A DNA stretch of 57,048 nt from the NCBI GenBank assembly GCA_002026005.1, contig MWOX01000151.1, positions 1-57,048 of the forward strand. Reading direction: 5' to 3'. Shown here in pieces: positions 1-57,048 of this stretch. The notes beneath the pieces were generated by a model. That model searched no databases and was not told the origin of the DNA. It saw nothing but the letters and a program-made list of their open reading frames with translations. Numbering within the stretch: position 1 is the stretch's first letter; each line of letters begins with the position of its first letter. This stretch comes from Prochlorococcus sp. HOT208_60m_808M21. Its GTDB lineage: Bacteria; Cyanobacteriota; Cyanobacteriia; PCC-6307; Cyanobiaceae. The position numbers were made by a program, and so were the translations under genes.

Positions 1-656
1 TTTTTTGTTTTGAAATTGAGCTTACATCATTTCCTTTAAATTTTAATAGTTCAGCTATTGGACCAGATTTCCCCTCTCCTCCCTCTATTTTGACTATATT
101 CATATCGACTGTACTTCCTCCAATATCTAATGTCAAAAATTTTTGAGCCAAATGGTACATTTATGCCTAAACTTGCCGCAGTAGGCTCATCAACAAGGGC
201 TATTTCATCTACAGATATTTCCTCGCAAAGGTTAACTAACCATTCTCTGTATCCTTTATATGTATCTATAGGAGCAGTTAAAACAAGTCTTTTGATCTCA
301 TACTTGTGCGGAATGTTTGCCCACAAAATTTGAAAAAATTTTTCGCCACATTCATTAGGGTTTAAAATATTTTTTTGGTTTATTTTTTCAATAGAATTTC
401 CAATTAATCTTTTAAAATTCGAATGAAAAAATAAATCAGAATTTGAGTTATCCCTCATCTTTAGAGCACTAATACCAATTTTTGTAATTTTTGAAGGTTC
501 CTCAAACCAAACTGCTGAAGGAATAACTCCTGGAGATGACGTAATATTCGGTATTTCAACTAAAATAGAATTAATATCTTTTTGATCTTGAAAAGCAACA
601 ACAGTATTAGTGTTCCCTAAATCGATAGCAAGTGTTCCAGATAAACTTTCTTCCAT
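1..656 (-). CDS. Hsp70/DnaK-family protein, 5' part, partial at window edge and frameshifted
   Basis: N-terminal ATPase half of an Hsp70-type chaperone on the minus strand, starting at the ATG at 654-656. The phosphate-1 motif (AIDLGNTNTVVAF, residues 10-22) and DEPTAASLGI near residue 155 are Hsp70 signatures. The phosphate-2 motif (LDIGGSTVD) is also present, but only after a frame change in the A5/T5 run at 135-144; as given, the open frame ends near base 51. Removing one base restores a frame that stays open to base 1. The divergent motifs suggest one of the short cyanobacterial Hsp70-like proteins, not housekeeping DnaK. The gene faces away from rpoZ. Confidence 0.75.
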
Positions 657-754
657 ATGAAATTATTTAAATCAATTAAGTTCTTTTTGCAATTTATGTT
701 TTGAAATGGTCGAATAAATTGTAAAATACAATTTATAGTAAAAAAATTTTTTTA

Positions 755-991
755 ATGAACATATCTAACAATGCAGGAATTGATTCTAATGATCTTGCAA
801 AGAGAGGTGAGAGCTTGATAAGAAAATCAACTAATAGATATTTAACTACAGTGAAAATTGCTTTCAGAGCTAAACAAAGACGTTTTGATGATTTTGATGG
901 CTTATTAGAAGAATCAACTATTAAACCCGTTCAAAGGTCAATTATTGAACTAAGTGATGAGCAAGATCAACCAGATTTACTTCCAGGCTAA
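755..991 (+). CDS. rpoZ: RNA polymerase omega subunit
   Basis: 78 residues, the usual size for cyanobacterial RpoZ. Omega binds the beta' subunit and helps assemble RNA polymerase. The central block ([17 protein letters not shown]) followed by an acidic stretch and [13 protein letters not shown] matches the family pattern. Start is the ATG at 755. The next gene (DUF1818) begins 3 bases after the stop, so the two are probably co-transcribed, an arrangement common in picocyanobacteria. Confidence 0.9.
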
Positions 992-993
992 TT

Positions 994-1366
994 TTGGTAA
1001 AAGACAAAAAAAGATGGAGATTACTTAGAGATTTAAAAAAAGGCAAATTTTGCTTTTTGATTGGTGTAGACAATTGGTCAATCGAGTTACAAAAAAGTGA
1101 ATTCAATTCACTGTACTTTCTACTCTTAAGAATTAATGAACAACTATTAGTTATCAAAGATGAACTAATGGATGAAGAATCTATTACTTTTGAATTAGAA
1201 CAATTACCTTGGTATATTCACTTAGAAGGAAAAAAAAAAAGAATGGAGTTTAAGGTTTGTTTTTGAAAGTCAAGACCAAACTAGATCCTTCGAAATGTAT
1301 TGGCCGATACCAATAGCACAAAATTTATTTTATGAAATAAAAAACATGTGGGAATCAATGGATTAA
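994..1366 (+). CDS. DUF1818 family protein, frameshifted at an A11 run
   Basis: Cyanobacterial protein of unknown function. Starts at a TTG three bases after rpoZ. The N-terminal part (RWRLLRDLKKGKFCFLIGV... LEQLPWYIHLEG) fits DUF1818. The reading frame breaks at the run of 11 A at 1230-1240. With 10 A it continues as WSLRFVFES ... MYWPIPIAQNLFYEIKNMW to a stop at 1364-1366, which is the expected family C-terminus at the expected total length (~123 residues). I therefore treat it as one gene. The break is either a sequencing error, a real mutation, or a site relying on polymerase slippage on A-runs. Confidence 0.75.
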
Positions 1367-1418
1367 AAGATAAATAAAATTGGAAATTTTAGAAAAAAAT
1401 TCCCCTTCGCAAAAAAAA

Positions 1419-1482
1419 TTTTTCACAACTTTTCCACAGTATTTAAAAAAAAAATATCTGATTATCTAAAGCATGTGGAAAA
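1419..1482. promoter_or_regulatory. Cluster of three DnaA-box-like 9-mers
   Basis: TTTTTCACA at 1419-1427, TTTTCCACA at 1430-1438 and the reverse complement TGTGGAAAA at 1474-1482 lie within 64 bp in the AT-rich gap between the DUF1818 and DUF2811 genes. TTTTCCACA is the form of DnaA box usual in cyanobacteria. No replication gene is adjacent, so an origin is unlikely. A DnaA titration or regulatory site, or chance in AT-rich DNA, are alternatives. The rest of 1367-1678 shows nothing else. Confidence 0.35.
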
Positions 1483-1678
1483 CTTCTGATTTTATATAAA
1501 TCTTTATATTTAAGTAAGATTTAAATTTACAAAATTAATTTCCATGACTTCCTTATTTATTACTGGATTCTCATTATTCTATAACCTGAGACTGTCTCTT
1601 AATAATGCTTGTTGACGATTCAGAAATTTTGGAGAAAACTACATCTTGTACATTTAAATTTCAGTAAAGTTTTTCAAT

Positions 1679-1930
1679 ATGCAAGAGTTAAATTACAACG
1701 AAAATTCAAAAGTGTTAAATCATAATGATGAAGTAATAAGTTTCAAATGTGAACTTCAAGAAAATCTTCAAAAGGCTATGAAAGAATTCGTTGAGGATCA
1801 TCCTAACTGGGATCAATATAGAATACTACAAGCCGCCATAGCAGGGTTTTTGATGCAAAAAGGATTTCAAAATAGGGATTTAACGAGACTTTATATTGGC
1901 AATATGTTTTCAATGAATTTTAAGGATTAA
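1679..1930 (+). CDS. DUF2811 family protein
   Basis: 83-residue cyanobacterial protein of unknown function. The core (ISFKCELQENLQKAMKEFVE, then HPNWDQYRILQAAIAGFLMQ, then NRDLTRLYIGNMF) is the family signature: a short helical protein with a conserved HPNWDQYR motif. No signal peptide or membrane segment. It is convergent with the EVE gene, whose stop codon lies 8 bases away. Confidence 0.75.
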   Translation: MQELNYNENSKVLNHNDEVISFKCELQENLQKAMKEFVEDHPNWDQYRILQAAIAGFLMQKGFQNRDLTRLYIGNMFSMNFKD

Positions 1931-1937
1931 AAATTTT

Positions 1938-2396
1938 TTATATTTTTTCTAGTAGTATTTTTGCAATATCATTTCTGACAGGTAATATAGATAACCTATT
2001 TCCTTTTTTTACGACTAATAACTCTTCCTCATTAAATAAAATCTTTAATTCAGGTAGACTTAAAATCTTAGTTGATTTAGAAATGTATTTTACTTTTACA
2101 CAATCCCATCTCGGATTATCAGATTTCGATTTTGGATCAAAATATTTGGAATCTTTATCAAATTGAGTGGGATCAACAATATTTAGATCTATTACCTCCA
2201 TAAGTCCCACAATACCTGGGGGTTTACAGTTCGAATGATAGAAAAAAACTTTATCTCCTTTATTCATTTTTCTCATAAAATTTCGAGCTTGATAATTTCT
2301 TATTCCGTCCCATAAAGTTGCACCATCATGTTTTAAAGTATCTATACTGTAAGCATCAGGCTCACTCTTCATTAGCCAGTAGTTTATTTCAGTCAT
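1938..2396 (-). CDS. EVE domain-containing protein
   Basis: 152 residues, full length for a stand-alone EVE protein (PUA-like fold, thymocyte-nuclear-protein-1 type). The family binds modified bases in RNA or DNA. Visible motifs: NYWLMKSEPDAYSID at the N-terminus, LWDGIRNYQARNFMRKM and GDKVFFYHSN, and PRWDCVKVKY in the middle. Start is the ATG at 2394-2396. The first ~10 codons and the upstream leader of this gene recur, diverged, at four places to the right (near 5.0, 8.0, 11.8 and 13.7 kb), so its 5' end looks like a recombination or insertion target. Confidence 0.85.
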   Translation of the reverse strand: MTEINYWLMKSEPDAYSIDTLKHDGATLWDGIRNYQARNFMRKMNKGDKVFFYHSNCKPPGIVGLMEVIDLNIVDPTQFDKDSKYFDPKSKSDNPRWDCVKVKYISKSTKILSLPELKILFNEEELLVVKKGNRLSILPVRNDIAKILLEKI

Positions 2397-2516
2397 ATCA
2401 ATAATTTAGAAGAAAATTACAATGTGTGAACGGTGTGTGAACAGAATATTAAAAACGTTCAAATCTAGGTTAATTATCCATCAAATTATCTATTTAGGAA
2501 AGTGATGGTTGGTATG
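2397..2516. repeat. EVE-gene leader, copy A of a dispersed repeat
   Basis: Upstream region of the EVE gene. It contains a direct pair GTGTGAAC (2424-2431 and 2435-2442, 11-bp spacing) and then the shared block TTATCCATCAAA ... TATTTAGGAAAGTG followed by GGTATGG. Copies of the same arrangement lie at 5022-5116, 8006-8120 and 11782-11890. It may contain the EVE promoter, and I infer an attachment-site role. Confidence 0.6.
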
Positions 2517-2645
2517 GAGTAATTAATTCTCTAAATATTAATGTTTTTATCACTTAAATCAAAAAATAAATATTTAAAATCGAAAACAGAAATGATTTTC
2601 ATTTTCATATTGGTGTAAATTTTATACATTAGGTAGTATTTTTTT

Positions 2646-3428
2646 ATGAGTCAAGTCTGTTTAATATCAGGTTCGCCAGGATGCGGTAAGACAAATTGGA
2701 TACTAAATACTTTTAAGAATTATTCTGGTAATTGTGGTTACTTACGTCTAGGAGGATATTCCGAAATTAATTTAGAGCAAGCAATAAATTCAAAAATTGA
2801 TTTTGCTTTTTTGAAAGATCAAATTCCTAACTTATTAGACTTATCTATTTCAAACTCAATATCAGAGAAAGATAAAGAAAACATTTTAATTATTATTGAA
2901 TTTCCACAATTTTTTACACCTAAATCTCAGGGTATTAATGGAGTTGATCTGAGAATTATTAATGAACTTGAAAAATATAATCTCCAGCCAAATAGATATC
3001 TTCATTTTGGTAGAGATCCAGAATTATCAATTAAAGATACTTTAGATTTTAGAGAAATTGAATCAATAAGCCTTGATCTTCAAAAGCATATTTGGGATCC
3101 TGCAAGCTTGAATACTTTTTGGTTTGAATTAGTTAATGGTGCTTATGGGGATGTATATAGAGCAAAAGCATTAATGAACTTACCTGATGGGCGTTACATC
3201 TTGTTTAATTGGATAGTCAGTCAGCAAGGATCTCAATATCAAACATTAAACCAAGTTGCCCCTCTTAATGGAAGACCAGAAAGATGTTCTGAAATTGTTA
3301 TACAAGGGAAAAATTTAAACTTCGAGTCAATAAAAGCAACGATTCATAATTGCCTTCTTAATGATGCTGTACTAGATCATCATCAAACTTCACTTAGAAA
3401 TTCACAATTACAAACTGCTCGCCGTTAA
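2646..3428 (+). CDS. CobW-like P-loop protein (putative metal-chaperone GTPase)
   Basis: 260 residues. A Walker A motif (GSPGCGKT, residues 9-16) follows a short beta strand, as in the CobW/HypB/UreG GTPases. A Walker-B-like strand (ILIIIEFPQF) is near residue 85. The second half has NGAYGDVYRAKALMNLPDGR, resembling the CobW C-terminal domain (G-x-x-x-RAKG). The metal and partner cannot be read from sequence, and the CxCC metal motif typical of COG0523 proteins is not evident. It heads a three-gene run: 7 bp to the first metallophosphoesterase, which overlaps the second. Confidence 0.6.
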   Translation: MSQVCLISGSPGCGKTNWILNTFKNYSGNCGYLRLGGYSEINLEQAINSKIDFAFLKDQIPNLLDLSISNSISEKDKENILIIIEFPQFFTPKSQGINGVDLRIINELEKYNLQPNRYLHFGRDPELSIKDTLDFREIESISLDLQKHIWDPASLNTFWFELVNGAYGDVYRAKALMNLPDGRYILFNWIVSQQGSQYQTLNQVAPLNGRPERCSEIVIQGKNLNFESIKATIHNCLLNDAVLDHHQTSLRNSQLQTARR

Positions 3429-3435
3429 CTTAAAA

Positions 3436-4251
3436 ATGAATCAAGCTGTCATCTCATGTTTACATGCAAATCTACCTGCAGTAGAGGCTGTCTTAAAAGA
3501 TATTGAACTCCAAGGAATTACAAATATTACCTGTCTTGGAGATCTAGTGGGTTATGGTCCTCAACCTAATAAGGTTATTGAGTTAATAAGAGATAAAGAA
3601 ATTCCTACTTGTCAGGGATGTTGGGACGAAGACGTTGTTGATGGATTAGATGCTTGCGATTGTAGTTATCCTTCTCAGCTTGCTGAAAAAAGAGGTCATT
3701 TTGCTCATCAATGGACTACAGATAAATTAACTACAGAAAATAAGGATTATCTAGCTAATCTACCCTACTCAATACGTAAAGATAAGTGTCTTTTTGTTCA
3801 TGGTAGTCCTAATAGTCAACATGAATATCTTCTACCCGATATGGATGCATTCGCAGCTCTTGAGAGAGTTGAAAATGCCAGAGCAGAGATTCTATTTTGT
3901 GGTCATACTCACCAACCTTATATTCGCGAATTAGCAGATGGTTCAATTGCTGTAAAGATCAAAAATGCTGTTCCCAAAGATACTCAAGAAAAAGAAATTC
4001 AATTGCCGATGCGAAGAATAGTAAATGCAGGTTCAGTTGGAGAGCCAAGACATGGAGGAACTAAAGCTACTTATGTTGTTTATAACGATGTCACTAATGA
4101 AGTAAAAATTAGAGAAGTGGAATATGATATTGAACTTACTTGTAAAGCAATAATAGATGCCGGTCTTCCTCCGATTTTTGCATGGCGTTTAAAAAATGGA
4201 TTCGAATTTGCAGAACAAGCTGAAGATGCATCTCATGTTTGTGAAAGATGA
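3436..4251 (+). CDS. Metallophosphoesterase (calcineurin-like)
   Basis: 271 residues. The dinuclear-metal motifs are present, though the first is altered: the usual D-x-H near the N-terminus reads SCLHANLPA (His retained, Asp replaced by Ser/Cys), followed by GDLVGYGPQPNKV, then FVHGSPNSQHEYL (third His) and FCGHTHQPYIR (GHTH). C-terminal NAGSVGEPRHGG is typical of the YfcE/MJ0936-like group. Substrate unknown; phosphodiesterase or phosphatase. It starts 7 bp after the CobW-like gene, and its stop overlaps the next start (ATGA at 4248-4251), so the trio is probably translationally coupled. Confidence 0.8.
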   Translation: MNQAVISCLHANLPAVEAVLKDIELQGITNITCLGDLVGYGPQPNKVIELIRDKEIPTCQGCWDEDVVDGLDACDCSYPSQLAEKRGHFAHQWTTDKLTTENKDYLANLPYSIRKDKCLFVHGSPNSQHEYLLPDMDAFAALERVENARAEILFCGHTHQPYIRELADGSIAVKIKNAVPKDTQEKEIQLPMRRIVNAGSVGEPRHGGTKATYVVYNDVTNEVKIREVEYDIELTCKAIIDAGLPPIFAWRLKNGFEFAEQAEDASHVCER

Positions 4252-4968
4252 TAGAACGCTGGGCACTCGTAAGTGGTCTTAAAGGGGATCTAGATACTTA
4301 TGAACTTATTCAAAAAAGACTTAAAAAAAACTCCTGGTAATATAACTCTTTTTGTTTTGGGGGATATGATAGGTCCTGAAAAAAACTGTAATAGGCTTCT
4401 CCATAGGTTAATTAATCCAAAAAGTAATGATTTACAACCATGGTGCATATATGGTTGGTGGGAAGAACAAATCCTCTTGGAAAGTGGTTACCGTGGTGAT
4501 CAAAGAGCTGAAGCTTTGAGAATAAATAAGGGTGAAGAAGTAGTTAAGTCTCTTACGAATGCTGTAGACAAATCATTTCTTGATTGGATAGCAGCACTTC
4601 AATTTGGATTTGTTGAACTTGATTGTGGTTTGATTCACGGAAGCTCAAAAGATGTTGGCGAAAATTTAACACTAGATACGCCGCCACTGACACTCCTTGA
4701 TAGACTTACACGTCTTCAGGTAAACAGATTATTTACTGCAAGAAGTAAACAACAGTTTCACTTGGAATTGACAGAGGGGATTGTTAATTCTGAAGTAGAA
4801 GATTTAAATGGAAATCGTAAGAAAGAGCAGAAAGTTCCTCAAAAAGCTGTTATTGGTATTGGGGCAGGAAAAAATTATACTCTTTATGATGTCGGGACTG
4901 ATAATACTCAATTCGTACAAGCAGGATATAAAACAGAAAAAAGAATTAAGGGATTTGGAAGGCTTTAG
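4248..4968 (+). CDS. Second metallophosphoesterase-like protein, frameshifted at an A8 run
   Basis: Starts at the ATG overlapping the previous stop and reads MIERWALVSGLKGDLDTYEL. With one A removed from the run at 4323-4330 it continues KKTPGNITLFVLGDMIGPEK through LDCGLIHGSS to a stop at 4966-4968. As given, the frame is broken near residue 25. The alignable pieces (GDMIGP, GLIHGSS) mirror GDLVGY and VHGSPN of the preceding protein, so it is a diverged phosphoesterase paralogue. It lacks a clear GHTH motif and may be catalytically impaired. An internal ATG at 4300 would give a 222-residue product without the first motif. Confidence 0.65.
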
Positions 4969-4984
4969 TTTTTAGCATCAAGTA

Positions 4985-5116
4985 CCCACTTCATTAGCCA
5001 GTAGCTAGGTTCCTGTTGTACCATAGGATCTCGGCGAATATATAGGGTTTGAGTAAAGTTTGGGTAACTTCTTTGAATATGAATTTATTATCCATCAAAG
5101 TTTCTATTTAGGAAAG
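4985..5116. repeat. Displaced EVE 5' end plus leader, copy B
   Basis: Read on the minus strand, a start codon at 5022-5024 begins a short peptide containing SYWLMK, the N-terminal motif of the EVE protein, before the frame ends. To its right are the pair GTTTGAGT (5047-5054) and GTTTGGGT (5058-5065), again 11 bp apart, then TTATTATCCATCAAAG and TATTTAGGAAAGTG. The EVE fragment begins within 25 bp of the end of the phosphoesterase gene. Confidence 0.65.
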
Positions 5117-5166
5117 TGTACCCCTTTCCTCTATATATCATGACGGTACCCCTTTATAAATTACGC

Positions 5167-5532
5167 TTATCTGTTGGAAATATTGAAGGAAAAATCCTTA
5201 ATCGAGAATTTATTAAATAATGACTTACCTATTTGTGAACCCACACCGTTGTTCTTGAGTTCTTTTTGATATGCCTCTTTGCTTGAGAGAATGAAATCTT
5301 TAATCGAGAATTTATTAAATAATGACTTACCTATTTGTGAACCCGCACCGTTGTTCTTGAGTTCTTTTTGATATGCCTCTTTGCTTGAGAGAATGATATC
5401 TTTAATTGAAAATTTATTAAATAATGACCTTCCTATTTGTGAACCCACACCGTTGTTCTTGAGTTCCTTTTGATATGCCTCTTTGCTTGAGAGAATGATA
5501 TCTTTAATCGAGAATTTATTTAAGAATGACAT
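5167..5532 (-). CDS. Internal-repeat protein (34-residue units)
   Basis: 121 residues made of more than three copies of a 34-residue unit beginning NKFSIKDIILSSKEAYQKEL and ending NNGVGSQIGKSLF. The DNA repeats with a 102-bp period (about 5190-5530). Units differ by only a few substitutions, so the expansion is recent. The predicted character is helical and basic, with no membrane segment. I do not recognise the family. Copy number probably varies between strains by slippage or recombination. Confidence 0.6.
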   Translation of the reverse strand: MSFLNKFSIKDIILSSKEAYQKELKNNGVGSQIGRSLFNKFSIKDIILSSKEAYQKELKNNGAGSQIGKSLFNKFSIKDFILSSKEAYQKELKNNGVGSQIGKSLFNKFSIKDFSFNISNR

Positions 5533-5562
5533 TCTTATTTGGGAAAATTGCTTTGTAGATGA

Positions 5563-5700
5563 TCACATCATCTCGTAATTATCAAATTTAGTTTTTAACT
5601 TTGCTGCTTTATGTATTAGTCCAACTGCTTCTTTTCTTCCAGTAGCTTGTTGCGCCTGATGCATTAATTCAGCATATTTTTTTACGATTTTCTTTTGCAT
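5563..5700 (-). CDS. Small hypothetical protein (45 aa)
   Basis: ATG at 5698-5700 to TGA at 5563-5565: a lysine-rich helical peptide starting MQKKIVKKYAELMHQAQQAT and ending FDNYEMM. Thirty bp downstream of the repeat-protein start on the same strand. No recognised domain. Kept because of its complete frame, helical heptad-like composition and place in a run of minus-strand microgenes. Confidence 0.5.
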   Translation of the reverse strand: MQKKIVKKYAELMHQAQQATGRKEAVGLIHKAAKLKTKFDNYEMM

Positions 5701-5959
5701 GGTTTAGATTAAATAAAGACCGTTTTTTAATCTAAAGCTGCAAGGAACAACTTTCAGAAGATAAGGAATCAACGGTAAAACCTCAGAGTCAACAAATTGG
5801 AACGGGTTAACTCGTGTGTTAAATATATAATCAATTAGCTAAATACCTGTTGGTATCTATGATTACATTGTTTTCAAATCCTGATTTATTTTAGTTTTAT
5901 CTAAAGTGGAGAAGATTTCTTTTTAAATAATGAGTGTGTTTTAAATCTTGAATTGATCT

Positions 5960-6109
5960 CTAATAATTTATGGTTGGCTTCAGTTGTATCCCTGCAACTG
6001 CCTCATGACAACCATGTATTAATTTTAGGACTGCTTTAGTATTTTTTGATTCAAAATATATACCTCTTCCCGTACCTAATAGTTCCTCAAACCGACCTAT
6101 AAATTTCAA
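5960..6109 (-). CDS. Small hypothetical protein (49 aa), TTG start
   Basis: Frame from a TTG at 6107-6109 to TAG at 5960-5962. The peptide contains RFEELLGTGRGIYFESKN and LKLIHGCHEAVAGIQLKPT. A decayed inverted relative on the plus strand near 9.87-9.99 kb keeps EEHLGTERG and YGCHESVALLQLKST, which supports real coding. Function unknown; the conserved GCHE looks functional. The rest of 5701-6151 has no other supported gene. Confidence 0.5.
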   Translation of the reverse strand: MKFIGRFEELLGTGRGIYFESKNTKAVLKLIHGCHEAVAGIQLKPTINY

Positions 6110-6151
6110 GGCTATAGGAGGACAATATAAGTATAGATCTAGGAGGTCTAA

Positions 6152-6334
6152 ATGAAACTATTCAATCAATTCACAATCCTTCCAAGATACCTAAAAGCAT
6201 TTAATTATGCTGGAAACAGAATGGAAGAAATAACAAGAAATCTTGATAGAGATAACCATTTATTTGAAGACTATTGGAAGAGGGAATGTAGAGAACATCC
6301 AACTAATCAGCATTGTTTAGTCTATTGCGACTGA
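6152..6334 (+). CDS. Microprotein with C-terminal ECxxHPxNxHCxxxCD motif
   Basis: 60 residues, ATG at 6152 preceded by AGGAGG. The C-terminus reads FEDYWKRECREHPTNQHCLV followed by YCD: three cysteines and conserved E, HP, N and H. Two minus-strand genes near 26.0 and 26.4 kb end in the same pattern, so this is a family. It recalls the cysteine/proline C-terminal loop of CP12 (C-x-x-x-P...C), but the N-terminal CP12 features are absent, so I do not name it CP12. Confidence 0.65.
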   Translation: MKLFNQFTILPRYLKAFNYAGNRMEEITRNLDRDNHLFEDYWKRECREHPTNQHCLVYCD

Positions 6335-6352
6335 GAATTTTAATCTTAAGGG

Positions 6353-6485
6353 TTGACAACTGAGTATAAATACTCTATAAATAAAGTGTAGTAAATGCTA
6401 CCAAATCGTCCGATCTACTATTAGATAGACCGCAGTACGAATCAAGCCATAGGACGGGGACTTGATCAAGACCAGGAGCTGCATA
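6353..6485 (+). promoter_or_regulatory. Promoter and structured leader of DUF4278 micro-ORF, copy 1
   Basis: TTGACA (6353-6358), 17-bp spacer, TATAAA (6376-6381). The spacer holds the dyad AGTAT-AA-ATACT. The leader that follows is closely matched at 30862-30994. Stems seen: GTAG/CTAC, TCTA/TAGA, and ATCAAG/CTTGAT, which is CTCAAG/CTTGAG in copy 2 (a covarying pair). Upstream CGTCC can pair with GGACG in the last loop, giving a pseudoknot. It ends in AGGAGCTGCAT just before the ATG. Probably a cis-acting RNA; ligand unknown. Confidence 0.65.
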
Positions 6486-6587
6486 ATGGTAAACATGTAT
6501 TTTAACGGCAAATCTTTCGTATATTGCAAGAGCCAAGAAGAGAAAACAATAAAGCTTACTTATAGAGGATCTAGTTACTTGAGATAA
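6486..6587 (+). CDS. DUF4278-like microprotein, copy 1
   Basis: 33 residues beginning MVNMYFNGKSFVYCKSQ and ending KLTYRGSSYLR. The LTYRG-S-Y ending is the core of the short cyanobacterial DUF4278 family. The second copy at 30995-31096 differs mostly at synonymous or conservative positions, which supports translation. Ribosome site AGGAG lies 9 bases before the ATG. Function unknown. Confidence 0.7.
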   Translation: MVNMYFNGKSFVYCKSQEEKTIKLTYRGSSYLR

Positions 6588-6645
6588 ATAAAATCTCATA
6601 TCTATTAAATATTCAATAAACTATTTTTTTTAGAGGTGTTATGCC

Positions 6646-6862
6646 ATGAAATTTACTAATTCTCCTTTTGCCATACTCGATAAGAACATGAACGCATTAG
6701 ATTATCAAAAAAGAAATTTAAAATATGAGGACTATTGGAGAAGGGAAGGAATTAGCAACAGTAAAGGTCTATCTTAATACTGGAATAATTGCTGGATTAG
6801 TTGGTGTTGGATTTGTTGCCTCTACTTTAATTTTTGGAGTATTAATTCTAGTTTTAAAATAA
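6646..6862 (+). CDS. Small protein, possibly frame-interrupted, with C-terminal membrane helix
   Basis: ATG at 6646 with AGAGGTG upstream. Frame 1 gives 43 residues ending at 6777 and contains KYEDYWRRE, similar to the FEDYWKRE of the 6152 gene. The overlapping next frame, open to TAA at 6860-6862, encodes a good membrane segment (VYLNTGIIAGLVGVGFVAST). Removing one G at AGAAGGGAAGG would join them into one ~71-residue protein. Whether this is an error, two genes, or a frameshifted gene is unresolved. Confidence 0.4.
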
Positions 6863-6929
6863 AAAAGGTAGTTTAACTAAGCTTTTGATTAAAGTATTTA
6901 ATACCTGCCATTAGAAATTAAGAAAAAGG

Positions 6930-7222
6930 TTTGGTTGAATTAGATGGAACTTCTACTGGAACCAATGACTCACCATAATTTGATATAGCTGATTTTATTA
7001 GTAACCAGTAAAAGAAGTTAACTAAAGCTTTCTCCACGAGGATTTAGTAACTAATCTAGATAACCTTATTAGTTTTGTAATAGCAATATACAAAAAGTAT
7101 TTATCAAGTAATCAATATATTTATCAAAACTAGCAGAAAGTTACTTGAATTAGGATAGATTCACCTTTCGGCAGCGGACTAAATCCTCGTGGAGCATTGG
7201 ACTTTAGCCCGCTCTATCTTTT
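6930..7222 (+). ncRNA. ~300-bp element with terminator and anti-terminator arms, copy 1
   Basis: A strong hairpin, AGCGGACTAAA (7173-7183) with TTTAGCCCGCT (7203-7213), is followed by CTATCTTTTT, a Rho-independent terminator. Its 5' arm and loop contain ACTAAATCCTCGTGGAG (7178-7194), the exact complement of CTCCACGAGGATTTAGT at 7032-7048, so terminator and long-range pairing are mutually exclusive. Copy 2 lies at 30098-30399 with a compensating change. The left part keeps a short coding-like remnant (ELDGTSTGTNDSP). Confidence 0.6.
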
Positions 7223-7396
7223 TAGCAAATGAAAAATTGAACTGCAAGTCAGCTCTTAGATGTGACATCCAAGATAATTTCAAAAATATTTTTTTCTAAA
7301 AAAAGAATTAAGTATTTTTTCGGAATGCTTTGAAAAGAAATATGTGTTTAATTTTGTTTAAGTTTTATCTCGTAAAACTAATAGGGAATTTTATTT

Positions 7397-7813
7397 ATGA
7401 AAAACATTCTGTATAAAATTTTTGAATTCCTAAAGGATCTTTTCCAAAAAATTTCTGAATTTTTAAAAAGAAGATTTTCTGAAGAAGAAGAGAAGCCAGT
7501 TGAAGAAGAGAAGCCAGTTGAAGAAGAGAAACCAGTTGCAGAAGAGATGCCAGTTGAAGAAGAGAAGCCAGTTGAAGAAGAGAAACCAGTTGAAGAAGAG
7601 ATGCCAGTTGAAGAAGAGAAACCAGTTGCAGAAGAGAAACCAGTTGCAGAAGAGAAACCAGTTGAAGAAGAGAAGCCAGTTGAAGAAGAGAAGCCTGTTG
7701 AAGAAGAGAAACCAGTTGAAGAAGAGAAGCCAGTTGAAGAAGAGAAGCCTGTTGAAGAAGAGAAACCAGTTGCAGAAGAGAAACCAGTTGAAGAAGAGAA
7801 GCCTGAATTATAA
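7397..7813 (+). CDS. EEEKPV-repeat protein
   Basis: 138 residues. The first ~28 form an amphipathic, basic, aromatic helix (MKNILYKIFEFLKDLFQKI). The rest is a run of six-residue units EEEKPV or AEEKPV, about 17 copies, ending KPEL. The N-terminal helix could lie on a membrane, with the acidic, proline-spaced tail extended. Family not recognised. The 18-bp DNA unit keeps a second frame open as well, but only this frame has a start with a sensible N-terminus. Confidence 0.6.
   Translation: MKNILYKIFEFLKDLFQKISEFLKRRFSEEEEKPVEEEKPVEEEKPVAEEMPVEEEKPVEEEKPVEEEMPVEEEKPVAEEKPVAEEKPVEEEKPVEEEKPVEEEKPVEEEKPVEEEKPVEEEKPVAEEKPVEEEKPEL
7488..7806. repeat. 18-bp tandem repeat array in the EEEKPV gene
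   Basis: About 17 consecutive 18-bp units with consensus gaagaagagaagccagtt, varying mostly at GAA/GCA and AAG/AAA. A minisatellite inside a gene, so copy number should vary between strains and may be mis-assembled. Confidence 0.85.
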
Positions 7814-7898
7814 CTAAAATTTATTAAATACTTATTAATTTGAGATTTAATTGAATACTAATTTTTTAATAATTAGATTGAAGATCAGTACCTTAAAA

Positions 7899-8120
7899 GT
7901 TCGAATGAGGTTCGAATAGAATTTTTGATAAAAATTAAAACCCTCTATATATGAATGGTTTTTTGCATCCTATATGTTTTTCATTTGCCAAAAATTTTCT
8001 TCAGTCATATCAAGGGAATTGGAGGAATTTATCTGCTAGAATTTTGCTAGAATCAGATTTTTTTTATATTTTTATTATCCATCAAAGTCACAATTTAGGA
8101 AAGTAATGGGTGGCATGGGG
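7899..8120. repeat. Displaced EVE 5' end plus leader, copy C
   Basis: Direct pair GTTCGAAT (7899-7906, 7910-7917). Then a minus-strand EVE-like start (ATG at 8006-8008, peptide MTEENFWQMK). Then a second pair GCTAGAAT (8035-8042, 8046-8053), then TTATTATCCATCAAAGT and ATTTAGGAAAGT with GGCATGGGG. Both pairs have exact 11-bp spacing. Apart from this unit, 7818-8175 has nothing I can support. Confidence 0.65.
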
Positions 8121-8175
8121 GTGCATAGGACCGTGCTGCATCGCATATATGATCTGATACATTTCTGTTAAAAGA

Positions 8176-8325
8176 TTACGGGTACAACCTTTCAATAGCT
8201 TCTTTCTGTTCTTGCTTTTTTATGTCTTCAGCATCTAAAACAGGGCACGAGTTTTGATTTAGTGATAAGAGGAAAGTGCTTTTTTTGAATAGTTTGAAAA
8301 GTGGTGTAAGTAATAAGTTTTTCAT
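8176..8325 (-). CDS. Small hypothetical protein (49 aa)
   Basis: ATG at 8323-8325 directly abuts the stop of the upstream gene (TAA-ATG), so translation is probably coupled. Starts MKNLLLTPLFKLFKKSTFLL, then a polar helix ending IERLYP. No recognised family. Confidence 0.5.
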   Translation of the reverse strand: MKNLLLTPLFKLFKKSTFLLSLNQNSCPVLDAEDIKKQEQKEAIERLYP

Positions 8326-8541
8326 TTATTCCCAAGTTTTCATATCAGAGAAGTCGCTTGCTATTGCATGAAGCATCCCTCCTACAAATGATCTAGGGCA
8401 ACCAAGTTTGTTAACTAAAACTTCTGATTGTTTTTTGATATCTTCCCATGTAGGTCTGATATCCTCATTTATTTGTTTAAGGCTAGGTTTAAATTCTTCT
8501 GAATCATTCATATTAAAAGGTATTAACTTATTAAAATTCAA
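8326..8541 (-). CDS. Small hypothetical protein (71 aa)
   Basis: Soluble 71-residue protein; an internal Met (MNDSEEFKPS, residue 11) is an alternative start. Contains IRPTWEDIKKQSEVLVNKLG and PRSFVGGMLHAIASDF. No known domain recognised. It is the first gene of a two-gene minus-strand unit with the abutting 49-residue gene. Confidence 0.55.
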   Translation of the reverse strand: MNFNKLIPFNMNDSEEFKPSLKQINEDIRPTWEDIKKQSEVLVNKLGCPRSFVGGMLHAIASDFSDMKTWE

Positions 8542-8589
8542 ATGATAGTAAAGAAAATCTCATTTATTTAAATAAATATTCAATAAAAA

Positions 8590-8745
8590 TTACAAAATAA
8601 ATTCTTTAGAAATTATTCTAAGCTGATTTAAATTCAGATTATTTAAATAATTATTTGCAATCAATTTTTCCTCATTAATTTCGAGATCTTTAATCTCAGA
8701 AATAATGCTATTAGATATTAAATCAATTAAATGTTCTTTATCCAT
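8590..8745 (-). CDS. MDK-HLI-LISNS microprotein, copy 1
   Basis: 51 residues, ATG at 8743-8745. Begins MDKEHLIDLISNSIISEI and ends LNLNQLRIISKEFIL. A clear paralogue of equal length lies at 44105-44260 (MDKDHLIELISNS ... LNLDQLRTMSKEFIL), which supports both as genes. Soluble, helical, function unknown. Confidence 0.65.
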   Translation of the reverse strand: MDKEHLIDLISNSIISEIKDLEINEEKLIANNYLNNLNLNQLRIISKEFIL

Positions 8746-8946
8746 GACTTATATATAAACCCAAAACAAACATTAATTATTTAAAGTCTTCAACTCAACA
8801 TATAAGTAAAAATACTCAGATAATTATAAAACCCATAGGTTTGCTAAATCACTTTAGATGATTGGTATGGGGTGCACGCGAATTATCAGCTACTCACACT
8901 TGAGCTTTTTATGTAACATAATAAGTTTACATAAAGTAACAATTAA

Positions 8947-9141
8947 ATGAAAAGACTTTTTCCTTATATAGCTTTTGCATGTTTAACTGGTTTTACGGCT
9001 ACGACCGGTTTACCAGTCATAGCAGGCGGTTGTAGTAGCCACATAAACAAAAAAGCTGAAATCAAATGTGCTGAAGATGATACTGAGTGTCAAATTGAAA
9101 AAGCTGAAAAGTTTGATTTAAGAGATTCTCTCAAGTCATAA
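8947..9141 (+). CDS. Small secreted cysteine-containing protein
   Basis: 64 residues with an N-terminal signal-like segment (MKRLFPYIAFACLTGFTATT, then GLPVIAGG) and a polar mature part with cysteines in GGCSSH, IKCAED and TECQIE. It could be exported and disulfide-bonded, or a lipoprotein if cleaved at the GGC. Followed 4 bases after its stop by another micro-ORF. Confidence 0.6.
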   Translation: MKRLFPYIAFACLTGFTATTGLPVIAGGCSSHINKKAEIKCAEDDTECQIEKAEKFDLRDSLKS

Positions 9142-9145
9142 AATC

Positions 9146-9250
9146 ATGACTCAAATCGGTTTATTTATGAACTCTGCCCCAAGAGATTTGATTGAGTTCA
9201 CATTCTTTTCGGCTGTTGGTTTTACTGCAGGATTGTTTGGTCTAATTTAG
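9146..9250 (+). CDS. Small hydrophobic peptide (34 aa)
   Basis: ATG at 9146, four bases after the previous stop. Starts MTQIGLFMNSAPRDLIEF and continues as one membrane-type helix (FFSAVGFTAGLFGLI). Probably co-transcribed with the secreted protein before it. Confidence 0.45.
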   Translation: MTQIGLFMNSAPRDLIEFTFFSAVGFTAGLFGLI

Positions 9251-9367
9251 TTATAGAAAATTGACCCATTCTTTTTTTCTCCTAACCTTTTCAAGTCTTT
9301 CTTTCTTTTATGTGATGGCTTGCTTATGGAGAGATTTAATTAATCAAAGTAAAAAATATTTTTTAAA

Positions 9368-9511
9368 TTACCTTTTATAGATAAATCTTTGTATGTCTTC
9401 GAATAGATTAGATTTTGATTTAAAAAATCCATTATTTTTTAAATAAGATTTTCCTTTTTCTATATTTTCAATTCTTTTTTCATAAGAATTTTCATCTAAA
9501 TTTTTTTGCAT
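9368..9511 (-). CDS. Small hypothetical protein (47 aa)
   Basis: ATG at 9509-9511. Very polar, lysine-rich peptide (MQKNLDENSYEKRIENIEKG at the N-terminus, ending DIQRFIYKR). No family recognised; a weak call based on frame and neighbourhood. Confidence 0.4.
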   Translation of the reverse strand: MQKNLDENSYEKRIENIEKGKSYLKNNGFFKSKSNLFEDIQRFIYKR

Positions 9512-9645
9512 AAAAAATAGTCGGACTCTTATTCTGAATAATGCTCACAAAAAAGCGGTTACCTTAAATACAAAATTTAAATTCTTTTTTGAATTTCTTT
9601 TCATTAAAACTAAAGATCAAATAAAAAAGTTTCTTTCTTAAATTT

Positions 9646-9783
9646 CTAAGAATTTTTTGATATCTTCTTCTTGATGTCCTCAATATTATTAATTAATTTG
9701 TCTAACCATTCTGTATTATCTTCTGGTTTTAAATATTTAATTTTTGGTTGATTAATTTCAAGAGTCTCAAAATCTCCACTCAT
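9646..9783 (-). CDS. WLDxLIN microprotein (45 aa)
   Basis: ATG at 9781-9783 preceded on its strand by AAAGGAGAATTT. The C-terminal half reads NTEWLDKLINNIEDIKKKI. The same pattern closes two plus-strand microproteins at 17792-17908 (NTEWLDELINKIENMKNKI) and 16897-17004 (NTLWLDKLINQLEKK), so this is a paralogous family. Function unknown. Confidence 0.6.
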   Translation of the reverse strand: MSGDFETLEINQPKIKYLKPEDNTEWLDKLINNIEDIKKKISKNS

Positions 9784-9867
9784 AAATTCTCCTTTGTATA
9801 TTCGTTTAACTACCTCTTTGTTCTAATTGATTTGACTAAAACACTGCGTATCTAATGTGTGCGGGTT

Positions 9868-9990
9868 GAGGAACATTTAGGTACGGAAAGAGGTATGTTT
9901 TTTTAGCCATTTAAATCTATGGCTGACCTAAATTAGAAATATGGTTGTCATGAGTCGGTTGCGTTGCTGCAACTGAAATCAACCATGAAC
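9868..9990 (+). pseudogene. Decayed inverted copy of the 5960-6109 gene
   Basis: Plus-strand stretch with pieces EEHLGTERG and YGCHESVALLQLKSTM in different frames, separated by stops. These match EELLGTGRG and HGCHEAVAGIQLKPT of the minus-strand gene at 5960-6109. More than one frame change is needed, so this is a remnant. Confidence 0.5.
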
Positions 9991-10010
9991 TTTAAATTGC
10001 ATTTAATAAA

Positions 10011-10193
10011 ATGACTTACTACAGTTGCTTTGATCAAAAAGGAAACATAATTGCTCGCTGTCAGACTAAAGAAGATATAGATGTTCTTAAGAAAATGGGC
10101 AGACCAATAATGGAAATAAAAGAAATGAAAAAAGAGGAATCAGTTGTTTGTTCTTTAACTGGTAGTCCATCCGATTACAATGAAGATTATTAA
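10011..10193 (+). CDS. Small hypothetical protein (60 aa)
   Basis: Begins MTYYSCFDQKGNIIARCQTK. The DQKGNIIARCQTKEDIDVLKK region reads like a compact beta-beta-alpha unit, then an acidic tail. Two cysteines near the start, one later. No known family. Four bases before the next small gene. Confidence 0.55.
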   Translation: MTYYSCFDQKGNIIARCQTKEDIDVLKKMGRPIMEIKEMKKEESVVCSLTGSPSDYNEDY

Positions 10194-10197
10194 AAGT

Positions 10198-10329
10198 ATG
10201 ACTCAAAGATCACTTCAATTAAATCAACATGGAAGATCAGTAGTTCTTTTGTTGGTTGCATTGAATAGCATCTGTACTTTCTTTTTTACTTTTGAAAAAG
10301 CATTAACTGATCGCGAAAGAGCGAGATAA
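10198..10329 (+). CDS. Small single-span membrane protein (43 aa)
   Basis: ATG at 10198. One hydrophobic helix (SVVLLLVALNSICTFFFTF) after a basic head, ending DRERAR. Shares the transcript with the previous gene and is followed by a good terminator at 10383. Confidence 0.5.
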   Translation: MTQRSLQLNQHGRSVVLLLVALNSICTFFFTFEKALTDRERAR

Positions 10330-10382
10330 AAATATTTAATTATTTGTGGATTAACAGTAAATAAATAAAATTTAAAACATAA

Positions 10383-10413
10383 AAAAAAGACCCTTTTAAA
10401 GGTCTTTTTTTAA
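10383..10413 (+). terminator. Rho-independent terminator
   Basis: AAAGACC and GGTCTTT arms around CTTTTAAA, followed by a run of T; the flanking A-run makes it potentially bidirectional. Ends the 10011-10329 pair. The following 10414-10796 region has no supported gene; it ends with GACCACATCATCTC, resembling GATCACATCATCTC at the 3' end of the 5563-5700 gene. Confidence 0.8.
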
Positions 10414-10796
10414 TGGTGACGACAGAAAGGAGATCTGTTTAATAATCAGATTAAGAATTTTCTTAGAAATTAGTTTTGAATGTAAAAGTGATTACTCACT
10501 TCTTCATGCTTTACAAACTACTTTATTTTTTAGATAGTTCTGAATTAATCCCGAAAGATTAATTTCTGATCACTTAACTTTCTTACCGTAAAGGTTAGAT
10601 GAGTTAATATACCTTGGTGTTGCAGACCATGGATTAGTGAAGATCTAGTTGGTCAACCTTGGACGAGTCGATCACCAGAACTGTCGTATTTATAAGGTAA
10701 TCGGTCATAAATATTTGGCATGAATCCTTAAGAATGATTTAATCATGATTAATTAAATCTTTAATCCGCGGACCACATCATCTCTTAGTAAGCATT

Positions 10797-11153
10797 TTAT
10801 TTGTTTGTTTTACAAAGAATATAAAGCCAACCAAAGAAAGTAGCAAAAGCAATTATTAAAGCAATATTGTTATTCAATGGACTTAAATATCTTTCTATTG
10901 AAAGTGGCACATGGAGAATAACAAAATACCAATATAGAACAGATAGTAATCCAAACAATAAAGCTAGAAGAATATAAAAAGGCAGGATATAAAATCTTCT
11001 TTTTTTTATTCTTTCCTCTGTAATATTTTCGGCTAAACCAATTCTTGACCAATAACCACCATTTAATTGAAGAAAAAACTTTAAAAATATTCCGTAAATA
11101 TTTATAAAAAACCTAGATAAAGCAAATAACGGTGAAATTATAAATCTTTGCAT
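10797..11153 (-). CDS. Small integral membrane protein (118 aa)
   Basis: Start ATG at 11151-11153. Two clear membrane helices: FYILLALLFGLLSVLYWYFV around residues 58-77 and IALIIAFATFFGWLYIL near the C-terminus, plus an aromatic, weakly amphipathic N-terminal region. A basic loop (RIKKRRFY) precedes the first helix. No family recognised. Follows the 57-residue membrane gene on the same strand by 15 bp, so probably one transcript. Confidence 0.55.
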   Translation of the reverse strand: MQRFIISPLFALSRFFINIYGIFLKFFLQLNGGYWSRIGLAENITEERIKKRRFYILPFYILLALLFGLLSVLYWYFVILHVPLSIERYLSPLNNNIALIIAFATFFGWLYILCKTNK

Positions 11154-11167
11154 TACTGCTTTAAAAA

Positions 11168-11341
11168 TTAAATTTGTTCAGTTATGGAAATCTGGCTTAT
11201 ATTATTAACTTTTTTTTCTCTATATTTCGTTAGGAAAAATACCATTGAGCTAAAAACAACTAAAAATCCTATTAATGATATTCGATAGAAAAGGTCATCA
11301 GACATATCAAAAAAAGCTGATCTTTTAAATTTGTTTCTCAT
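11168..11341 (-). CDS. Small single-span membrane protein (57 aa)
   Basis: ATG at 11339-11341, only a base or two after the U-run of the conserved hairpin at 11343. Basic N-terminus MRNKFKRSAFFDMSDDL, then a membrane helix (RISLIGFLVVFSSMVFFLT) and a polar tail. No family recognised. Confidence 0.5.
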   Translation of the reverse strand: MRNKFKRSAFFDMSDDLFYRISLIGFLVVFSSMVFFLTKYREKKVNNISQISITEQI

Positions 11342-11342
11342 C

Positions 11343-11389
11343 AAAAAAAGAGGGTTTTATCCCTCTAAGTTTAGATCGACTGTCAATCA
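11343..11389 (-). promoter_or_regulatory. Hairpin-tail leader element, copy 1
   Basis: AGAGGG-loop-CCCTCT next to an A-run (U-run on the minus strand), with the shared tail GTTTAGATCGACTGTCAATC to its right. On the minus strand it reads tail, hairpin, U-run, then the ATG of the 57-residue gene. It acts as a terminator or attenuator; there is no room for a promoter between the U-run and the start codon. Confidence 0.65.
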
Positions 11390-11399
11390 AGTTATTTTT

Positions 11400-11675
11400 A
11401 CTTGTGATGAGTGTGTTTCTTAGGTATAAGTGGTCTAAGGACTTGTCCTTTTCGTAAGGACTTGAGCCTAGCGGTTTCAAGGTTAACCCCGCACTCCTAC
11501 ACACGAGTACAAAAACCTTTTTAATTAATGCAGATTACTTCCAAGACACTTAGCTTGCTACTTAATGTAGTTTTTGTGCTTTGTGTCTTTGTCATTTGAA
11601 GACTATTCATCAAAAGAGATTAATAGTTTCAGGGTTTTCTTACTTCGAACCGAACTCAATATCGGTTAGTTTTTT
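11400..11675 (+). ncRNA. Candidate structured RNA ending in a terminator
   Basis: No convincing protein. GTGTGT (11411-11416) can close with ACACAC (11499-11504) around several local stems: CTTAG/CTAAG, GTCCTT-TTCG-TAAGGAC, CTTGA/TCAAG, GCGG/CCGC. This block is noticeably richer in G+C than its surroundings. An AACCGA/TCGGTT hairpin followed by AGTTTTTT (about 11648-11675) is a plausible terminator. It matches no RNA family I recognise; strand assigned from the terminator. Confidence 0.4.
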
Positions 11676-11686
11676 AGTCTTTAAAA

Positions 11687-11890
11687 GTTTGAGTAAAGTT
11701 TGAGTAAAAAATTACGATTCCCTGAAATCCCAGTAATAGCTAGACGCGCTCACTTTTCATTAGCCAAAACTTTTCTTCAGTCATATTAGGGGATCTCGGT
11801 GATTCTTAAGGCTTGGATGACGTGTTAACCAAACTTTTTTGGGTATAAATTTATTATCCATCAAAGTCCCTATTTAGGAAAGTGAAGAGT
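11687..11890. repeat. Displaced EVE 5' end plus leader, copy D
   Basis: Pair GTTTGAGT (11687-11694, 11698-11705). Then a minus-strand EVE-like start at 11782-11784 whose peptide, MTEEKFWLMKSER, is the closest to the real EVE N-terminus. Then a weaker pair GCTTGGAT/GTGTTAAC (11811, 11822) at the expected position, then TTATTATCCATCAAAGT and TATTTAGGAAAGTG. Confidence 0.65.
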
Positions 11891-11950
11891 GGGATGGGTT
11901 AAATCTTAGTTAGGAATAATTCTTTAGCAATTTACCTCTTTTTATAGAGC

Positions 11951-12142
11951 CTATTGTTGCTGTTGATCTTGTCGTATTTGTTTTTTCTTCAGGTTCTCAT
12001 ATTCAACGTGCAGAACACCTAAACGCCATGCATCTTTCAATCCTTTTACACCTCCCATTAGGAGTTTTGCATCTGAGGGAGAATGTGACTTCATGTTCAA
12101 GAAGTCTTTCTGCCAAGAAGTGTCATCCCATTTAGAACTCAT
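11951..12142 (-). CDS. Small hypothetical protein (63 aa)
   Basis: Start overlaps the stop of the upstream gene by one base, so it is coupled. Contains SSKWDDTSWQKDFLNMKSHS and VKGLKDAWRLGVLHVEYENL, then a glutamine-rich tail. Soluble, no recognised domain. Second gene of a two-gene minus-strand unit. Confidence 0.55.
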   Translation of the reverse strand: MSSKWDDTSWQKDFLNMKSHSPSDAKLLMGGVKGLKDAWRLGVLHVEYENLKKKQIRQDQQQQ

Positions 12143-12402
12143 TATTCAACTGGAGTTAGTGAATAGCAAATATCTTTATAACCATTTTTTTTATCCCAAT
12201 CTTTCATCTCTGGAGTACTTGTAGCAGCAGCAAATCCTTCTAAATCTTTGACTTTAAGTATCAAGTGACTTTTATGTTCATTTACCTTGATGAGTTCATA
12301 TTCTTCAACATATCGATGTCCCTCCTTTTCATGGAAATCGGCTACAAATTTATCGAAATCTTCAAAAGAACAATCAAAAGTAGAAACTATTAAGGTATTC
12401 AT
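12142..12402 (-). CDS. Small alpha/beta-barrel-like hypothetical protein (86 aa)
   Basis: 86 residues: MNTLIVSTFDCSFEDFDKFV, a central KSHLILKVKDLEGFAAATST and a C-terminal CYSLTPVE. The beta-alpha-beta-beta layout is like the dimeric ferredoxin-fold (ABM/DUF3764-like) microproteins common in Prochlorococcus, but I cannot assign the family. The ATG lies 2-3 bases after the U-run of hairpin-tail element copy 2. Confidence 0.5.
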   Translation of the reverse strand: MNTLIVSTFDCSFEDFDKFVADFHEKEGHRYVEEYELIKVNEHKSHLILKVKDLEGFAAATSTPEMKDWDKKNGYKDICYSLTPVE

Positions 12403-12403
12403 G

Positions 12404-12446
12404 TAAAAGAAGGTTTTATCCTTCTATGTTAGATCGAATGTCAATC
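12404..12446 (-). promoter_or_regulatory. Hairpin-tail leader element, copy 2
   Basis: AGAAGG-TTTTAT-CCTTCT with tail TTAGATCGAATGTCAATC. The stem differs from copy 1 by paired changes (AGAGGG/CCCTCT to AGAAGG/CCTTCT). It lies between the stop of the 40-residue gene at 12449 and the start at 12402. Confidence 0.6.
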
Positions 12447-12448
12447 AA

Positions 12449-12571
12449 TTAGTAATTAATTAATTTTCTTTTTCCATCTCTAGTTTCTACTTTATTTATT
12501 CTTAACCCTATAAAAGCAGCCCAAATAACTGCAAATAAAATTGGTAAAAAAATGATTGCAAGTTTCAGCAT
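12449..12571 (-). CDS. Small single-span membrane protein (40 aa)
   Basis: ATG at 12569-12571. N-terminal membrane helix (MLKLAIIFLPILFAVIWAAF), then a short basic tail (DGKRKLINY). Its stop is beside the conserved tail of hairpin element copy 2. Confidence 0.5.
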   Translation of the reverse strand: MLKLAIIFLPILFAVIWAAFIGLRINKVETRDGKRKLINY

Positions 12572-12642
12572 TGTTTTAATCCTGTTATTTGCTCAATAGA
12601 ATAACCTTTAAATAAATAGGAAAAAATAGGTACTTTATCTAA

Positions 12643-12912
12643 TTAAGCAGCATCATATTCTTTATCATCTTCAAGCTCTCTCATAAATCTTTTATCTAAT
12701 AAGTAATTGTCTATAAGCTCTGCTGCCATCTGTATCTCAGCAGCAGGTTCTTGTAGATCTTTGTCTAATAAGTAATTGTCTATAAGCTCTAGATTGTTAT
12801 TTTCATTAATTTGTTTATCGCTGTTTAATAGTTCTCTTATGTAGTTATATACGAGCTCTTGATCGTATCCACTTTCTCTAATTTCTTTCAACATTTCGTC
12901 TGGAATTTCCAT
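12643..12912 (-). CDS. Acidic small protein with duplicated ELIDNYLLDK motif (89 aa)
   Basis: Starts MEIPDEMLKEIRESGYDQEL. The segment ELIDNYLLDK occurs twice, 24 residues apart, with near-identical DNA (around 12695-12722 and 12763-12790), an internal duplication. Strongly acidic and helical. No known family; possibly a protein-binding helix pair. The gap 12913-13207 to the next gene shows nothing supported. Confidence 0.55.
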   Translation of the reverse strand: MEIPDEMLKEIRESGYDQELVYNYIRELLNSDKQINENNNLELIDNYLLDKDLQEPAAEIQMAAELIDNYLLDKRFMRELEDDKEYDAA

Positions 12913-13207
12913 AATCGTAAACCCCCATGTGACAGTTTTTTAGAGCAAATTAGAGCCTATATACGCATACTTACGAAAAAATAAGGAAAAAGCAAGAAAA
13001 TTTGCAAAAAATCGAGGTGTATAAATCTAGAATTCGCAATCATTTATGGAAAAAGGTTGGAAGAAGACTCCTATATTTAGGAACTATTTTTAATACTTAA
13101 TAGCCATCTGCCAATTAGAAAGAGGTGCAAGTAGTAAGCGTTTCATAAAAAAACAGCTAATGAAAATAGATTTTATTTAGGATATAAAAAAATTTTGGGA
13201 GGATTAA

Positions 13208-13585
13208 ATGTCTATCATTACCGACAATACAGTTTTAGTAAATATTTACAGCGGTTTAGAATCCAAAAAGAAAATAACTTTAGGTTTATTGATTGCCCTT
13301 ACTGCAGAAAAAAACGATCATAAAGTAACACTTTTTCTAGCAGGAGACGGAGTACAAATATTAAATTGCAAAAAAGCTGGTGAAATAGTTGGTCAAGGTA
13401 CTGGAGATTTATACGAACATCTTCAAAATTTAAAGAGTTCAAAAATTACCATATATGTCTCAGGAATGTCTGCTAAATCTAGGGGTTACGATGAGAAGCT
13501 TCTAGATGGATATACTGCAGAGTTTGTTATGCCAGATGTTCTAGTTGAAGAATCAATTAAAGCGGATAGCGTACTTTGCTATTAA
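13208..13585 (+). CDS. DsrE-family protein
   Basis: 125 residues, ATG at 13208 with a GGGAGG ribosome site. The DsrE/DsrF/TusD-like fold is indicated by VLVNIYSGLESKKKITLGLL, then HKVTLFLAGDGVQIL, GTGDLYEHLQNLKSSKITIY, and VSGMSAKSRGY. The family includes sulfur-relay subunits and many stand-alone proteins of unknown role. Cys residues at NCKKAG and the C-terminal LCY; a thiol role is possible but not shown. Monocistronic island gene. Confidence 0.65.
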   Translation: MSIITDNTVLVNIYSGLESKKKITLGLLIALTAEKNDHKVTLFLAGDGVQILNCKKAGEIVGQGTGDLYEHLQNLKSSKITIYVSGMSAKSRGYDEKLLDGYTAEFVMPDVLVEESIKADSVLCY

Positions 13586-13628
13586 AAAAGGAGCTAATTG
13601 CTCCTTATTGTCGATAGACTGTCAATCG
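13586..13628 (-). terminator. Hairpin-tail element, copy 3
   Basis: AAGGAGC-TAATT-GCTCCTT beside an A-run, then a tail ending GACTGTCAATC. Here no minus-strand gene starts next to it; it directly follows the stop of the plus-strand DsrE gene. The T-run is on the minus strand, so termination of the DsrE transcript would be weak. Confidence 0.55.
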
Positions 13629-13634
13629 TGAAAA

Positions 13635-13735
13635 GTGTGGACGAGGTGTGGACGGAATTTATTTGATTTTTGAAAGCCCCTGGTATAACTATTGGCACAT
13701 GGTTCATTAGCCAATAATTAAGGTCAGTCATATCA
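13635..13735. repeat. Displaced EVE 5' end, copy E (truncated)
   Basis: Pair GTGTGGAC (13635-13642, 13646-13653; 11-bp spacing), then a minus-strand EVE-like start (ATG at 13729-13731, peptide MTDLNYWLMNHV). The leader half of the unit is missing; the next gene's stop lies 6 bp away. Confidence 0.6.
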
Positions 13736-13736
13736 G

Positions 13737-14132
13737 TCAGTTTTTCCTTTTAATTAATCCATAAGTACATAATATAGGATTCACTATTAAAATAACCCAA
13801 AAAGGAGGTGGAGGACCTCCATCAACAATTGTTCCCGCATTAAAAGTATTGAATAAAGCTACTGCTAATAAACTAGCCATTAAAGCTAGTTCACCTGTTA
13901 AAACTTTTTTTAAAGATTTCTTATCTTTGATAGAGCTGCAAATAATCAATAGGAAACCTATCCCTAAATTACTAGCTGCTACAACATCTGCAGTCCCTCT
14001 TACAAGAAGCAATGTTTCACTTGAAGCGTTGCCTGCGATAGTTTCCACAGAAAAAATAAGTAGGAAAATAATTAATAATCCCAATAGGATATGAAGAATC
14101 CCAGTAGTTTTTAAAATATTTTTTAACTTCAT
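13737..14132 (-). CDS. Membrane protein of unknown function (131 aa)
   Basis: Four membrane segments: ILHILLGLLIIFLLIFSVET (residues ~12-32), LGIGFLLIICSSI, ELALMASLLAVALFNTF and FWVILIVNPILCTYGLI near the C-terminus. A proline-rich loop (DGGPPPPF) precedes the last. No transporter motif seen. The start at 14130-14132 lies a few bases after the U-run of hairpin-tail copy 4. Confidence 0.6.
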   Translation of the reverse strand: MKLKNILKTTGILHILLGLLIIFLLIFSVETIAGNASSETLLLVRGTADVVAASNLGIGFLLIICSSIKDKKSLKKVLTGELALMASLLAVALFNTFNAGTIVDGGPPPPFWVILIVNPILCTYGLIKRKN

Positions 14133-14137
14133 ACTAG

Positions 14138-14183
14138 AAAAAAAGGAGCTATTTGCCCCTTAGTTTAGATCGACTGTCAATCA
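14138..14183 (-). promoter_or_regulatory. Hairpin-tail leader element, copy 4
   Basis: GGAGC-TATTT-GCCCC with an A-run on its left and TAGTTTAGATCGACTGTCAA on its right. The stop codon of the upstream monooxygenase-like gene (14177-14179) is inside the tail, and the membrane-protein start is 6 bases beyond the U-run. Terminates or attenuates between the two genes. Confidence 0.65.
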
Positions 14184-14485
14184 TGATAACCAACTTTAGA
14201 AACAATATTTCCTGAAACGGGATCGGTAACTCCAAGTTCAGGAGATAACTCTTCCATAAATCCTCTAACCTCATCAAGATGAGCAATCATAGCTGGTCTT
14301 TGAGCTGCAATAGCTTCTGCATTTTTCCAGATCCCAACAAAACAGTAATCATAATCTCCAGTTTTTGCGATATATCTTTGAGTCATCCCCTCAAAACTTG
14401 TTTTATCTATTACTTCAAAATACTGATCGATACAATCTGACTTTAATTTAAATCGAACAACATTCATAAAATTTTGAGTAGTCAT
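14177..14485 (-). CDS. Antibiotic-biosynthesis-monooxygenase-like small protein
   Basis: 102 residues with the dimeric alpha/beta-barrel pattern: FMNVVRFKLKSDCIDQYFEV, then YCFVGIWKNAEAIAAQRPAM. ABM-type proteins include cofactor-free monooxygenases, heme-degrading enzymes and many of unknown role. No catalytic assignment is possible from sequence. The ATG directly follows the U-run of hairpin-tail copy 5. Neighbours are a cupin upstream and a membrane protein downstream. Confidence 0.6.
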   Translation of the reverse strand: MTTQNFMNVVRFKLKSDCIDQYFEVIDKTSFEGMTQRYIAKTGDYDYCFVGIWKNAEAIAAQRPAMIAHLDEVRGFMEELSPELGVTDPVSGNIVSKVGYHD

Positions 14486-14530
14486 AAAAAAAGGAGCTAA
14501 CTGCTCCTCATTTTAGTTTGAATGTAAATC
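14486..14530 (-). promoter_or_regulatory. Hairpin-tail leader element, copy 5
   Basis: AGGAGC-TAACT-GCTCCT with seven A at the left (U7 on the minus strand), tail TTTAGTTTGAATGTAAATCA. The start codon of the ABM-like gene follows immediately after the U-run. Confidence 0.65.
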
Positions 14531-14554
14531 AAAAAAATTGATTTAGATTAAAAT

Positions 14555-14983
14555 TTATCCTTCAGCGGGAATTAAAATTGGAACATCTTGTGCTCCAATT
14601 GCTGCGAACCAAACTATTGCGTTATCAGTTTTTGCATTACCCATTGTATGTTTTGGTGTCTTTGGACCAACTATAAAAGTATCACCTGCTGTATAGATAA
14701 GATCTTCCATCCCTTGTCTTTTGACAACTATTGTCCCTTGCTCAACATTGCCTAATAAAGGAATTGGATGAGAGTGGAGTGGAACTATTCCTCCTTCAGC
14801 CAACTCGACTCTTTGTAATCTTATTTCTGCTTTTCCTTTTGGGTATTTAAGAGCATCTCCATCCATAGTCTCAGAACCTACAAAGACTTCTTGTACATCA
14901 ACGGGAGATTCTGCAGCTATAGAAATATTAGGGTTGATAAGCATTAATGCAAAAACAAATGCTATTAAAAAATTTTTCATCAT
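14555..14983 (-). CDS. Exported cupin-domain protein
   Basis: 142 residues. Signal peptide at residues 1-23 (MMKNFLIAFVFALMLINPNI, then SIAA-E). The mature part is a single cupin barrel: motif 1 around VPLHSHPIPLLGNVEQGTIV (HSH plus downstream acidic), motif 2 GDTFIVGPKTPKHTMGNAKT (His). The three metal ligands H-x-H and H are present, so metal binding is likely; substrate unknown. Probably periplasmic. Lies 25 bp before the tail of hairpin copy 5. Confidence 0.7.
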   Translation of the reverse strand: MMKNFLIAFVFALMLINPNISIAAESPVDVQEVFVGSETMDGDALKYPKGKAEIRLQRVELAEGGIVPLHSHPIPLLGNVEQGTIVVKRQGMEDLIYTAGDTFIVGPKTPKHTMGNAKTDNAIVWFAAIGAQDVPILIPAEG

Positions 14984-15163
14984 AAATTTGAATTTCTAGA
15001 AAATTATTTAGACTTATAGTATTTATTTTTTTCATTTTTGACAGTACTTGATTTAACTTTTCAAGTGATTTAATCTAAAACCATTTTTTAAAAGTTTTTA
15101 TAAAGGTATTGAATTTTTATAAATTATTAGTACAGACACTGATCAAAGTCATTCTCATGAAAT

Positions 15164-15883
15164 TTATTCATTTAATTCTTTCATCAATAAATTCCAACCA
15201 ATTGATGATGCATCCTTATCGAAGGATTCTCTTTCCTCGCACATAAAACCATGATCAGCTCCTTTAACTTCGACATAAATAAATCTCTCTTCTAAAGGAT
15301 CTAGTTTTTTAAATCTTTTTTTAATTTCTACTCTATCTTGTAAGGGAATTAAATCATCTAAAGAACCACAAATGAAATTTAATTTTCCAGAAACTTTTTC
15401 AAGCAAGTCTATAGGAGCAAAATTAGTATCGGTTCTTGGTCCTATGACCCCAGCCCCATAAAAACAAAATGTACTTTCTATGCCTTTTAACGAAGAAGCT
15501 ATAAGTGCTGCATGACCCCCAAAACAAAATCCAATAATTGAGATTTTCTTTTTTGGATATTTTTCTTGCACCCAATTTATGGCTGCAGAAACGTCTTCGA
15601 TAATATGTTTAAAAGTGGTTGAATTTTTATGGTGCCTTCCTAATTTCAATTCTTTTTCGCTATATCCCAAATCTAATTTTGGAGCTGTTCTTCCGTAAAG
15701 AGGTAATGCTAATACAGGTACATTTTGTGAGGCTAATTTTTCAGAAAAACATCTTATCCAGTGATTTATCCCAAACACCTCTGGTAAAACTATAGATATG
15801 TATTTACAGTCACTACCTGAATCTACCCACCAAGATCTAAGAGGTATATCACCACTATAAACTTTTGTCCATTGACCTTTCAT
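15164..15883 (-). CDS. Dienelactone hydrolase family protein
   Basis: 239 residues, normal length. An alpha/beta hydrolase with the DLH catalytic triad: nucleophile Cys in IIGFCFGGHAAL (about residue 120), Asp in CGSLDDLIP, His in VKGADHGFMCEE. The N-terminus (VVLPEVFGIN-like ISIVLPEVFGINHWIRCFSE) also fits the family. DLH enzymes hydrolyse cyclic or ester bonds; the substrate here is unknown. The start codon is ~28 bases after hairpin-tail copy 6. It lies inside the island and faces the same way as the cupin and ABM-like genes. Confidence 0.8.
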   Translation of the reverse strand: MKGQWTKVYSGDIPLRSWWVDSGSDCKYISIVLPEVFGINHWIRCFSEKLASQNVPVLALPLYGRTAPKLDLGYSEKELKLGRHHKNSTTFKHIIEDVSAAINWVQEKYPKKKISIIGFCFGGHAALIASSLKGIESTFCFYGAGVIGPRTDTNFAPIDLLEKVSGKLNFICGSLDDLIPLQDRVEIKKRFKKLDPLEERFIYVEVKGADHGFMCEERESFDKDASSIGWNLLMKELNE

Positions 15884-15911
15884 TAGTTATTAAATAAAAA
15901 GTTTTTGTCAG

Positions 15912-15955
15912 AAAAAAGAGGGTTATGTTCCTCTTAGTTTAGATTTATTGTAAAT
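15912..15955 (-). promoter_or_regulatory. Hairpin-tail leader element, copy 6
   Basis: AAGAGG-loop-CCTCTT with an A-run left and TTAGTTTAGATTTATTGTAA right. The tail is more diverged than in copies 1, 4 and 7. Upstream of the dienelactone hydrolase start. Confidence 0.55.
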
Positions 15956-16195
15956 GTAAAATTTCCTTATTCAATTTTATAAATTAAATCTTAAATTAAG
16001 TAGAGAAACTTATATAGGAGTTGTTTATGTATAAGTTATATAAATCTTATTAAGTAGTCTTTTTTACCAAATAAATGTACCTGTTGCTAAATACATATAT
16101 TTGTCCTTGAAAAGCCTCTAAAAAATACTTTTTCTTGAAATAAAGATTGACAAGACATTCATAAAAAAAACTTTTATAAATCATTAACTTCTTTT

Positions 16196-16510
16196 ATGAA
16201 TATGTTTCTAACCAACAAGACTCGTTTAAAAATTAAGGATATTGTAAAGAGGATTTCATTAGATGAGCCTGTAGCATTGGAAGAAAGAATTTATTTAGAA
16301 AAGCTCGCAAAACATAATTCAACTATATGGACATGGCTTAAGAAAGCTAATAGCTTGAGGAGATATGGCAAGCAAAAATCAGATGGAATAAATGGACTCA
16401 TCCAGAATCTAGGCCTTGATGGCTTAGAAACTGAAAATCATTTTGATCCCAAAAATGATGATCTTGCTGATTGGTTTAGTGGATCTCCTGATTGGGTGAG
16501 GAGGAGCTAA
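16196..16510 (+). CDS. Hypothetical soluble protein (104 aa)
   Basis: Starts MNMFLTNKTRLKIKDIVKRI. Predominantly helical, with VALEERIYLEKLAKHNSTIW and a C-terminal DDLADWFSGSPDWVRRS. The tryptophan-rich C-terminus resembles other small Prochlorococcus proteins, but no family is recognised. The upstream AT-rich gap 15956-16195 shows no gene. Confidence 0.55.
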   Translation: MNMFLTNKTRLKIKDIVKRISLDEPVALEERIYLEKLAKHNSTIWTWLKKANSLRRYGKQKSDGINGLIQNLGLDGLETENHFDPKNDDLADWFSGSPDWVRRS

Positions 16511-16537
16511 TTACCCTTACTTTAAAATGGATTCAAA

Positions 16538-16708
16538 TTAATAATGAAAAAAGGGAACTTCCTCAACTTTTCTTGGAGCATAATCACAAATACCGAATTG
16601 CATACATTCCATTTGAACATCAGTTAGTTTTCTCTCAATTGATAACGAATCAAACAAACTACCAAATACATGTTTAATTTTATTTTTAATTAGATTTCTG
16701 TAAGTCAT
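16538..16708 (-). CDS. Small hypothetical protein (56 aa)
   Basis: ATG at 16706-16708. Basic N-terminus MTYRNLIKNKIKHVFGSLFD, then RKLTDVQMECMQFGICDYAP with two cysteines, and a C-terminal FFHY. An opposing plus-strand frame over the same bases lacks comparable features, so I prefer this one. Moderate confidence only. Confidence 0.4.
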   Translation of the reverse strand: MTYRNLIKNKIKHVFGSLFDSLSIERKLTDVQMECMQFGICDYAPRKVEEVPFFHY

Positions 16709-16896
16709 AATCAACATTCTTTTTAGAAATTATTTAGTACGAGTTATATACAAGAATCAAGAGTTGTAATACCTAAAATATAAAACATAAATTAGGACGT
16801 TTTAAATATTTCACTATATTGATAATCAGTATTTTTGCTCTAGGAAATTTGAATCATCACCTTTAAATTAGATCCACTGATTGGAGGTTTCACTTC

Positions 16897-17004
16897 ATGA
16901 GTACTTACAAAACGAAATACTTTAAAAACACAAAAAAGATCAATAACACTCTTTGGTTGGATAAATTAATTAATCAACTTGAAAAAAAATCAAAGGGAGT
17001 TTGA
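16897..17004 (+). CDS. WLDxLIN microprotein (35 aa)
   Basis: Starts MSTYKTKYFKNTKKINN, then LWLDKLINQLEKKSKGV. Shares the NT-x-WLD-x-LIN block with genes at 9646-9783 and 17792-17908. A TGGAGG ribosome site is upstream. The next gene starts 3 bases after its stop. Confidence 0.5.
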   Translation: MSTYKTKYFKNTKKINNTLWLDKLINQLEKKSKGV

Positions 17005-17006
17005 TC

Positions 17007-17171
17007 ATGAATACATTTAGAAATAAACAATTCAAAAATGAATTAGATCCCAAGTATGCCTTTTATGATTGTCTTCGTAGTTGCGAAATTAATAGCAATT
17101 CTGAAAAGTCCTTAGAAGAATGCGTAGAAAATTGCGAACCTAGACTATTACCAGAGAATCTAGATGGCTAA
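17007..17171 (+). CDS. Twin CX3C microprotein (54 aa)
   Basis: ATG at 17007, immediately after the previous stop. Contains YDCLRSCEIN and LEECVENCEP: two CX3C motifs 13 residues apart, on predicted helices, the layout of a disulfide-linked or metal-binding hairpin. The 42312-42521 gene has the same twin CX3C plan. Function unknown. Confidence 0.6.
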   Translation: MNTFRNKQFKNELDPKYAFYDCLRSCEINSNSEKSLEECVENCEPRLLPENLDG

Positions 17172-17248
17172 AAATAGGAATTTAAATTCTTTTCAATACC
17201 TATTCTGAGGTTATAGGTTTTTTATATAAATTGAAGGAGGTTAATTTT

Positions 17249-17407
17249 ATGACCAACCTCGCAATTGAGCTACTTCTTCTAATTATAGTTTTAGTTAATT
17301 TTGGAGCGATCCTTACCGATAAAATTTATTCACATACAGTAAAAGAAATTCAACGTAAGAGATTATTCTGTAGTGAATCTATAAGTAACCCATATTGTGT
17401 TTTTTGA
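17249..17407 (+). CDS. Small membrane protein (52 aa)
   Basis: Strong ribosome site GAAGGAGG before the ATG at 17249. An N-terminal membrane helix (LAIELLLLIIVLVNFGAIL), then a basic linker and a C-terminal cysteine pair (FCSESISNPYCVF). No family recognised. Confidence 0.55.
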   Translation: MTNLAIELLLLIIVLVNFGAILTDKIYSHTVKEIQRKRLFCSESISNPYCVF

Positions 17408-17474
17408 TAAATTAATTCCAAACTAATAGATCTCAAATTAGAGATCTAATATTAAAAGTTAAAGTCTAACAAAA

Positions 17475-17582
17475 CTAAAAATAAGGTGTATATGGTACTT
17501 CTGTTTTTAATGAATCTCCGTAGTAACTTTCAGCTGACTTTACTAAGATCCAATAAATGAAATTTAGAAATGATTTTTCCAT
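17475..17582 (-). CDS. Small hypothetical protein (35 aa)
   Basis: ATG at 17580-17582: MEKSFLNFIYWILVKSAESY, then a polar tail ending VPYTPYF. A palindromic hairpin TAGATCTC...GAGATCTA (about 17428-17450) lies beyond its stop and could be its 3' end. Weak to moderate call. Confidence 0.4.
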   Translation of the reverse strand: MEKSFLNFIYWILVKSAESYYGDSLKTEVPYTPYF

Positions 17583-17791
17583 AGGAACATCTATACCCTT
17601 TCCTAATTCAAATCAGAATTTCAAATAAAAACATCGTAGAAAATACTTAATAATTTTCTTAGTTAATTTGTGATGGACAGGTTTGTCTGAAATGCTACTA
17701 AAGCTTGTCTTATCAATCGATTTGGTAATAATGCTTATTGATTCCTTTAATTTCTTAAGATATATTAAATAGATATAAAAGTAAGAAATTT

Positions 17792-17908
17792 ATGAGCACT
17801 CAAAAAAGTCAAAGCCATAAAAGACAAGAGCCAAATAATACAGAATGGTTAGATGAATTAATCAATAAAATTGAAAATATGAAAAATAAAATACCTAATA
17901 CTTTTTAA
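17792..17908 (+). CDS. WLDxLIN microprotein (38 aa)
   Basis: Starts MSTQKSQSHKRQEPNN; second half NTEWLDELINKIENMKNKI. Best match is the minus-strand gene at 9646-9783. It lies ~210 bp before gdmH; no feature linking it to that operon is seen. Confidence 0.55.
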   Translation: MSTQKSQSHKRQEPNNTEWLDELINKIENMKNKIPNTF

Positions 17909-18119
17909 CTAATTACGTCTTATATCATTTATTGAGTAATTAAATATTTTAAATACTTGTGTATTTTAAGTCAGCTGGCTTTTTAAATGGAGTTACTTAT
18001 TTTATTTTTGCGAATAGTGATTGAACAATGTTTAAATGAGAATCTTTTAAAGCAAGTTTATGGTTCATTTTTATTTTTATTGACAATATTGAAATAAGTG
18101 TAAAAAGAATTTTAAATTT

Positions 18120-19310
18120 GTGACTACTGAATCATCTAAAAATCAAAACTTTATAAGGAAGCATCCCAGTGAAGGAATGGATGCTTTAGAAAAAGAATCA
18201 AAAATACCTTTGAAAGGATGGGAAACTGAGGTTGCCAGAGCGAAGGAATATGGTTTAGAAGGAGCAAAAAGTATTGTCGATAGAAATATATCTACATTTT
18301 CAAGAGGAGAATTACCCCATTTTGCAGGTATCAATACTTTCATGAAAGCTCCATATGTTGAAAATGTAAATGAAGTGGGAAATTATGATGTTGCGATCGT
18401 TGGTGTTCCTCATGATTCTGGAACTACTTATAGACCTGGGACAAGATTCGGACCTCAAGGAATAAGAAAAATTTCTGCTCTGTATACTCCTTACAATTAC
18501 GAAATGGGAGTGGATCTGAGAGAGCAGATAACTATTTGTGATGTAGGAGATATTTTTACAATTCCAGCTAATAATGAAAAAAGTTTTGATCAAATTTCAA
18601 AGGGGGTTGCTCATATTTTTGCTAGTGGTGCATTCCCAATTATTTTAGGTGGAGATCATTCAATAGGTTTTCCGACAGTTAGAGGAGTTTGTCGCCACTT
18701 AGGAGATAAAAAAGTAGGGATCATTCACTTTGATAGACATGTAGATACTCAAGAAACAGATTTAGATGAAAGAATGCATACCTGTCCATGGTTTCATGCA
18801 ACTAATATGAAAAATGCACCCGCAAAAAATCTTGTTCAATTAGGAATTGGAGGTTGGCAAGTACCAAGAGAAGGAGTGAAAATTTGCAGGGAACGAAGTA
18901 CAAATGTTTTAACAGTTACTGATATCTGTGAAATGGGATTAAAAGAGGCCGCTGATTTTGCAATTCAAAAAGCTACGGATGGAACTGACTGTGTATATAT
19001 TTCTTTTGATATAGATTGTATTGATGCTGGATTTGTCCCTGGAACTGGTTGGCCTGAACCTGGGGGTTTATTACCTCGAGAGGCATTAAAACTTTTGGAG
19101 TACATTATCAGAAAAGTTAATGTGTGTGGAATTGAGCTTGTTGAGGTTTCGCCTCCATATGATGTAAGCGATATGACAGCTTTATTAGCTACTAGAGTTA
19201 TTTGTGATTCAATTGCACATCTTGTAGTAAGTGGTCAGCTCCCAAGAAAATCTAAACCAGAATGGATTTCAGATAAATGCAATATGTCAGTTGATCAAAA
19301 ATGGAGATAG
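18120..19310 (+). CDS. gdmH: Guanidine hydrolase-like nickel ureohydrolase (GdmH type)
   Basis: 396 residues with a GTG start. The ureohydrolase (arginase/agmatinase) fold with its metal ligands: GGDHSIGFPTVRG (residues ~177-189, His), HFDRHVDTQ (D-x-x-H-x-D form, where agmatinases usually read DAHLD), and SFDIDCIDAGFVPGTGWPEP (two Asp). The long N-terminal extension, the FDRHVDTQ-TDLDERMHTCP segment and the gene order with hypA/hypB-like genes and an ABC importer match the cyanobacterial guanidine hydrolase cluster (Synechocystis sll1077-sll1082). That enzyme splits guanidine to urea and ammonia and needs nickel. Substrate here is inferred from these similarities; agmatinase is the main alternative. 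Six bases separate it from the next gene. Confidence 0.85.
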   Translation: MTTESSKNQNFIRKHPSEGMDALEKESKIPLKGWETEVARAKEYGLEGAKSIVDRNISTFSRGELPHFAGINTFMKAPYVENVNEVGNYDVAIVGVPHDSGTTYRPGTRFGPQGIRKISALYTPYNYEMGVDLREQITICDVGDIFTIPANNEKSFDQISKGVAHIFASGAFPIILGGDHSIGFPTVRGVCRHLGDKKVGIIHFDRHVDTQETDLDERMHTCPWFHATNMKNAPAKNLVQLGIGGWQVPREGVKICRERSTNVLTVTDICEMGLKEAADFAIQKATDGTDCVYISFDIDCIDAGFVPGTGWPEPGGLLPREALKLLEYIIRKVNVCGIELVEVSPPYDVSDMTALLATRVICDSIAHLVVSGQLPRKSKPEWISDKCNMSVDQKWR

Positions 19311-19316
19311 ATTTTT

Positions 19317-19673
19317 GTGCATGAAGTAGATATGACAAAATGCCTTATTCTTTCCATGGAAGAGTGGGCAGAGAAAAAAAATAAAAATAAAATAGTTGTT
19401 GAAAAGATTAATCTTAAGATTGGCGAATTTACTTGCGTAGAACCAATATCATTAATTAATACTTTTAATGCTGCAGTCTTGGGTTCTTGGTTAGATTCCT
19501 CTGAGATTACAATTGAGACAATACCTTTTGAAGGGAAATGCTCTAAATGCAATAGATTATATTTTCCAAAGAAAGAGAATGGATATAAATCTCCATGTTG
19601 CAATTTTAATTTAGAGGAAATTATTAGTGGCAGGGAATTAAAAATCGCATCTATTGATTTTAAAGAAAAGTAG
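19317..19673 (+). CDS. ghaA: HypA-like nickel accessory protein for GdmH
   Basis: 118 residues with a GTG start, chosen because it gives Met-His-Glu at the N-terminus, the HypA nickel-binding motif (His2). Core KINLKIGEFTCVEPISLINT is HypA-like. Zinc-site cysteines are at CSKCNR and SPCCNF; the second pair is CC where HypA has CPxC or CxxC, a small departure. No hydrogenase is present in the window, and HypA/B-like pairs beside gdmH are known to be required for guanidine hydrolase activity. Symbol assigned by that context. Followed 40 bp later by the HypB-like gene. Confidence 0.8.
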   Translation: MHEVDMTKCLILSMEEWAEKKNKNKIVVEKINLKIGEFTCVEPISLINTFNAAVLGSWLDSSEITIETIPFEGKCSKCNRLYFPKKENGYKSPCCNFNLEEIISGRELKIASIDFKEK

Positions 19674-19713
19674 AAATTTAGTATCTAGAATAAAAACGTA
19701 TTTTCATGTATAA

Positions 19714-20397
19714 ATGCATTTACCAATTTCAGACAAAATTGAATTAAATATTCTTCATCAAAATAGTCATCAAGCTGAGAAAAATAAAGTTAAGTTTAAT
19801 AATTATAATTTGCTTTGCTTGAACATAATGAGCAGTCCAGGTGCAGGAAAAACGAGATTACTTGAAATAACTTTAGAAGATCTTTCAAAAAAATTTCACA
19901 GTGCCGTTTTAGAGGGTGATATGACCACTAATCTTGATGCGGCAAGGTTAGAAAAATTAAATATTCCAGTAGTACCAATTACAACTGGAAGAGCATGCCA
20001 TCTCGATGCAAATATGGTTAGTGGAGGTTTGAAATTACTAGAAAAAAAAATAAATCCTGATTTACTAGATATTTTGTTAGTGGAAAATGTAGGAAATTTA
20101 GTTTGTCCTGCAGAATTTGAGATTGGAGAACATTTTAAAATTGCACTTTTAAGTATTACCGAAGGTGAGGATAAACCTTTAAAATATCCAATAATGTTTA
20201 GAGAAGCAGATTTAATTTTGATAACTAAGGTTGATTTGTTACCCCATTTGAATTTTGATATTAACGAATTAAAATCGAACATAGCTTCAACTAACCCTAA
20301 GGCAGATGTGATAGAAATTTCTTCGATAACCAAATCTGGATTCGATTTATGGCAAGATTGGATTAGTAAAAAGATTCTGAAATTTAAAAATAATTAA
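19714..20397 (+). CDS. ghaB: HypB-like GTPase, nickel insertion for GdmH
   Basis: 227 residues. The SIMIBI-class GTPase of HypB type: P-loop SSPGAGKTRLLE (residues ~39-50), EGDMTTNLDAARL (switch I), TGRACHLDANMV, VENVGNLVCPAEFEIGEHFK (switch II with the CP motif), and ITKVDLLPH (NKxD equivalent TKVD). There is no histidine-rich nickel-storage stretch, only scattered His at the N-terminus. Delivers nickel to the ureohydrolase together with the HypA-like protein; GTPase-driven handover is family knowledge, and the client is inferred from adjacency. Confidence 0.85.
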   Translation: MHLPISDKIELNILHQNSHQAEKNKVKFNNYNLLCLNIMSSPGAGKTRLLEITLEDLSKKFHSAVLEGDMTTNLDAARLEKLNIPVVPITTGRACHLDANMVSGGLKLLEKKINPDLLDILLVENVGNLVCPAEFEIGEHFKIALLSITEGEDKPLKYPIMFREADLILITKVDLLPHLNFDINELKSNIASTNPKADVIEISSITKSGFDLWQDWISKKILKFKNN

Positions 20398-20427
20398 TAT
20401 TGATTAAGTAAGAGTAATCTCTTAAAA

Positions 20428-20441
20428 GTATCAGTCATTAC
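20428..20441 (+). promoter_or_regulatory. NtcA-type site GTA-N8-TAC
   Basis: GTATCAGTCATTAC is a perfect GTAN8TAC core, 57 bp before the binding-protein start, in the 100-bp gap after ghaB. A TATTGAT lies about 25 bp downstream as a possible -10. NtcA activates nitrogen-scavenging genes in cyanobacteria, so the site fits the cluster's role, but one such core could arise by chance in AT-rich DNA. Confidence 0.5.
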
Positions 20442-20497
20442 AACTTTAGATTTGCTTTTTCTTGAGTATTGATATTACGTAATATTTTTTTTCAAAA

Positions 20498-21496
20498 ATG
20501 TTTAAAAAATTGAGAGTTTTTGTTGCCTCTTTGCTGGCTCTAATATTAGCGATTTCATTAAGTACACCATCAAGTCCTGCAGCTCCAAAAGGTGAACCAA
20601 TCACTTTGGGATACAGTAACTGGGCAGGATGGTGGCCCTGGGCGATAGCTGTTGATCAAAAAATGTTTGAAAAAAATGGAGTTAATGTTCAGATGAAATG
20701 GTTTGATGGATATGTTCAATCCATGGAAACTTTTGCTGCTGGTAAAATTGATGGAAATTCGCAGACTCTTAATGATACTATTTCGTTCTTGCCAGGAGAG
20801 AATGGAGGGGAAGTAGTTGTTTTAGTTAATGATAATTCTGCAGGGAATGACCAAATAATTGCAGATAAATCAATTAAAAGTGTTGCTGATTTAAAAGGTA
20901 AAACAGTAGCAGTAGAAGAAGGTGTTGTGGATGATTTTTTACTTGTTTTAGCTCTGAATGATGTTGGATTAACTCGAGATGATGTCATTATTAAAGGTCT
21001 TCCAACTGATCAGGCTGCAACTGCATTCGCAGCAGGAAAAGTTGATGCAGTTGGTGCATTCCCTCCATTTACAGGAACCGCAATGAAGAGGCCTGGCGCA
21101 AGAGTTATTGCTAGTTCAAAAGATTATCCCGGTGCAATCCCTGATTTATTAGCTGTCAGCGGAGATTTGATTTCTGAAAGACCAGATGATGTTCAAAAAA
21201 TTGTGAAAACATGGTGGGATGTAAGAGAATTCATGGAAAAAAATCCAAGAAAATCTGAAAAGATCATGGCAAAGCGAGCTGGGATACCAACACGGGAATA
21301 CAAACAATATAAAGGTGGAACAAGGTTCTTTTCTTTGGAAGAAAATTTAGAAGCTTTTAGTGATGGGTTCGGTATGAAACATATGCCTTATGCAGCGAAA
21401 GAAATGGCAGACTTTATGGTCAAGGTAGGATTTATTCCTGAAAAACCAGATATGAGTAAATTATTTGACTCTTCGTTCGTTAAAAACATCAGTTAA
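20498..21496 (+). CDS. ABC transporter substrate-binding protein (putative guanidine/cation uptake)
   Basis: 332 residues with a Sec signal peptide (residues 1-29: basic start, LLALILAISL core, SPAA before the cleavage). The mature protein is of the NMT1/taurine-nitrate type II fold: ITLGYSNWAGWWPWAIAVDQ, then WFDGYVQSMETFAAGKIDGN, and AFAAGKVDAVGAFPPFTGTA. The aromatic WWPW near the start is suited to a small cationic or aromatic-boxed ligand. Position after ghaB matches the Synechocystis guanidine import operon. Periplasmic. Transcribed from its own probable NtcA promoter; a hairpin after its stop may raise its level over the permease. Confidence 0.8.
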   Translation: MFKKLRVFVASLLALILAISLSTPSSPAAPKGEPITLGYSNWAGWWPWAIAVDQKMFEKNGVNVQMKWFDGYVQSMETFAAGKIDGNSQTLNDTISFLPGENGGEVVVLVNDNSAGNDQIIADKSIKSVADLKGKTVAVEEGVVDDFLLVLALNDVGLTRDDVIIKGLPTDQAATAFAAGKVDAVGAFPPFTGTAMKRPGARVIASSKDYPGAIPDLLAVSGDLISERPDDVQKIVKTWWDVREFMEKNPRKSEKIMAKRAGIPTREYKQYKGGTRFFSLEENLEAFSDGFGMKHMPYAAKEMADFMVKVGFIPEKPDMSKLFDSSFVKNIS

Positions 21497-21512
21497 TTAA
21501 TACAAAATTAAA

Positions 21513-22331
21513 ATGGTTAGTTCGAAATTAATCAAGAGGGATAAATATTTTTTATCCCTCTTTTCATTTGGTAGTGAACCGAAAAAATTAAATAAAATAT
21601 TTCTTCAAATAGCTTCACTTTTGCTTCCCCTTTTAATTTGGACATTAGTTTGTCAATTAAAACTTGTAAGTGAAATGTTTTTACCATCACCGTTAGCAGT
21701 CTTTTATTCTCTTTTGGATATGGCTGAAAGTGGAATATTATTTGAAGATATTTTTGCAAGTACTGGTAGGGTATTTGCTGGTTTTATAATTGCAACAATT
21801 TTTTCAATTCCTTTAGGAATTTTAATGGGTTCTTTCCCTTCTTTTTGTGCGTTATGTGAACCATTAATTGCGATGCTTAGGTATATGCCTGCCGCTGCTT
21901 TTTCTCCTTTGCTTATTATTTATTTAGGAATAGAAGAGGCTCCAAAAATCGCATTAATTTTCATTGGTACTGTTTACTTTAATGTTTTAATGGTTATGGA
22001 TTCAGTAAAATTTGTACCCAAAGAACTCATTGAAACAACGCTTACTTTAGGAGGTAATACAAAAGATTTATTGATCAGAGTAATAGCCAGATATTCATTG
22101 CCAAGTATTATTGATACTTTAAGAATTAATATCGCAACTTCATGGAATTTAGTAATTGTTGCAGAGTTAATTGCAGCAGAAGTTGGATTAGGTAAAAGGA
22201 TTCAACTGGCTCAAAGATTTTTTCGCACAGATCAAATATTTGCAGAATTAATAATTCTTGGATTAATAGGATTTGCTTTGGATATGAGTTTTAGATTGCT
22301 ACTTAGACGTACATGTAAATGGGCTGTTTAA
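21513..22331 (+). CDS. ABC transporter permease
   Basis: 272 residues, binding-protein-dependent inner-membrane component of the taurine/nitrate class. Membrane segments begin at IASLLLPLLIWTLVC and include IATIFSIPLGILMG, IALIFIGTVYFNVLM, and a late helix LIILGLIGFALDM. The EAA loop reads ETTLTLGGNTKDLLIRVIAR. It abuts the ATPase gene (stop followed directly by ATG at 22332). The start at 21513 places a strong hairpin in codons ~8-17; a later start would lose part of the first helix region, so I keep this one. Confidence 0.85.
   Translation: MVSSKLIKRDKYFLSLFSFGSEPKKLNKIFLQIASLLLPLLIWTLVCQLKLVSEMFLPSPLAVFYSLLDMAESGILFEDIFASTGRVFAGFIIATIFSIPLGILMGSFPSFCALCEPLIAMLRYMPAAAFSPLLIIYLGIEEAPKIALIFIGTVYFNVLMVMDSVKFVPKELIETTLTLGGNTKDLLIRVIARYSLPSIIDTLRINIATSWNLVIVAELIAAEVGLGKRIQLAQRFFRTDQIFAELIILGLIGFALDMSFRLLLRRTCKWAV
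21534..21564 (+). terminator. Terminator-like hairpin at the start of the permease gene
   Basis: AAGAGGGATAAA (21534-21545) and TTTATCCCTCTT (21551-21562) form a perfect 12-bp stem with a 5-base loop, ending in TTTT. It lies 38 bp after the binding-protein stop and inside the first codons of the permease. Likely a partial terminator or mRNA-stabilising stem that makes binding protein exceed permease. Confidence 0.65.
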
Positions 22332-23093
22332 ATGAAATTAGATGTTAATAATATTTCAAAATATTTTGGGGAAGGTTCAAATAGAAAAAAGGCAATTGAG
22401 GGAATAAGCTTTTCAATAAGTTCTGGCGAATTTAAAACTCTTGTTGGGAGTTCTGGATCAGGTAAAAGTACTATATTGAGGATTATTGCTGGACTTGAGA
22501 GTCCATCTAAAGGGAACGTAAAAGTAGATGGAAAAATAGTTAGTGGACCGGGATTGGATAGAGGAATGGTTTTTCAGAAATATAGTCTTTTCCCTTGGCT
22601 CACAGCATCTGAGAATATTGCATTTGGAATGAATTTAAATTCTTATAATTTGAAAGAAATAAAATATAGGACATCTTATTTATTAGAAGTAGTAGGTCTT
22701 CAGGATTCGGGAAATAAGTATCCAAAAGAATTATCTGGAGGAATGCAACAAAGGATTGCAATTGCAAGAGCTCTAGCGACTAACCCTAAAATTCTACTTT
22801 TAGATGAACCTTTTGGAGCCTTGGACTTACAGATAAGAGAATCTATGCAGAAATTTCTCTATGAATTATGGGAAAAAACTTCATTGACAGTTTTACTTAT
22901 AACCCATGATATTGAAGAAGCATTAGCTCTCTCTCAGCAAATATGTATTTTGGCGCCTAATCCTGGAAGAATCATAAAAGAAGTTAAGGTAGATCTACAA
23001 AAAGGAGATTTAGATAAATTGAAACTTGATTCGGATTTTGCAAAATTAAGATATGAATTATCTGATTTTTTAAGAGGCCTCCAAAAAAAATAA
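22332..23093 (+). CDS. ABC transporter ATP-binding protein
   Basis: 253 residues. All ABC motifs are present: Walker A GSSGSGKST (residues ~38-46), Q-loop VFQKYSLFPW, signature LSGGMQQRIAIARALA, Walker B ILLLDEPFGALD, H-loop LLITHDIEEAL. Belongs to the nitrate/sulfonate/taurine group. Energises the importer formed with the two preceding genes. ATG directly follows the permease stop; the Rieske gene starts 3 bases after this stop, so it belongs to the same operon. Confidence 0.9.
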   Translation: MKLDVNNISKYFGEGSNRKKAIEGISFSISSGEFKTLVGSSGSGKSTILRIIAGLESPSKGNVKVDGKIVSGPGLDRGMVFQKYSLFPWLTASENIAFGMNLNSYNLKEIKYRTSYLLEVVGLQDSGNKYPKELSGGMQQRIAIARALATNPKILLLDEPFGALDLQIRESMQKFLYELWEKTSLTVLLITHDIEEALALSQQICILAPNPGRIIKEVKVDLQKGDLDKLKLDSDFAKLRYELSDFLRGLQKK

Positions 23094-23096
23094 ATA

Positions 23097-24119
23097 ATGT
23101 CAACTAGTTTTTTGCCTACTTGGCTTTATAAAGACCAAAAAATTTTTGAACTTGAATTAGATAACTATTCAAAAAATTATTGGCACCCATTGATTTTCAT
23201 AGGAGAAATCAAACCTGGCGAAATATTGGAAAAAAAATTCTTTAATCAATCATTATTAATCTCGCGTTCAGAAAATAATTTAATAACTGTTTTTAAAAAT
23301 AGATGCCCTCATCGTGGGTCAAAATTGTGTTTGCCAAAAACAAAATTTAATCCTTCTAATAATATTTTTTGTCCCTACCATGGCTGGACTTTTGATAGTT
23401 TTGGCAATCTTAAAACCTTGCCATTAAAGTACGATTTTGAAACAAAAATAGAAACAAAGGATTATTTTTTAGAAAAAGTTAACTCTTTAATAAATGGACC
23501 TTTAATTTGGATTAATTTCAGCAAAAAACCAATATCTATAGATGATCAAATTGAGCTTGTTGGGAGAAAATGTAATGATCAATGGGATATGAATTACAGC
23601 ATTTTTTCTGAGTTTTCTGAAACCTTAAATTGTAATTGGAAAATTGCCCATGATAATACACTGGATGATTATCATGTAGCAATAGCTCATAAAGATACCC
23701 TACATAAAGAACAAGGTCCAATTAAAAACTACAGATATTTCTTCAGTGAATTTTGTAATCTACTTGTTACCCCTCTTAGTAGTGAAGGAAATCTATATAC
23801 CTTTGGATTACTCCCATGGACCCATCTAATAATCTGGCCTGGTAAAGGGCTTGTTTTAATAAATTATCTTCCTAAAAATATTGATCAGTGTATTATTGAA
23901 ATTAAATTAGCATCTACTTCTTTATGTAAAAATGATTTAGAAAATTGGAAAAAAAGTATATTAGAGTTTCTTGGAGAAGATAAAGTTATTGTCGAATCAG
24001 TTCATAAGTCTTATCTGGAAAATTTTAAACTTGGTCCGCCTAATAGACTTGAACAAAGGATTATACACTGGCAAAATATTTATAAAGATTTTCTAAATGC
24101 ATCGTGTATTGCTTTCTAA
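23097..24119 (+). CDS. Rieske non-heme iron oxygenase, function unknown
   Basis: 340 residues. Rieske [2Fe-2S] site: NRCPHRGSKLC (C-x-H) and FCPYHGWTFDSFG (C-x2-H), residues ~70-105. The catalytic iron site follows: NTLDDYHVAIAHKDTLH, giving D-x-x-H-x4-H, so it can be active. Shorter than ring-hydroxylating alpha subunits (usually over 400 residues). Ends the guanidine operon, 3 bases after the ATPase gene. Family members hydroxylate rings or remove N- and O-methyl groups. I infer N-dealkylation or hydroxylation of a guanidino compound, but this is a guess from context. No dedicated reductase is seen in the window. Confidence 0.8.
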   Translation: MSTSFLPTWLYKDQKIFELELDNYSKNYWHPLIFIGEIKPGEILEKKFFNQSLLISRSENNLITVFKNRCPHRGSKLCLPKTKFNPSNNIFCPYHGWTFDSFGNLKTLPLKYDFETKIETKDYFLEKVNSLINGPLIWINFSKKPISIDDQIELVGRKCNDQWDMNYSIFSEFSETLNCNWKIAHDNTLDDYHVAIAHKDTLHKEQGPIKNYRYFFSEFCNLLVTPLSSEGNLYTFGLLPWTHLIIWPGKGLVLINYLPKNIDQCIIEIKLASTSLCKNDLENWKKSILEFLGEDKVIVESVHKSYLENFKLGPPNRLEQRIIHWQNIYKDFLNASCIAF

Positions 24120-24233
24120 CATAATTTCTATTTATTGTTCTGATATTATGAATTAAATTTTTAATTTGGTAGGGGTTTAACTATATATTTAATATGCTTT
24201 ATTGATAATGTAGTTAAGCACAAAAAGTTGATT

Positions 24234-24551
24234 ATGAAAAATTTTATACTAATAATAGTCTCTTTATCTTTCCTATCTTCTTGCAGTAATGACAAAGATT
24301 TTTTTCTCACTGAGGAGAATGCTTTGTTAAGTTGCGGAGGTAAATCTCGTATCATCGAAAATGATAAAGAAGAGATAATAAATACTGAAGTGAAGGATTT
24401 AAGAGATGGAATTGGTAAATACGTTGAATTTACAGTTGTTGAGACTGATAAAAAAGGAGGAAAATATAGGATTATTAATTGTTTCCCAAGTGAAGAGCCA
24501 CAAGATTCAATAATTAAAGTTGTTAAAACAAATTATAAATTAAGTAATTAA
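24234..24551 (+). CDS. Small lipoprotein
   Basis: From the ATG at 24234 (a TTG lies 6 bases before). A type II signal peptide: MKNFILIIVSLSFLSSCSND, with lipobox LSSC. The mature ~87 residues carry CGGKSR and a C-terminal half GKYVEFTVVETDKKGGKYR, a small beta-rich domain. No known family. Membrane-anchored; 114 bp after the Rieske gene, and I see no sign that it belongs to that operon. Confidence 0.6.
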   Translation: MKNFILIIVSLSFLSSCSNDKDFFLTEENALLSCGGKSRIIENDKEEIINTEVKDLRDGIGKYVEFTVVETDKKGGKYRIINCFPSEEPQDSIIKVVKTNYKLSN

Positions 24552-24578
24552 CTGTTATTTAAAATAACTAGTTTGCTT

Positions 24579-25433
24579 TTAATCTGAGATTTTTGATGAT
24601 TTGATAATTTCCCATGCTTCTGATGCAGTGTCTGCATATTGGAAAAGATTTAAATGTTTATCTTCAATCAATCCAAGATCAGCTAGATAATCAAAGTTAA
24701 TTACCTTATTCCAATACTGCTTACCAAAAAGTATGATTGGGATTTTAGTTTTCATTCCTGTTTGACAAAGTGTCAAAAGTTCAAATAATTCATCTAGTGT
24801 TCCAAAACCTCCAGGAAAAAATACGGCAGCTATTGATCGCATAACAAAATGGATCTTTCTTAATGCAAAATAATTAAATTTAAAGCAAAGACCGGGAGTT
24901 ATAAAAGCATTTGGTATTTGTTCATTAGGGAGACTGATATTTAACCCTATAGACTTACAATTTGCTTCAAATGCACCTCTATTAGCAGCTTCCATAATTC
25001 CTGGCCCCCCACCTGTAACAATCACATGAGAATTACAGTTTTTATTTTGATTATTAATTGAAGCAAGTTTAGAAAACTCCCTTGCAGATTGATAGTAATT
25101 ACTCATTAGAAGCAAATTTTCTAATCTATTTAAATTTCGTTTTAGAAGTATCGATTTATGATTTTTTTTAATTAATTCTTTTATATTTTCAATTCTCTTT
25201 TTTGTATTTGATTCTTCTGTAATGCTTGCGCCTCCAAAAATAATTATGGTTGAAAGAATTTGATTTTCTTCAAGGATTAAATCTGGTTTAGTAATCTCAA
25301 GAAGCATTCTAACTCCACGCATTTCATTTCGGCTTAGTAGGCCAATATCTTCGTGAGCCAATTTATAAGTATCAGAATTAATAATTAAATTCAAGTTTTT
25401 TAAATTATTACTAGGGGATATATGTTTTTTCAT
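24579..25433 (-). CDS. LOG-family (Rossmann, lysine-decarboxylase-like) protein
   Basis: 284 residues from the ATG at 25431-25433, two bases after the upstream stop; a TTG at 25442 would add three residues. Family motifs: VTGGGPGIMEAANRGA and FFPGGFGTLDELFELLTLCQ (PGGxGTxxE). LOG proteins hydrolyse nucleotide 5'-monophosphates to release the base, with cytokinin ribotides the best-known substrates. The ~100-residue N-terminal extension is typical of the larger TIGR00730-type bacterial members. Coupled with the 25435-25953 gene. Confidence 0.8.
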   Translation of the reverse strand: MKKHISPSNNLKNLNLIINSDTYKLAHEDIGLLSRNEMRGVRMLLEITKPDLILEENQILSTIIIFGGASITEESNTKKRIENIKELIKKNHKSILLKRNLNRLENLLLMSNYYQSAREFSKLASINNQNKNCNSHVIVTGGGPGIMEAANRGAFEANCKSIGLNISLPNEQIPNAFITPGLCFKFNYFALRKIHFVMRSIAAVFFPGGFGTLDELFELLTLCQTGMKTKIPIILFGKQYWNKVINFDYLADLGLIEDKHLNLFQYADTASEAWEIIKSSKISD

Positions 25434-25434
25434 T

Positions 25435-25953
25435 TCAAACAAGAGTTTTAATTGTTCTTTCTAGAGGATTAAAATTGACTCTTTTGATTTTGTTATTTTC
25501 GTAAATCCAATAAACAGGTGGACTTTTTCTTGCCTTAATTAAATTAATTTTGTCTAATTTTTTAGGGATAAATTCTTTAGAAGGATCAAAAAATTTATCT
25601 CTTTTAGGTTGGTTTAAAACAATACTACCTTCTTTCCCTGAGATAGATCTATGATACGTTCCTATAGGAATTTCTAATGCTCCCATAGATCTATTTAAAT
25701 AAATCATATGATGTGGTTCATCCCAGAAAGGATTTATTAAAACAAATTTCCTTTCTCCGGTGATAACTAAATTGTGGTCAATTTGATGATAGTGAACGTA
25801 ATATTGCTCATCTTTTAAATCATCTGGAGGAGATATAGCTTCCCCAGAATGTATCACGACGTCAGAACCATTAAAAGTATCTATGCCTGCATCGAAGAAT
25901 GTTACTTTTGGAGTTTCTCTAAAAACATTTATTGGGAAGAATCTTAATTCCAT
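25435..25953 (-). CDS. Conserved hypothetical protein, cupin-like
   Basis: 172 residues, soluble. Starts MELRFFPINVFRETPKVTFF. Beta-rich pattern with DHNLVITGERKFVLINPFWD and HHMIYLNRSMGALEIPIGTY-HRS, resembling a single cupin barrel, but I cannot confirm metal ligands. The stop is two bases from the LOG gene start, so the two are probably co-translated. Function unknown. Confidence 0.5.
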   Translation of the reverse strand: MELRFFPINVFRETPKVTFFDAGIDTFNGSDVVIHSGEAISPPDDLKDEQYYVHYHQIDHNLVITGERKFVLINPFWDEPHHMIYLNRSMGALEIPIGTYHRSISGKEGSIVLNQPKRDKFFDPSKEFIPKKLDKINLIKARKSPPVYWIYENNKIKRVNFNPLERTIKTLV

Positions 25954-26033
25954 AGTGCTAACTCCCTTTTAGAAAATTTATAAATACTAATAAAAATTTT
26001 ATTTTCTTTTGAAAAACAGCTATTTTATTTTTT

Positions 26034-26180
26034 TTAATTGCAACAAACCAAGCAATCTTGTTGATTTGGATAATCTATACATTCTTTATTTAAAGTTTCT
26101 TTTAAGAAATCTAGTTTATTAACATAATCAAGATCTTTTAATTCTTTGTTAGGAACCGTGAACTGAGTTTGTAGTTTCAT
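26034..26180 (-). CDS. Microprotein with C-terminal ECxxYPxQxDCxxCCN motif
   Basis: 48 residues, ATG at 26178-26180. Ends in KECIDYPNQQDCLVCCN, the pattern shared with the genes at 6152-6334 and 26384-26536. Here one more cysteine is present. Sixteen bases after the stop of the 33-residue membrane gene on the same strand. Confidence 0.65.
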   Translation of the reverse strand: MKLQTQFTVPNKELKDLDYVNKLDFLKETLNKECIDYPNQQDCLVCCN

Positions 26181-26195
26181 TTTCTATTCTCCTAA

Positions 26196-26297
26196 TTAAT
26201 ACTGTTTTTTGAATCCATTCCAAGTTTGAGAAAACCTTAATCCCAAATAAGAAATTAAAATTGTCCAAAATAAAATTTCTATACCTAAATTAGTCAT
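26196..26297 (-). CDS. Small single-span membrane protein (33 aa)
   Basis: ATG at 26295-26297 with a perfect AGGAGG ribosome site. One membrane helix (LGIEILFWTILISYLGLRF) and a short basic tail. Co-oriented with the cysteine microprotein downstream. Confidence 0.55.
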   Translation of the reverse strand: MTNLGIEILFWTILISYLGLRFSQTWNGFKKQY

Positions 26298-26383
26298 TTG
26301 CTTGGCCTCCTTTCTATCTGATTATTCTTTAGTACGGGTATTAAGTAAAAAATCAAGCGTAAGAATACCTAAAAGTTAAAGTT

Positions 26384-26536
26384 TTAATTACAAAAAATCT
26401 TGCAATGGTTGTTACTAGGATGTTCTGCACATTCGTTATTCCAATAAGCTTCAATTTCTTTTAGCTTATTGTCATATGAAAGATTTTTTTTATCCAAATT
26501 AATTTCTTGGATAGTAAATGTGTCATTTAGTGCCAT
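26384..26536 (-). CDS. Microprotein with C-terminal ECxEHPxNxHCxxFCN motif
   Basis: 50 residues from the ATG at 26534-26536, chosen because of the GGGG ribosome site upstream; a longer in-frame reading to 26641 exists. Ends AYWNNECAEHPSNNHCKIFC-N. The YW...EC...HP.N.HC...C pattern matches the 6152 gene closely. Confidence 0.65.
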   Translation of the reverse strand: MALNDTFTIQEINLDKKNLSYDNKLKEIEAYWNNECAEHPSNNHCKIFCN

Positions 26537-26774
26537 AAGACTTACCCCTTTACTACAACTATGTTCTAATTCATTTGAAAGGTAAATTTCAAGTTGTATG
26601 TGTGCGGTAAGAGGAACAAAATTGTACGGATTAAGGATCAAAAAAAAATCTCAAATTCTAAATGATTGCAAGGATAATATCTTCAAAAAATTTATTCTAT
26701 CTCTAAAAAAATTTGTATAAATTTTGCTTAGAGATTGTATTCTCTTAATACTTTCTTAGGTCTGCCAGTATCTA

Positions 26775-26900
26775 TCATTCATCTAATCTATCTGCATATT
26801 CTCTTAAAATCTCAGCCATCTTTTGAGGTGGAATTTCTTGTTGATATTCTCTACATAAATCAAAAAATTTATCTAAGAAATCTTTCATTGAAGAGGACAT
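26775..26900 (-). CDS. Small soluble helical protein (41 aa)
   Basis: ATG at 26898-26900, five bases after the stop of the 31-residue membrane gene. MSSSMKDFLDKFFDLCREYQ, then PPQKMAEILREYADRLDE. Last of a four-gene microprotein unit. Confidence 0.5.
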   Translation of the reverse strand: MSSSMKDFLDKFFDLCREYQQEIPPQKMAEILREYADRLDE

Positions 26901-26905
26901 AAAAA

Positions 26906-27001
26906 TTAGCGTTTCATTTTAAAAGTAAAGTATGCAAACACACCAAGCAATAAAAGACTCACGACCCCATAAGTAATCGCAATGCCGTACATGTAAGTCA
27001 T
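26906..27001 (-). CDS. Small membrane protein (31 aa)
   Basis: ATG at 26999-27001 overlaps the previous stop (ATGA). Almost entirely one membrane helix (ITYGVVSLLLLGVFAYFTF) ending in KMKR. Confidence 0.5.
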   Translation of the reverse strand: MTYMYGIAITYGVVSLLLLGVFAYFTFKMKR

Positions 27002-27138
27002 TTATTTATAAAGACATAAGCAGAGTATAAATAAACTAAGAAAACTCCAATAGCAATGGAGCTTCCATAAATAAGAAAATTCCAAAATCTATATAATTTA
27101 GGTTTTTTAAATTCTTTTTCTTCTTCTTTAGTAATCAT
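26998..27138 (-). CDS. Small membrane protein (46 aa)
   Basis: ATG at 27136-27138 overlaps the previous stop (ATGA). Polar, lysine-rich head (MITKEEEKEFKKPKLYRF), then a membrane helix (GSSIAIGVFLVYLYSAYVF). The chain of overlaps argues that all members are translated. Confidence 0.55.
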   Translation of the reverse strand: MITKEEEKEFKKPKLYRFWNFLIYGSSIAIGVFLVYLYSAYVFINK

Positions 27139-27257
27139 TTATTTTCTTTTTCTGTTTCTTTTCTGGCAGCATTACCTTTTGCTCTTAATACCAAAGTTAT
27201 CGTAAGGGCAGCGCTTAATATCACAGCATCAATTAATAGGTGCGGGGAAATATTCAT
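27135..27257 (-). CDS. Small membrane protein (40 aa)
   Basis: First gene of the overlapping unit, ATG at 27255-27257. Membrane helix LLIDAVILSAALTITLVL, then a charged tail (RKETEKENK). Hairpin-tail copy 7 lies about 60 bases upstream. Confidence 0.55.
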   Translation of the reverse strand: MNISPHLLIDAVILSAALTITLVLRAKGNAARKETEKENK

Positions 27258-27317
27258 CAGCTGTAAAGAGAAATAAGAAGAGTCATTATCTTTTCATTAA
27301 TAAATTTATTAATCATT

Positions 27318-27363
27318 AAAAAAAGAGGGGTTTATCCCTCTAAGTTTAGATCGACTGTCAATC
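27318..27363 (-). promoter_or_regulatory. Hairpin-tail leader element, copy 7
   Basis: AGAGGGG-TTTAT-CCCTC beside an A-run, tail TAAGTTTAGATCGACTGTCA, nearly identical to copy 1 over 15 kb away. It lies between the 51-residue gene (stop at 27410) and the four-gene microprotein unit. Confidence 0.65.
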
Positions 27364-27409
27364 ACTTTCTATTTTAGCTTTTTAGTTTCTCTTTAAAACA
27401 TTATTTTAT

Positions 27410-27565
27410 TTAGCCAGAGCAAGAGAAGGCACCTGCAAGAATATTTTTAAAAATTGGTGCTTGACCCAAGGCATATAAAAAGAAAGTTGATGATGCGAGA
27501 GTAATAGCTATTTTAGAAGCCCTGTTAACTTTCAAATTTGAGAATTTTGCAAATGCAGAGCTCAT
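27410..27565 (-). CDS. Small hypothetical membrane protein (51 aa)
   Basis: ATG at 27563-27565. Basic head (SNLKVNRASKIA), hydrophobic middle (ITLASSTFFLYALGQAPIF) and a C-terminal AGAFSCSG. One membrane helix likely. Family unknown. Confidence 0.5.
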   Translation of the reverse strand: MSSAFAKFSNLKVNRASKIAITLASSTFFLYALGQAPIFKNILAGAFSCSG

Positions 27566-27818
27566 TTATTAATTAATTTAATGACTTTATAATAGCTGCA
27601 AAAATTAAATATTCAGCATCAATATATACCAAAGATTTACCAAAAGAATCTTGGATTGAGATTTTTTAGAGTTTCAATTTTAGCCTAGGACATTAGGATC
27701 GATGATGAAGCATTATGGATTCTTATATTATTCTTGAAAAAAAATTTTCTATAGATTAATCTTTATTTTTAGTAATATTATGGGAATTAGAAAAAATTTT
27801 TATTGAAAACAAAATCTT

Positions 27819-29429
27819 CTAATTAATTTTTACAAGATTAATATCTTTAAATTCTTTCAAGTTTATAAACTTAGTTCTAATTGAATCATTAAATTGAGCA
27901 ATATCTTTGTCACTTATAAATCCATAAATGGTCTGCTCTATTTTATGGATTTGCTTATTTTTAATTACTTTATACTTTGGAAGATAAAATTTTAATAAAT
28001 TTAATTTTTTATCTTCTAATTCACCTATAAGGAATATCTGATTATCTTTTATTATTTTATTTATATCGGGTTGATAAATAAAATCTTTTATTTCATTATT
28101 AGGATTTCCAATTATGCCATTAGAAAAAAATAAATTTAGTATAAAAATTTGGATGAAAAATATTGATAAAATATTATTTAAATTTAAAGATTTTGAATTA
28201 GTTTTATATAAAATTTTTAAAGAAAGAGTCATTAATATTACTGTTAAAGCAATTATTATGAATTCTTCAATTAAGTTAAATTGATTCAGGAATTTTAAAT
28301 GAAGATTTAATATTGAACCTATTAAAATTAAGGTACTTAACAGTAGTATGAACCCTCCAAATATTCTTAATGTCAATTTTGATCCCTTAGATTTATTTTT
28401 AAATGATTCATAAATTCCAAAAGAGCCGTTTGCGGCTAATAATGGAATACTAAATAATCCATAATGGGAATATTTTGAAGCTGTTAACATCAAAATAACT
28501 ATGTTTAAAAAAGGAGTAAAAACTAATAAAATTTGAATTTCTCTAGATTTATTTTTTAGAATATATCTAGTCCCATTAATTATAAAAATAAAGAAGGGGG
28601 AACATAATAAAATTAGATTACGTGGATAAAATAGAAATCCTGCAAAAATTTCATTTTCATTCAATGTTTTTGCTTGCAATAGCATGTATGGTTTTATTAA
28701 TGAATCAAATCCATATGTTCGATAAGAAATGTAGTAAGAAATTATTAGAGGTATTAAACCAACAAAAAATCCGATAATAAAATATCTAGTATTTTTATAT
28801 CCAAGTTTTTTAAATTTAAAAAAAATGAATGGCAATAGACTTACTAAAGGTAGCAATTGTAAATAGCTTCTTATAAAAAATGGAATTGAGAGAAATAAAC
28901 CACTTATAAATAAATATTTGTTTTTATTATGTTCTTTTAAAAATTCATTTATTTTTAGTAAAAATAAAACACTTGACAAGTTAAAAAAAATATAAAGTGT
29001 ATCAGGACTACAATACTTACCGTAACTGAACCAAATAAATGATGAAGATAATGTGAAAATGGATATTAATCCTATTTCTAAACTTCCTATATTTTTTATT
29101 ATTTTGAATAATACAAAAGAAGAAAGTATTGAAAAAATATAACTTGGTAATCTTGCTGAAAACTCACTTATTCCAAATATTTTAAAACTTAGTGAGATTA
29201 ACCAATAGGAACCGATAGTTTTATGATGAGCCTTTTCAAAAGGTGTGAACCAATTTTTAGAATCTATTATTAACTTTGCTCTGTTAGCATAAAGAGACTC
29301 ATCGTGGGCTACCAAACTATGATTTTCTATAAAAAATATTGAACAAAAAGAAACTAAAACAATAATCAATACTAAAAAAAGTACGAGCCTCTTATTAATA
29401 ATTAAGTTTTCTTCTGTTAAGTTCATCAC
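27819..29429 (-). CDS. GT39/ArnT-like membrane glycosyltransferase
   Basis: 536 residues with about eleven membrane segments. The first periplasmic loop carries the GT39 signature: VAHDESLYANRAKLI (DE) and TPFEKAHHKTIGSYWLISLS, then ISEFSARLPSYI. Such enzymes transfer a sugar from a polyprenyl-phosphate carrier to lipid A, protein or other envelope acceptors. The acceptor cannot be told here. Its extremely AT-rich codon use and isolation among island microgenes fit envelope-variation islands. A 250-bp gap with no gene separates it from the microgenes downstream. Confidence 0.8.
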   Translation of the reverse strand: MMNLTEENLIINKRLVLFLVLIIVLVSFCSIFFIENHSLVAHDESLYANRAKLIIDSKNWFTPFEKAHHKTIGSYWLISLSFKIFGISEFSARLPSYIFSILSSFVLFKIIKNIGSLEIGLISIFTLSSSFIWFSYGKYCSPDTLYIFFNLSSVLFLLKINEFLKEHNKNKYLFISGLFLSIPFFIRSYLQLLPLVSLLPFIFFKFKKLGYKNTRYFIIGFFVGLIPLIISYYISYRTYGFDSLIKPYMLLQAKTLNENEIFAGFLFYPRNLILLCSPFFIFIINGTRYILKNKSREIQILLVFTPFLNIVILMLTASKYSHYGLFSIPLLAANGSFGIYESFKNKSKGSKLTLRIFGGFILLLSTLILIGSILNLHLKFLNQFNLIEEFIIIALTVILMTLSLKILYKTNSKSLNLNNILSIFFIQIFILNLFFSNGIIGNPNNEIKDFIYQPDINKIIKDNQIFLIGELEDKKLNLLKFYLPKYKVIKNKQIHKIEQTIYGFISDKDIAQFNDSIRTKFINLKEFKDINLVKIN

Positions 29430-29621
29430 GATTTATAAACACAAATTAATTATCTAATAATTTTTTATTGAAGAAAGTTAAGGGAAGATATCTTTTTAGT
29501 TTATTAAGAACAAAAGATTTGTTTGAGTTTGGATTAAGCGATTTACCCAAGACTTGATAATTAAATAAAACTACTTTTTGTTTGAAGATTACCTTCATAA
29601 AAGAAACAATTCAACTTAGAA

Positions 29622-29642
29622 GGGGCTAAAAATAGCCCCTCT
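29622..29642. other. Strong hairpin in a gene-free gap
   Basis: AGGGGCTA-AAAA-TAGCCCCT, an 8-bp perfect stem. No T-run on either side, so not a standard terminator. The gap 29430-29729 otherwise shows nothing supported. Confidence 0.5.
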
Positions 29643-29729
29643 CGGTGAAACTCTTCCAAAGAAACACCGTTAAAATCTTACTCTGAAAGTTGCAAAGTTA
29701 AACAAATTAATACAATCAAGATTAACAAT

Positions 29730-29940
29730 TTATGCGGCCTTTTTAAAAGGGTTCATATTCCTTAAAAAGTTATTACTTTTGCGGGTACTCATTTTTCTAT
29801 ATCTTTGATTTATATCCAGGATATACTTTCTAGCTTTCTTATCATTTTCAACTTTCTTTTTTTCGAAGACGTAAAGCCTTTAAATCTTCTATGGACATGA
29901 GGCCATCATCTTCATTGAAATTTAAATGATCAAATTGCAT
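29730..29940 (-). CDS. Basic small protein (69 aa), frameshifted at a T7 run
   Basis: ATG at 29938-29940: MQFDHLNFNEDDGLMSIEDL, then KALRLRKKKVENDKKARKYI, LDINQRYRKMSTRKSNNF and NPFKKAA. As given, the frame stops after 30 residues. Removing one base from the T7 at 29857-29863 restores a single 69-residue frame. The basic C-terminal half suggests nucleic-acid or membrane binding; no family recognised. Confidence 0.5.
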
Positions 29941-30097
29941 CAGTTTAAGAAATTAAGTTTCTTCTTTAAGTGCAAGATTAACAACCTTATCTTTATTTGC
30001 AATAGAGATAATTAACCAACTTAACTCAAATTAGTAATGCAATCTTCAGAAAGCTATTAATTTAAGTATTAAAAACTTTCTAAAATCAAGAAAAACT

Positions 30098-30399
30098 TTT
30101 GATTGAATTAGATGGAACTTCTACAGATACAAATGATTCTCCATAATGAGATTCGGCTGATCTTATTAGTAACCAGTAAAAGAAATTTACTAAAGCTTTC
30201 TCCACGAGGATTTAGTAACTAATTTAAATAAACTCATCATTTTTGTAATAGCAATATACAAAATAAATTTATTACACAATCAAGATATTTACCTCATAAA
30301 GCATAGTTGCATATTAATTAAGAAAAATTTGCACTCTCAGACTTTAGGCCGCGGACTAAATCCTCGTGGAGGATTGGACTTTAGTCCGCTCTATTTTTT
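30098..30399 (+). ncRNA. ~300-bp element with terminator and anti-terminator arms, copy 2
   Basis: GCGGACTAAA (30351-30360) pairs perfectly with TTTAGTCCGC (30380-30389), followed by CTATTTTTT. ACTAAATCCTCGTGGAG (30355-30371) is the exact complement of CTCCACGAGGATTTAGT (30200-30216). In copy 1 the terminator stem has one A-C mismatch where this copy has A-T. The coding-like remnant on the left reads ELDGTSTDTNDSP. Confidence 0.6.
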
Positions 30400-30595
30400 A
30401 GTAAAAGAAAAATAGCACTGCAAGGTAACTAGATCACCAATTTTTATATTTGACTCTGAATAAGTTAATTGAGCAAGAGTATCTGAGCATATGTTGGTGT
30501 TGTTTATTGTATAAATTTGCTACGAAACTCTTGATACCAATGGTTTCAGTATTTTTGCTCATTGATATATTCATTCTTAAATAATATTATTATTG

Positions 30596-30712
30596 ATGCC
30601 TAAGGAAGGTTTAATTTTGAAAAAAATAATTAAATTTTTTAAACTGCTCAATAGAAGAATCCATATTCTTAATGCAGAGACTGAATTGAAATTTATATTG
30701 GAAAATAAATAA
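30596..30712 (+). CDS. Small basic protein (38 aa)
   Basis: ATG at 30596 after TAAGGAAG-type sequence. MPKEGLILKKIIKFFKLLNR, then RIHILNAETELKFILENK. The stop overlaps the next start (TAATG), so translation is coupled. Confidence 0.45.
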   Translation: MPKEGLILKKIIKFFKLLNRRIHILNAETELKFILENK

Positions 30713-30858
30713 TGGGATTCCCACATTGCCCTATTTGTGTAGTTCTAGCATTTGTTTCAGTTTTTATGGGAGTTACTCGTAGTTATATGTTCTATATTCT
30801 TTTAAGGGAGTTTCTGAGAGCAGAATCTAATTTTAAATTGAAGTTTAGTTTCTATTAA
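30712..30858 (+). CDS. Small membrane protein (48 aa)
   Basis: ATG at 30712. MGFPHCPICVVLAFVSVFMG: a HCPIC cysteine pair, then a membrane helix, then a basic tail (KLKFSFY). Translationally coupled to the 38-residue gene; followed within 4 bases by the promoter of DUF4278 copy 2. Confidence 0.5.
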   Translation: MGFPHCPICVVLAFVSVFMGVTRSYMFYILLREFLRAESNFKLKFSFY

Positions 30859-30861
30859 TTG

Positions 30862-30994
30862 TTGACATCTAAGTATAAATACTTTATAAATAGATTGTAG
30901 TAAATACTACAAAATCGTCCGATCTACCATCTGATAGACCGCAGTACGACTCAAGCCATAGGACGGGGACTTGAGCAAGTTCAGGAGCTGCATC
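30862..30994 (+). promoter_or_regulatory. Promoter and structured leader of DUF4278 micro-ORF, copy 2
   Basis: TTGACA (30862-30867), 17-bp spacer with dyad AAGTAT-AA-ATACTT, TATAAA (30885-30890). The leader is closely similar to 6353-6485, with changes that keep the stems: CTCAAG/CTTGAG here for ATCAAG/CTTGAT there, and GTAGT/ACTAC for GTAG(T)/(G)CTAC. CGTCC and GGACG, the proposed pseudoknot strands, are unchanged. Confidence 0.65.
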
Positions 30995-31096
30995 ATGGTA
31001 AACATGTACTTCAATGGAAAGTCATTCGTATATTGTAGAAAACAAGAAGAAAAGGTGATAAAGCTTACTTATAGAGGATCTATTTACTTGAAATAA
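30995..31096 (+). CDS. DUF4278-like microprotein, copy 2
   Basis: 33 residues beginning MVNMYFNGKSFVYCRKQ and ending KLTYRGSIYLK. Same length as copy 1; several differences are silent (TAT/TAC, TTT/TTC, AAC/AAT). AGGAG ribosome site at the same distance. Confidence 0.7.
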   Translation: MVNMYFNGKSFVYCRKQEEKVIKLTYRGSIYLK

Positions 31097-31567
31097 GATT
31101 TTTAATTTCTTTAAAAAAAGTTTTGACATTTATTGAAGTTTTTAAATAAGTATTTATTAATACTTTATAAGAAAAACTTATTGTATAGATATTTTTTGCC
31201 TATTTAAAAATTCAAATATTCGTATATTTAGTAACGAGAAATTAATTTTAAAACAACTATTTTTTATTTAGATTTTTAAAAAGGTTATGCAACCTATTTC
31301 TGAGGAACTTTACAAAAAAATAGTTGAGAGTTCTAAAAAATGACTAAGTTACTTGTGGCTCTATTAGCATTAGATATAGGCGTTAATCTGTCTAAAGTTT
31401 TTATTTTTACCTGAAAATCAAATTACTTAATAAAAGAAGCAATTGTTTTCTAAAAAAGAAATTGTCACGGGAATTTTTTTGATGTCTTTATTTTATAAAA
31501 TAAAAAATTAAACCAATAAAAGAACTACTTACAAGAAGTAGCACCATTAAAAAAGATATTAACTTTG

Positions 31568-31954
31568 CTAATCCCATAAAGATAAATCAGAATTTCCTGT
31601 AGATCTTTGTATCCAGTGAATTTTCCAAACATTATTTACTTTTTTAAAAATTGACGTAACTGTTGGTAAGTCATCATTAGCTGTCCCTTTATAAGTAAAT
31701 TTTGAACTTAGTGTAAAAATGCACATTACTATATTTTCGCTTAAAAATTCGAATCGGTGAATTTTGGTTATTTCCGCCTGTTCTTGAACTATATCACCAT
31801 TAATCATTTGTTCGAACCCTTTTGCATCTATAGGATTACCACTCGGTCTTATGAATAAAAAATCTGGAGTCGCGTTGTCAACAAAAAATGAGGCCATTTT
31901 TTTTGGATTGGCAAACTCATTTAATAATGAAATTATTGTTTCTTTATCATTCAT
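31568..31954 (-). CDS. SnoaL/NTF2-like protein
   Basis: 128 residues from the ATG at 31952-31954 (MNDKETIISLLNEF). The NTF2-like cone fold is suggested by the helical N-terminus, FFVDNATPDFLFIRPSGNPI in the middle and a C-terminal SIFKKVNNVWKIHWIQRSTG (the usual W-x-I-x-H-x-Q ending of DUF4440/SnoaL-like proteins). Ligand or activity unknown. The start codon directly follows hairpin-tail copy 8. A reading extended to 31978 would run through the hairpin, so I prefer the internal ATG. Confidence 0.65.
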   Translation of the reverse strand: MNDKETIISLLNEFANPKKMASFFVDNATPDFLFIRPSGNPIDAKGFEQMINGDIVQEQAEITKIHRFEFLSENIVMCIFTLSSKFTYKGTANDDLPTVTSIFKKVNNVWKIHWIQRSTGNSDLSLWD

Positions 31955-31997
31955 AAAAAAAGGGACATAACCCTTCAATTTTAGATCTACTATTTAA
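31955..31997 (-). promoter_or_regulatory. Hairpin-tail leader element, copy 8
   Basis: AAGGG-ACATAA-CCCTT beside seven A, tail TTTTAGATCTACTATTTAAA (diverged). On the minus strand the U-run ends one base before the ATG of the SnoaL-like gene. Confidence 0.55.
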
Positions 31998-32074
31998 AAT
32001 GTACAAATCAAAATGGAATAATTCTAAAAAAATTCGTTAGGATGTTCGAAATAATTATATTTTTAATATAAATC

Positions 32075-32197
32075 ATGATCAATTCATTTAACAAATTATT
32101 GCCAGTTGGCAAAAAGGTCAAAAAATATTTGCCTTTCTTTATTGGATTTAAATTACTTACATTTACTGGCTTTCTTACTTATTTAATGAATCGCTAA
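32075..32197 (+). CDS. Small membrane protein (40 aa)
   Basis: ATG at 32075. Basic head (PVGKKVKKYLPF), then a hydrophobic helix (FIGFKLLTFTGFLTYLM). Family unknown. Confidence 0.45.
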   Translation: MINSFNKLLPVGKKVKKYLPFFIGFKLLTFTGFLTYLMNR

Positions 32198-32240
32198 TTG
32201 ATATAATCTTAAAAATAAAGTTTAACTAAATTAAAATCTA

Positions 32241-32465
32241 GTGAATAAAGAAGAGAGAACTAAAAGATTTAAGTCTATGTCAAGTATGCAAAGACAAAAA
32301 CTGATACTAAAAAAGATGAAAGAGAGAGGCATAGAGGTGGGAAGTGGAATTCCGAATAAAAAATACGATAGCAAAGAGGTTTATGAATTAATTCATATTG
32401 CAAATTGCTTCCCAGAATTAAGAGAGAAAAAACAAAAAAATAATAAGGTTTCTTTAATTAAGTAA
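32241..32465 (+). CDS. Small basic hypothetical protein (74 aa)
   Basis: GTG start at 32241. MNKEERTKRFKSMSSMQRQK at the start, then KERGIEVGSGIPNKKYDSKE and a lysine-rich end. Soluble and very basic, possibly nucleic-acid binding. No family recognised. Convergent with the DoxX-like gene one base away. Confidence 0.45.
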   Translation: MNKEERTKRFKSMSSMQRQKLILKKMKERGIEVGSGIPNKKYDSKEVYELIHIANCFPELREKKQKNNKVSLIK

Positions 32466-32466
32466 T

Positions 32467-32848
32467 TTATTTTGGTTCCCTTATTGCAGTAATAATTAAT
32501 CCACCTATCAATGCGAGATTCATAAATACTGCTTTTTGATGAAAAGGGAATAGATGAAAAATTATTGTTGTTGGAATAATAAATAGTAATAAAAAGACTG
32601 ATCCGATTTTTTGATTTTCCCCAAATATAAAAAATCCAGAACCCAAGATAAGACATATAATTGCTCCCACTAGAAGAATAGATGAAATTGCTTCAGGAAT
32701 ACCTTTTGAAGAAATATATTCAACTGTTCTTTCGAAATCATTTATTTTGCCTGGTATTGCCGAGATAAATATTGCTGAAATTGATAATCTTGAAAAAAAA
32801 TCTAAAAAAGATTTGATACTTTTATTTTTTCAAAAAAGAATTTTTCAT
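32467..32848 (-). CDS. DoxX-like membrane protein, frameshifted at a T6 run
   Basis: With one base removed from the T6 at 32825-32830, the frame opens from the ATG at 32846-32848 (MKNSFLKNKSIKSFLDFFSR) through ISAIFISAIPGKINDF and ILLVGAIICLILGSGFFIFG to HKAVFMNLALIGGLIITA-type sequence near the C-terminus: about 126 residues with four membrane helices, as in DoxX/SURF4-like proteins. As given, only a 67-residue piece from an internal GTG is open. Substrate unknown; some DoxX proteins act in thiol or quinone redox. Confidence 0.55.
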
Positions 32849-33045
32849 ATCACAATTATGGGAAAAAAATTTTAACCTTTTTAGAAATACTTTATTAGTC
32901 AGAAATACTTTTAAATTTTTCTCAAAGATGTTTAGCTTAATTAATAGAAATCTTTATAATTAATATGAATCTTTTTACAGTAATTAATAGTAATTTATGA
33001 ATTGTCTTTTTATATTTATGAAATGATAAATTAAATTTAAATAAA

Positions 33046-33522
33046 ATGTTTAAAAAATTTATTTTAACTTCTTTTTTACTTTTTAGTTCTCTATTAACTA
33101 TTTATCCTTCAAAAAAAGAAAATACTAATTTTTTCGATTATTGTTATTCTCTAGAAAAAATAATTTCTAGAAATTCATTAGAAAAGAGTAATAATGTATC
33201 GAATAATTTTAGGTCTTTAGTAAAAGATATTACTCTATTTGGGACTAACAAAACTAAAGGAAATTTCGCTAATAAGATAATTGATCAATATAAAAATTCC
33301 AAAAACTTATTTATTATTACAGTTGTTCCAAATCAAATTTATTGTTTAGCAGGATATTGGATTGAGGAGTTAAGTCCAGGAAAATTTGAATCCATTTTCT
33401 ATCAGAAAACCAAACAAAAAATAAATGAATATAAGAATACTAAAAAAGAAGTAGATAAATTTATTAAAGGAATTAATTTAGAATATAAATCTATAAAAAA
33501 AGAAATTAATGATTTTTTTTAG
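33046..33522 (+). CDS. Hypothetical exported protein (158 aa)
   Basis: Signal-type N-terminus: MFKKFILTSFLLFSSLLTIY (residues 1-20). The mature part is lysine/asparagine-rich with CYSLEKIISRN and NLFIITVVPNQIYCLAGYWI, then a coiled, charged C-terminus (YKNTKKEVDKFIKGI). Two cysteines ~75 residues apart might pair. No family recognised. Convergent with the 33527-34015 gene. Confidence 0.5.
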   Translation: MFKKFILTSFLLFSSLLTIYPSKKENTNFFDYCYSLEKIISRNSLEKSNNVSNNFRSLVKDITLFGTNKTKGNFANKIIDQYKNSKNLFIITVVPNQIYCLAGYWIEELSPGKFESIFYQKTKQKINEYKNTKKEVDKFIKGINLEYKSIKKEINDFF

Positions 33523-33526
33523 AGAA

Positions 33527-34015
33527 TCAAAAGCTTTTTTCTAATAAAATTGATTTATTTGTTATGGTTGATTCATTATTTTTAGATTGCGAAATAAAAA
33601 ATAGCAGTAATCCCAAAATAATTACAAATCCAAAAATTGATAGATTATTAATTATTTTATTTTTGATATTAAAGTTAAGTTTGTTTTTTGTAATTTTTCC
33701 AAAGAATAGAAATTCTTTATTTGATGATGAATCATATTTTTCAGAATTGTTTTCCAAATAATAATTATTAAATAGTTCTTCCCTATATTCATTAATGTCT
33801 ATCTGTAAGTTATTTTCAGAGGCCCCAACTTTGCAATTCGATTGCTCATAAAAAAATTCATGTATGTTTGAAATATTTGTTATTTTTTTATTTTTAACAT
33901 TTAATTTAGTTTTTTTTAAATCATTATCAAACCATTCGTCATAAACTATAAAGTTAGATTTAGCAAAATAAGACAAGACTCTATTACAAAAAAGTACATT
34001 AAAAAGATAAATCAA
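33527..34015 (-). CDS. Hypothetical membrane-anchored protein (162 aa)
   Basis: Starts MIYLFNVLFCNRVLSYFAKS (possible N-terminal anchor). Polar middle with NISNIHEFFYEQSNCKVGAS, then a membrane helix near the C-terminus (NLSIFGFVIILGLLLFFIS). No known domain. Strongly AT-driven composition (Asn, Lys, Ile, Phe). Confidence 0.5.
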   Translation of the reverse strand: MIYLFNVLFCNRVLSYFAKSNFIVYDEWFDNDLKKTKLNVKNKKITNISNIHEFFYEQSNCKVGASENNLQIDINEYREELFNNYYLENNSEKYDSSSNKEFLFFGKITKNKLNFNIKNKIINNLSIFGFVIILGLLLFFISQSKNNESTITNKSILLEKSF

Positions 34016-34166
34016 AGAAAAAAAGAAAGTTATTTTTGTTGGTAAATTTCATAAATCATGTTTGTAAATCATAATTAATTGTCAAGTTTTTATTTAAAGT
34101 AATTTTATAGGATTCTTAGGATCTAATTATTTGATTTTTTTGCATATTAGTTTGCAGGAAAATTCA

Positions 34167-34326
34167 TTATTTTGATTTTCTTGTGCCACCGTAGGAATAA
34201 TCATTATGTTTAGAAATTACATTCCAACATTCTTTACAACAAAAAATCCATTCTCTATGAATTATGGATTTAACTCTGTAATGAATTTTATCTGGCTTAT
34301 GACATAAATCACATTTTTTCAATCAT
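34167..34326 (-). CDS. Small zinc-ribbon-like protein (~51 aa)
   Basis: Two CxxC-type pairs: KKCDLCHKPDKIHYRVKS and REWIFCCKECWNVISKHND, then SYGGTRKSK. Either it starts at the TTG at 34320-34322, in frame as given, or at the ATG at 34324-34326 if one base of the T6 run at 34314-34319 is removed (MIEKCDLCHK). A small zinc-binding protein, partner unknown. The neighbouring gap 34327-34665 has no other supported gene. Confidence 0.55.
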
Positions 34327-34665
34327 CTTTAACTTTTCTAAGTTAATTTTATATAAAAATTAGGTTGATTTAAAATATTCACGAATAGAATTTTGTCGTG
34401 CCATTATAAAAATGCACTCTACACATCCTGAAGCAAAGCAGTGGTTTTGTTGAGTGCCATTATTTTAATTGCCTGATAAAAATTTCTAATTTCTACATTT
34501 AAAAATTTCTTAAGCAACCTTATTATTTGTATAAAATTTTTAGAGATTTTATTTAGCTTTCTTTAAAAAAAAATTTTTCATTATACATCTAAAATAGAAC
34601 TTTAAAAAGAAACTCACGAATCTTGTTTAATTGATTTTAAGATAATTTTATCAAATTTTAAAATT

Positions 34666-34809
34666 ATGAACATTTATCTATTTTGGATATTATTTTTAGC
34701 ATTATGGGCAATAGTTCCCCTCATGATTATTAAAGGTAGAGTAGACGAAGAGCCCAAGATCCATACTTCACCAAAAGTTAAAGCAAAGAAAAAAGGTTGG
34801 TTTAATTAA
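34666..34809 (+). CDS. Small membrane protein (47 aa)
   Basis: ATG at 34666. MNIYLFWILFLALWAIVPLM is a membrane helix, followed by a charged, basic tail (KVKAKKKGWFN). Family unknown. Confidence 0.5.
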   Translation: MNIYLFWILFLALWAIVPLMIIKGRVDEEPKIHTSPKVKAKKKGWFN

Positions 34810-34883
34810 GTTAATCTCTGACTAATAACAATAATCTGAAAGATAATTTAAATTAAAGTCAAATTAAAGTTTATTTATTAAAA

Positions 34884-35468
34884 GTGGAAAAAATAGAAAA
34901 TAATTTTCTCTATTTAGTTGTTCTTGGAGGCAGAGCAAAAAAAGCTAATATTGAACTACATGATGTCAGATGGGTTGTTGGTTCTAAAATTGAGGATACA
35001 TACGATACTTTAAGAAAGGATTGGTTTGGATCTGCAAAAGGGTTGCATGTAGATAGCTATAAAAAAATAAAATATTTAGATGGTTATAAAATAAATCTTC
35101 GAAATGTTGAAAATTTGAAAATCAATAATAACAAATTTTCTAATAAAAGTAAAACCAAAAAGAAGTTATGGTTCGTAAATATTGGTGGCTATGATCCAAG
35201 TTCTATGCAAGAAAAACATGAGTTTGGATTAGTTATAGCTAAAAATAAATTAGAGGCAAAAAATATAGCTAAATCTAAATGGCTTATTGGGTGTAAAAAA
35301 AAGCATAAAGATGATATTGCTTCTTTAGAAACGTTAATTGGTTGCGATGATTGTGAACTAATAAAAAAGATAGATAATTGGGAAATAGAATTAATTCCAA
35401 ATAAAAATTTTATTGAAGAAGACTATTATCCTGACTGGTATGGATATCAAAAGATAGACGGCAAATAA
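34884..35468 (+). CDS. DUF1543 domain protein
   Basis: 194 residues with a GTG start. Two related halves: LYLVVLGGRAKKANIELHDV-RWVVG (residues ~9-32) and KLWFVNIGGYDPSSMQEKHE-FGLVIA (residues ~94-120). The GGR-x-IELHD and GGYDP...HEFG blocks are the DUF1543 pattern; the duplication gives a two-domain protein. Soluble. Function unknown. Ends DWYGYQKIDGK. Confidence 0.7.
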   Translation: MEKIENNFLYLVVLGGRAKKANIELHDVRWVVGSKIEDTYDTLRKDWFGSAKGLHVDSYKKIKYLDGYKINLRNVENLKINNNKFSNKSKTKKKLWFVNIGGYDPSSMQEKHEFGLVIAKNKLEAKNIAKSKWLIGCKKKHKDDIASLETLIGCDDCELIKKIDNWEIELIPNKNFIEEDYYPDWYGYQKIDGK

Positions 35469-35540
35469 TGATTTAAGTATCTTTTACTTGTAAATGAATT
35501 TTGTTTAAAAATTTTATTTTTATTTATGTTCTTAAGATAT

Positions 35541-36812
35541 TTAAAAAGAACTTGATTTTCTTAATAAATAAATTCCACCTCCCAGAGAAATTAAAACAGG
35601 TAACCATGCAGCAAAAATTGGCGGTAAAATACCTTTTACTCCGAACGAACTAAATATAAATGACATTACATAATAGATTAATATAAGAATTACGCTCAAT
35701 CCAAATCCCTGACTTTTTGAAGATCTTAAATTAGATTTAGATCCCAGACTGCTTCCTATTAAACCAAAGACCAAGCATGCAAAAGGTAAAGTAAATTTTT
35801 CTTGAATGCGGACTTTAATTCTTCTTACCTCCTTTAAGTTTCCAGTCTTTTTATAAATTTTTTCTGCTTGTATAGCCTGCTTTACAGTCATTTCATTGGC
35901 ATCCTTAGGTACTTTTGCCAGCTCCATTGGTCCTTCCACAAATGGATATGTATATTCTTTAAATTGAATATTTGTAGTTTGTCCGCTTGGATCAATTGAT
36001 ACAATACTACCGTCAGAAAATATCCAGGAAGAAATCTTTTTATCAAATCTTCCTTTCTTTGCTTTTAAAATTTGTTGAAAATCTTCTCTGGAAAAATCTA
36101 GTAATGTGACGTTTTTCATGATTTTGTTTTCATACCATTGAGAATAAAAAATATGAGTAAGTTTAGAATTATTTTTTGTTGGTTTTTTAGTTTCGGAATT
36201 TATTCTGGATCCATATCTTGAAAACATAATGTTTTCTTTCCCATTTTCTTCACTGAAAGAACTTCCTATGCCCGCTCTTAATGTAGTTTCAGCCAACTTA
36301 TTACTTGCAGGAACTAAATTATCATTAAAGTAAAAAGTCAATCCTGTCATAAATATTGAAATAGCAATAGCTGGAGAAATGATCCTTGAGGTTTTTACGC
36401 CTAAAGATTTTAATGCTAACAATTCAGAATTATTTGATAATTTTCCATAGGCCAATAATGTAGAAAGCAAAACTGCCATTGGGAATGATAAAACTAAAAA
36501 GCTGGGCAAACTAAAAAAAAGAACTTTTAAAGCTAAAAATAAAGGCAAACCATATTCAACTATTTTCCTTATTAGGTCAAACATGACACCAACAGATAAT
36601 GAAATAACAGTAAAAGCAGAAATGGCAAATATCATAGGAGGAATTATTTGCCCTAATAACCATCTATCTATCAAAGGTATTGAATACCAAGGTGTAATTA
36701 TTTTGTTAATAGTTGTTTTAATTAGTGATTGATTTGAAAGTTTCAAAAGAAATTTATTTGATTTTTTACTGTCTTTTTTTACATTATAAAATATCAATGA
36801 TTTAGAAAACAA
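35541..36812 (-). CDS. LptF/LptG (YjgP/YjgQ) family permease
   Basis: 423 residues. N-terminal membrane block (YSIPLIDRWLLGQIIPPMIF, then FAISAFTVISLSVGVMFDLI), a ~150-residue beta-rich periplasmic domain (jellyroll: ITHIFYSQWYENKIMKNVTL-type region), and a C-terminal block ending GIYLLRKSSSF. RIQEKFTLPFACLVFGLIGS is the conserved helix after the periplasmic domain. In Gram-negatives these form the LptBFG transporter that extracts LPS from the inner membrane; cyanobacteria often have a single such protein. Not adjacent to an lpt ATPase here. Confidence 0.8.
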   Translation of the reverse strand: MFSKSLIFYNVKKDSKKSNKFLLKLSNQSLIKTTINKIITPWYSIPLIDRWLLGQIIPPMIFAISAFTVISLSVGVMFDLIRKIVEYGLPLFLALKVLFFSLPSFLVLSFPMAVLLSTLLAYGKLSNNSELLALKSLGVKTSRIISPAIAISIFMTGLTFYFNDNLVPASNKLAETTLRAGIGSSFSEENGKENIMFSRYGSRINSETKKPTKNNSKLTHIFYSQWYENKIMKNVTLLDFSREDFQQILKAKKGRFDKKISSWIFSDGSIVSIDPSGQTTNIQFKEYTYPFVEGPMELAKVPKDANEMTVKQAIQAEKIYKKTGNLKEVRRIKVRIQEKFTLPFACLVFGLIGSSLGSKSNLRSSKSQGFGLSVILILIYYVMSFIFSSFGVKGILPPIFAAWLPVLISLGGGIYLLRKSSSF

Positions 36813-36934
36813 TATAAATTTATAGTTAAGAAAAACATTTTATTTATTTAAATTTCAATAATAAATTAGAAGAATAATTTTTAACACTTGCAATAAAACA
36901 AGAAATTTGGTTTCTTTAGAAAAAGTGTTAAAGC

Positions 36935-37054
36935 ATGAAAAATAAAACTTTAATATACGAATGCAATTGCATACACTGCCAACAAAAACTAAATCAAATT
37001 AACAATGCAAAATTATATTGGAACAAATTAATTTTAAGAAAAAAGTTGGTATAG
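36935..37054 (+). CDS. Small cysteine-containing protein (39 aa)
   Basis: ATG at 36935. MKNKTLIYECNCIHCQQKLN gives a C-x-C-x2-C cluster followed by a basic helix. No family recognised; moderate support from the cysteine pattern. Confidence 0.4.
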   Translation: MKNKTLIYECNCIHCQQKLNQINNAKLYWNKLILRKKLV

Positions 37055-37183
37055 TCTTCCACAATCTTCCAAGTTTTTTAAACTTTTTAAAGTAGTTATT
37101 TTGGAATTTGTTATTTTTAGGAAAAAAATTAAGTGGTAAGGTCTTTAGATCTTTAGTATTAAGCTTTTTTTGGAATTTTGGTA

Positions 37184-37285
37184 TTATTTAACCTTTTGAT
37201 TTTTTTTGTAGATCATATTTTCTCGATTTAAAAGAAAAAGGATAATTAAAATACAAGATGGAATGAGAATAAAATCTAAAGACAT
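37184..37285 (-). CDS. Small membrane protein (33 aa)
   Basis: ATG at 37283-37285: a single hydrophobic helix MSLDFILIPSCILIILFLLN, then a basic tail. Weak call. Confidence 0.4.
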   Translation of the reverse strand: MSLDFILIPSCILIILFLLNRENMIYKKNQKVK

Positions 37286-37741
37286 GCAATTTTTAATCTA
37301 CTTTCTATTTAGCAAATAAATAAATCTTTGACATTAGATTATTGTTATTAAGATTTTATTTAATAGGTTAATTAACTATCTGTGTGCTTTTATATTTATT
37401 TATTTTAAAAATGAAAGAGCCTGCAAGTATCCCACCGGCAAGCTCATGACGACCTAGTTAATTCAGATTTTCTGATTTAACCAGCTAAGCACTTCCTAAA
37501 TGCTTATAACATTCTACTAAGTAAAATTACTTACTGTGAGTATAAATGCTTATTTTTTAATTTTTGATCTGTGGCTTTTATAAAAAAGTGATTTGATCAA
37601 AAAATGTGGATTGTAAATTTCTTTTTAACAGAAATGTCACAAATTAACTATGAAATAAATACTCAGAGGAAAATCAGTAAAGATTTTGGTTTACATAAGT
37701 TAATATTTGTGTTACATTAATTAACAATTATTATCTTTTTA
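37286..37741. other. Gene-poor region before hli
   Basis: No supported protein. A 12-codon frame (ATG AAA GAG CCT near 37412) and a hairpin GTTAAT-TCAG / CTGA-TTTAAC (about 37456-37481) are present. The last 60 bp before the hli start at 37742 probably hold its promoter. Confidence 0.3.
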
Positions 37742-37948
37742 ATGTCAAAATCAGGAGTTACTACAGAATCAGGTGGAAGACAGAATATGTTCCCATCAGA
37801 AACTAGGCCTTATATTGATGAAACTGTCTCTTACGATGGATATCCTCAAAATGCAGAAAAAGTAAATGGTAGATGGGCTATGGTTGGTTTCGTTGCACTA
37901 TTAGGTGCCTATTTAACAACAGGACAGATCATTCCTGGAATTTTTTAG
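37742..37948 (+). CDS. hli: High-light-inducible protein (HLIP)
   Basis: 68 residues. One chlorophyll-binding-type helix with the HLIP motif EKVNGRWAMVGFVALLGAYL and the ending TTGQIIPGIF typical of marine picocyanobacteria and their phages. HLIPs sit in thylakoids and protect photosystems and pigment synthesis under high light or nutrient stress. The N-terminal ~38 residues are polar and variable. Monocistronic, facing two further hli genes on the other strand. Confidence 0.9.
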   Translation: MSKSGVTTESGGRQNMFPSETRPYIDETVSYDGYPQNAEKVNGRWAMVGFVALLGAYLTTGQIIPGIF

Positions 37949-38332
37949 TACCTAGATAACCGTTTTTATAAACTCTTTTATAAGCTATATATTTTTTTTG
38001 CTTTTTAGAAAAAAATTTAAGATTTTTATTTTAAATTTGAGAATATGAAAAACCAAATAAAAGTTATGGCATTTAGGCTAAATATTATTCCTAGAAATAT
38101 ATAAGCAAACTTTTTGCCAATGAATGCTGTCTCCGGTTCAAGCTTTACTCTCATTAAATTCTTGAATTATTTCGATAAAGATAGCATTATTTAATAAGTA
38201 AATTTAATTTTTAAATAAAAAGAATAATAAAATGAATATTTTATTCTAAAAAGTTAGTAAATATTATTATTTTTTTTCTCATAGATTAAATATTTCTTCG
38301 CAAATATAGATTATTAAATTAGAAAAAACCAT

Positions 38333-38367
38333 AAAAAGCCTAATTTAATTTTAAATTAGGCTTTTTG
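38333..38367. terminator. Bidirectional terminator between hli genes
   Basis: AAAAAGCCTAATTTAA pairs with TTAAATTAGGCTTTTT, with A/T tracts on both sides, so it can stop transcription in both directions. It ends the minus-strand hli pair (stop at 38384). The remainder of 37949-38332 shows no gene. Confidence 0.85.
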
Positions 38368-38383
38368 GAGGATAAAAATTTAT

Positions 38384-38524
38384 TTAGATAAAACCAGGAA
38401 TGATTTGACCTGTAGTTAAATATGCTCCAAGAAGAGCAACAAAACCTAACATTGCAAATCGACCGTTAAGCTTTTCAGCAACGATTTTTTCTTTTTCAAT
38501 AATTTTGGGTGCGTTATTTTTCAT
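38384..38524 (-). CDS. hli: High-light-inducible protein, second of a coupled pair
   Basis: 46 residues from the ATG at 38522-38524: MKNNAPKIIEKEKIVAEKLN, then GRFAMLGFVALLGAYLTTGQ and IIPGFI. The NGRFAMLGF motif carries the chlorophyll-binding E/N/R residues (EKLNGR). The start overlaps the stop of the upstream hli gene (TAATG), so the two are translationally coupled. A longer in-frame reading into the upstream gene is spurious. Confidence 0.9.
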   Translation of the reverse strand: MKNNAPKIIEKEKIVAEKLNGRFAMLGFVALLGAYLTTGQIIPGFI

Positions 38525-38631
38525 TAAAACCAGCCTGGAATAATCTGACCTGTAGTGACGTATGCACCAACTGCTGCAACGAAACCTAACATTGCTGCCC
38601 AACCGTTAAAACGTTCTGCTTCTGGAGTCAT
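38524..38631 (-). CDS. hli: Short high-light-inducible protein, first of a coupled pair
   Basis: 35 residues, ATG at 38629-38631: MTPEAERFNGWAAMLGFVAA, then VGAYVTTGQIIPGWF. The shortest HLIP form, essentially just the pigment-binding helix. ERFNGWAAM replaces the usual NGR(W/F)AM; Arg of the motif is Trp here. Overlaps the next hli gene. Confidence 0.85.
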   Translation of the reverse strand: MTPEAERFNGWAAMLGFVAAVGAYVTTGQIIPGWF

Positions 38632-38708
38632 TTTTTTTATGTAATTTGTAAATAAATATAACATATTTATTTAATAATGTAAAGTAAATTAGAGATTATG
38701 CTTTTTTT

Positions 38709-38912
38709 TTGACAGTAAAATACAAGACTGCTACATTTATGTATCGAAATATACTTCATCCTTTTTTTTTAATATTTATTATGATTTTTTAAATTTGAAA
38801 AAAATTATCCTTTTCACCTTGTTTTTTTTTTACAGGTGCATCCTCATTTAGAGGTAATTTTAATTAATATATTATTAGAGTCAGCTAGTAGGGATACAGG
38901 CTGACTCTTTTT
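38709..38912 (+). ncRNA. Candidate small RNA ending in a terminator
   Basis: TTGACA near 38710 with TACATT 17 bp later, then no open frame of note. Three hairpins: CACCT...AGGTG, CCTC-ATTTA-GAGG, and AGAGTCAGC...GCTGACTCT followed by TTTTTTT (about 38877-38910). The last is an excellent terminator with no gene in front of it on that strand, which is why I suspect an sRNA. No known family recognised. Confidence 0.45.
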
Positions 38913-38993
38913 TTTAAAATTTTGGATTTTTGACTAAAAGTATTTTTTAGTATTCAAAAAATTGCTATTAATAAATTAGATATATATGAGATT

Positions 38994-39158
38994 ATGTCAT
39001 TCGCGACTTATTACCTGCATTTAATTTTTGGAAGGATTCCTTCTCTAATTAGTTATGATTTAATACTTTATATCTTGCCTGCTCTTTCAATCTCAATATT
39101 ATTCTTTAGCCTTAAAATAATGTTTTTCAAGACTCCTAAATTGAGAAGGGTTAAATAA
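38994..39158 (+). CDS. Small membrane protein (54 aa)
   Basis: ATG at 38994. MSFATYYLHLIFGRIPSLIS, then a helix (LILYILPALSISILFFSLKI) and a basic tail (KTPKLRRVK). One or two membrane segments. Family unknown. Confidence 0.5.
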   Translation: MSFATYYLHLIFGRIPSLISYDLILYILPALSISILFFSLKIMFFKTPKLRRVK

Positions 39159-39209
39159 TCAAGGATTTTAGAATTATTCTTTTTATTGAAGCACCCAATT
39201 TTTTTAATT

Positions 39210-39828
39210 TTGGATAATAGACTTTTTTTTTTCGGCAACTCAAAGAAATAGAGACTGCATTGGTGATGTAATATCCAGACTTATAAATAAAGGTTCAGTA
39301 TTAGAAATCGGGAGTGGTAGCGGTGAACATGGAGTGGTTTTTCAAAAACGCTTTCCTGGAATAATTTGGCAAACAAGTGACCCAGAGTTAGTGCATAGGA
39401 AAAGTATAAGTTCTTGGATTGAGTATGAAGACCTAACTAAGAAAATGCCCCAGCCTCTTGAGATTGATGTAGAAAAAATTCCTTGGAAAATTCCACTAAG
39501 ATTAGCGCATTCTTTGCAAGGGATAGTCTCTATAAATATGATTCATGTAGCGCAGTGGTCTTGTACTGTAGCACTATTTAGGGAGTCAGGAAAATTACTA
39601 AATAAGGGTCAATTTTTGATTGTGTACGGGCCATTCAAAATTTGTAATAAGCATACGAGTGAAAGTAATTATTTTTTCGATAATTCATTAAAAATGCAAA
39701 ATGATCTTTGGGGTATTAAAAATCTTGAGGAAGTTTCTGAAGAGAGTAAGAAAAATGGTTTTTCTCAAGAGAATATTATTAGGATGCCTGCAAATAATTT
39801 TTCAATAATTTACAGAAAAGTTTCTTGA
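39210..39828 (+). CDS. DUF938 family (methyltransferase-like) protein, frameshifted at a T10 run
   Basis: TTG start at 39210 gives LDNRLFFSATQRNRDCIGDV, the DUF938 N-terminus, then VLEIGSGSGEHGVVFQKRFP (SAM-binding loop GSGSGEH), VSINMIHVAQWSCTVALFRE and FLIVYGPFKICNKHTS. One base must be removed from the T10 at 39223-39232 to keep the frame; as given, only the part from a GTG at 39334 is open. Class I Rossmann methyltransferase fold of unknown substrate, normal length (~205 residues). Confidence 0.75.
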
Positions 39829-39879
39829 TAAGGCAATTACAAATATCAATAAGTTATTAAAATTCATCATATTAGATGA

Positions 39880-40041
39880 TCAACCTGATAGTTTTTTGCT
39901 CCATTCTTTATGCTTTTGATCTAAATCTGAAATTTTCTCGCCTAAACTCAACTGTCTTTCTAATAATTCAACTTTTGTAAGTGTTATTTTTTCCGAATAA
40001 AATTTAATAGGCTGCTTACCATGCAAATTGTCACCACTCAT
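39880..40041 (-). CDS. Small hypothetical protein (53 aa)
   Basis: ATG at 40039-40041. MSGDNLHGKQPIKFYSEKIT, then a coiled-coil-like LTKVELLERQLSLGEKISDL and HKEWSKKLSG. Soluble; no family recognised. Confidence 0.5.
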   Translation of the reverse strand: MSGDNLHGKQPIKFYSEKITLTKVELLERQLSLGEKISDLDQKHKEWSKKLSG

Positions 40042-40159
40042 AAGAAATAATTTATTTAAATAATTTTCTAAGATGAAAAATTTGCTATTGCTAATTCTTT
40101 TATATTCTTTTCAGATTTGCGTAAATTAATGTGATAAAGAATTGATGCCTATTGTGTTT

Positions 40160-41326
40160 TTAATCCACCATTTTGTAAGACGATTGCCATATATATCTTC
40201 CTCTGTTGATGTCTGGCTTAACAGCAACGCAATTGCAAGCAATATTCCATAAAGCTTTGTGTATTGGATCAGGATTAAAAAGATATGCTTTTTTAAAGGC
40301 TTTTTTAATTAAGACAGTTGCATTTTTTGCATGATAATGAGGGATCGTTGGACATACATGATGAACGACATGGCTAGAACCAATATTATGGTGAAGAAAA
40401 TTAAGGACTTTACCGTAAGGCCTGTCAATAGATAGAAATGCGCCTCTCATAAAGGAAAATTCCGTATTTGAAAGATGAGGTACATCTGAATCTGTGTGAT
40501 GAAGCCACGTATAAACTACTAACCAACAATTAACCACTAATAAAGGAGCAAAATAAAGAGCAATTACTTGAAATAATCCAAACTTAAAAACTAAATAAAC
40601 AATGCCCAATAATGTCAAACCCACACCAATATCTGATATCCAAACTTTCTTGGTCCATATTGACGGCCATAATGCTTTAGAAAATGGTTTAATTGGCCAA
40701 AAATGATTCGAAGTTCCATATTTTACTCCTCCGGTACTTCCTGTAAGTAAATAAGCAGGCCAGCCAAAAATTAGATGTAAAACGAGTTGAAGAATTCCGT
40801 AATTTTTTTTACCTAAGTAATTTGAAAAAAGTAATTCTTTTTCACCCCCAACTTTTTCTGTAACTCCATTCCCTTTAATGACTAGAGGTACGTGAGTTTC
40901 TCCATTAGTTATGTTATTTGTGAACCGATGATGAACTGCATGAGAACGCTGCCAAGAAAAAAAAGGAACTAGAAGGAGGGAATGTATTAAATAACCAGTT
41001 ATAGTTTCTAATCTCTTGTTTTTAGAGAATGCTCCATGCCCACATTCATGGGCAATTACCCAGAATCCCATTGCAGTGGTGCCTGATAGTAATGCGTAAA
41101 TAATCCAAATTGGGATCATTTTTGTCGTAAATGGAATAGATAACCCTATCGCAACTACTAATGATTGGATTAATGCTGATTGTAAAAGATACCTCAAAGA
41201 TGTTTTGGTATTGCACTTAAAATAGTGATCTGGGATAACATCCTGAAATTCTTTTATGCTTGGAATATCTGTATTCTCTATTACAAGCGCTTGGCCTTTA
41301 AGACCTGAGAATTTTATATTACTCAA
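40160..41326 (-). CDS. desA: Membrane fatty acid desaturase, delta-12 (DesA-like)
   Basis: 388 residues. Three histidine boxes: HECGHGAF (residues ~94-101), HAVHHRFTN (~130) and HVVHHVCPTIPHYHA (~318), the DesA/omega-6 arrangement with long membrane pairs between. Introduces a second double bond in membrane glycerolipid acyl chains using ferredoxin. The C-terminus NRGRYIWQSSYK is typical of marine DesA. The TTATTATCCATCAC upstream (41374-41387) resembles the block of the EVE repeats. The symbol is by family similarity. Confidence 0.85.
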   Translation of the reverse strand: MSNIKFSGLKGQALVIENTDIPSIKEFQDVIPDHYFKCNTKTSLRYLLQSALIQSLVVAIGLSIPFTTKMIPIWIIYALLSGTTAMGFWVIAHECGHGAFSKNKRLETITGYLIHSLLLVPFFSWQRSHAVHHRFTNNITNGETHVPLVIKGNGVTEKVGGEKELLFSNYLGKKNYGILQLVLHLIFGWPAYLLTGSTGGVKYGTSNHFWPIKPFSKALWPSIWTKKVWISDIGVGLTLLGIVYLVFKFGLFQVIALYFAPLLVVNCWLVVYTWLHHTDSDVPHLSNTEFSFMRGAFLSIDRPYGKVLNFLHHNIGSSHVVHHVCPTIPHYHAKNATVLIKKAFKKAYLFNPDPIHKALWNIACNCVAVKPDINRGRYIWQSSYKMVD

Positions 41327-41572
41327 ATTTTTTTGGTTAAGATTTCTTTTAAATAAAAATGAATTTATATATTTTATTATCCATCACAGGATCTCATAAT
41401 GAAAAGAATTTATAATTTTTTGGATAAAATTTTTATGATTTTAATTTCATCTTCAAAGAAAATTGTTTGTGCCAAAAATTTTATTTTATTTTTTAATGGT
41501 AATTTTTTATTCATCTATATTAATTCTTTTATTATGATGAAAGTTTGTACTCTTCTTTAAAACTTGATTAAA

Positions 41573-41704
41573 TTAAAGACCGCGTATATATCTCTTAGGT
41601 AACCCAGATTGTTTACGTGGCTTTACAAGAATAGGTAAAATAATAACCCCTACCGTAAAAAGACAGATTGGAGCTACTACCATCAATATAGATTCTAAAG
41701 ACAT
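41573..41704 (-). CDS. Small membrane protein (43 aa)
   Basis: ATG at 41702-41704. Membrane helix MVVAPICLFTVGVIILPIL, then a basic tail (KPRKQSGLPKRYIRGL). No family recognised. Confidence 0.5.
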   Translation of the reverse strand: MSLESILMVVAPICLFTVGVIILPILVKPRKQSGLPKRYIRGL

Positions 41705-41894
41705 AAGTAATTTTGAATTTATTTATAAATAGCAGGATTTTTTTTATAAGTCATGCGTATTTATATCTATTAGGTGAGAAAAGATTAAATATTTTTATAA
41801 ATTATTAAGTAAAAAAGAAAAAAAGATTAAAAAACATTAATTTTTTAATAATTCGTCCTATTTACTTAATCATTATTTAAATAAGTGATTAGTT

Positions 41895-42035
41895 ATGGAT
41901 CAAGAAAAAAATTGGATGCTTATGACTTATTATTGTCCAACACATGGTGATTCAGGATTAGTAAAACCGATTCAACTAACAAAAAAAGAAATTAGTAAAA
42001 CATTCTTAAAAAAAGGTAGGAGTTCTAAAAATTAA
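41895..42035 (+). CDS. Small soluble protein (46 aa)
   Basis: ATG at 41895. MDQEKNWMLMTYYCPTHGDS with a CPTHG motif, then a basic helix (LTKKEISKTFLKKGRSSKN). Family unknown. Confidence 0.45.
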   Translation: MDQEKNWMLMTYYCPTHGDSGLVKPIQLTKKEISKTFLKKGRSSKN

Positions 42036-42166
42036 TTTTTAGAATAAAACTATATTTTTATGAAAATGTTCTAAATCTTTATTGAAATCTGATTAATTAA
42101 AATCCTACAAAAATCCCCTAAGCTGCTTTTTTATCAGCAGTATTAGAAAGATATTAAAAAATTATC

Positions 42167-42319
42167 TTAATTTGTATCAGAATCGCATGTTAATTCACAT
42201 TGATTCAGATCATGTGATGATATCTTTTCTAAAATTCTTAACATATCAATTTCGGAAAGCTCTCCATTCGAGTTCCATTTTAAAGTTGTTTTCCTTTGAG
42301 GTGAATTTTTTTTATTCAT
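42167..42319 (-). CDS. Small hypothetical protein (50 aa)
   Basis: ATG at 42317-42319, overlapping the end of the upstream twin-CX3C gene by 8 bases. Basic head, then LRILEKISSHDLNQCELTCD, itself a CX3C. Probably co-translated with the upstream gene. Confidence 0.5.
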   Translation of the reverse strand: MNKKNSPQRKTTLKWNSNGELSEIDMLRILEKISSHDLNQCELTCDSDTN

Positions 42320-42521
42320 TATGATCATCTCCCTTTAAATGAACTTCTAAACAACGAGTAATACATTCTTGATGACCATCCACAATACTGCATTCAGTAA
42401 TACACTCGAAATATGAATTAATAGAATCTATTTCTGTATTCTGGTTGGGAGCAACAAATGAATCATTCATAATATTGTTGGATTTATTTGGAATAGAGAT
42501 ATAGCACGAATTTATGTTCAA
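42312..42521 (-). CDS. Twin CX3C microprotein
   Basis: Up to 69 residues; an internal Met (MNDSFVAPNQN) gives 52 and may be the true start. Contains FECITECSIVDGHQECITRC: two CX3C motifs, each on a likely helix, followed by LEVHLKGDDHNE. Same plan as the 17007-17171 gene, without close sequence identity. Could form two disulfides across a helical hairpin or bind metal. Confidence 0.6.
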   Translation of the reverse strand: MNINSCYISIPNKSNNIMNDSFVAPNQNTEIDSINSYFECITECSIVDGHQECITRCLEVHLKGDDHNE

Positions 42522-42759
42522 TAATTTAATTTATTAAGTGAATCAGAAAAAATAAGTATTATTTACTAAATTTTTTTTGCAACTGGTTTATCTTGAAAAA
42601 GATAGTAATATCCTTCTTTTACAACACAAAAGTAAAAAAATAATTTTGATTATTTAATATTAATTTATAAGGCAATCTTCTTAAAAAATCAGCATAAAGA
42701 CTGATTTACTTTTCAGTAATTTAGTTAGATGATTAAAAAGTACACTTTTAGATTTTCAA

Positions 42760-42912
42760 ATGAAATCAGTAATTACTTGGCTTTCGAAAATGTTAGAGAG
42801 TATGGCAAATGCTTTTATGCATCCTTTAAAGAATGACTTGCCTCCATCTATTGGTACTCATGCATATAGCAGTATTCCTCTAAAAAGAAAATTGAGAAGA
42901 CGCTTGAATTAG
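42760..42912 (+). CDS. Small basic protein (50 aa)
   Basis: ATG at 42760. MKSVITWLSKMLESMANAFM is an amphipathic helix; the C-terminus is strongly basic (LKRKLRRRLN). Possibly membrane-surface or nucleic-acid bound. Convergent with the desaturase, whose stop is 3 bases away. Confidence 0.45.
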   Translation: MKSVITWLSKMLESMANAFMHPLKNDLPPSIGTHAYSSIPLKRKLRRRLN

Positions 42913-42915
42913 GTA

Positions 42916-44022
42916 TTAATTTATTGGAATTAATTTTTCATTTTTGTTATCCCAAATAATATATTTGAAGCAGTTTGAAAAATCGCTTAATTTTAAGAAC
43001 TTTGATTGTTGGAGTAAATGAATGTTTGCTTTATGACAAGCTCTTAAGTTGTAATTTGGTATTCTCTCAGAGAGATGGTGAATGCTGTGGAAGGATATGT
43101 CTGCTAAAAACCAATTTAGCCAATTAGGGATATCTAAATTGCTACTGCCTAAAATAGCTCCATCGCTGAGATCCCAATTTTTTGTATTTTTAGCATATGC
43201 ATTTTCGTAGTTATGTTGTACAAAAAAAACACATATTAAAATTGCTGCTGATAAGGTTAGTATCGCGGAATAAAATGATAAGAAAAAAACTAATCCCAAC
43301 CATTTGCACATAAAAATCCAACCTATTATTACAACTATGTTATTGATTATTAATTCAAATAGTTCACTAAAATTATCTCCATAATCAGAAAAAGGTGGTT
43401 TGACTCTTGAATTAATAGCTAGAAGTTGAGAAATTTCTCTGTTTTTTATTTTGATAAAAGTCTCTTCCAATATATCTTTAGTGAAATTAAAAATAATAAT
43501 AACCAGTCCTAATCTAGGTTTTAAGACTAAGTAAAAAAAACCGCCAGGGAAAAGCATAATCCAGTTTCGACTTACTTTATAAAATATTTGCTCTCTTTTT
43601 GTAAGGGAATTATAGTCTTCAAGACTTAAAACATCTATAGGCCCTTTGTAAATTTCCCAATTTCCATTATTTCTATGATGAAATGCATGATCAATTGACC
43701 ATGACTTCTGGGGAATACCATTAACTAAGCCAAGTAAAAATCCAAAAAAGCGGTTTAATTTCCGTTTTGTAAAAAGAGAATTATGTCCGCAATCGTGCAT
43801 TAATGAGAATGTTCGAGAAGATAACAGAGTTAGAAGAACTATAAAAGGCACCAATAGGAATCCTTTAATCAATAATGGAAAAGGTTGAATTATTATCTGG
43901 TGGACAATTAACCAAATAGAAATTATTGGGAAGATGGTAGAAATAATTTGATAACAAGCTCTAAAATTATTTCTTTTTAAAAATGGCTTTATTAAAAAAT
44001 CGCTTCTATTTACTTTAAGCAT
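42916..44022 (-). CDS. Membrane fatty acid desaturase-family protein
   Basis: 368 residues. Histidine boxes HDCGHNSLF (~75), HAFHHRNNG (~112) and HSIHHLSERIPNY (~312). Membrane pairs IISTIFPIISIWLIV and FLLVPFIVLLTLL precede the first box. Distinct from the DesA-like protein 1.6 kb away: different spacing, HDCGH and an extra central polar region. Acyl-lipid desaturase or a carotenoid/sphingolipid-type hydroxylase relative; regiospecificity cannot be read from sequence. Confidence 0.75.
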   Translation of the reverse strand: MLKVNRSDFLIKPFLKRNNFRACYQIISTIFPIISIWLIVHQIIIQPFPLLIKGFLLVPFIVLLTLLSSRTFSLMHDCGHNSLFTKRKLNRFFGFLLGLVNGIPQKSWSIDHAFHHRNNGNWEIYKGPIDVLSLEDYNSLTKREQIFYKVSRNWIMLFPGGFFYLVLKPRLGLVIIIFNFTKDILEETFIKIKNREISQLLAINSRVKPPFSDYGDNFSELFELIINNIVVIIGWIFMCKWLGLVFFLSFYSAILTLSAAILICVFFVQHNYENAYAKNTKNWDLSDGAILGSSNLDIPNWLNWFLADISFHSIHHLSERIPNYNLRACHKANIHLLQQSKFLKLSDFSNCFKYIIWDNKNEKLIPIN

Positions 44023-44104
44023 ATTTCACTTGTTATTTTTTGATACTAACAATTTTTAAAAAGTATTGATTATTTAATTAACAATAAAATTTTTAAAAAT
44101 CACA

Positions 44105-44260
44105 CTAAAGAATAAACTCTTTAGACATAGTTCTCAATTGATCTAGATTTAATCTTTCTAAGTAATTTTTAAAGTCACTAAGGTTATTAGTAGAGTCAGA
44201 ATTTTTGCTCTCGTAAAGAAGACTATTAGAAATTAACTCAATAAGATGATCTTTATCCAT
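44105..44260 (-). CDS. MDK-HLI-LISNS microprotein, copy 2
   Basis: 51 residues, ATG at 44258-44260. MDKDHLIELISNSLLYESKN ... YLERLNLDQLRTMSKEFIL, equal in length to the 8590-8745 gene and conserved at both ends, with a variable middle. Function unknown. Confidence 0.65.
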   Translation of the reverse strand: MDKDHLIELISNSLLYESKNSDSTNNLSDFKNYLERLNLDQLRTMSKEFIL

Positions 44261-44345
44261 AACTTCTTATAGACCAAAATTCCTGTTTAAAAAATTAAGG
44301 TCTTGAATTCGAGATCATTCACTCATCTCTATTTAAGAGTTATTT

Positions 44346-44564
44346 TTATAAATTTTTTAATTCTTGTTCTATTTTTTCTAATCTTTCATTTAATTCTTTT
44401 TGTTCCTTAATTAAGGATTTTTTCTTTTCTGCACGCTCTTTGTTCAAAGGAGAATTGAAATATTTTTGGTAAGAGACAAAAAAAACTGCTATCGCTACTG
44501 CAATGCCAAGAGCACCAATTATTAAAATTGGAGATGAGGGAAAGTCGTAAAATGGAATTGACAA
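44346..44564 (-). CDS. Small membrane protein with coiled coil (72 aa)
   Basis: N-terminal membrane helix (SPILIIGALGIAVAIAVFFV), then a long charged helix with heptads (LIKEQKELNERLEKIEQELK). Likely thylakoid or plasma membrane, C-terminus cytoplasmic. No family recognised. Confidence 0.6.
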   Translation of the reverse strand: MSIPFYDFPSSPILIIGALGIAVAIAVFFVSYQKYFNSPLNKERAEKKKSLIKEQKELNERLEKIEQELKNL

Positions 44565-44774
44565 TGTACTTTACTAAAAATAAATTCTAGCTATCTCATA
44601 AACAAAAAAATAAGTAATAAATACTTATTCTTTAAAAAGCTTTATGGTAATTATGATAGTTATTTTGTAAAAAAATAAATAAGGTTAATCTTTAATTGTT
44701 TTTTTTAAATAAGTATTTGTACAGCTGTCAAAGAATGAAAAACGAATAATGATTAAACTAGTAAAAATTTTTTA

Positions 44775-45101
44775 ATGAAGAAAATCATAAATAAAAAACA
44801 AAATAAAAATGAACCATGGTTTAAATGGTTAACAAGAGAACTTAATTCTTATGAAGCTTTTAAGGATTTCGAATCAGGCAAGAATCCACAAGATGTAGCA
44901 GAGGATTTTATTTCTAGAAATAGTACTGCTATTTCAGAAGTTTTCGAGAATTTTGATGATGAAGATAAAGATACACTCGATCAGTTTCTTAAATTAACCG
45001 AATGTGAGATGCATGTGTTTAGAATTCTTGAAAAACAAATAGAGTTAAGAAACAAGGTAAGATTTGTAGATTTTAAAAAAAAGAAAAAAATGAGGAGTTA
45101 A
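44775..45101 (+). CDS. Hypothetical helical protein (108 aa), paralogue of the 55559 gene
   Basis: Core: WFKWLTRELNSYEAFKDFES, then NPQDVAEDFISRNSTAISEV, and KDTLDQFLKLTECEMHVFRI. The 55559-55825 gene has the parallel WFSWFYEKWEK, SQIAERFVNENHDSFIQLSK and DALTEFMKLSESELHILKYF, so the two are paralogues. Soluble, all-helical, basic C-terminal tail. Function unknown. Confidence 0.6.
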   Translation: MKKIINKKQNKNEPWFKWLTRELNSYEAFKDFESGKNPQDVAEDFISRNSTAISEVFENFDDEDKDTLDQFLKLTECEMHVFRILEKQIELRNKVRFVDFKKKKKMRS

Positions 45102-45104
45102 TTT

Positions 45105-45440
45105 TTATATAAGTTTATTTTTCCCATTACCAGTCTTACCAAAGCCTAGCCAGATGAACCACAAGATCCATCCGAAGATAGGTATTAAATTAATGAAGAT
45201 CCATTTCCAATCTTTTCCAAAGTCTCTGATTCTTCTAATATCAATAGCTATTTGAGGAATGACACAAACTAATCCATAAGCATTGAAACCAAACGTTTTT
45301 AAAAATATTGGGATGGTTAGTAAAGAAATTATAAGATTAGCTAATTGAACTAACCACCAGTCTGATCGAGAAGTGAATCCTTTGAATTCTGTAGCTTTAA
45401 TCCAAAAATCTTTATATGAATTAAAAAAGTTATTAAGCAT
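45105..45440 (-). CDS. DUF805 membrane protein
   Basis: 111 residues. The DUF805 hallmarks: FKGFTSRSDWW near residue 18, a membrane helix pair (VQLANLIISLLTIPIFL), then IDIRRIRDFGKDWKWIFINL and GWILWFIWLGFGKTG. An inner-membrane protein of unknown function found widely in bacteria. Convergent with the preceding gene. Confidence 0.8.
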   Translation of the reverse strand: MLNNFFNSYKDFWIKATEFKGFTSRSDWWLVQLANLIISLLTIPIFLKTFGFNAYGLVCVIPQIAIDIRRIRDFGKDWKWIFINLIPIFGWILWFIWLGFGKTGNGKNKLI

Positions 45441-45503
45441 GTAAAAAATTCAAAGAATCTAATACTATCAATTTAATCTTCAATTTCTCAAAATGTTTTT
45501 TTG

Positions 45504-45668
45504 CTAAATAGGATCAAATAAATTCATATCATTTGAATCTTGTTTTGGGAGCTCATCTCGATTTGGTAATGAACAGAATCCGTCTTTGCAAATCATCTTT
45601 TCTTTTTCAATACTTGTAGTTTCTGAGAATATATTTTTGTTATTGTTATTTGAAGATTCTTTCAGCAT
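45504..45668 (-). CDS. Small acidic protein (54 aa)
   Basis: ATG at 45666-45668. MLKESSNNNNKNIFSETTSI, then MICKDGFCSLPNRDELP with two cysteines, ending NLFDPI. Soluble; family unknown. Confidence 0.5.
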   Translation of the reverse strand: MLKESSNNNNKNIFSETTSIEKEKMICKDGFCSLPNRDELPKQDSNDMNLFDPI

Positions 45669-45750
45669 TTATATAAAAAAATTAAATCCAATATTAAATT
45701 AATAACTCAATTTATTTTGATAAGCAATAAATTTAATATTAATTATTTAT

Positions 45751-45846
45751 TTACTTTTTTTGATTTGGCAAGTCTCTCCAAAACAGCGCCATTATATAAA
45801 TGAATAAAGATATAGAGCAAATATAAAGTAAAGAATTTAGATGCAT
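45751..45846 (-). CDS. Small membrane protein (31 aa)
   Basis: ATG at 45844-45846. MHLNSLLYICSISLFIYIMA, then LFWRDLPNQKK. One membrane helix. Weak call. Confidence 0.4.
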   Translation of the reverse strand: MHLNSLLYICSISLFIYIMALFWRDLPNQKK

Positions 45847-46090
45847 TTTATATATTAAAGTAATAACAAAGAGGGCCTTTCATAAAATGGTATTTAAACA
45901 GATTGGTAATTTTTTGACTTAGCAATCAAACAAATTCTAGTATTTATTTGAGTTTTTTATGCTTTTCCCAAACTTTGAGAAGGAAAAGTTTTTAAATTTT
46001 TGGAATATATCTATTTATTTAATAAAACTTATAAATCTAAGAGTTTTATAAATCTAATCAAATCCTACATTTTTAAATGTTTATTGTATT

Positions 46091-46231
46091 TTACGATCTA
46101 TCCTTATTTATTTCTGTTAAAGCTTTTCTACCTTCCTTAAGGGTTTTTAAGACGAGCCAGGTTAGAGAAGAAATAATAAGGATGGTAAGTGTAATTAGAG
46201 AAATATGAGTTGTATCAAGATTGTTGGCCAA
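46091..46231 (-). CDS. Small membrane protein (46 aa), TTG start
   Basis: TTG at 46229-46231. LANNLDTTHISLITLTILII forms the start of a membrane helix; basic tail (LKEGRKALTEINKDRS). No ATG is available in frame. Confidence 0.4.
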   Translation of the reverse strand: MANNLDTTHISLITLTILIISSLTWLVLKTLKEGRKALTEINKDRS

Positions 46232-46276
46232 TTTAATTAAATTCTTTATGAGTCTTTAATTTAAAAATTAAAAAAT

Positions 46277-46459
46277 TCAAACGTCTGATCTAGAGTAAGC
46301 AGGTATTAGCATTCCACCATCTTGATCGTCATTATTGTCATCGTCAAAACCACCCCCAAGAATTAATTCAATAATTACAAGTACAGCTACTGGATAAAGG
46401 CACCATAATATTGCTGTAAAAGGACTTACTGAGGAAGAAGCCAAGTAAAAATCTGTCAT
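46277..46459 (-). CDS. Small membrane protein with DDxxDDQDGG tail (60 aa)
   Basis: Membrane helix AILWCLYPVAVLVIIELILG, then a glycine/aspartate stretch (GGGFDDDNNDDQDGGMLIPA). The 47597-47731 gene has a membrane helix followed by NDDDDQDGGKL, so the acidic DQDGG segment next to a helix recurs. It could bind divalent cations. Confidence 0.55.
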   Translation of the reverse strand: MTDFYLASSSVSPFTAILWCLYPVAVLVIIELILGGGFDDDNNDDQDGGMLIPAYSRSDV

Positions 46460-46742
46460 AGACTGATATTAATCTAAAGAAACAACAATTGTGGATCTTC
46501 TGGGCAGTGTTCTACCCAATATCTCAATAAAAAATTTTAAAAACTTTTCTCTTTCGCACGAATAGATTTTTGGTATGTATTGATATTTTTATTCTTAAAA
46601 TCGATTTAAATAATAATTTTCTTGAACCTACTGAGAAGCTAATAATGACATAATGAATCGCGCGATTGTTATTTTTTATACTTAACAATAATTGTACAAT
46701 TTTGATTCAAAAACTATTATTTATCTTAATTTTATAAATTCT

Positions 46743-46874
46743 ATGTTTTCTTTCACTTTTGATCCTTTGGCTGCGATATTTGGTATATCAGGAATTGTAG
46801 GCTTCTTTTTCTTCGTTTCTGCCGCTAAGGGAACTTCAAGTATAAATACAAAACCAAAAAAGGAATTAGATTAG
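46743..46874 (+). CDS. Small membrane protein (43 aa)
   Basis: ATG at 46743 (a TTG at 46692 would extend it). MFSFTFDPLAAIFGISGIVG, then FFFFVSAAKGTSS and a basic tail. One membrane helix. Family unknown. Confidence 0.5.
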   Translation: MFSFTFDPLAAIFGISGIVGFFFFVSAAKGTSSINTKPKKELD

Positions 46875-46938
46875 AACTTATTGTGTCAGAAAACTAAATT
46901 GAAATTTTAAATTTAGTATTTAAAAGGCTTGTTAATTA

Positions 46939-47109
46939 TTACTTATTCCATTGTTTAGAAATAAATTCAAGAAAATACTTTAGATCCTCTTCAGGACAAT
47001 TTGTTTGTTTTTGTAAATCAATGCAAATTTGCTTAATATTTTCAAAGGCCTTTTTTACTAGTTCGTTTTTTTCAATAACCTCAAAATATTCTTGATCAGT
47101 AAAAGGCAT
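46939..47109 (-). CDS. Small soluble helical protein (56 aa)
   Basis: ATG at 47107-47109. MPFTDQEYFEVIEKNELVKK, then QICIDLQKQTNCPEEDLKYF, ending SKQWNK. No family recognised. Lies 92 bp downstream of the cupin gene on the same strand. Confidence 0.5.
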   Translation of the reverse strand: MPFTDQEYFEVIEKNELVKKAFENIKQICIDLQKQTNCPEEDLKYFLEFISKQWNK

Positions 47110-47200
47110 AATATGAGTTTACTTCTTGAAAATTATTTATTAACCATATTTTATCTACATTGACTTAACAGTAAAGAAGAAAAAATCTTTTTTCTTAAAT

Positions 47201-47476
47201 TTAGCTGCCCAATCGATAATGTTTTTTAATACTTTTGGTTACTTCCCATTCGCAGTTAAGTCCAGCAGGAAACTCAACTAGATCTCCAGCTTTAATAACG
47301 TAAATGTCACCGTTTTGGGTACTTATTTTCGCTTGACCTTCAATAATTAAGCAAATTTCCTTATCATCGTAATTCCATTGAAATTTGCTTGGCTCACATT
47401 CCCAAATAGGCCAACTTTTTATTCCATACTGTATTATTACGCTTGCACTACAAGGGGAAGATATTAGAACTTTCAC
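47201..47476 (-). CDS. Cupin_3 (DUF861-type) protein
   Basis: 91 residues, one compact cupin barrel. SWPIWECEPSKFQWNYDDKE precedes EICLIIEGQAKIS (glycine-turn strand), then AGDLVEFPAGLNCEWEVTKS-IKKHYR. The W-P-I-W-E-x(n)-F-x-W...FPAG-x-x-W pattern is that of the small (S)-ureidoglycine-aminohydrolase-like cupins. No enzymatic role established. Cytoplasmic. Confidence 0.75.
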   Translation of the reverse strand: MKVLISSPCSASVIIQYGIKSWPIWECEPSKFQWNYDDKEICLIIEGQAKISTQNGDIYVIKAGDLVEFPAGLNCEWEVTKSIKKHYRLGS

Positions 47477-47596
47477 GAAATAGTTCGGATATGTTTTTTC
47501 ATTTTACAAATAAAAGAAATTTTTATTTTCGAGAATGTGTATTTCTTTACTGTCTTTTATTTTTTTTCATTTATCATAAAAAAAATTTTCTAATTT

Positions 47597-47731
47597 ATGG
47601 ATGAGTTTTCTGTATTGTCAATTTCCCTATCTATAGCTTCTCTAGGAATATTTTTTTTATTTTTCGCTTCAAATGATGATGATGACCAAGATGGAGGTAA
47701 GTTGATTAAATCATTAGAAAGAATTAATTAA
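47597..47731 (+). CDS. Small membrane protein with DDDDQDGG segment (44 aa)
   Basis: ATG at 47597. MDEFSVLSISLSIASLGIFF continues as one helix, then ASNDDDDQDGGKLIKSLERI. Shares the DDQDGG block with the 46277-46459 gene. The stop region overlaps the stop of the convergent 40-residue gene. Confidence 0.5.
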   Translation: MDEFSVLSISLSIASLGIFFLFFASNDDDDQDGGKLIKSLERIN

Positions 47732-47850
47732 TTCCAAGTAAATAAAACATTTAATAGAGATTTATAACCTATAAAGCCTGCATAAATGCAGCTTAAAAAT
47801 ATAACATAAACCTCCAATGTGCCGAGTCTTTTTTTCTTTAATGTTTTCAT
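47728..47850 (-). CDS. Small membrane protein (40 aa)
   Basis: ATG at 47848-47850. Basic head (MKTLKKKRLG), then a membrane helix (VYVIFLSCIYAGFIGYKSLL), ending FTWN. Family unknown. Confidence 0.5.
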   Translation of the reverse strand: MKTLKKKRLGTLEVYVIFLSCIYAGFIGYKSLLNVLFTWN

Positions 47851-47927
47851 TGTTTTGATTGTTTATAGGGTAATTTTATTTAATTTGATTTTTATTAACA
47901 TGAGTATTTTTTACATTAACTTAGAGA

Positions 47928-48800
47928 TTAAAGAATTATTAATGTCAAGCCAAAAAATAAAAAACAAGTAAAAAATATTATTTTTTTGGTAATTTCTCTT
48001 TCCTCAGTCTTAGCAAAAAATAAGGAAATTACTGGAGATATGCTTAATAAAGCCCATCCTACTCCTATGGGAAGGGTTTTAAACACAACTTGTTGTAGAA
48101 ATATTCCTATATTTGTTCCAAGAAGTATTGAAATAAAAAATCTTTTTTGTTGTTTTTTGTCTATGTTTTTTAAGAAAAGATTAATCTTAAATCCTTTTAG
48201 ACTAATCAAAAAAATTATTGCACCTAATAATCTTATTTCAGTTGTAAGGAAAGGAGATAAATTGCTTTGAAGGAAAACCATCCTTGATAAAAGACCTCCA
48301 AGAACAGCACATAAAACTGATAAAAAAGGAAAAGCAAAAATCTTAAAGTTATTTTTTTCTGAGAAAGAGGAGTTTTCCTCTTTAAAATCGTTACCTTTTC
48401 TGAGAATTATGAATAGCGAAATCGTTACTATAATTATTCCAAACCATGATTTAGTTGTTAAATTTTCATTAATAAAAAATTCCCCTGACAAAGCTGCCAT
48501 TAACGGAGAAAGAGTTTCTATAGATAAAGTTTTTCTTGTGCCAATTGTTTGTAGTGACTTTAAATAGAAAGTATCACCTAAACCAATACCTATTATTCCA
48601 CTAATTAGTAGGATAAATATGTTTTTTAATTCAGTTATAGAACTTAGATTGATAAAAGCAGGTATAAAAATTAAAAAAGCTATTATATTTTTTATTAAAT
48701 TAATATCTATTGATTTATATTTTTGAGTCTGCGAGCGCCAAATAAAGCACGCATATGTCCAAGATGTAGCAGCTCCAAAAGCAGAAAGGATTCCAATCAA
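47928..48800 (-). CDS. EamA/DMT-superfamily transporter
   Basis: 290 residues, ten membrane segments in two EamA repeats. The first repeat ends with SLQTIGTRKTLSIETLSPLM-AALSGEFF, the second with TLPIGVGWALLSISPVISLF-FAKTEE, the characteristic positions of the EamA duplication. Exporter or importer of small metabolites; substrate unknown. Two small membrane genes lie upstream on the same strand. Confidence 0.8.
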   Translation of the reverse strand: MIGILSAFGAATSWTYACFIWRSQTQKYKSIDINLIKNIIAFLIFIPAFINLSSITELKNIFILLISGIIGIGLGDTFYLKSLQTIGTRKTLSIETLSPLMAALSGEFFINENLTTKSWFGIIIVTISLFIILRKGNDFKEENSSFSEKNNFKIFAFPFLSVLCAVLGGLLSRMVFLQSNLSPFLTTEIRLLGAIIFLISLKGFKINLFLKNIDKKQQKRFFISILLGTNIGIFLQQVVFKTLPIGVGWALLSISPVISLFFAKTEEREITKKIIFFTCFLFFGLTLIIL

Positions 48801-48821
48801 AACGAATAATTTTTAAAAATT

Positions 48822-48920
48822 TTATTTTATAAATTGAGTAAATGCTAAAAAGAACACATAAATAAGAATCAAAATCCCCGGTAAGTACTGAATTAGTGAT
48901 TTGAAATTATTTTTTTTCAT
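48822..48920 (-). CDS. Small membrane protein (32 aa)
   Basis: ATG at 48918-48920. MKKNNFKSLIQYLPGILILI, then YVFFLAFTQFIK. One membrane helix; 20 bp after the 48941-49177 gene on the same strand and 22 bp before the EamA gene. Confidence 0.5.
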   Translation of the reverse strand: MKKNNFKSLIQYLPGILILIYVFFLAFTQFIK

Positions 48921-48940
48921 ATTTTCTAAAATAGTTTATT

Positions 48941-49177
48941 TTAAACAGTTTTTTTATTAGTAGGGTACAAACTCTCTAACTTCTTTTTTCTTTGAACTTT
49001 CGCATTAATTCTTTCTTCTTTTTCTTTTTGCTTTATCTCATCATTTATCTTATTTTGTCTATATCCAAACCAAAGTAGAACCCAAATAAAAGAAGTTATT
49101 AAAAGAAGAGCAGTATATTGACCAGTCATAGGAAAACTGGCCTCAGAATATTTAACGTAAGAAAATAAAGGACTCAT
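48941..49177 (-). CDS. Small membrane protein with basic coiled tail (78 aa)
   Basis: Membrane helix TALLLITSFIWVLLWFGYRQ (residues ~22-41), then a long charged helix (INDEIKQKEKEERINAKVQR) and a basic end. No family recognised. Confidence 0.55.
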   Translation of the reverse strand: MSPLFSYVKYSEASFPMTGQYTALLLITSFIWVLLWFGYRQNKINDEIKQKEKEERINAKVQRKKKLESLYPTNKKTV

Positions 49178-49362
49178 TTAATTAACTTAAAGCATAAAAA
49201 TAACGACTGTGTTGATTTTTCTAGAAATTTAAAAATTAGCGAATCGTAGCTATCTATAGTGTAGTTTTAAAGTTTTATATTTATTTTTTTATGGTTTTTA
49301 GACTAATTTTTCTCTATAACTCCTTGCTATTATCAGATTGAAGCATATTAAATAATAAGTTT

Positions 49363-50607
49363 TTGGAACCTTTTGATTTAGCAGTTGTTGGAGGTGGTGC
49401 AGCCGGTTTTATGACAGCAATAACTGCTGCTGAAAATGGAGTAAAAAGAATAATAATTCTTGAAGGAACTTCAAAACTTATGGAGAAAGTAAGGATTAGT
49501 GGAGGGGGAAGATGTAACGTCACTAATGCGACATGGATACCGAATGAACTAATTGAGAATTATCCCAGAGGTGGAATTCAGCTCTTGGAATCATTTAATC
49601 GTTTTGCTGCTGGAGATGTATACGATTGGTTTGATAAAAAAGGGTTAAAATTAAAAATTGAGGAAGATCTAAGAGTATTCCCAGTGTCTAATTCTTCTTC
49701 AGATGTTATTGATTGTTTGAGAAAAAGTGCTTTATCAAAAAACGTGGAGATATTAACAAAATTTTTTGTAAAAGAAATTACAAAAACTCCAGAAGATATA
49801 TTCAATATTCTTAGTCTTAAAAAAGCAAAGGTAACTGCAAAAAATGTTATTCTTTCAACTGGAGGAAATCCAAGCGGATATAAATTAGCTCAAAATCTTG
49901 GACACACAATTGTTAAACCTGTGCCATCGCTTTTTACTTTTTCTACAAAAGAACCACATTTGGATGAATGTAGTGGGGTATCGATAAAGGGCATAGATAT
50001 AGAAATTAAATTAAAAAATAAGAATTTTCAAAATAGAGGCGATTTATTAATAACGCATTGGGGTTTTAGTGGGCCAGCAGTATTAAAACTTTCATCAATT
50101 GCAGCAAGGGAACTTTATAGCCAAAAATATAAATTTAATCTAATCATTAAATGGTCTTATTTAAGTTATGAGGAGTTAAAAGAAAGAATTAATAATTTAA
50201 GATTAAATAAAGGCAAGGTGAATCTTATTAATAGTAGACCTGTTCCGCTATTAACAAAAAGATTATGGATTTTTTTATTAAAGAAAATAGGTATTGATAA
50301 AGAGAAAAAGTGGGCTGATTTACTAGCGGATGAAAGAGAGAAAATGATAAACACTATAATGAAGGATAAATATACAATTTCGGGCAAAGGTCCATTTGGA
50401 GAGGAATTTGTTACTTCCGGAGGCGTAAAAATTAATGAGGTTAATTTTAAAAGTATGGAGAGCTTAATTTGTCCAGGGTTATTTTTTTCTGGAGAAGTTT
50501 TAGATGTTGATGGGATAACTGGTGGATTTAATTTTCAACATTGTTGGACAAGTGGATGGATCGCTGGGATGGCAGTCTCAAAGTTAAATCGATCAAAAAT
50601 AAATTAA
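49363..50607 (+). CDS. HI0933/BaiN-family FAD-dependent oxidoreductase
   Basis: 414 residues with a TTG start. N-terminal FAD motif DLAVVGGGAAGFMTAITAAE (GxGxxG form), followed by the family-diagnostic RISGGGRCNVTNA. Mid-protein GDLLITHWGFSGPAVLKLSS and C-terminal GGVKINEV, FFSGEVLDVDGITGGFNFQH are the other conserved blocks of this group. Flavoprotein of unclear substrate, widespread in bacteria. Followed by 120 bp without a gene. Confidence 0.85.
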   Translation: MEPFDLAVVGGGAAGFMTAITAAENGVKRIIILEGTSKLMEKVRISGGGRCNVTNATWIPNELIENYPRGGIQLLESFNRFAAGDVYDWFDKKGLKLKIEEDLRVFPVSNSSSDVIDCLRKSALSKNVEILTKFFVKEITKTPEDIFNILSLKKAKVTAKNVILSTGGNPSGYKLAQNLGHTIVKPVPSLFTFSTKEPHLDECSGVSIKGIDIEIKLKNKNFQNRGDLLITHWGFSGPAVLKLSSIAARELYSQKYKFNLIIKWSYLSYEELKERINNLRLNKGKVNLINSRPVPLLTKRLWIFLLKKIGIDKEKKWADLLADEREKMINTIMKDKYTISGKGPFGEEFVTSGGVKINEVNFKSMESLICPGLFFSGEVLDVDGITGGFNFQHCWTSGWIAGMAVSKLNRSKIN

Positions 50608-50726
50608 TAAGTAATAAATCAGTAAGTAACAAATCAATAAGTTTATCTTTTTTTTATTAAGTATTAGACGGAATAAGTTTTTTGGAGAAACTTTAATTTT
50701 AAAGTTTTAATTATTGGTTAAGATTA

Positions 50727-51476
50727 ATGCAGAATCTTGTATCAAAAAAAGAAGAAGAGGAAAGAAGATTAAAAGCTTTAGCAGAATATAGGATTTTGGG
50801 GACCAAGCCAGAATCATGTTATGACGATATTACAAAAATTGCTGCTACAACATGTAATGTGCCTATTTCTTTAATGACTTTGGTAGACAAAGATAAACAA
50901 TGGTTTAAATCCAAAATAGGACTTCAAATATCAGAAACTAGAAGAGATTGGTCTTTTTGTACACATGCAATAAAAGAAAATAGTCCATTAATTATTCATG
51001 ATGCTTTCCAAGATGAAAGATTTATAAATAATCCATTGGTAACAGGAGACCCCAAGATTCGTTTTTATGCAGGTTTTCCCCTTAGAAATAGTGATGGTAA
51101 TAAACTTGGAACTCTTTGTGTAATAGATAGAAAGCCAGGAAATCTAACTACACAACAATTCAATATTATGGAATTATTATCCAAGCAGATAGTTTCATTT
51201 CTAGAGCTTAGAAAAAAGTCATTGAACTTGCTAGATGCATTGTCTAACTTGCACAAACAGGAAGGTATTTTATCTGTCTGTTCTTATTGCAGAGAAGTGA
51301 AAAATAAGGAGGGCGATTGGATGCATTTAGAAAAATATCTTTCGAAAATTAGTGATATTAGATTCAGTCATGGGGTTTGCGATAATTGTATGGAAAAACA
51401 TTTCCCAGATGTAATCGAAGTATGGAATAAAAAGGATTTTTTTGAAGATGGCCAGAAAAGGTATTTAGAGTCTTAG
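50727..51476 (+). CDS. GAF-domain protein with C-terminal zinc-type motif
   Basis: 249 residues. GAF domain at residues ~20-160 (YDDITKIAATTCNVPISLMT, FCTHAIKENSPLIIHDAFQD, GFPLRNSDGNKLGTLCVIDR). The last ~60 residues read LSVCSYCREVKNKEGDWMHL and FSHGVCDNCMEKHFP: the C-x2-C ... C-x2-C tail found at the end of many sensory proteins. No kinase, cyclase or DNA-binding output domain is attached. There is no Cys in the usual bilin-binding position I can identify. Confidence 0.75.
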   Translation: MQNLVSKKEEEERRLKALAEYRILGTKPESCYDDITKIAATTCNVPISLMTLVDKDKQWFKSKIGLQISETRRDWSFCTHAIKENSPLIIHDAFQDERFINNPLVTGDPKIRFYAGFPLRNSDGNKLGTLCVIDRKPGNLTTQQFNIMELLSKQIVSFLELRKKSLNLLDALSNLHKQEGILSVCSYCREVKNKEGDWMHLEKYLSKISDIRFSHGVCDNCMEKHFPDVIEVWNKKDFFEDGQKRYLES

Positions 51477-51563
51477 ATTTAATGCCTTGCTTTTAACTTA
51501 TTAATTTATTTCTAAACAAATTCATCATTTGGTGGTTAGGATTGTATAAATTTTGACTTGAAC

Positions 51564-52049
51564 ATGTTATTAGGAACTTTATTAACAGGTGAAATTGCCA
51601 AAAGTGCATTAGTAGCATATGTTCATTATTTAGGAATTATTTTGTGTTTCGGTTCTCTTTTATTTGAAAGATTGACTCTCAAAGTAGGTCTTAATAGAAA
51701 TGAAACGATTTCAATGATAATTGCAGATGTGGTCTATGGTTTGGCAGGAGTTGCAATATTGGTTACTGGGATTTTGCGTGTTAAGTATTTTGGTCAAGGA
51801 GGTGATTTTTATACAGGTAATCCTGTTTTTTGGATAAAAGTTTCTCTTTACATTCTGGTGGGATTACTTTCTTTATATCCAACAACAACCTATATCTTGT
51901 GGGCCATTCCATTAAGTAAGAATAAATTACCTGAAATATCTGAAAATCTAGTTAAGAGGTTCAGGCTAATCATTACTACTGAATTAGTGGGCTTTGCAAC
52001 AATACCTTTGTTTGCAACTCTCATGGCTAGAGGTGTAGGTTTAGGTTGA
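51564..52049 (+). CDS. DUF2214 membrane protein
   Basis: 161 residues from the ATG at 51564; a TTG six bases earlier is possible. Four membrane segments; conserved ALVAYVHYLGIILCFGSLLF-ER near the N-terminus, ADVVYGLAGVAILVTGILRV, and FWIKVSLYILVGLLSLYPTT. Histidine in YVHYLG and LRVKYFGQG match the DUF2214 pattern, a b-type-cytochrome-like four-helix protein of unknown function. The stop overlaps the start of the next gene. Confidence 0.75.
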   Translation: MLLGTLLTGEIAKSALVAYVHYLGIILCFGSLLFERLTLKVGLNRNETISMIIADVVYGLAGVAILVTGILRVKYFGQGGDFYTGNPVFWIKVSLYILVGLLSLYPTTTYILWAIPLSKNKLPEISENLVKRFRLIITTELVGFATIPLFATLMARGVGLG

Positions 52050-52583
52050 ATAATTTATTTCTAGAAAGAAATTGTTTAATAAGTGTTAACAAACTATATA
52101 GATGGAGTTTAAGTTATAAGATTTCTAAATCTAAAAAAGAGATTATCTTTATTGGTTTAAATCCCTCATTATCGGATGAAGTTTTCTTGGACAACACAAC
52201 AAAAAAGATAATCAAAATTTCGAAAAACAATAATTACGGCAAAGTAAAATTAATAAATCTATTTGCTCTTATATCAAGCAAACCAGAAAAACTTTTTAAA
52301 CATAAAAACCCTGTGGGGTATCTAAACAATAATCATATTTATAAAAACTTAAAACACTGGTCTGAAAGTAAAAAATTGTGATTTATGGTTAGGTTGGGGT
52401 AACAAAGGGAAATTTCTAAATAGAAATAAAAGAATATCAAAAAAAATAATGCAATATAATTCAATTAGAAAAAATAATTTTGATAATCCTCTTGGACCGC
52501 TTTTAATTAAAAAAACAATCAAAGATAATCCAATACACCCTCTATATTGTTCTGATAATTCAATCCTCCAATCTTATTTTTAG
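52046..52583 (+). CDS. DUF1643 family protein, frameshifted at an A6 run
   Basis: TTG start overlapping the previous stop. N-terminal half: SKKEIIFIGLNPSLSDEVFL (the family's LNPS motif), then YGKVKLINLFALISSKPEKL. Removing one A from 52370-52375 continues it as NCDLWLGWGNKGKFLNRNKR ... NPIHPLYCSDN to TAG at 52581-52583, with the expected W-G-N motif and length (~178 residues). As given, the frame stops at 52381. Function unknown; related to uracil-DNA-glycosylase-like folds by repute only. Confidence 0.7.
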
Positions 52584-52665
52584 GTAGTAAGGCTTAAATG
52601 CAAACCAGTGTTTTTAGCTATTCCATTAAATATGTGTTAATTTCTATTTGTTAAGTAAGCCTAAT

Positions 52666-52794
52666 ATGAAAATTTCAAAGCAATTAAACAAACTAAAAAA
52701 CTTGAATGTTGAGGCAGAAAAATGTTCTACAAGAGAAGAAGCAAAAAAAATAATTAATAAAGCAAATAAAGCACAAAGTAAAATTAACAAATAA
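52666..52794 (+). CDS. Small basic helical protein (42 aa)
   Basis: ATG at 52666. MKISKQLNKLKNLNVEAEKC, then REEAKKIINKANKAQSKIN. Helical, lysine-rich. Family unknown. Confidence 0.5.
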   Translation: MKISKQLNKLKNLNVEAEKCSTREEAKKIINKANKAQSKINK

Positions 52795-52881
52795 ATAAAA
52801 AGTAATTTCACTTGTTAATAATTTATAATTTTCAAAAATATTTAATTTACACAAATCCACCATATTTATTTCTTAGTATTT

Positions 52882-53613
52882 ATGTCCTTGAAAATAATTA
52901 AAATAAGGAAATCGCACGAAAGATTTAGATCGACTAGAGAATGGCTAAATTCGATGCATTCATTTTCTTTCGCAGAGCATAGAGATCCAAAATGGGACAA
53001 TTTTGGGAAAATTAGAGTTATAAACGAAGATATCATTTCTCCTAATGCAGGATTTGATACACATTCTCATGCAAATATGGAAATAATTACTGTCGTAACA
53101 AAAGGAGCAATAACTCATAGAGACTCTTTAAACAATCTTGGAAAAATTCACAAAGATGAAGTACAAGTTATGTCTGCAGGTACTGGAATCTCTCATAGCG
53201 AGAAGAATGAAGAAAATGAGAACTGTAAGTTGTTCCAGATTTGGATATACCCTCAAAAAGAAAATATCAAACCTCGATATGATCAAATTTCATTAAATGA
53301 AAAGTTGTGGGACAATCTTATTTTTAATTACAAAGACGGAAAAAATAATAAGCTTTTTCTAAATCAAAGTATCTCTTTATGGCGTTGCAAATATAAGCCA
53401 ATTAAAGAAAAAAAATTGCCATTAAAAATCGATAAATATAATTGGATACAAATAATAGAAGGTAATCTTTTATTAAAAAGTAAAAAATCAAATTCAAATA
53501 TATTTCTCGAATCTGGAGATGGCTTGGGTTTTGAAGTTAATTATTATGATGATGTCTCTATAAATACTGAAAAAGACTTAGATTTTCTCTTATTTTCGAT
53601 GCCTTCCTTATGA
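52882..53613 (+). CDS. Pirin-family protein
   Basis: 243 residues. Pirin N-terminal cupin: SFSFAEHRDPKWDNFGKIRV, FDTHSHANMEIITVVTKGAI (metal ligands H-x-H and E), then QVMSAGTGISHSEKN with the fourth ligand His. The C-terminal half is a second, degenerate cupin. YhaK/pirin proteins bind iron; some have quercetinase activity. Role in cyanobacteria unknown. Monocistronic. Confidence 0.85.
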   Translation: MSLKIIKIRKSHERFRSTREWLNSMHSFSFAEHRDPKWDNFGKIRVINEDIISPNAGFDTHSHANMEIITVVTKGAITHRDSLNNLGKIHKDEVQVMSAGTGISHSEKNEENENCKLFQIWIYPQKENIKPRYDQISLNEKLWDNLIFNYKDGKNNKLFLNQSISLWRCKYKPIKEKKLPLKIDKYNWIQIIEGNLLLKSKKSNSNIFLESGDGLGFEVNYYDDVSINTEKDLDFLLFSMPSL

Positions 53614-53627
53614 TTTATCTGTTACTT

Positions 53628-53942
53628 TTACCCATCAACTCCTTTATTAAATGCATTTAAGGCTTGCAAAGCCATATTAAGGTGAACTTCCATAGCACCA
53701 AGTGCAATTAAAGAATTTGGTGATTTATCTTTTAGTAAATTTTCTTTTCTTTTTGATAACTCATTAACTACCTTTTTAGTTGAAGCTTCCCAATTGTTTA
53801 TTAACTCTTCAAATTCTCTTTTTTCGGGGCTTTCTATTTCTGCTAATTCATCAGAAAAATGAGTATCCTTTTGTGCCTTAAGCATCAAATAACTTAATTT
53901 TTTATGACTTATTGCCTGAGGTAAATTGTTAGATTCACTCAT
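53628..53942 (-). CDS. Hypothetical helical protein (104 aa)
   Basis: Soluble, mostly helical: ISHKKLSYLMLKAQKDTHFS, EKREFEELINNWEASTKKVV, then LIALGAMEVHLNMALQALNA at the C-terminus. Two or three long helices, no cysteine motif or signal peptide. I do not recognise the family. Lies between the pirin gene (convergent) and murD. Confidence 0.5.
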   Translation of the reverse strand: MSESNNLPQAISHKKLSYLMLKAQKDTHFSDELAEIESPEKREFEELINNWEASTKKVVNELSKRKENLLKDKSPNSLIALGAMEVHLNMALQALNAFNKGVDG

Positions 53943-54027
53943 TGATATTAGTTAATTTATAATCAAAATCTAACTAATTAAGTGAATATTTGCTAGAGGG
54001 TAAACGGTTGTGATGACCGACCTGAAA

Positions 54028-55506
54028 TTACGAAATGATACTTGAACAAATAATGGATTTATTAACCTTTAATTTTTCACTTATTAGTTTCTTAAAATAA
54101 TCTCCACGCTCTTCATAATTTTTAAATTGATCAAAACTAGAGCATGAAGGTGAGAATAATAATGTTCCAACTCTATTATTTTGTAAATAATGAAAAACAA
54201 AATTTAAAAGCTCTTTTAGTTCTGAAAATTCAAAAATATTTTTTTTAAATCCTTCATTAATAAGCGCCATTTTTAGGATTTTTGAGCTTTCTCCAAAAAG
54301 GAAAACACATTTAACTTTTTTCTTTAAAACTTTTATCCACTCACTATATTCATTGCCTTTTAATCTACCCCCAGCAATTATTATTATTTGACCTTCAATT
54401 GAACTTATTCCCGCAATAGATGAGTCAAAATTTGTAGCTTTACTATCATTAATGATTTCCAGATCATTATTTTTATAAATTGTTTCCATCCTATGAGGTA
54501 ATTGTTTGTAATTAAATAAAGAATCTTTAATCTTCTTGCCAGATAATCCAACTTTTCTTGCTGCTGCAATTACCAATAAAAGATTTTGAAGATTATGCAT
54601 TCCTTTTAAAGAAAAATTTTCAAGTTGGAATAATTTCTTCCCTCTCTCAACAATGTATGCTTGATCATTTATCCAATAATCGCAATGAATAAAATTTGAT
54701 TTATCGAAACTAGTTGTTATCCAAACCCCTCTTGATAGCGAACTGTAGTGATTTCTTAGGTTTTTATCGTCGTAATTATAAATTCTAAAATCAGATTTTT
54801 CTAATAAGCTTTTTTTTATGTTGAAATAGTTTTCAAGTGTTTTATGTCTTTCAAGATGATCTTCTGTGAAGGTTGTCCATATTCCAATATTAGGTTTTAC
54901 TTCTGGAGATATTTCTATTTGATAACTGCTTAATTCAGCTACAACCCAATCAATTTTTTCATGTTTTTTGGAGTGAGCATATTTACATAAAGGTGTACCA
55001 ATATTTCCAGCAAAAGGAGCATATAATCCAGTATCGCAGAGTATATGGCTTAGTAGATGAGTAACAGTACTCTTGCCATTAGTGCCAGTAATACCTATCC
55101 AATTTGTGTCTTTTAAAATTTCCCATGCAACATTAATTTCTCCAATTACTTTAATTCCCTTTTTTTTTAATTCAATAATAGTTATATGGTCATAAGGTAT
55201 TGATGGACTTATAACAACAGATTCGATCTCTTTCACAAAAGGTTGAATTTCTTCAAATACAAATTCTTTATTTAGAGAAACTATTATATTAAGCTCTTCT
55301 AATGCTTTTTTTCTTTCTAAGAATTCTATCCCATCTTTACTTTCCCAAACAACTACTCTCTTATTGATGCTTCTCAAATACTTGGCAGCCCAAAATCCAG
55401 ATTTACCTAATCCAATTACGAGATTAATATTTCTTTTACTTGAATGATTATCTATGATTAAATTTATAATTTCATTTATATTAATTGTGTTTAAGGGGTA
55501 ATTCAA
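54028..55506 (-). CDS. murD: UDP-N-acetylmuramoyl-L-alanine:D-glutamate ligase
   Basis: 492 residues, slightly long for MurD. N-terminal Rossmann domain ([19 protein letters not shown]), the central Mur-ligase ATP motif [19 protein letters not shown], then [28 protein letters not shown], and the C-terminal PHRMETI and [17 protein letters not shown] blocks. Adds D-glutamate to UDP-MurNAc-L-Ala in peptidoglycan synthesis, in the cytoplasm. Not clustered with other mur genes here. Start is the ATG at 55504-55506. Confidence 0.92.
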
Positions 55507-55558
55507 TCATGAGATTTTTCTTCAGTATTTATAGTATTCGCACAAGAAAAGTTAATTA

Positions 55559-55825
55559 ATGGAAGATAATACTGCAAAATATTGGTTTTCTTGGTTTTAT
55601 GAAAAGTGGGAGAAAAATGCTCCAGGTGAATTAATTGAAAAGGGTTTAACTCCGTCTCAGATTGCTGAGCGCTTTGTTAATGAAAACCATGATAGTTTTA
55701 TTCAATTGTCAAAAAAAATTGATGAAAAAAATTACGATGCCTTAACAGAATTTATGAAACTTTCAGAGAGTGAATTACATATCTTGAAGTATTTTCTAAA
55801 GTTAGTAAAAATGAAAAATTTATAA
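55559..55825 (+). CDS. Hypothetical helical protein (88 aa), paralogue of the 44775 gene
   Basis: ATG at 55559, divergent from murD by 52 bp. WFSWFYEKWEKNAPGELIEK, SQIAERFVNENHDSFIQLSK and LSESELHILKYFLKLVK align along the whole length with the 44775-45101 protein, which has an extra basic tail. Soluble and helical, function unknown. Its stop overlaps the end of the convergent SDR gene. Confidence 0.6.
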   Translation: MEDNTAKYWFSWFYEKWEKNAPGELIEKGLTPSQIAERFVNENHDSFIQLSKKIDEKNYDALTEFMKLSESELHILKYFLKLVKMKNL

Positions 55826-56749
55826 GAAGTTATTAATAATTTCGAGGCTTTTTTCCCATAAATTTTTTCTTTCTTTTTTATTCATGGCGAAAGGTGAAGT
55901 AGGGGATAGTTTTGGATGCCCTCTGAAATTAAATCTAGGACCATAATGATCACCGCCTCTTGCGTCTGGTGAAGTAGCTGCAAAAAGTTGAGGTAAAGCA
56001 CCCATCTCAGCAGTTTGAAAAATAGGGCTAAATAATTCCAATGAGAATGTTTCTAATGGACCAGGGTTAGGTTTTTGAGCAGTAAAGAGATTTGTTTTGG
56101 CAATTCCTGGATGAGCAGCTAAAGAAAGTATATTTTTGCGCTTTAAGTTCTCATTTAGTTCCAATGCAAACATTACATTTGCCAATTTGCTATTGGAGTA
56201 AGATTCCCATTTGTTGTAATAATTCTCGGCTTTCAGATTTCCCCAACCAACTTTGCCAAAAAATTGTGCTCCAGAAGTAACCGTCACTATTCTAGATTCT
56301 TCTTTTTTTTCAATAATTGGAAGTAGCTTTAGAGTCAAAAGCATGTGAGCTAGATGATTAACTGCAAATTGTATTTCATATCCCTGGGCACTGAGAGTTT
56401 TAGGCGGATGCATAATGCCTGCATTATTGATAAGTAAATCCAAATTTTCAAAATTGTCAAAAATTTTGGACTGAACTTCAACAATATTTTTTAAATCTGA
56501 CAAATCTAATTCTAAAGGTGTAAATAATCCTTCAGGATTAAGACCTTTAAGTTTTTTGATAGTTTGATTAGCTTTTTCAAGCGATCTACAAGCTATAACA
56601 ACATGAGCTTTTTTTTCTGCTAAGGCCTTTGCAGTGTAGTATCCAAGACCACTATTCGCACCAGTAATAAGCGCTATTTTACCCGCAAGGTTAGGAATAT
56701 TAGATGTTTCCCAGTTAGAGATTTTAGGTCTTGAAATAGTGGCAGTCAT
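55820..56749 (-). CDS. Short-chain dehydrogenase/reductase (retinol-dehydrogenase/POR-like)
   Basis: 309 residues. NAD(P)-binding ALITGANSGLGYYTAKALAE (TGxxxGxG), LLINNAGIMHPP (NNAG), catalytic Ser/Tyr/Lys in IVTVTSGAQFFGKVG and YSNSKLANVMFALELNENLK (YxxxK). The IACRS after the second strand and the length fit the extended cyanobacterial SDR group near protochlorophyllide oxidoreductase, but POR-specific residues are not evident. Substrate unknown. Confidence 0.8.
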   Translation of the reverse strand: MTATISRPKISNWETSNIPNLAGKIALITGANSGLGYYTAKALAEKKAHVVIACRSLEKANQTIKKLKGLNPEGLFTPLELDLSDLKNIVEVQSKIFDNFENLDLLINNAGIMHPPKTLSAQGYEIQFAVNHLAHMLLTLKLLPIIEKKEESRIVTVTSGAQFFGKVGWGNLKAENYYNKWESYSNSKLANVMFALELNENLKRKNILSLAAHPGIAKTNLFTAQKPNPGPLETFSLELFSPIFQTAEMGALPQLFAATSPDARGGDHYGPRFNFRGHPKLSPTSPFAMNKKERKNLWEKSLEIINNFL

Positions 56750-56857
56750 TTACTAATCCTGCAAATTGCTTTGGAATTTAACCAAAATTTAATTACTTTT
56801 CCACTGTAAATACTGGAAGTCAGTATCGTGAGCTATTTTTGAAGGTACTTTTTAATA

Positions 56858-57048
56858 TTATTTTTGAATTGCATATTGCCATTCTTTATTTTGAGATAAA
56901 CTTTTCTCTCTAAATAACTGTAATTTCCTACTATTTATTTTTATAACTATCCCATTAGTTGGATATTTCGCAAATATTTTTCTCTCTAACCAATTTTTTT
57001 TATATATTTGGATTTCGCTTGGATGATTTGTGAAGTAACTTTCAGGGG
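56858..57048 (-). CDS. 3' end of an unidentified gene, cut by window edge
   Basis: Minus-strand frame entering from the right edge and ending at TAA 56858-56860; 62 residues visible, including ESYFTNHPSEIQIYKKNWLE, KYPTNGIVIKINSRKLQLFR and KEWQYAIQK. Beta-rich and basic. Family not recognised from this fragment. Confidence 0.5.
   Translation of the reverse strand, partial: PESYFTNHPSEIQIYKKNWLERKIFAKYPTNGIVIKINSRKLQLFREKSLSQNKEWQYAIQK

Follow-up and report, generated by a model that had tools for sequence, protein, structure and literature searches.

A 19-codon leader cistron and a candidate promoter module, reused across the genus, precede a chain of tiny membrane-protein genes in Prochlorococcus

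We consider it reasonably probable, from comparison of sequences, that a chain of tiny overlapping genes in Prochlorococcus belongs to a five-cistron unit, L-A-B-C(-D), whose expression would be driven by a promoter/5'UTR module that high-light Prochlorococcus uses repeatedly. The window, that is the whole stretch of DNA analysed, comprises 57,048 nt of Prochlorococcus sp. HOT208_60m_808M21 (GCA_002026005.1, contig MWOX01000151.1, positions 1 to 57,048). An earlier note on this DNA had described a four-gene operon, and its four ORFs, with their coordinates, overlaps and gap, were reproduced exactly; the four genes are present, but the operon apparently starts one cistron earlier, at a 19-codon ORF (27316-27257) that this note had missed together with the multi-copy module at the upstream end. 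Prochlorococcus genomic islands contain many short genes without assigned function and, to our knowledge, little is known about the activation of island genes in a cell so poor in regulators. The features of the locus, and the other copies of the module in the window, are the following.

27349..27363, minus strand: 15-bp near-palindrome GATTGACAGTCGATC with 6 of 7 pairs symmetric, a putative operator
27343..27348, minus strand: TAAACT, a TANNNT (-10-like) box directly after the palindrome, a putative promoter
27318..27341, minus strand: hairpin AGAGGG-ATAAAC-CCCTCT, followed by a T-tract abutting the leader ATG, a putative 5'UTR hairpin of terminator-like appearance
27316-27257, minus strand: leader ORF L, 19 aa (MINKFINEKIMTLLISLYS), whose TGA stop and the ATG of gene A have one A in common
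27257-27135, minus strand: gene A, 40 aa, single membrane span and basic C-terminus
27138-26998, minus strand: gene B, 46 aa, basic N-terminus and then one span, ATGA overlap with A
27001-26906, minus strand: gene C, 31 aa, with one span, from a multi-copy family and overlapping B by ATGA
26900-26775, minus strand: gene D, 41 aa, soluble and predicted to fold as a two-helix hairpin, attached loosely and decayed in many relatives
14132..14182, minus strand: second module copy, before a 131-aa ORF (ATG 14132)
12402..12446, minus strand: third module copy, hairpin AGAAGG/CCTTCT, before an 86-aa ORF (ATG 12402)
11341..11388, minus strand: fourth module copy, before a 57-aa ORF (ATG 11341)

The leader ORF was found through a similarity search with the leader region. 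Its peptide family has the consensus MxKRFIAEKIMTLLISLIx, and 141 distinct copies were collected from 394 fetched loci, 106 of them preceding A and 35 lying elsewhere (several of the latter being broken or partial). In the 121-genome genus set a leader match at E <= 1 is found in 98 genomes, the weakest of these matches being likely due to chance. Of the 35 copies that do not precede A, 20 could be assigned an ATG gene downstream, and these genes are C paralogs (5), single-span ORFs of 29-31 aa (3) or 37 aa (2), ORFs of 136-143 aa (3) and MKR/MKG-type ORFs (7), including a glutamine amidotransferase. The spacing between the leader stop and the next start is -4 to +4 in 13 of these 20 cases and 9-32 in the other 7. 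A stop that abuts or overlaps the next start, in a cistron reused before different genes, is what is expected of a bicistronic leader.

At the loci linked to A, the intact overlapping 19-aa leader is kept in 109 of 138 distinct contexts, and the other 29 have a lost start, a lost stop or no leader. The leader dN/dS is 0.93 among 77 distinct A-linked copies, with an unusually low pS of 0.11, compared with 0.28 among 11 distinct copies elsewhere and 0.44 between the two groups. Because of this value of 0.93 and of the 29 contexts without an intact ORF, the leader peptide does not appear to be essential at A-linked loci, and the constraint on the leader may act on nucleotides. Translation of the leader itself seems to us fairly probable. 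At the window locus the leader has no Shine-Dalgarno sequence; at one other locus (L199, identical to L373) a 15-aa ORF intervenes between the module and the leader, which is itself preceded by AGGAGG, and two further leaders (L177 and L178) have no module within the preceding 48 nt. A 51-aa ORF with one moderately hydrophobic stretch lies upstream of the module in the window (27410-27565, minus strand), and a close relative occupies the same place at locus L033.

Four clear module copies are present in the window, at 27363, 14182, 12446 and 11388. The 16-mer ATTGACAGTCGATCTA, with at most 1 mismatch, occurs in 120 of the 121 genus genomes, mostly in several copies and in front of many small genes that are not related to one another, and a reversed-pattern control in none of them; with at most 2 mismatches, ten genomes contain 7 to 19 copies each, the control giving 0 in nine genomes and 2 in one (G309). 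In a family sample, all 16 genus members contain the 16-mer, compared with 2 of 235 other genomes, one of which has the full module anatomy (L426) and the other does not (L425). The cleanest test of this anatomy used 141 non-redundant copies picked on a 14-mer alone (at most 1 mismatch): TANNNT stands at one offset in 126 of the 141 (background 138/5000), a T-run of at least 4 lies within 44 nt in 120 (background 2118/5000, for a 38-nt stretch) and an ATG follows this run after 0-3 nt in 86 of these 120 (background 3630/52750), the other 34 having no ATG at that distance. An earlier background for the ATG after the T-run, 1265/22342, also required an ORF and is not strictly comparable. In a looser set of 245 distinct module copies, orthologs included, an ATG follows the T-run in 110 of 112 leader-type copies and in 72 of 98 other copies in which a T-run and a nearby ATG are present; another 35 copies have none. 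A -10 box at a fixed place from a conserved dyad, upstream of genes, is what a sigma70-type promoter would present at the level of sequence, and we regard it as likely that the module is a promoter; common descent, and not selection, may account for the shared TANNNT box.

Consensus folding of 18 automatically aligned copies gave no consensus structure, for which we blame misaligned stems, and the stems were therefore scored copy by copy against shuffled sequences. A stem of at least 5 bp is found in 73% of 83 non-redundant copies, which had been preselected for palindrome, T-run and ATG, compared with 25% of shuffles, and compensated stems are seen (AGAGGG/CCCTCT, AAGGGGC/GCTCCTT, AAGAAGC/GCTTCTT and AGAGTG/CACTCT). 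The ORFs downstream of these 83 copies are 15 to 210 aa long and comprise DUF3804, DUF3764 and DUF1330 proteins, solitary D and secreted-looking proteins. Rfam, searched at the gathering score, gave no family match at the operon locus.

A hairpin followed by a T-tract is also the textbook shape of a terminator. The element might then be an intrinsic terminator of the preceding genes that is copied with cassettes, the operon having another promoter of its own. The ORF upstream of 80 copies is divergent in 18, co-directional in 35 and unassignable in 27; the 35 co-directional cases among the 53 assignable ones, 19 of them within 44 nt, agree with a terminator, as does the window copy at 14182, which starts at the stop codon that ends the ORF before it. 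Since 18 of the 53 follow a divergent ORF, however, the module is not merely the terminator of a preceding gene, and further arguments against this explanation are the ATG directly behind the T-tract, far above background, the near-palindrome and TANNNT box at fixed spacing before the hairpin, and the genus-wide conservation of the module. We consider a terminator unlikely and retain a promoter as the preferred reading of the element.

The distribution of the module links it to genomic islands and to phage-like sequences. In genome G015, which we take to be MED4, 15 of the 17 module copies (at most 2 mismatches) lie at 347-360, 654-657 and 1347-1365 kb. RNAs near these clusters are assigned to MED4 islands 1, 2 and 5 in Table 1 and section 8 of the MED4 study (PMC2518516). 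The same Table 1 places in island 5 the small RNA Yfr20, which is found in the window at 37418-37505 (minus strand).

The exact 16-mer occurs in eight IMG/VR contigs, two of which (L443 and L444), both with T4-like cyanophage genes, were kept as module-bearing. Five others (L439, L441, L442, L445 and L446) were set aside as chance occurrences, hairpin and T-tract being absent, and in L440 the 16-mer lies at the edge of the examined stretch. Contig L444 contains PhoH and T4-type RNase H genes and has the module ahead of a D gene. Contig L443, which is 80.7% identical to Prochlorococcus phage P-TIM68 over 36% of its length, encodes a RecA/UvsX-like protein, a DnaB-type helicase and MazG; it has one full module copy, followed by a 20-aa ORF and then the RecA-like gene, and a weaker copy beside DUF3764, upstream of a cupin that by eye resembles window 14555-14983. 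L443 and L444 may be cyanomyovirus-like contigs on which the host module accompanies island genes, misassembly being possible in metagenomic data. The IMG/VR search gave no relatives of A, B or C, and the matches to D were L233, which is one public contig with L444, and the weak locus L234. In the phage collection B had no match, and D matched only four Tsukamurella phage records at E 0.4, which were rejected. Partial blastn matches of the L444 module to phages, which among the best 20 of 52 lie mainly over the hairpin and T-tract and reach a best E of 0.06, were not counted as copies. Close behind the operon in the window, a 172-aa protein (25435-25953, minus strand) matches phrog_9052, 'hemagglutinin', at E 3.7e-51.

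One could also regard the element as a site of recombination by which small genes are shuffled from islands to phages and back, in which case the placement of the ATG would be a by-product. The copies on the cyanomyovirus-like contigs, the closeness of some copies to one another and the recurrence of A-B, C, D, leader and DUF1651 in different combinations, described below, are all in keeping with such a site; the promoter-like internal anatomy and the fixed distance to the ATG argue against it, and we find this explanation rather improbable.

Downstream of the module, the A/B and B/C junctions are each an ATGA with a 4-nt overlap, and a gap of 5 nt separates C from D. In first-order Markov sequences of the region's own composition and length (ATG ORFs of at least 30 aa, gaps of -4 to +10), a chain of four ORFs arose in 0 of 20,000 and a chain of three in 1 of 20,000; elsewhere in the window there are three further chains of three that end in a short ORF. 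Hydropathy bore out the earlier description of A, B and C as single-span and of D as soluble, with one strong hydrophobic segment in each of A, B and C and none in D (maximal 19-residue Kyte-Doolittle means of 2.17, 1.91, 2.16 and -0.41 for A, B, C and D). The predicted structure of B is one long helix (mean pLDDT 81.3) and that of D a two-helix hairpin (mean pLDDT 85.0).

The number of genomes in the 121-genome genus set with a match at E <= 0.01 is 90 for A, 84 for B, 92 for C and 87 for D. The overlaps, on which the claim of tight coupling had been built, hold in other strains, being -4 in 74 of 83 related junctions for A-B and in 68 of 79 for B-C, with a few shortened or shifted copies of A to C among the exceptions; the 5-nt gap between C and D is found in 32 of 50 loci with a placeable D start. 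Stops or frameshifts in related genomes, which would speak against these frames, spare A, B and C as a rule and strike D, so that the conserved overlaps and reading frames of a coupled small-protein operon are seen for A to C and not for D. The dN/dS values (NG86), calculated for distinct copies of the expected length with pairs more than 25% different and other lengths left out, are 0.136 for A, 0.331 for B, 0.410 for C and 0.191 for D, the last figure omitting broken copies and thereby flattering D. Altogether, A, B and C look like real genes. B was found in 15 of 251 genomes and 1 of 59 genera in the family sample, and the best 80 of 157 confirmed relatives found via B are 77 from Prochlorococcus and 3 from uncultured Synechococcaceae.

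Profile searches of A to D against Pfam, NCBIfam, PHROGs and PDB gave nothing above cut-off. The weak family names obtained (NDUF_B12, PsbJ, TOM5 and conantokin) were all below it and were rejected, NDUF_B12 scoring 15.2 bits for a cut-off of 22.7; the significant profile match that would mark a photosystem or NDH small subunit is thus missing from these searches.

Tiny hydrophobic peptides of this kind could be toxins of type I toxin-antitoxin systems or phage-exclusion peptides, for which their size and single span and the island and phage association of the module would be suitable, and small ORF-bearing island RNAs are discussed as possible toxin-antitoxin pairs in the main text of the MED4 study (PMC2518516). 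The chaining of three membrane peptides in one operon and the wide occurrence of A (90 of 121 genomes) fit another role better, and there is no Rfam match in the region; we hold a toxin or exclusion function to be quite improbable.

Gene D behaves differently from its neighbours. Within the family sample it occurs in 76 of 251 genomes, which span 31 of 59 genera, and at the loci looked at in other genera its neighbourhood is a different one that lacks A, B and C. A gene of 215-232 aa comes next after D in several of these genera, and the one that was scanned (L066:1665-2333, plus strand) matches no Pfam family. Eighty named loci were parsed for D; 9 were without B by the search expression and 10 more without an accepted C, leaving 61 to be judged. 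D is intact by script in 20 of these, nearly or fully full-length in 3 (L283, L284 and L314, which the script had placed in its 'truncated' class of 8), truncated in 5 and without an ATG-started frame in 33, and is thus broken in 38 of the 61. An ATG->ATA change and the same 1-nt gap are common to 28 of the 61 aligned loci (in L264 within a larger deletion) and, being shared, look like one old loss followed by decay. D appears to be a loosely attached, interchangeable cargo gene.

The end of the chain can also be exchanged. In 10 of 13 distinct B copies without a nearby C, a DUF1651-type ORF starts on the stop of B (spacing -1), its identity having been checked with Pfam at L020 (49.8 bits, cut-off 22) and judged by likeness at the rest. 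Members of the C family are found after DUF3804, a 61-aa ORF, a 37-aa MELLHQIF.. ORF or a DUF1651-like ORF, and often precede a 31-aa single-span ORF via another ATGA overlap; C is a promiscuous family with multiple copies, present in many other small operons. The earlier note had taken strict coupling as a sign of a small membrane complex. Coupling of A-B(-C), as suggested by the sequences, stands; a fixed unit of four subunits does not, given the DUF1651-type swap, C elsewhere, and D alone or decayed. The reading of that note, one obligate four-part membrane complex of A, B, C and D, would agree with the conserved ATGA overlaps and with purifying selection on intact copies, but is very improbable, D being broken in most parsed loci, C-D being replaced after A-B, and C and D occurring in other contexts, and for D it is already largely refuted.

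For the five-cistron unit, we infer the following course of expression. A regulator would bind the near-palindrome GATTGACAGTCGATC and RNA polymerase would use the TANNNT box just downstream of it; the transcript would begin about at the hairpin, with a 5'UTR consisting approximately of hairpin, U-tract and AUG, without a Shine-Dalgarno sequence. The U-tract would be the ribosome loading site and the 19-codon leader would be translated first, after which the TGATG overlap of leader stop and A start would hand the ribosomes to A, and the ATGA overlaps would pass them on to B and C. By this hand-over the three single-span peptides would be made together. The positive-inside rule predicts an N-out/C-in orientation for A and C and the opposite one for B, a topology that would suit a small assembly of A-B(-C) in the membrane or subunits added on to a larger complex; to an assembly of A and B in the membrane we give about an even chance. 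D would be an interchangeable cargo of the unit.

Since other island genes are preceded by this module too, and in some cases by this leader as well, the operon would be part of a genus-wide set, and this set may be stress- or phage-linked. A stress- or phage-linked use as such is suggested by the island and phage association and by the rise of DUF1651 members that has been reported, in one paper, on phage infection (PMC5490813), and we propose it tentatively, as somewhat short of an even chance. Only slightly below even we place a regulon of high-light Prochlorococcus in which a transcription factor for GATTGACAGTCGATC drives a large set of island-borne tiny genes, T4-like cyanophages carrying the same promoter with captured genes. 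Its promoter would be stereotyped, with a 5'-terminal hairpin and U-tract leader and sometimes the shared 19-codon coupling cistron, and in cyanophages the host regulator or the state of infection would drive the captured island genes.

A module defined by sequence, with its core in 120 of 121 genomes, predicts co-regulated genes and the start sites to look for in existing transcriptomes, and indicates the host promoter that may have been acquired by cyanophages. The case further illustrates that an ORF of 19 codons, too short for gene callers, is detectable through its reuse, and the engineered bicistronic leader may have a natural counterpart here.

Other features of the window are recorded for their own sake. 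Two Glutamine-II riboswitch aptamers lie at 6404-6466 and 30913-30975 (both plus strand), the first directly preceded by a small ORF ending in YWKRECREHPTNQHCLVYCD. A similar cysteine-rich C-terminus (..C..xP....C...C) is found in the small ORFs 26180-26034 and 26641-26384 (minus strand) and 6152-6334 (plus strand), and presumably recalls CP12 tails. ORFs consisting of near-identical tandem repeats, with 34-residue units and EEKPV units, are present at 5167-5532 (minus strand) and 7397-7813 (plus strand).

As for known systems, no described instance of the module/leader system was found in the searched literature, outside whose scope many subscription journals and supplements lie. The MED4 study, in the text covered here, mentions neither the near-palindrome module nor a shared 19-aa leader (PMC2518516), the accessible text of two further papers has nothing on the operon locus (PMC3898218, PMC5126843), and the string GACAGTCGATCTA occurs, within searchable text, in one E. 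coli CpdB paper only. PsbJ-type photosynthetic small subunits resemble A to C in size and single span, and the match of B to PsbJ is weak (E 0.5); they differ in the lack of significant similarity and in the restriction of B to one genus of the family sample. DUF1651 (PF07864) is not homologous to A to D and is the alternative partner after B in the 10 loci without C. The small RNAs and short mRNAs of the MED4 islands, as described in the main text of that study, come from the same islands as the operon, mostly in high-light strains, and short island ORFs of 33-130 aa missed by gene callers are reported there (PMC2518516). The closest likeness of the leader is to bicistronic leaders, as far as described in the texts on the short ORF upstream of iraD (PMC5574718) and on the engineered design (PMC5995908), with which it shares the stop/start junction between leader and next gene and, in the engineered case, variable downstream genes. 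It differs from these in being natural and multi-copy across unrelated operons of one genus, in having no Shine-Dalgarno sequence here and in that its coupling is putative. By analogy, the unit would work both like a bicistronic leader and like the promoter of a regulon, each of a known kind.
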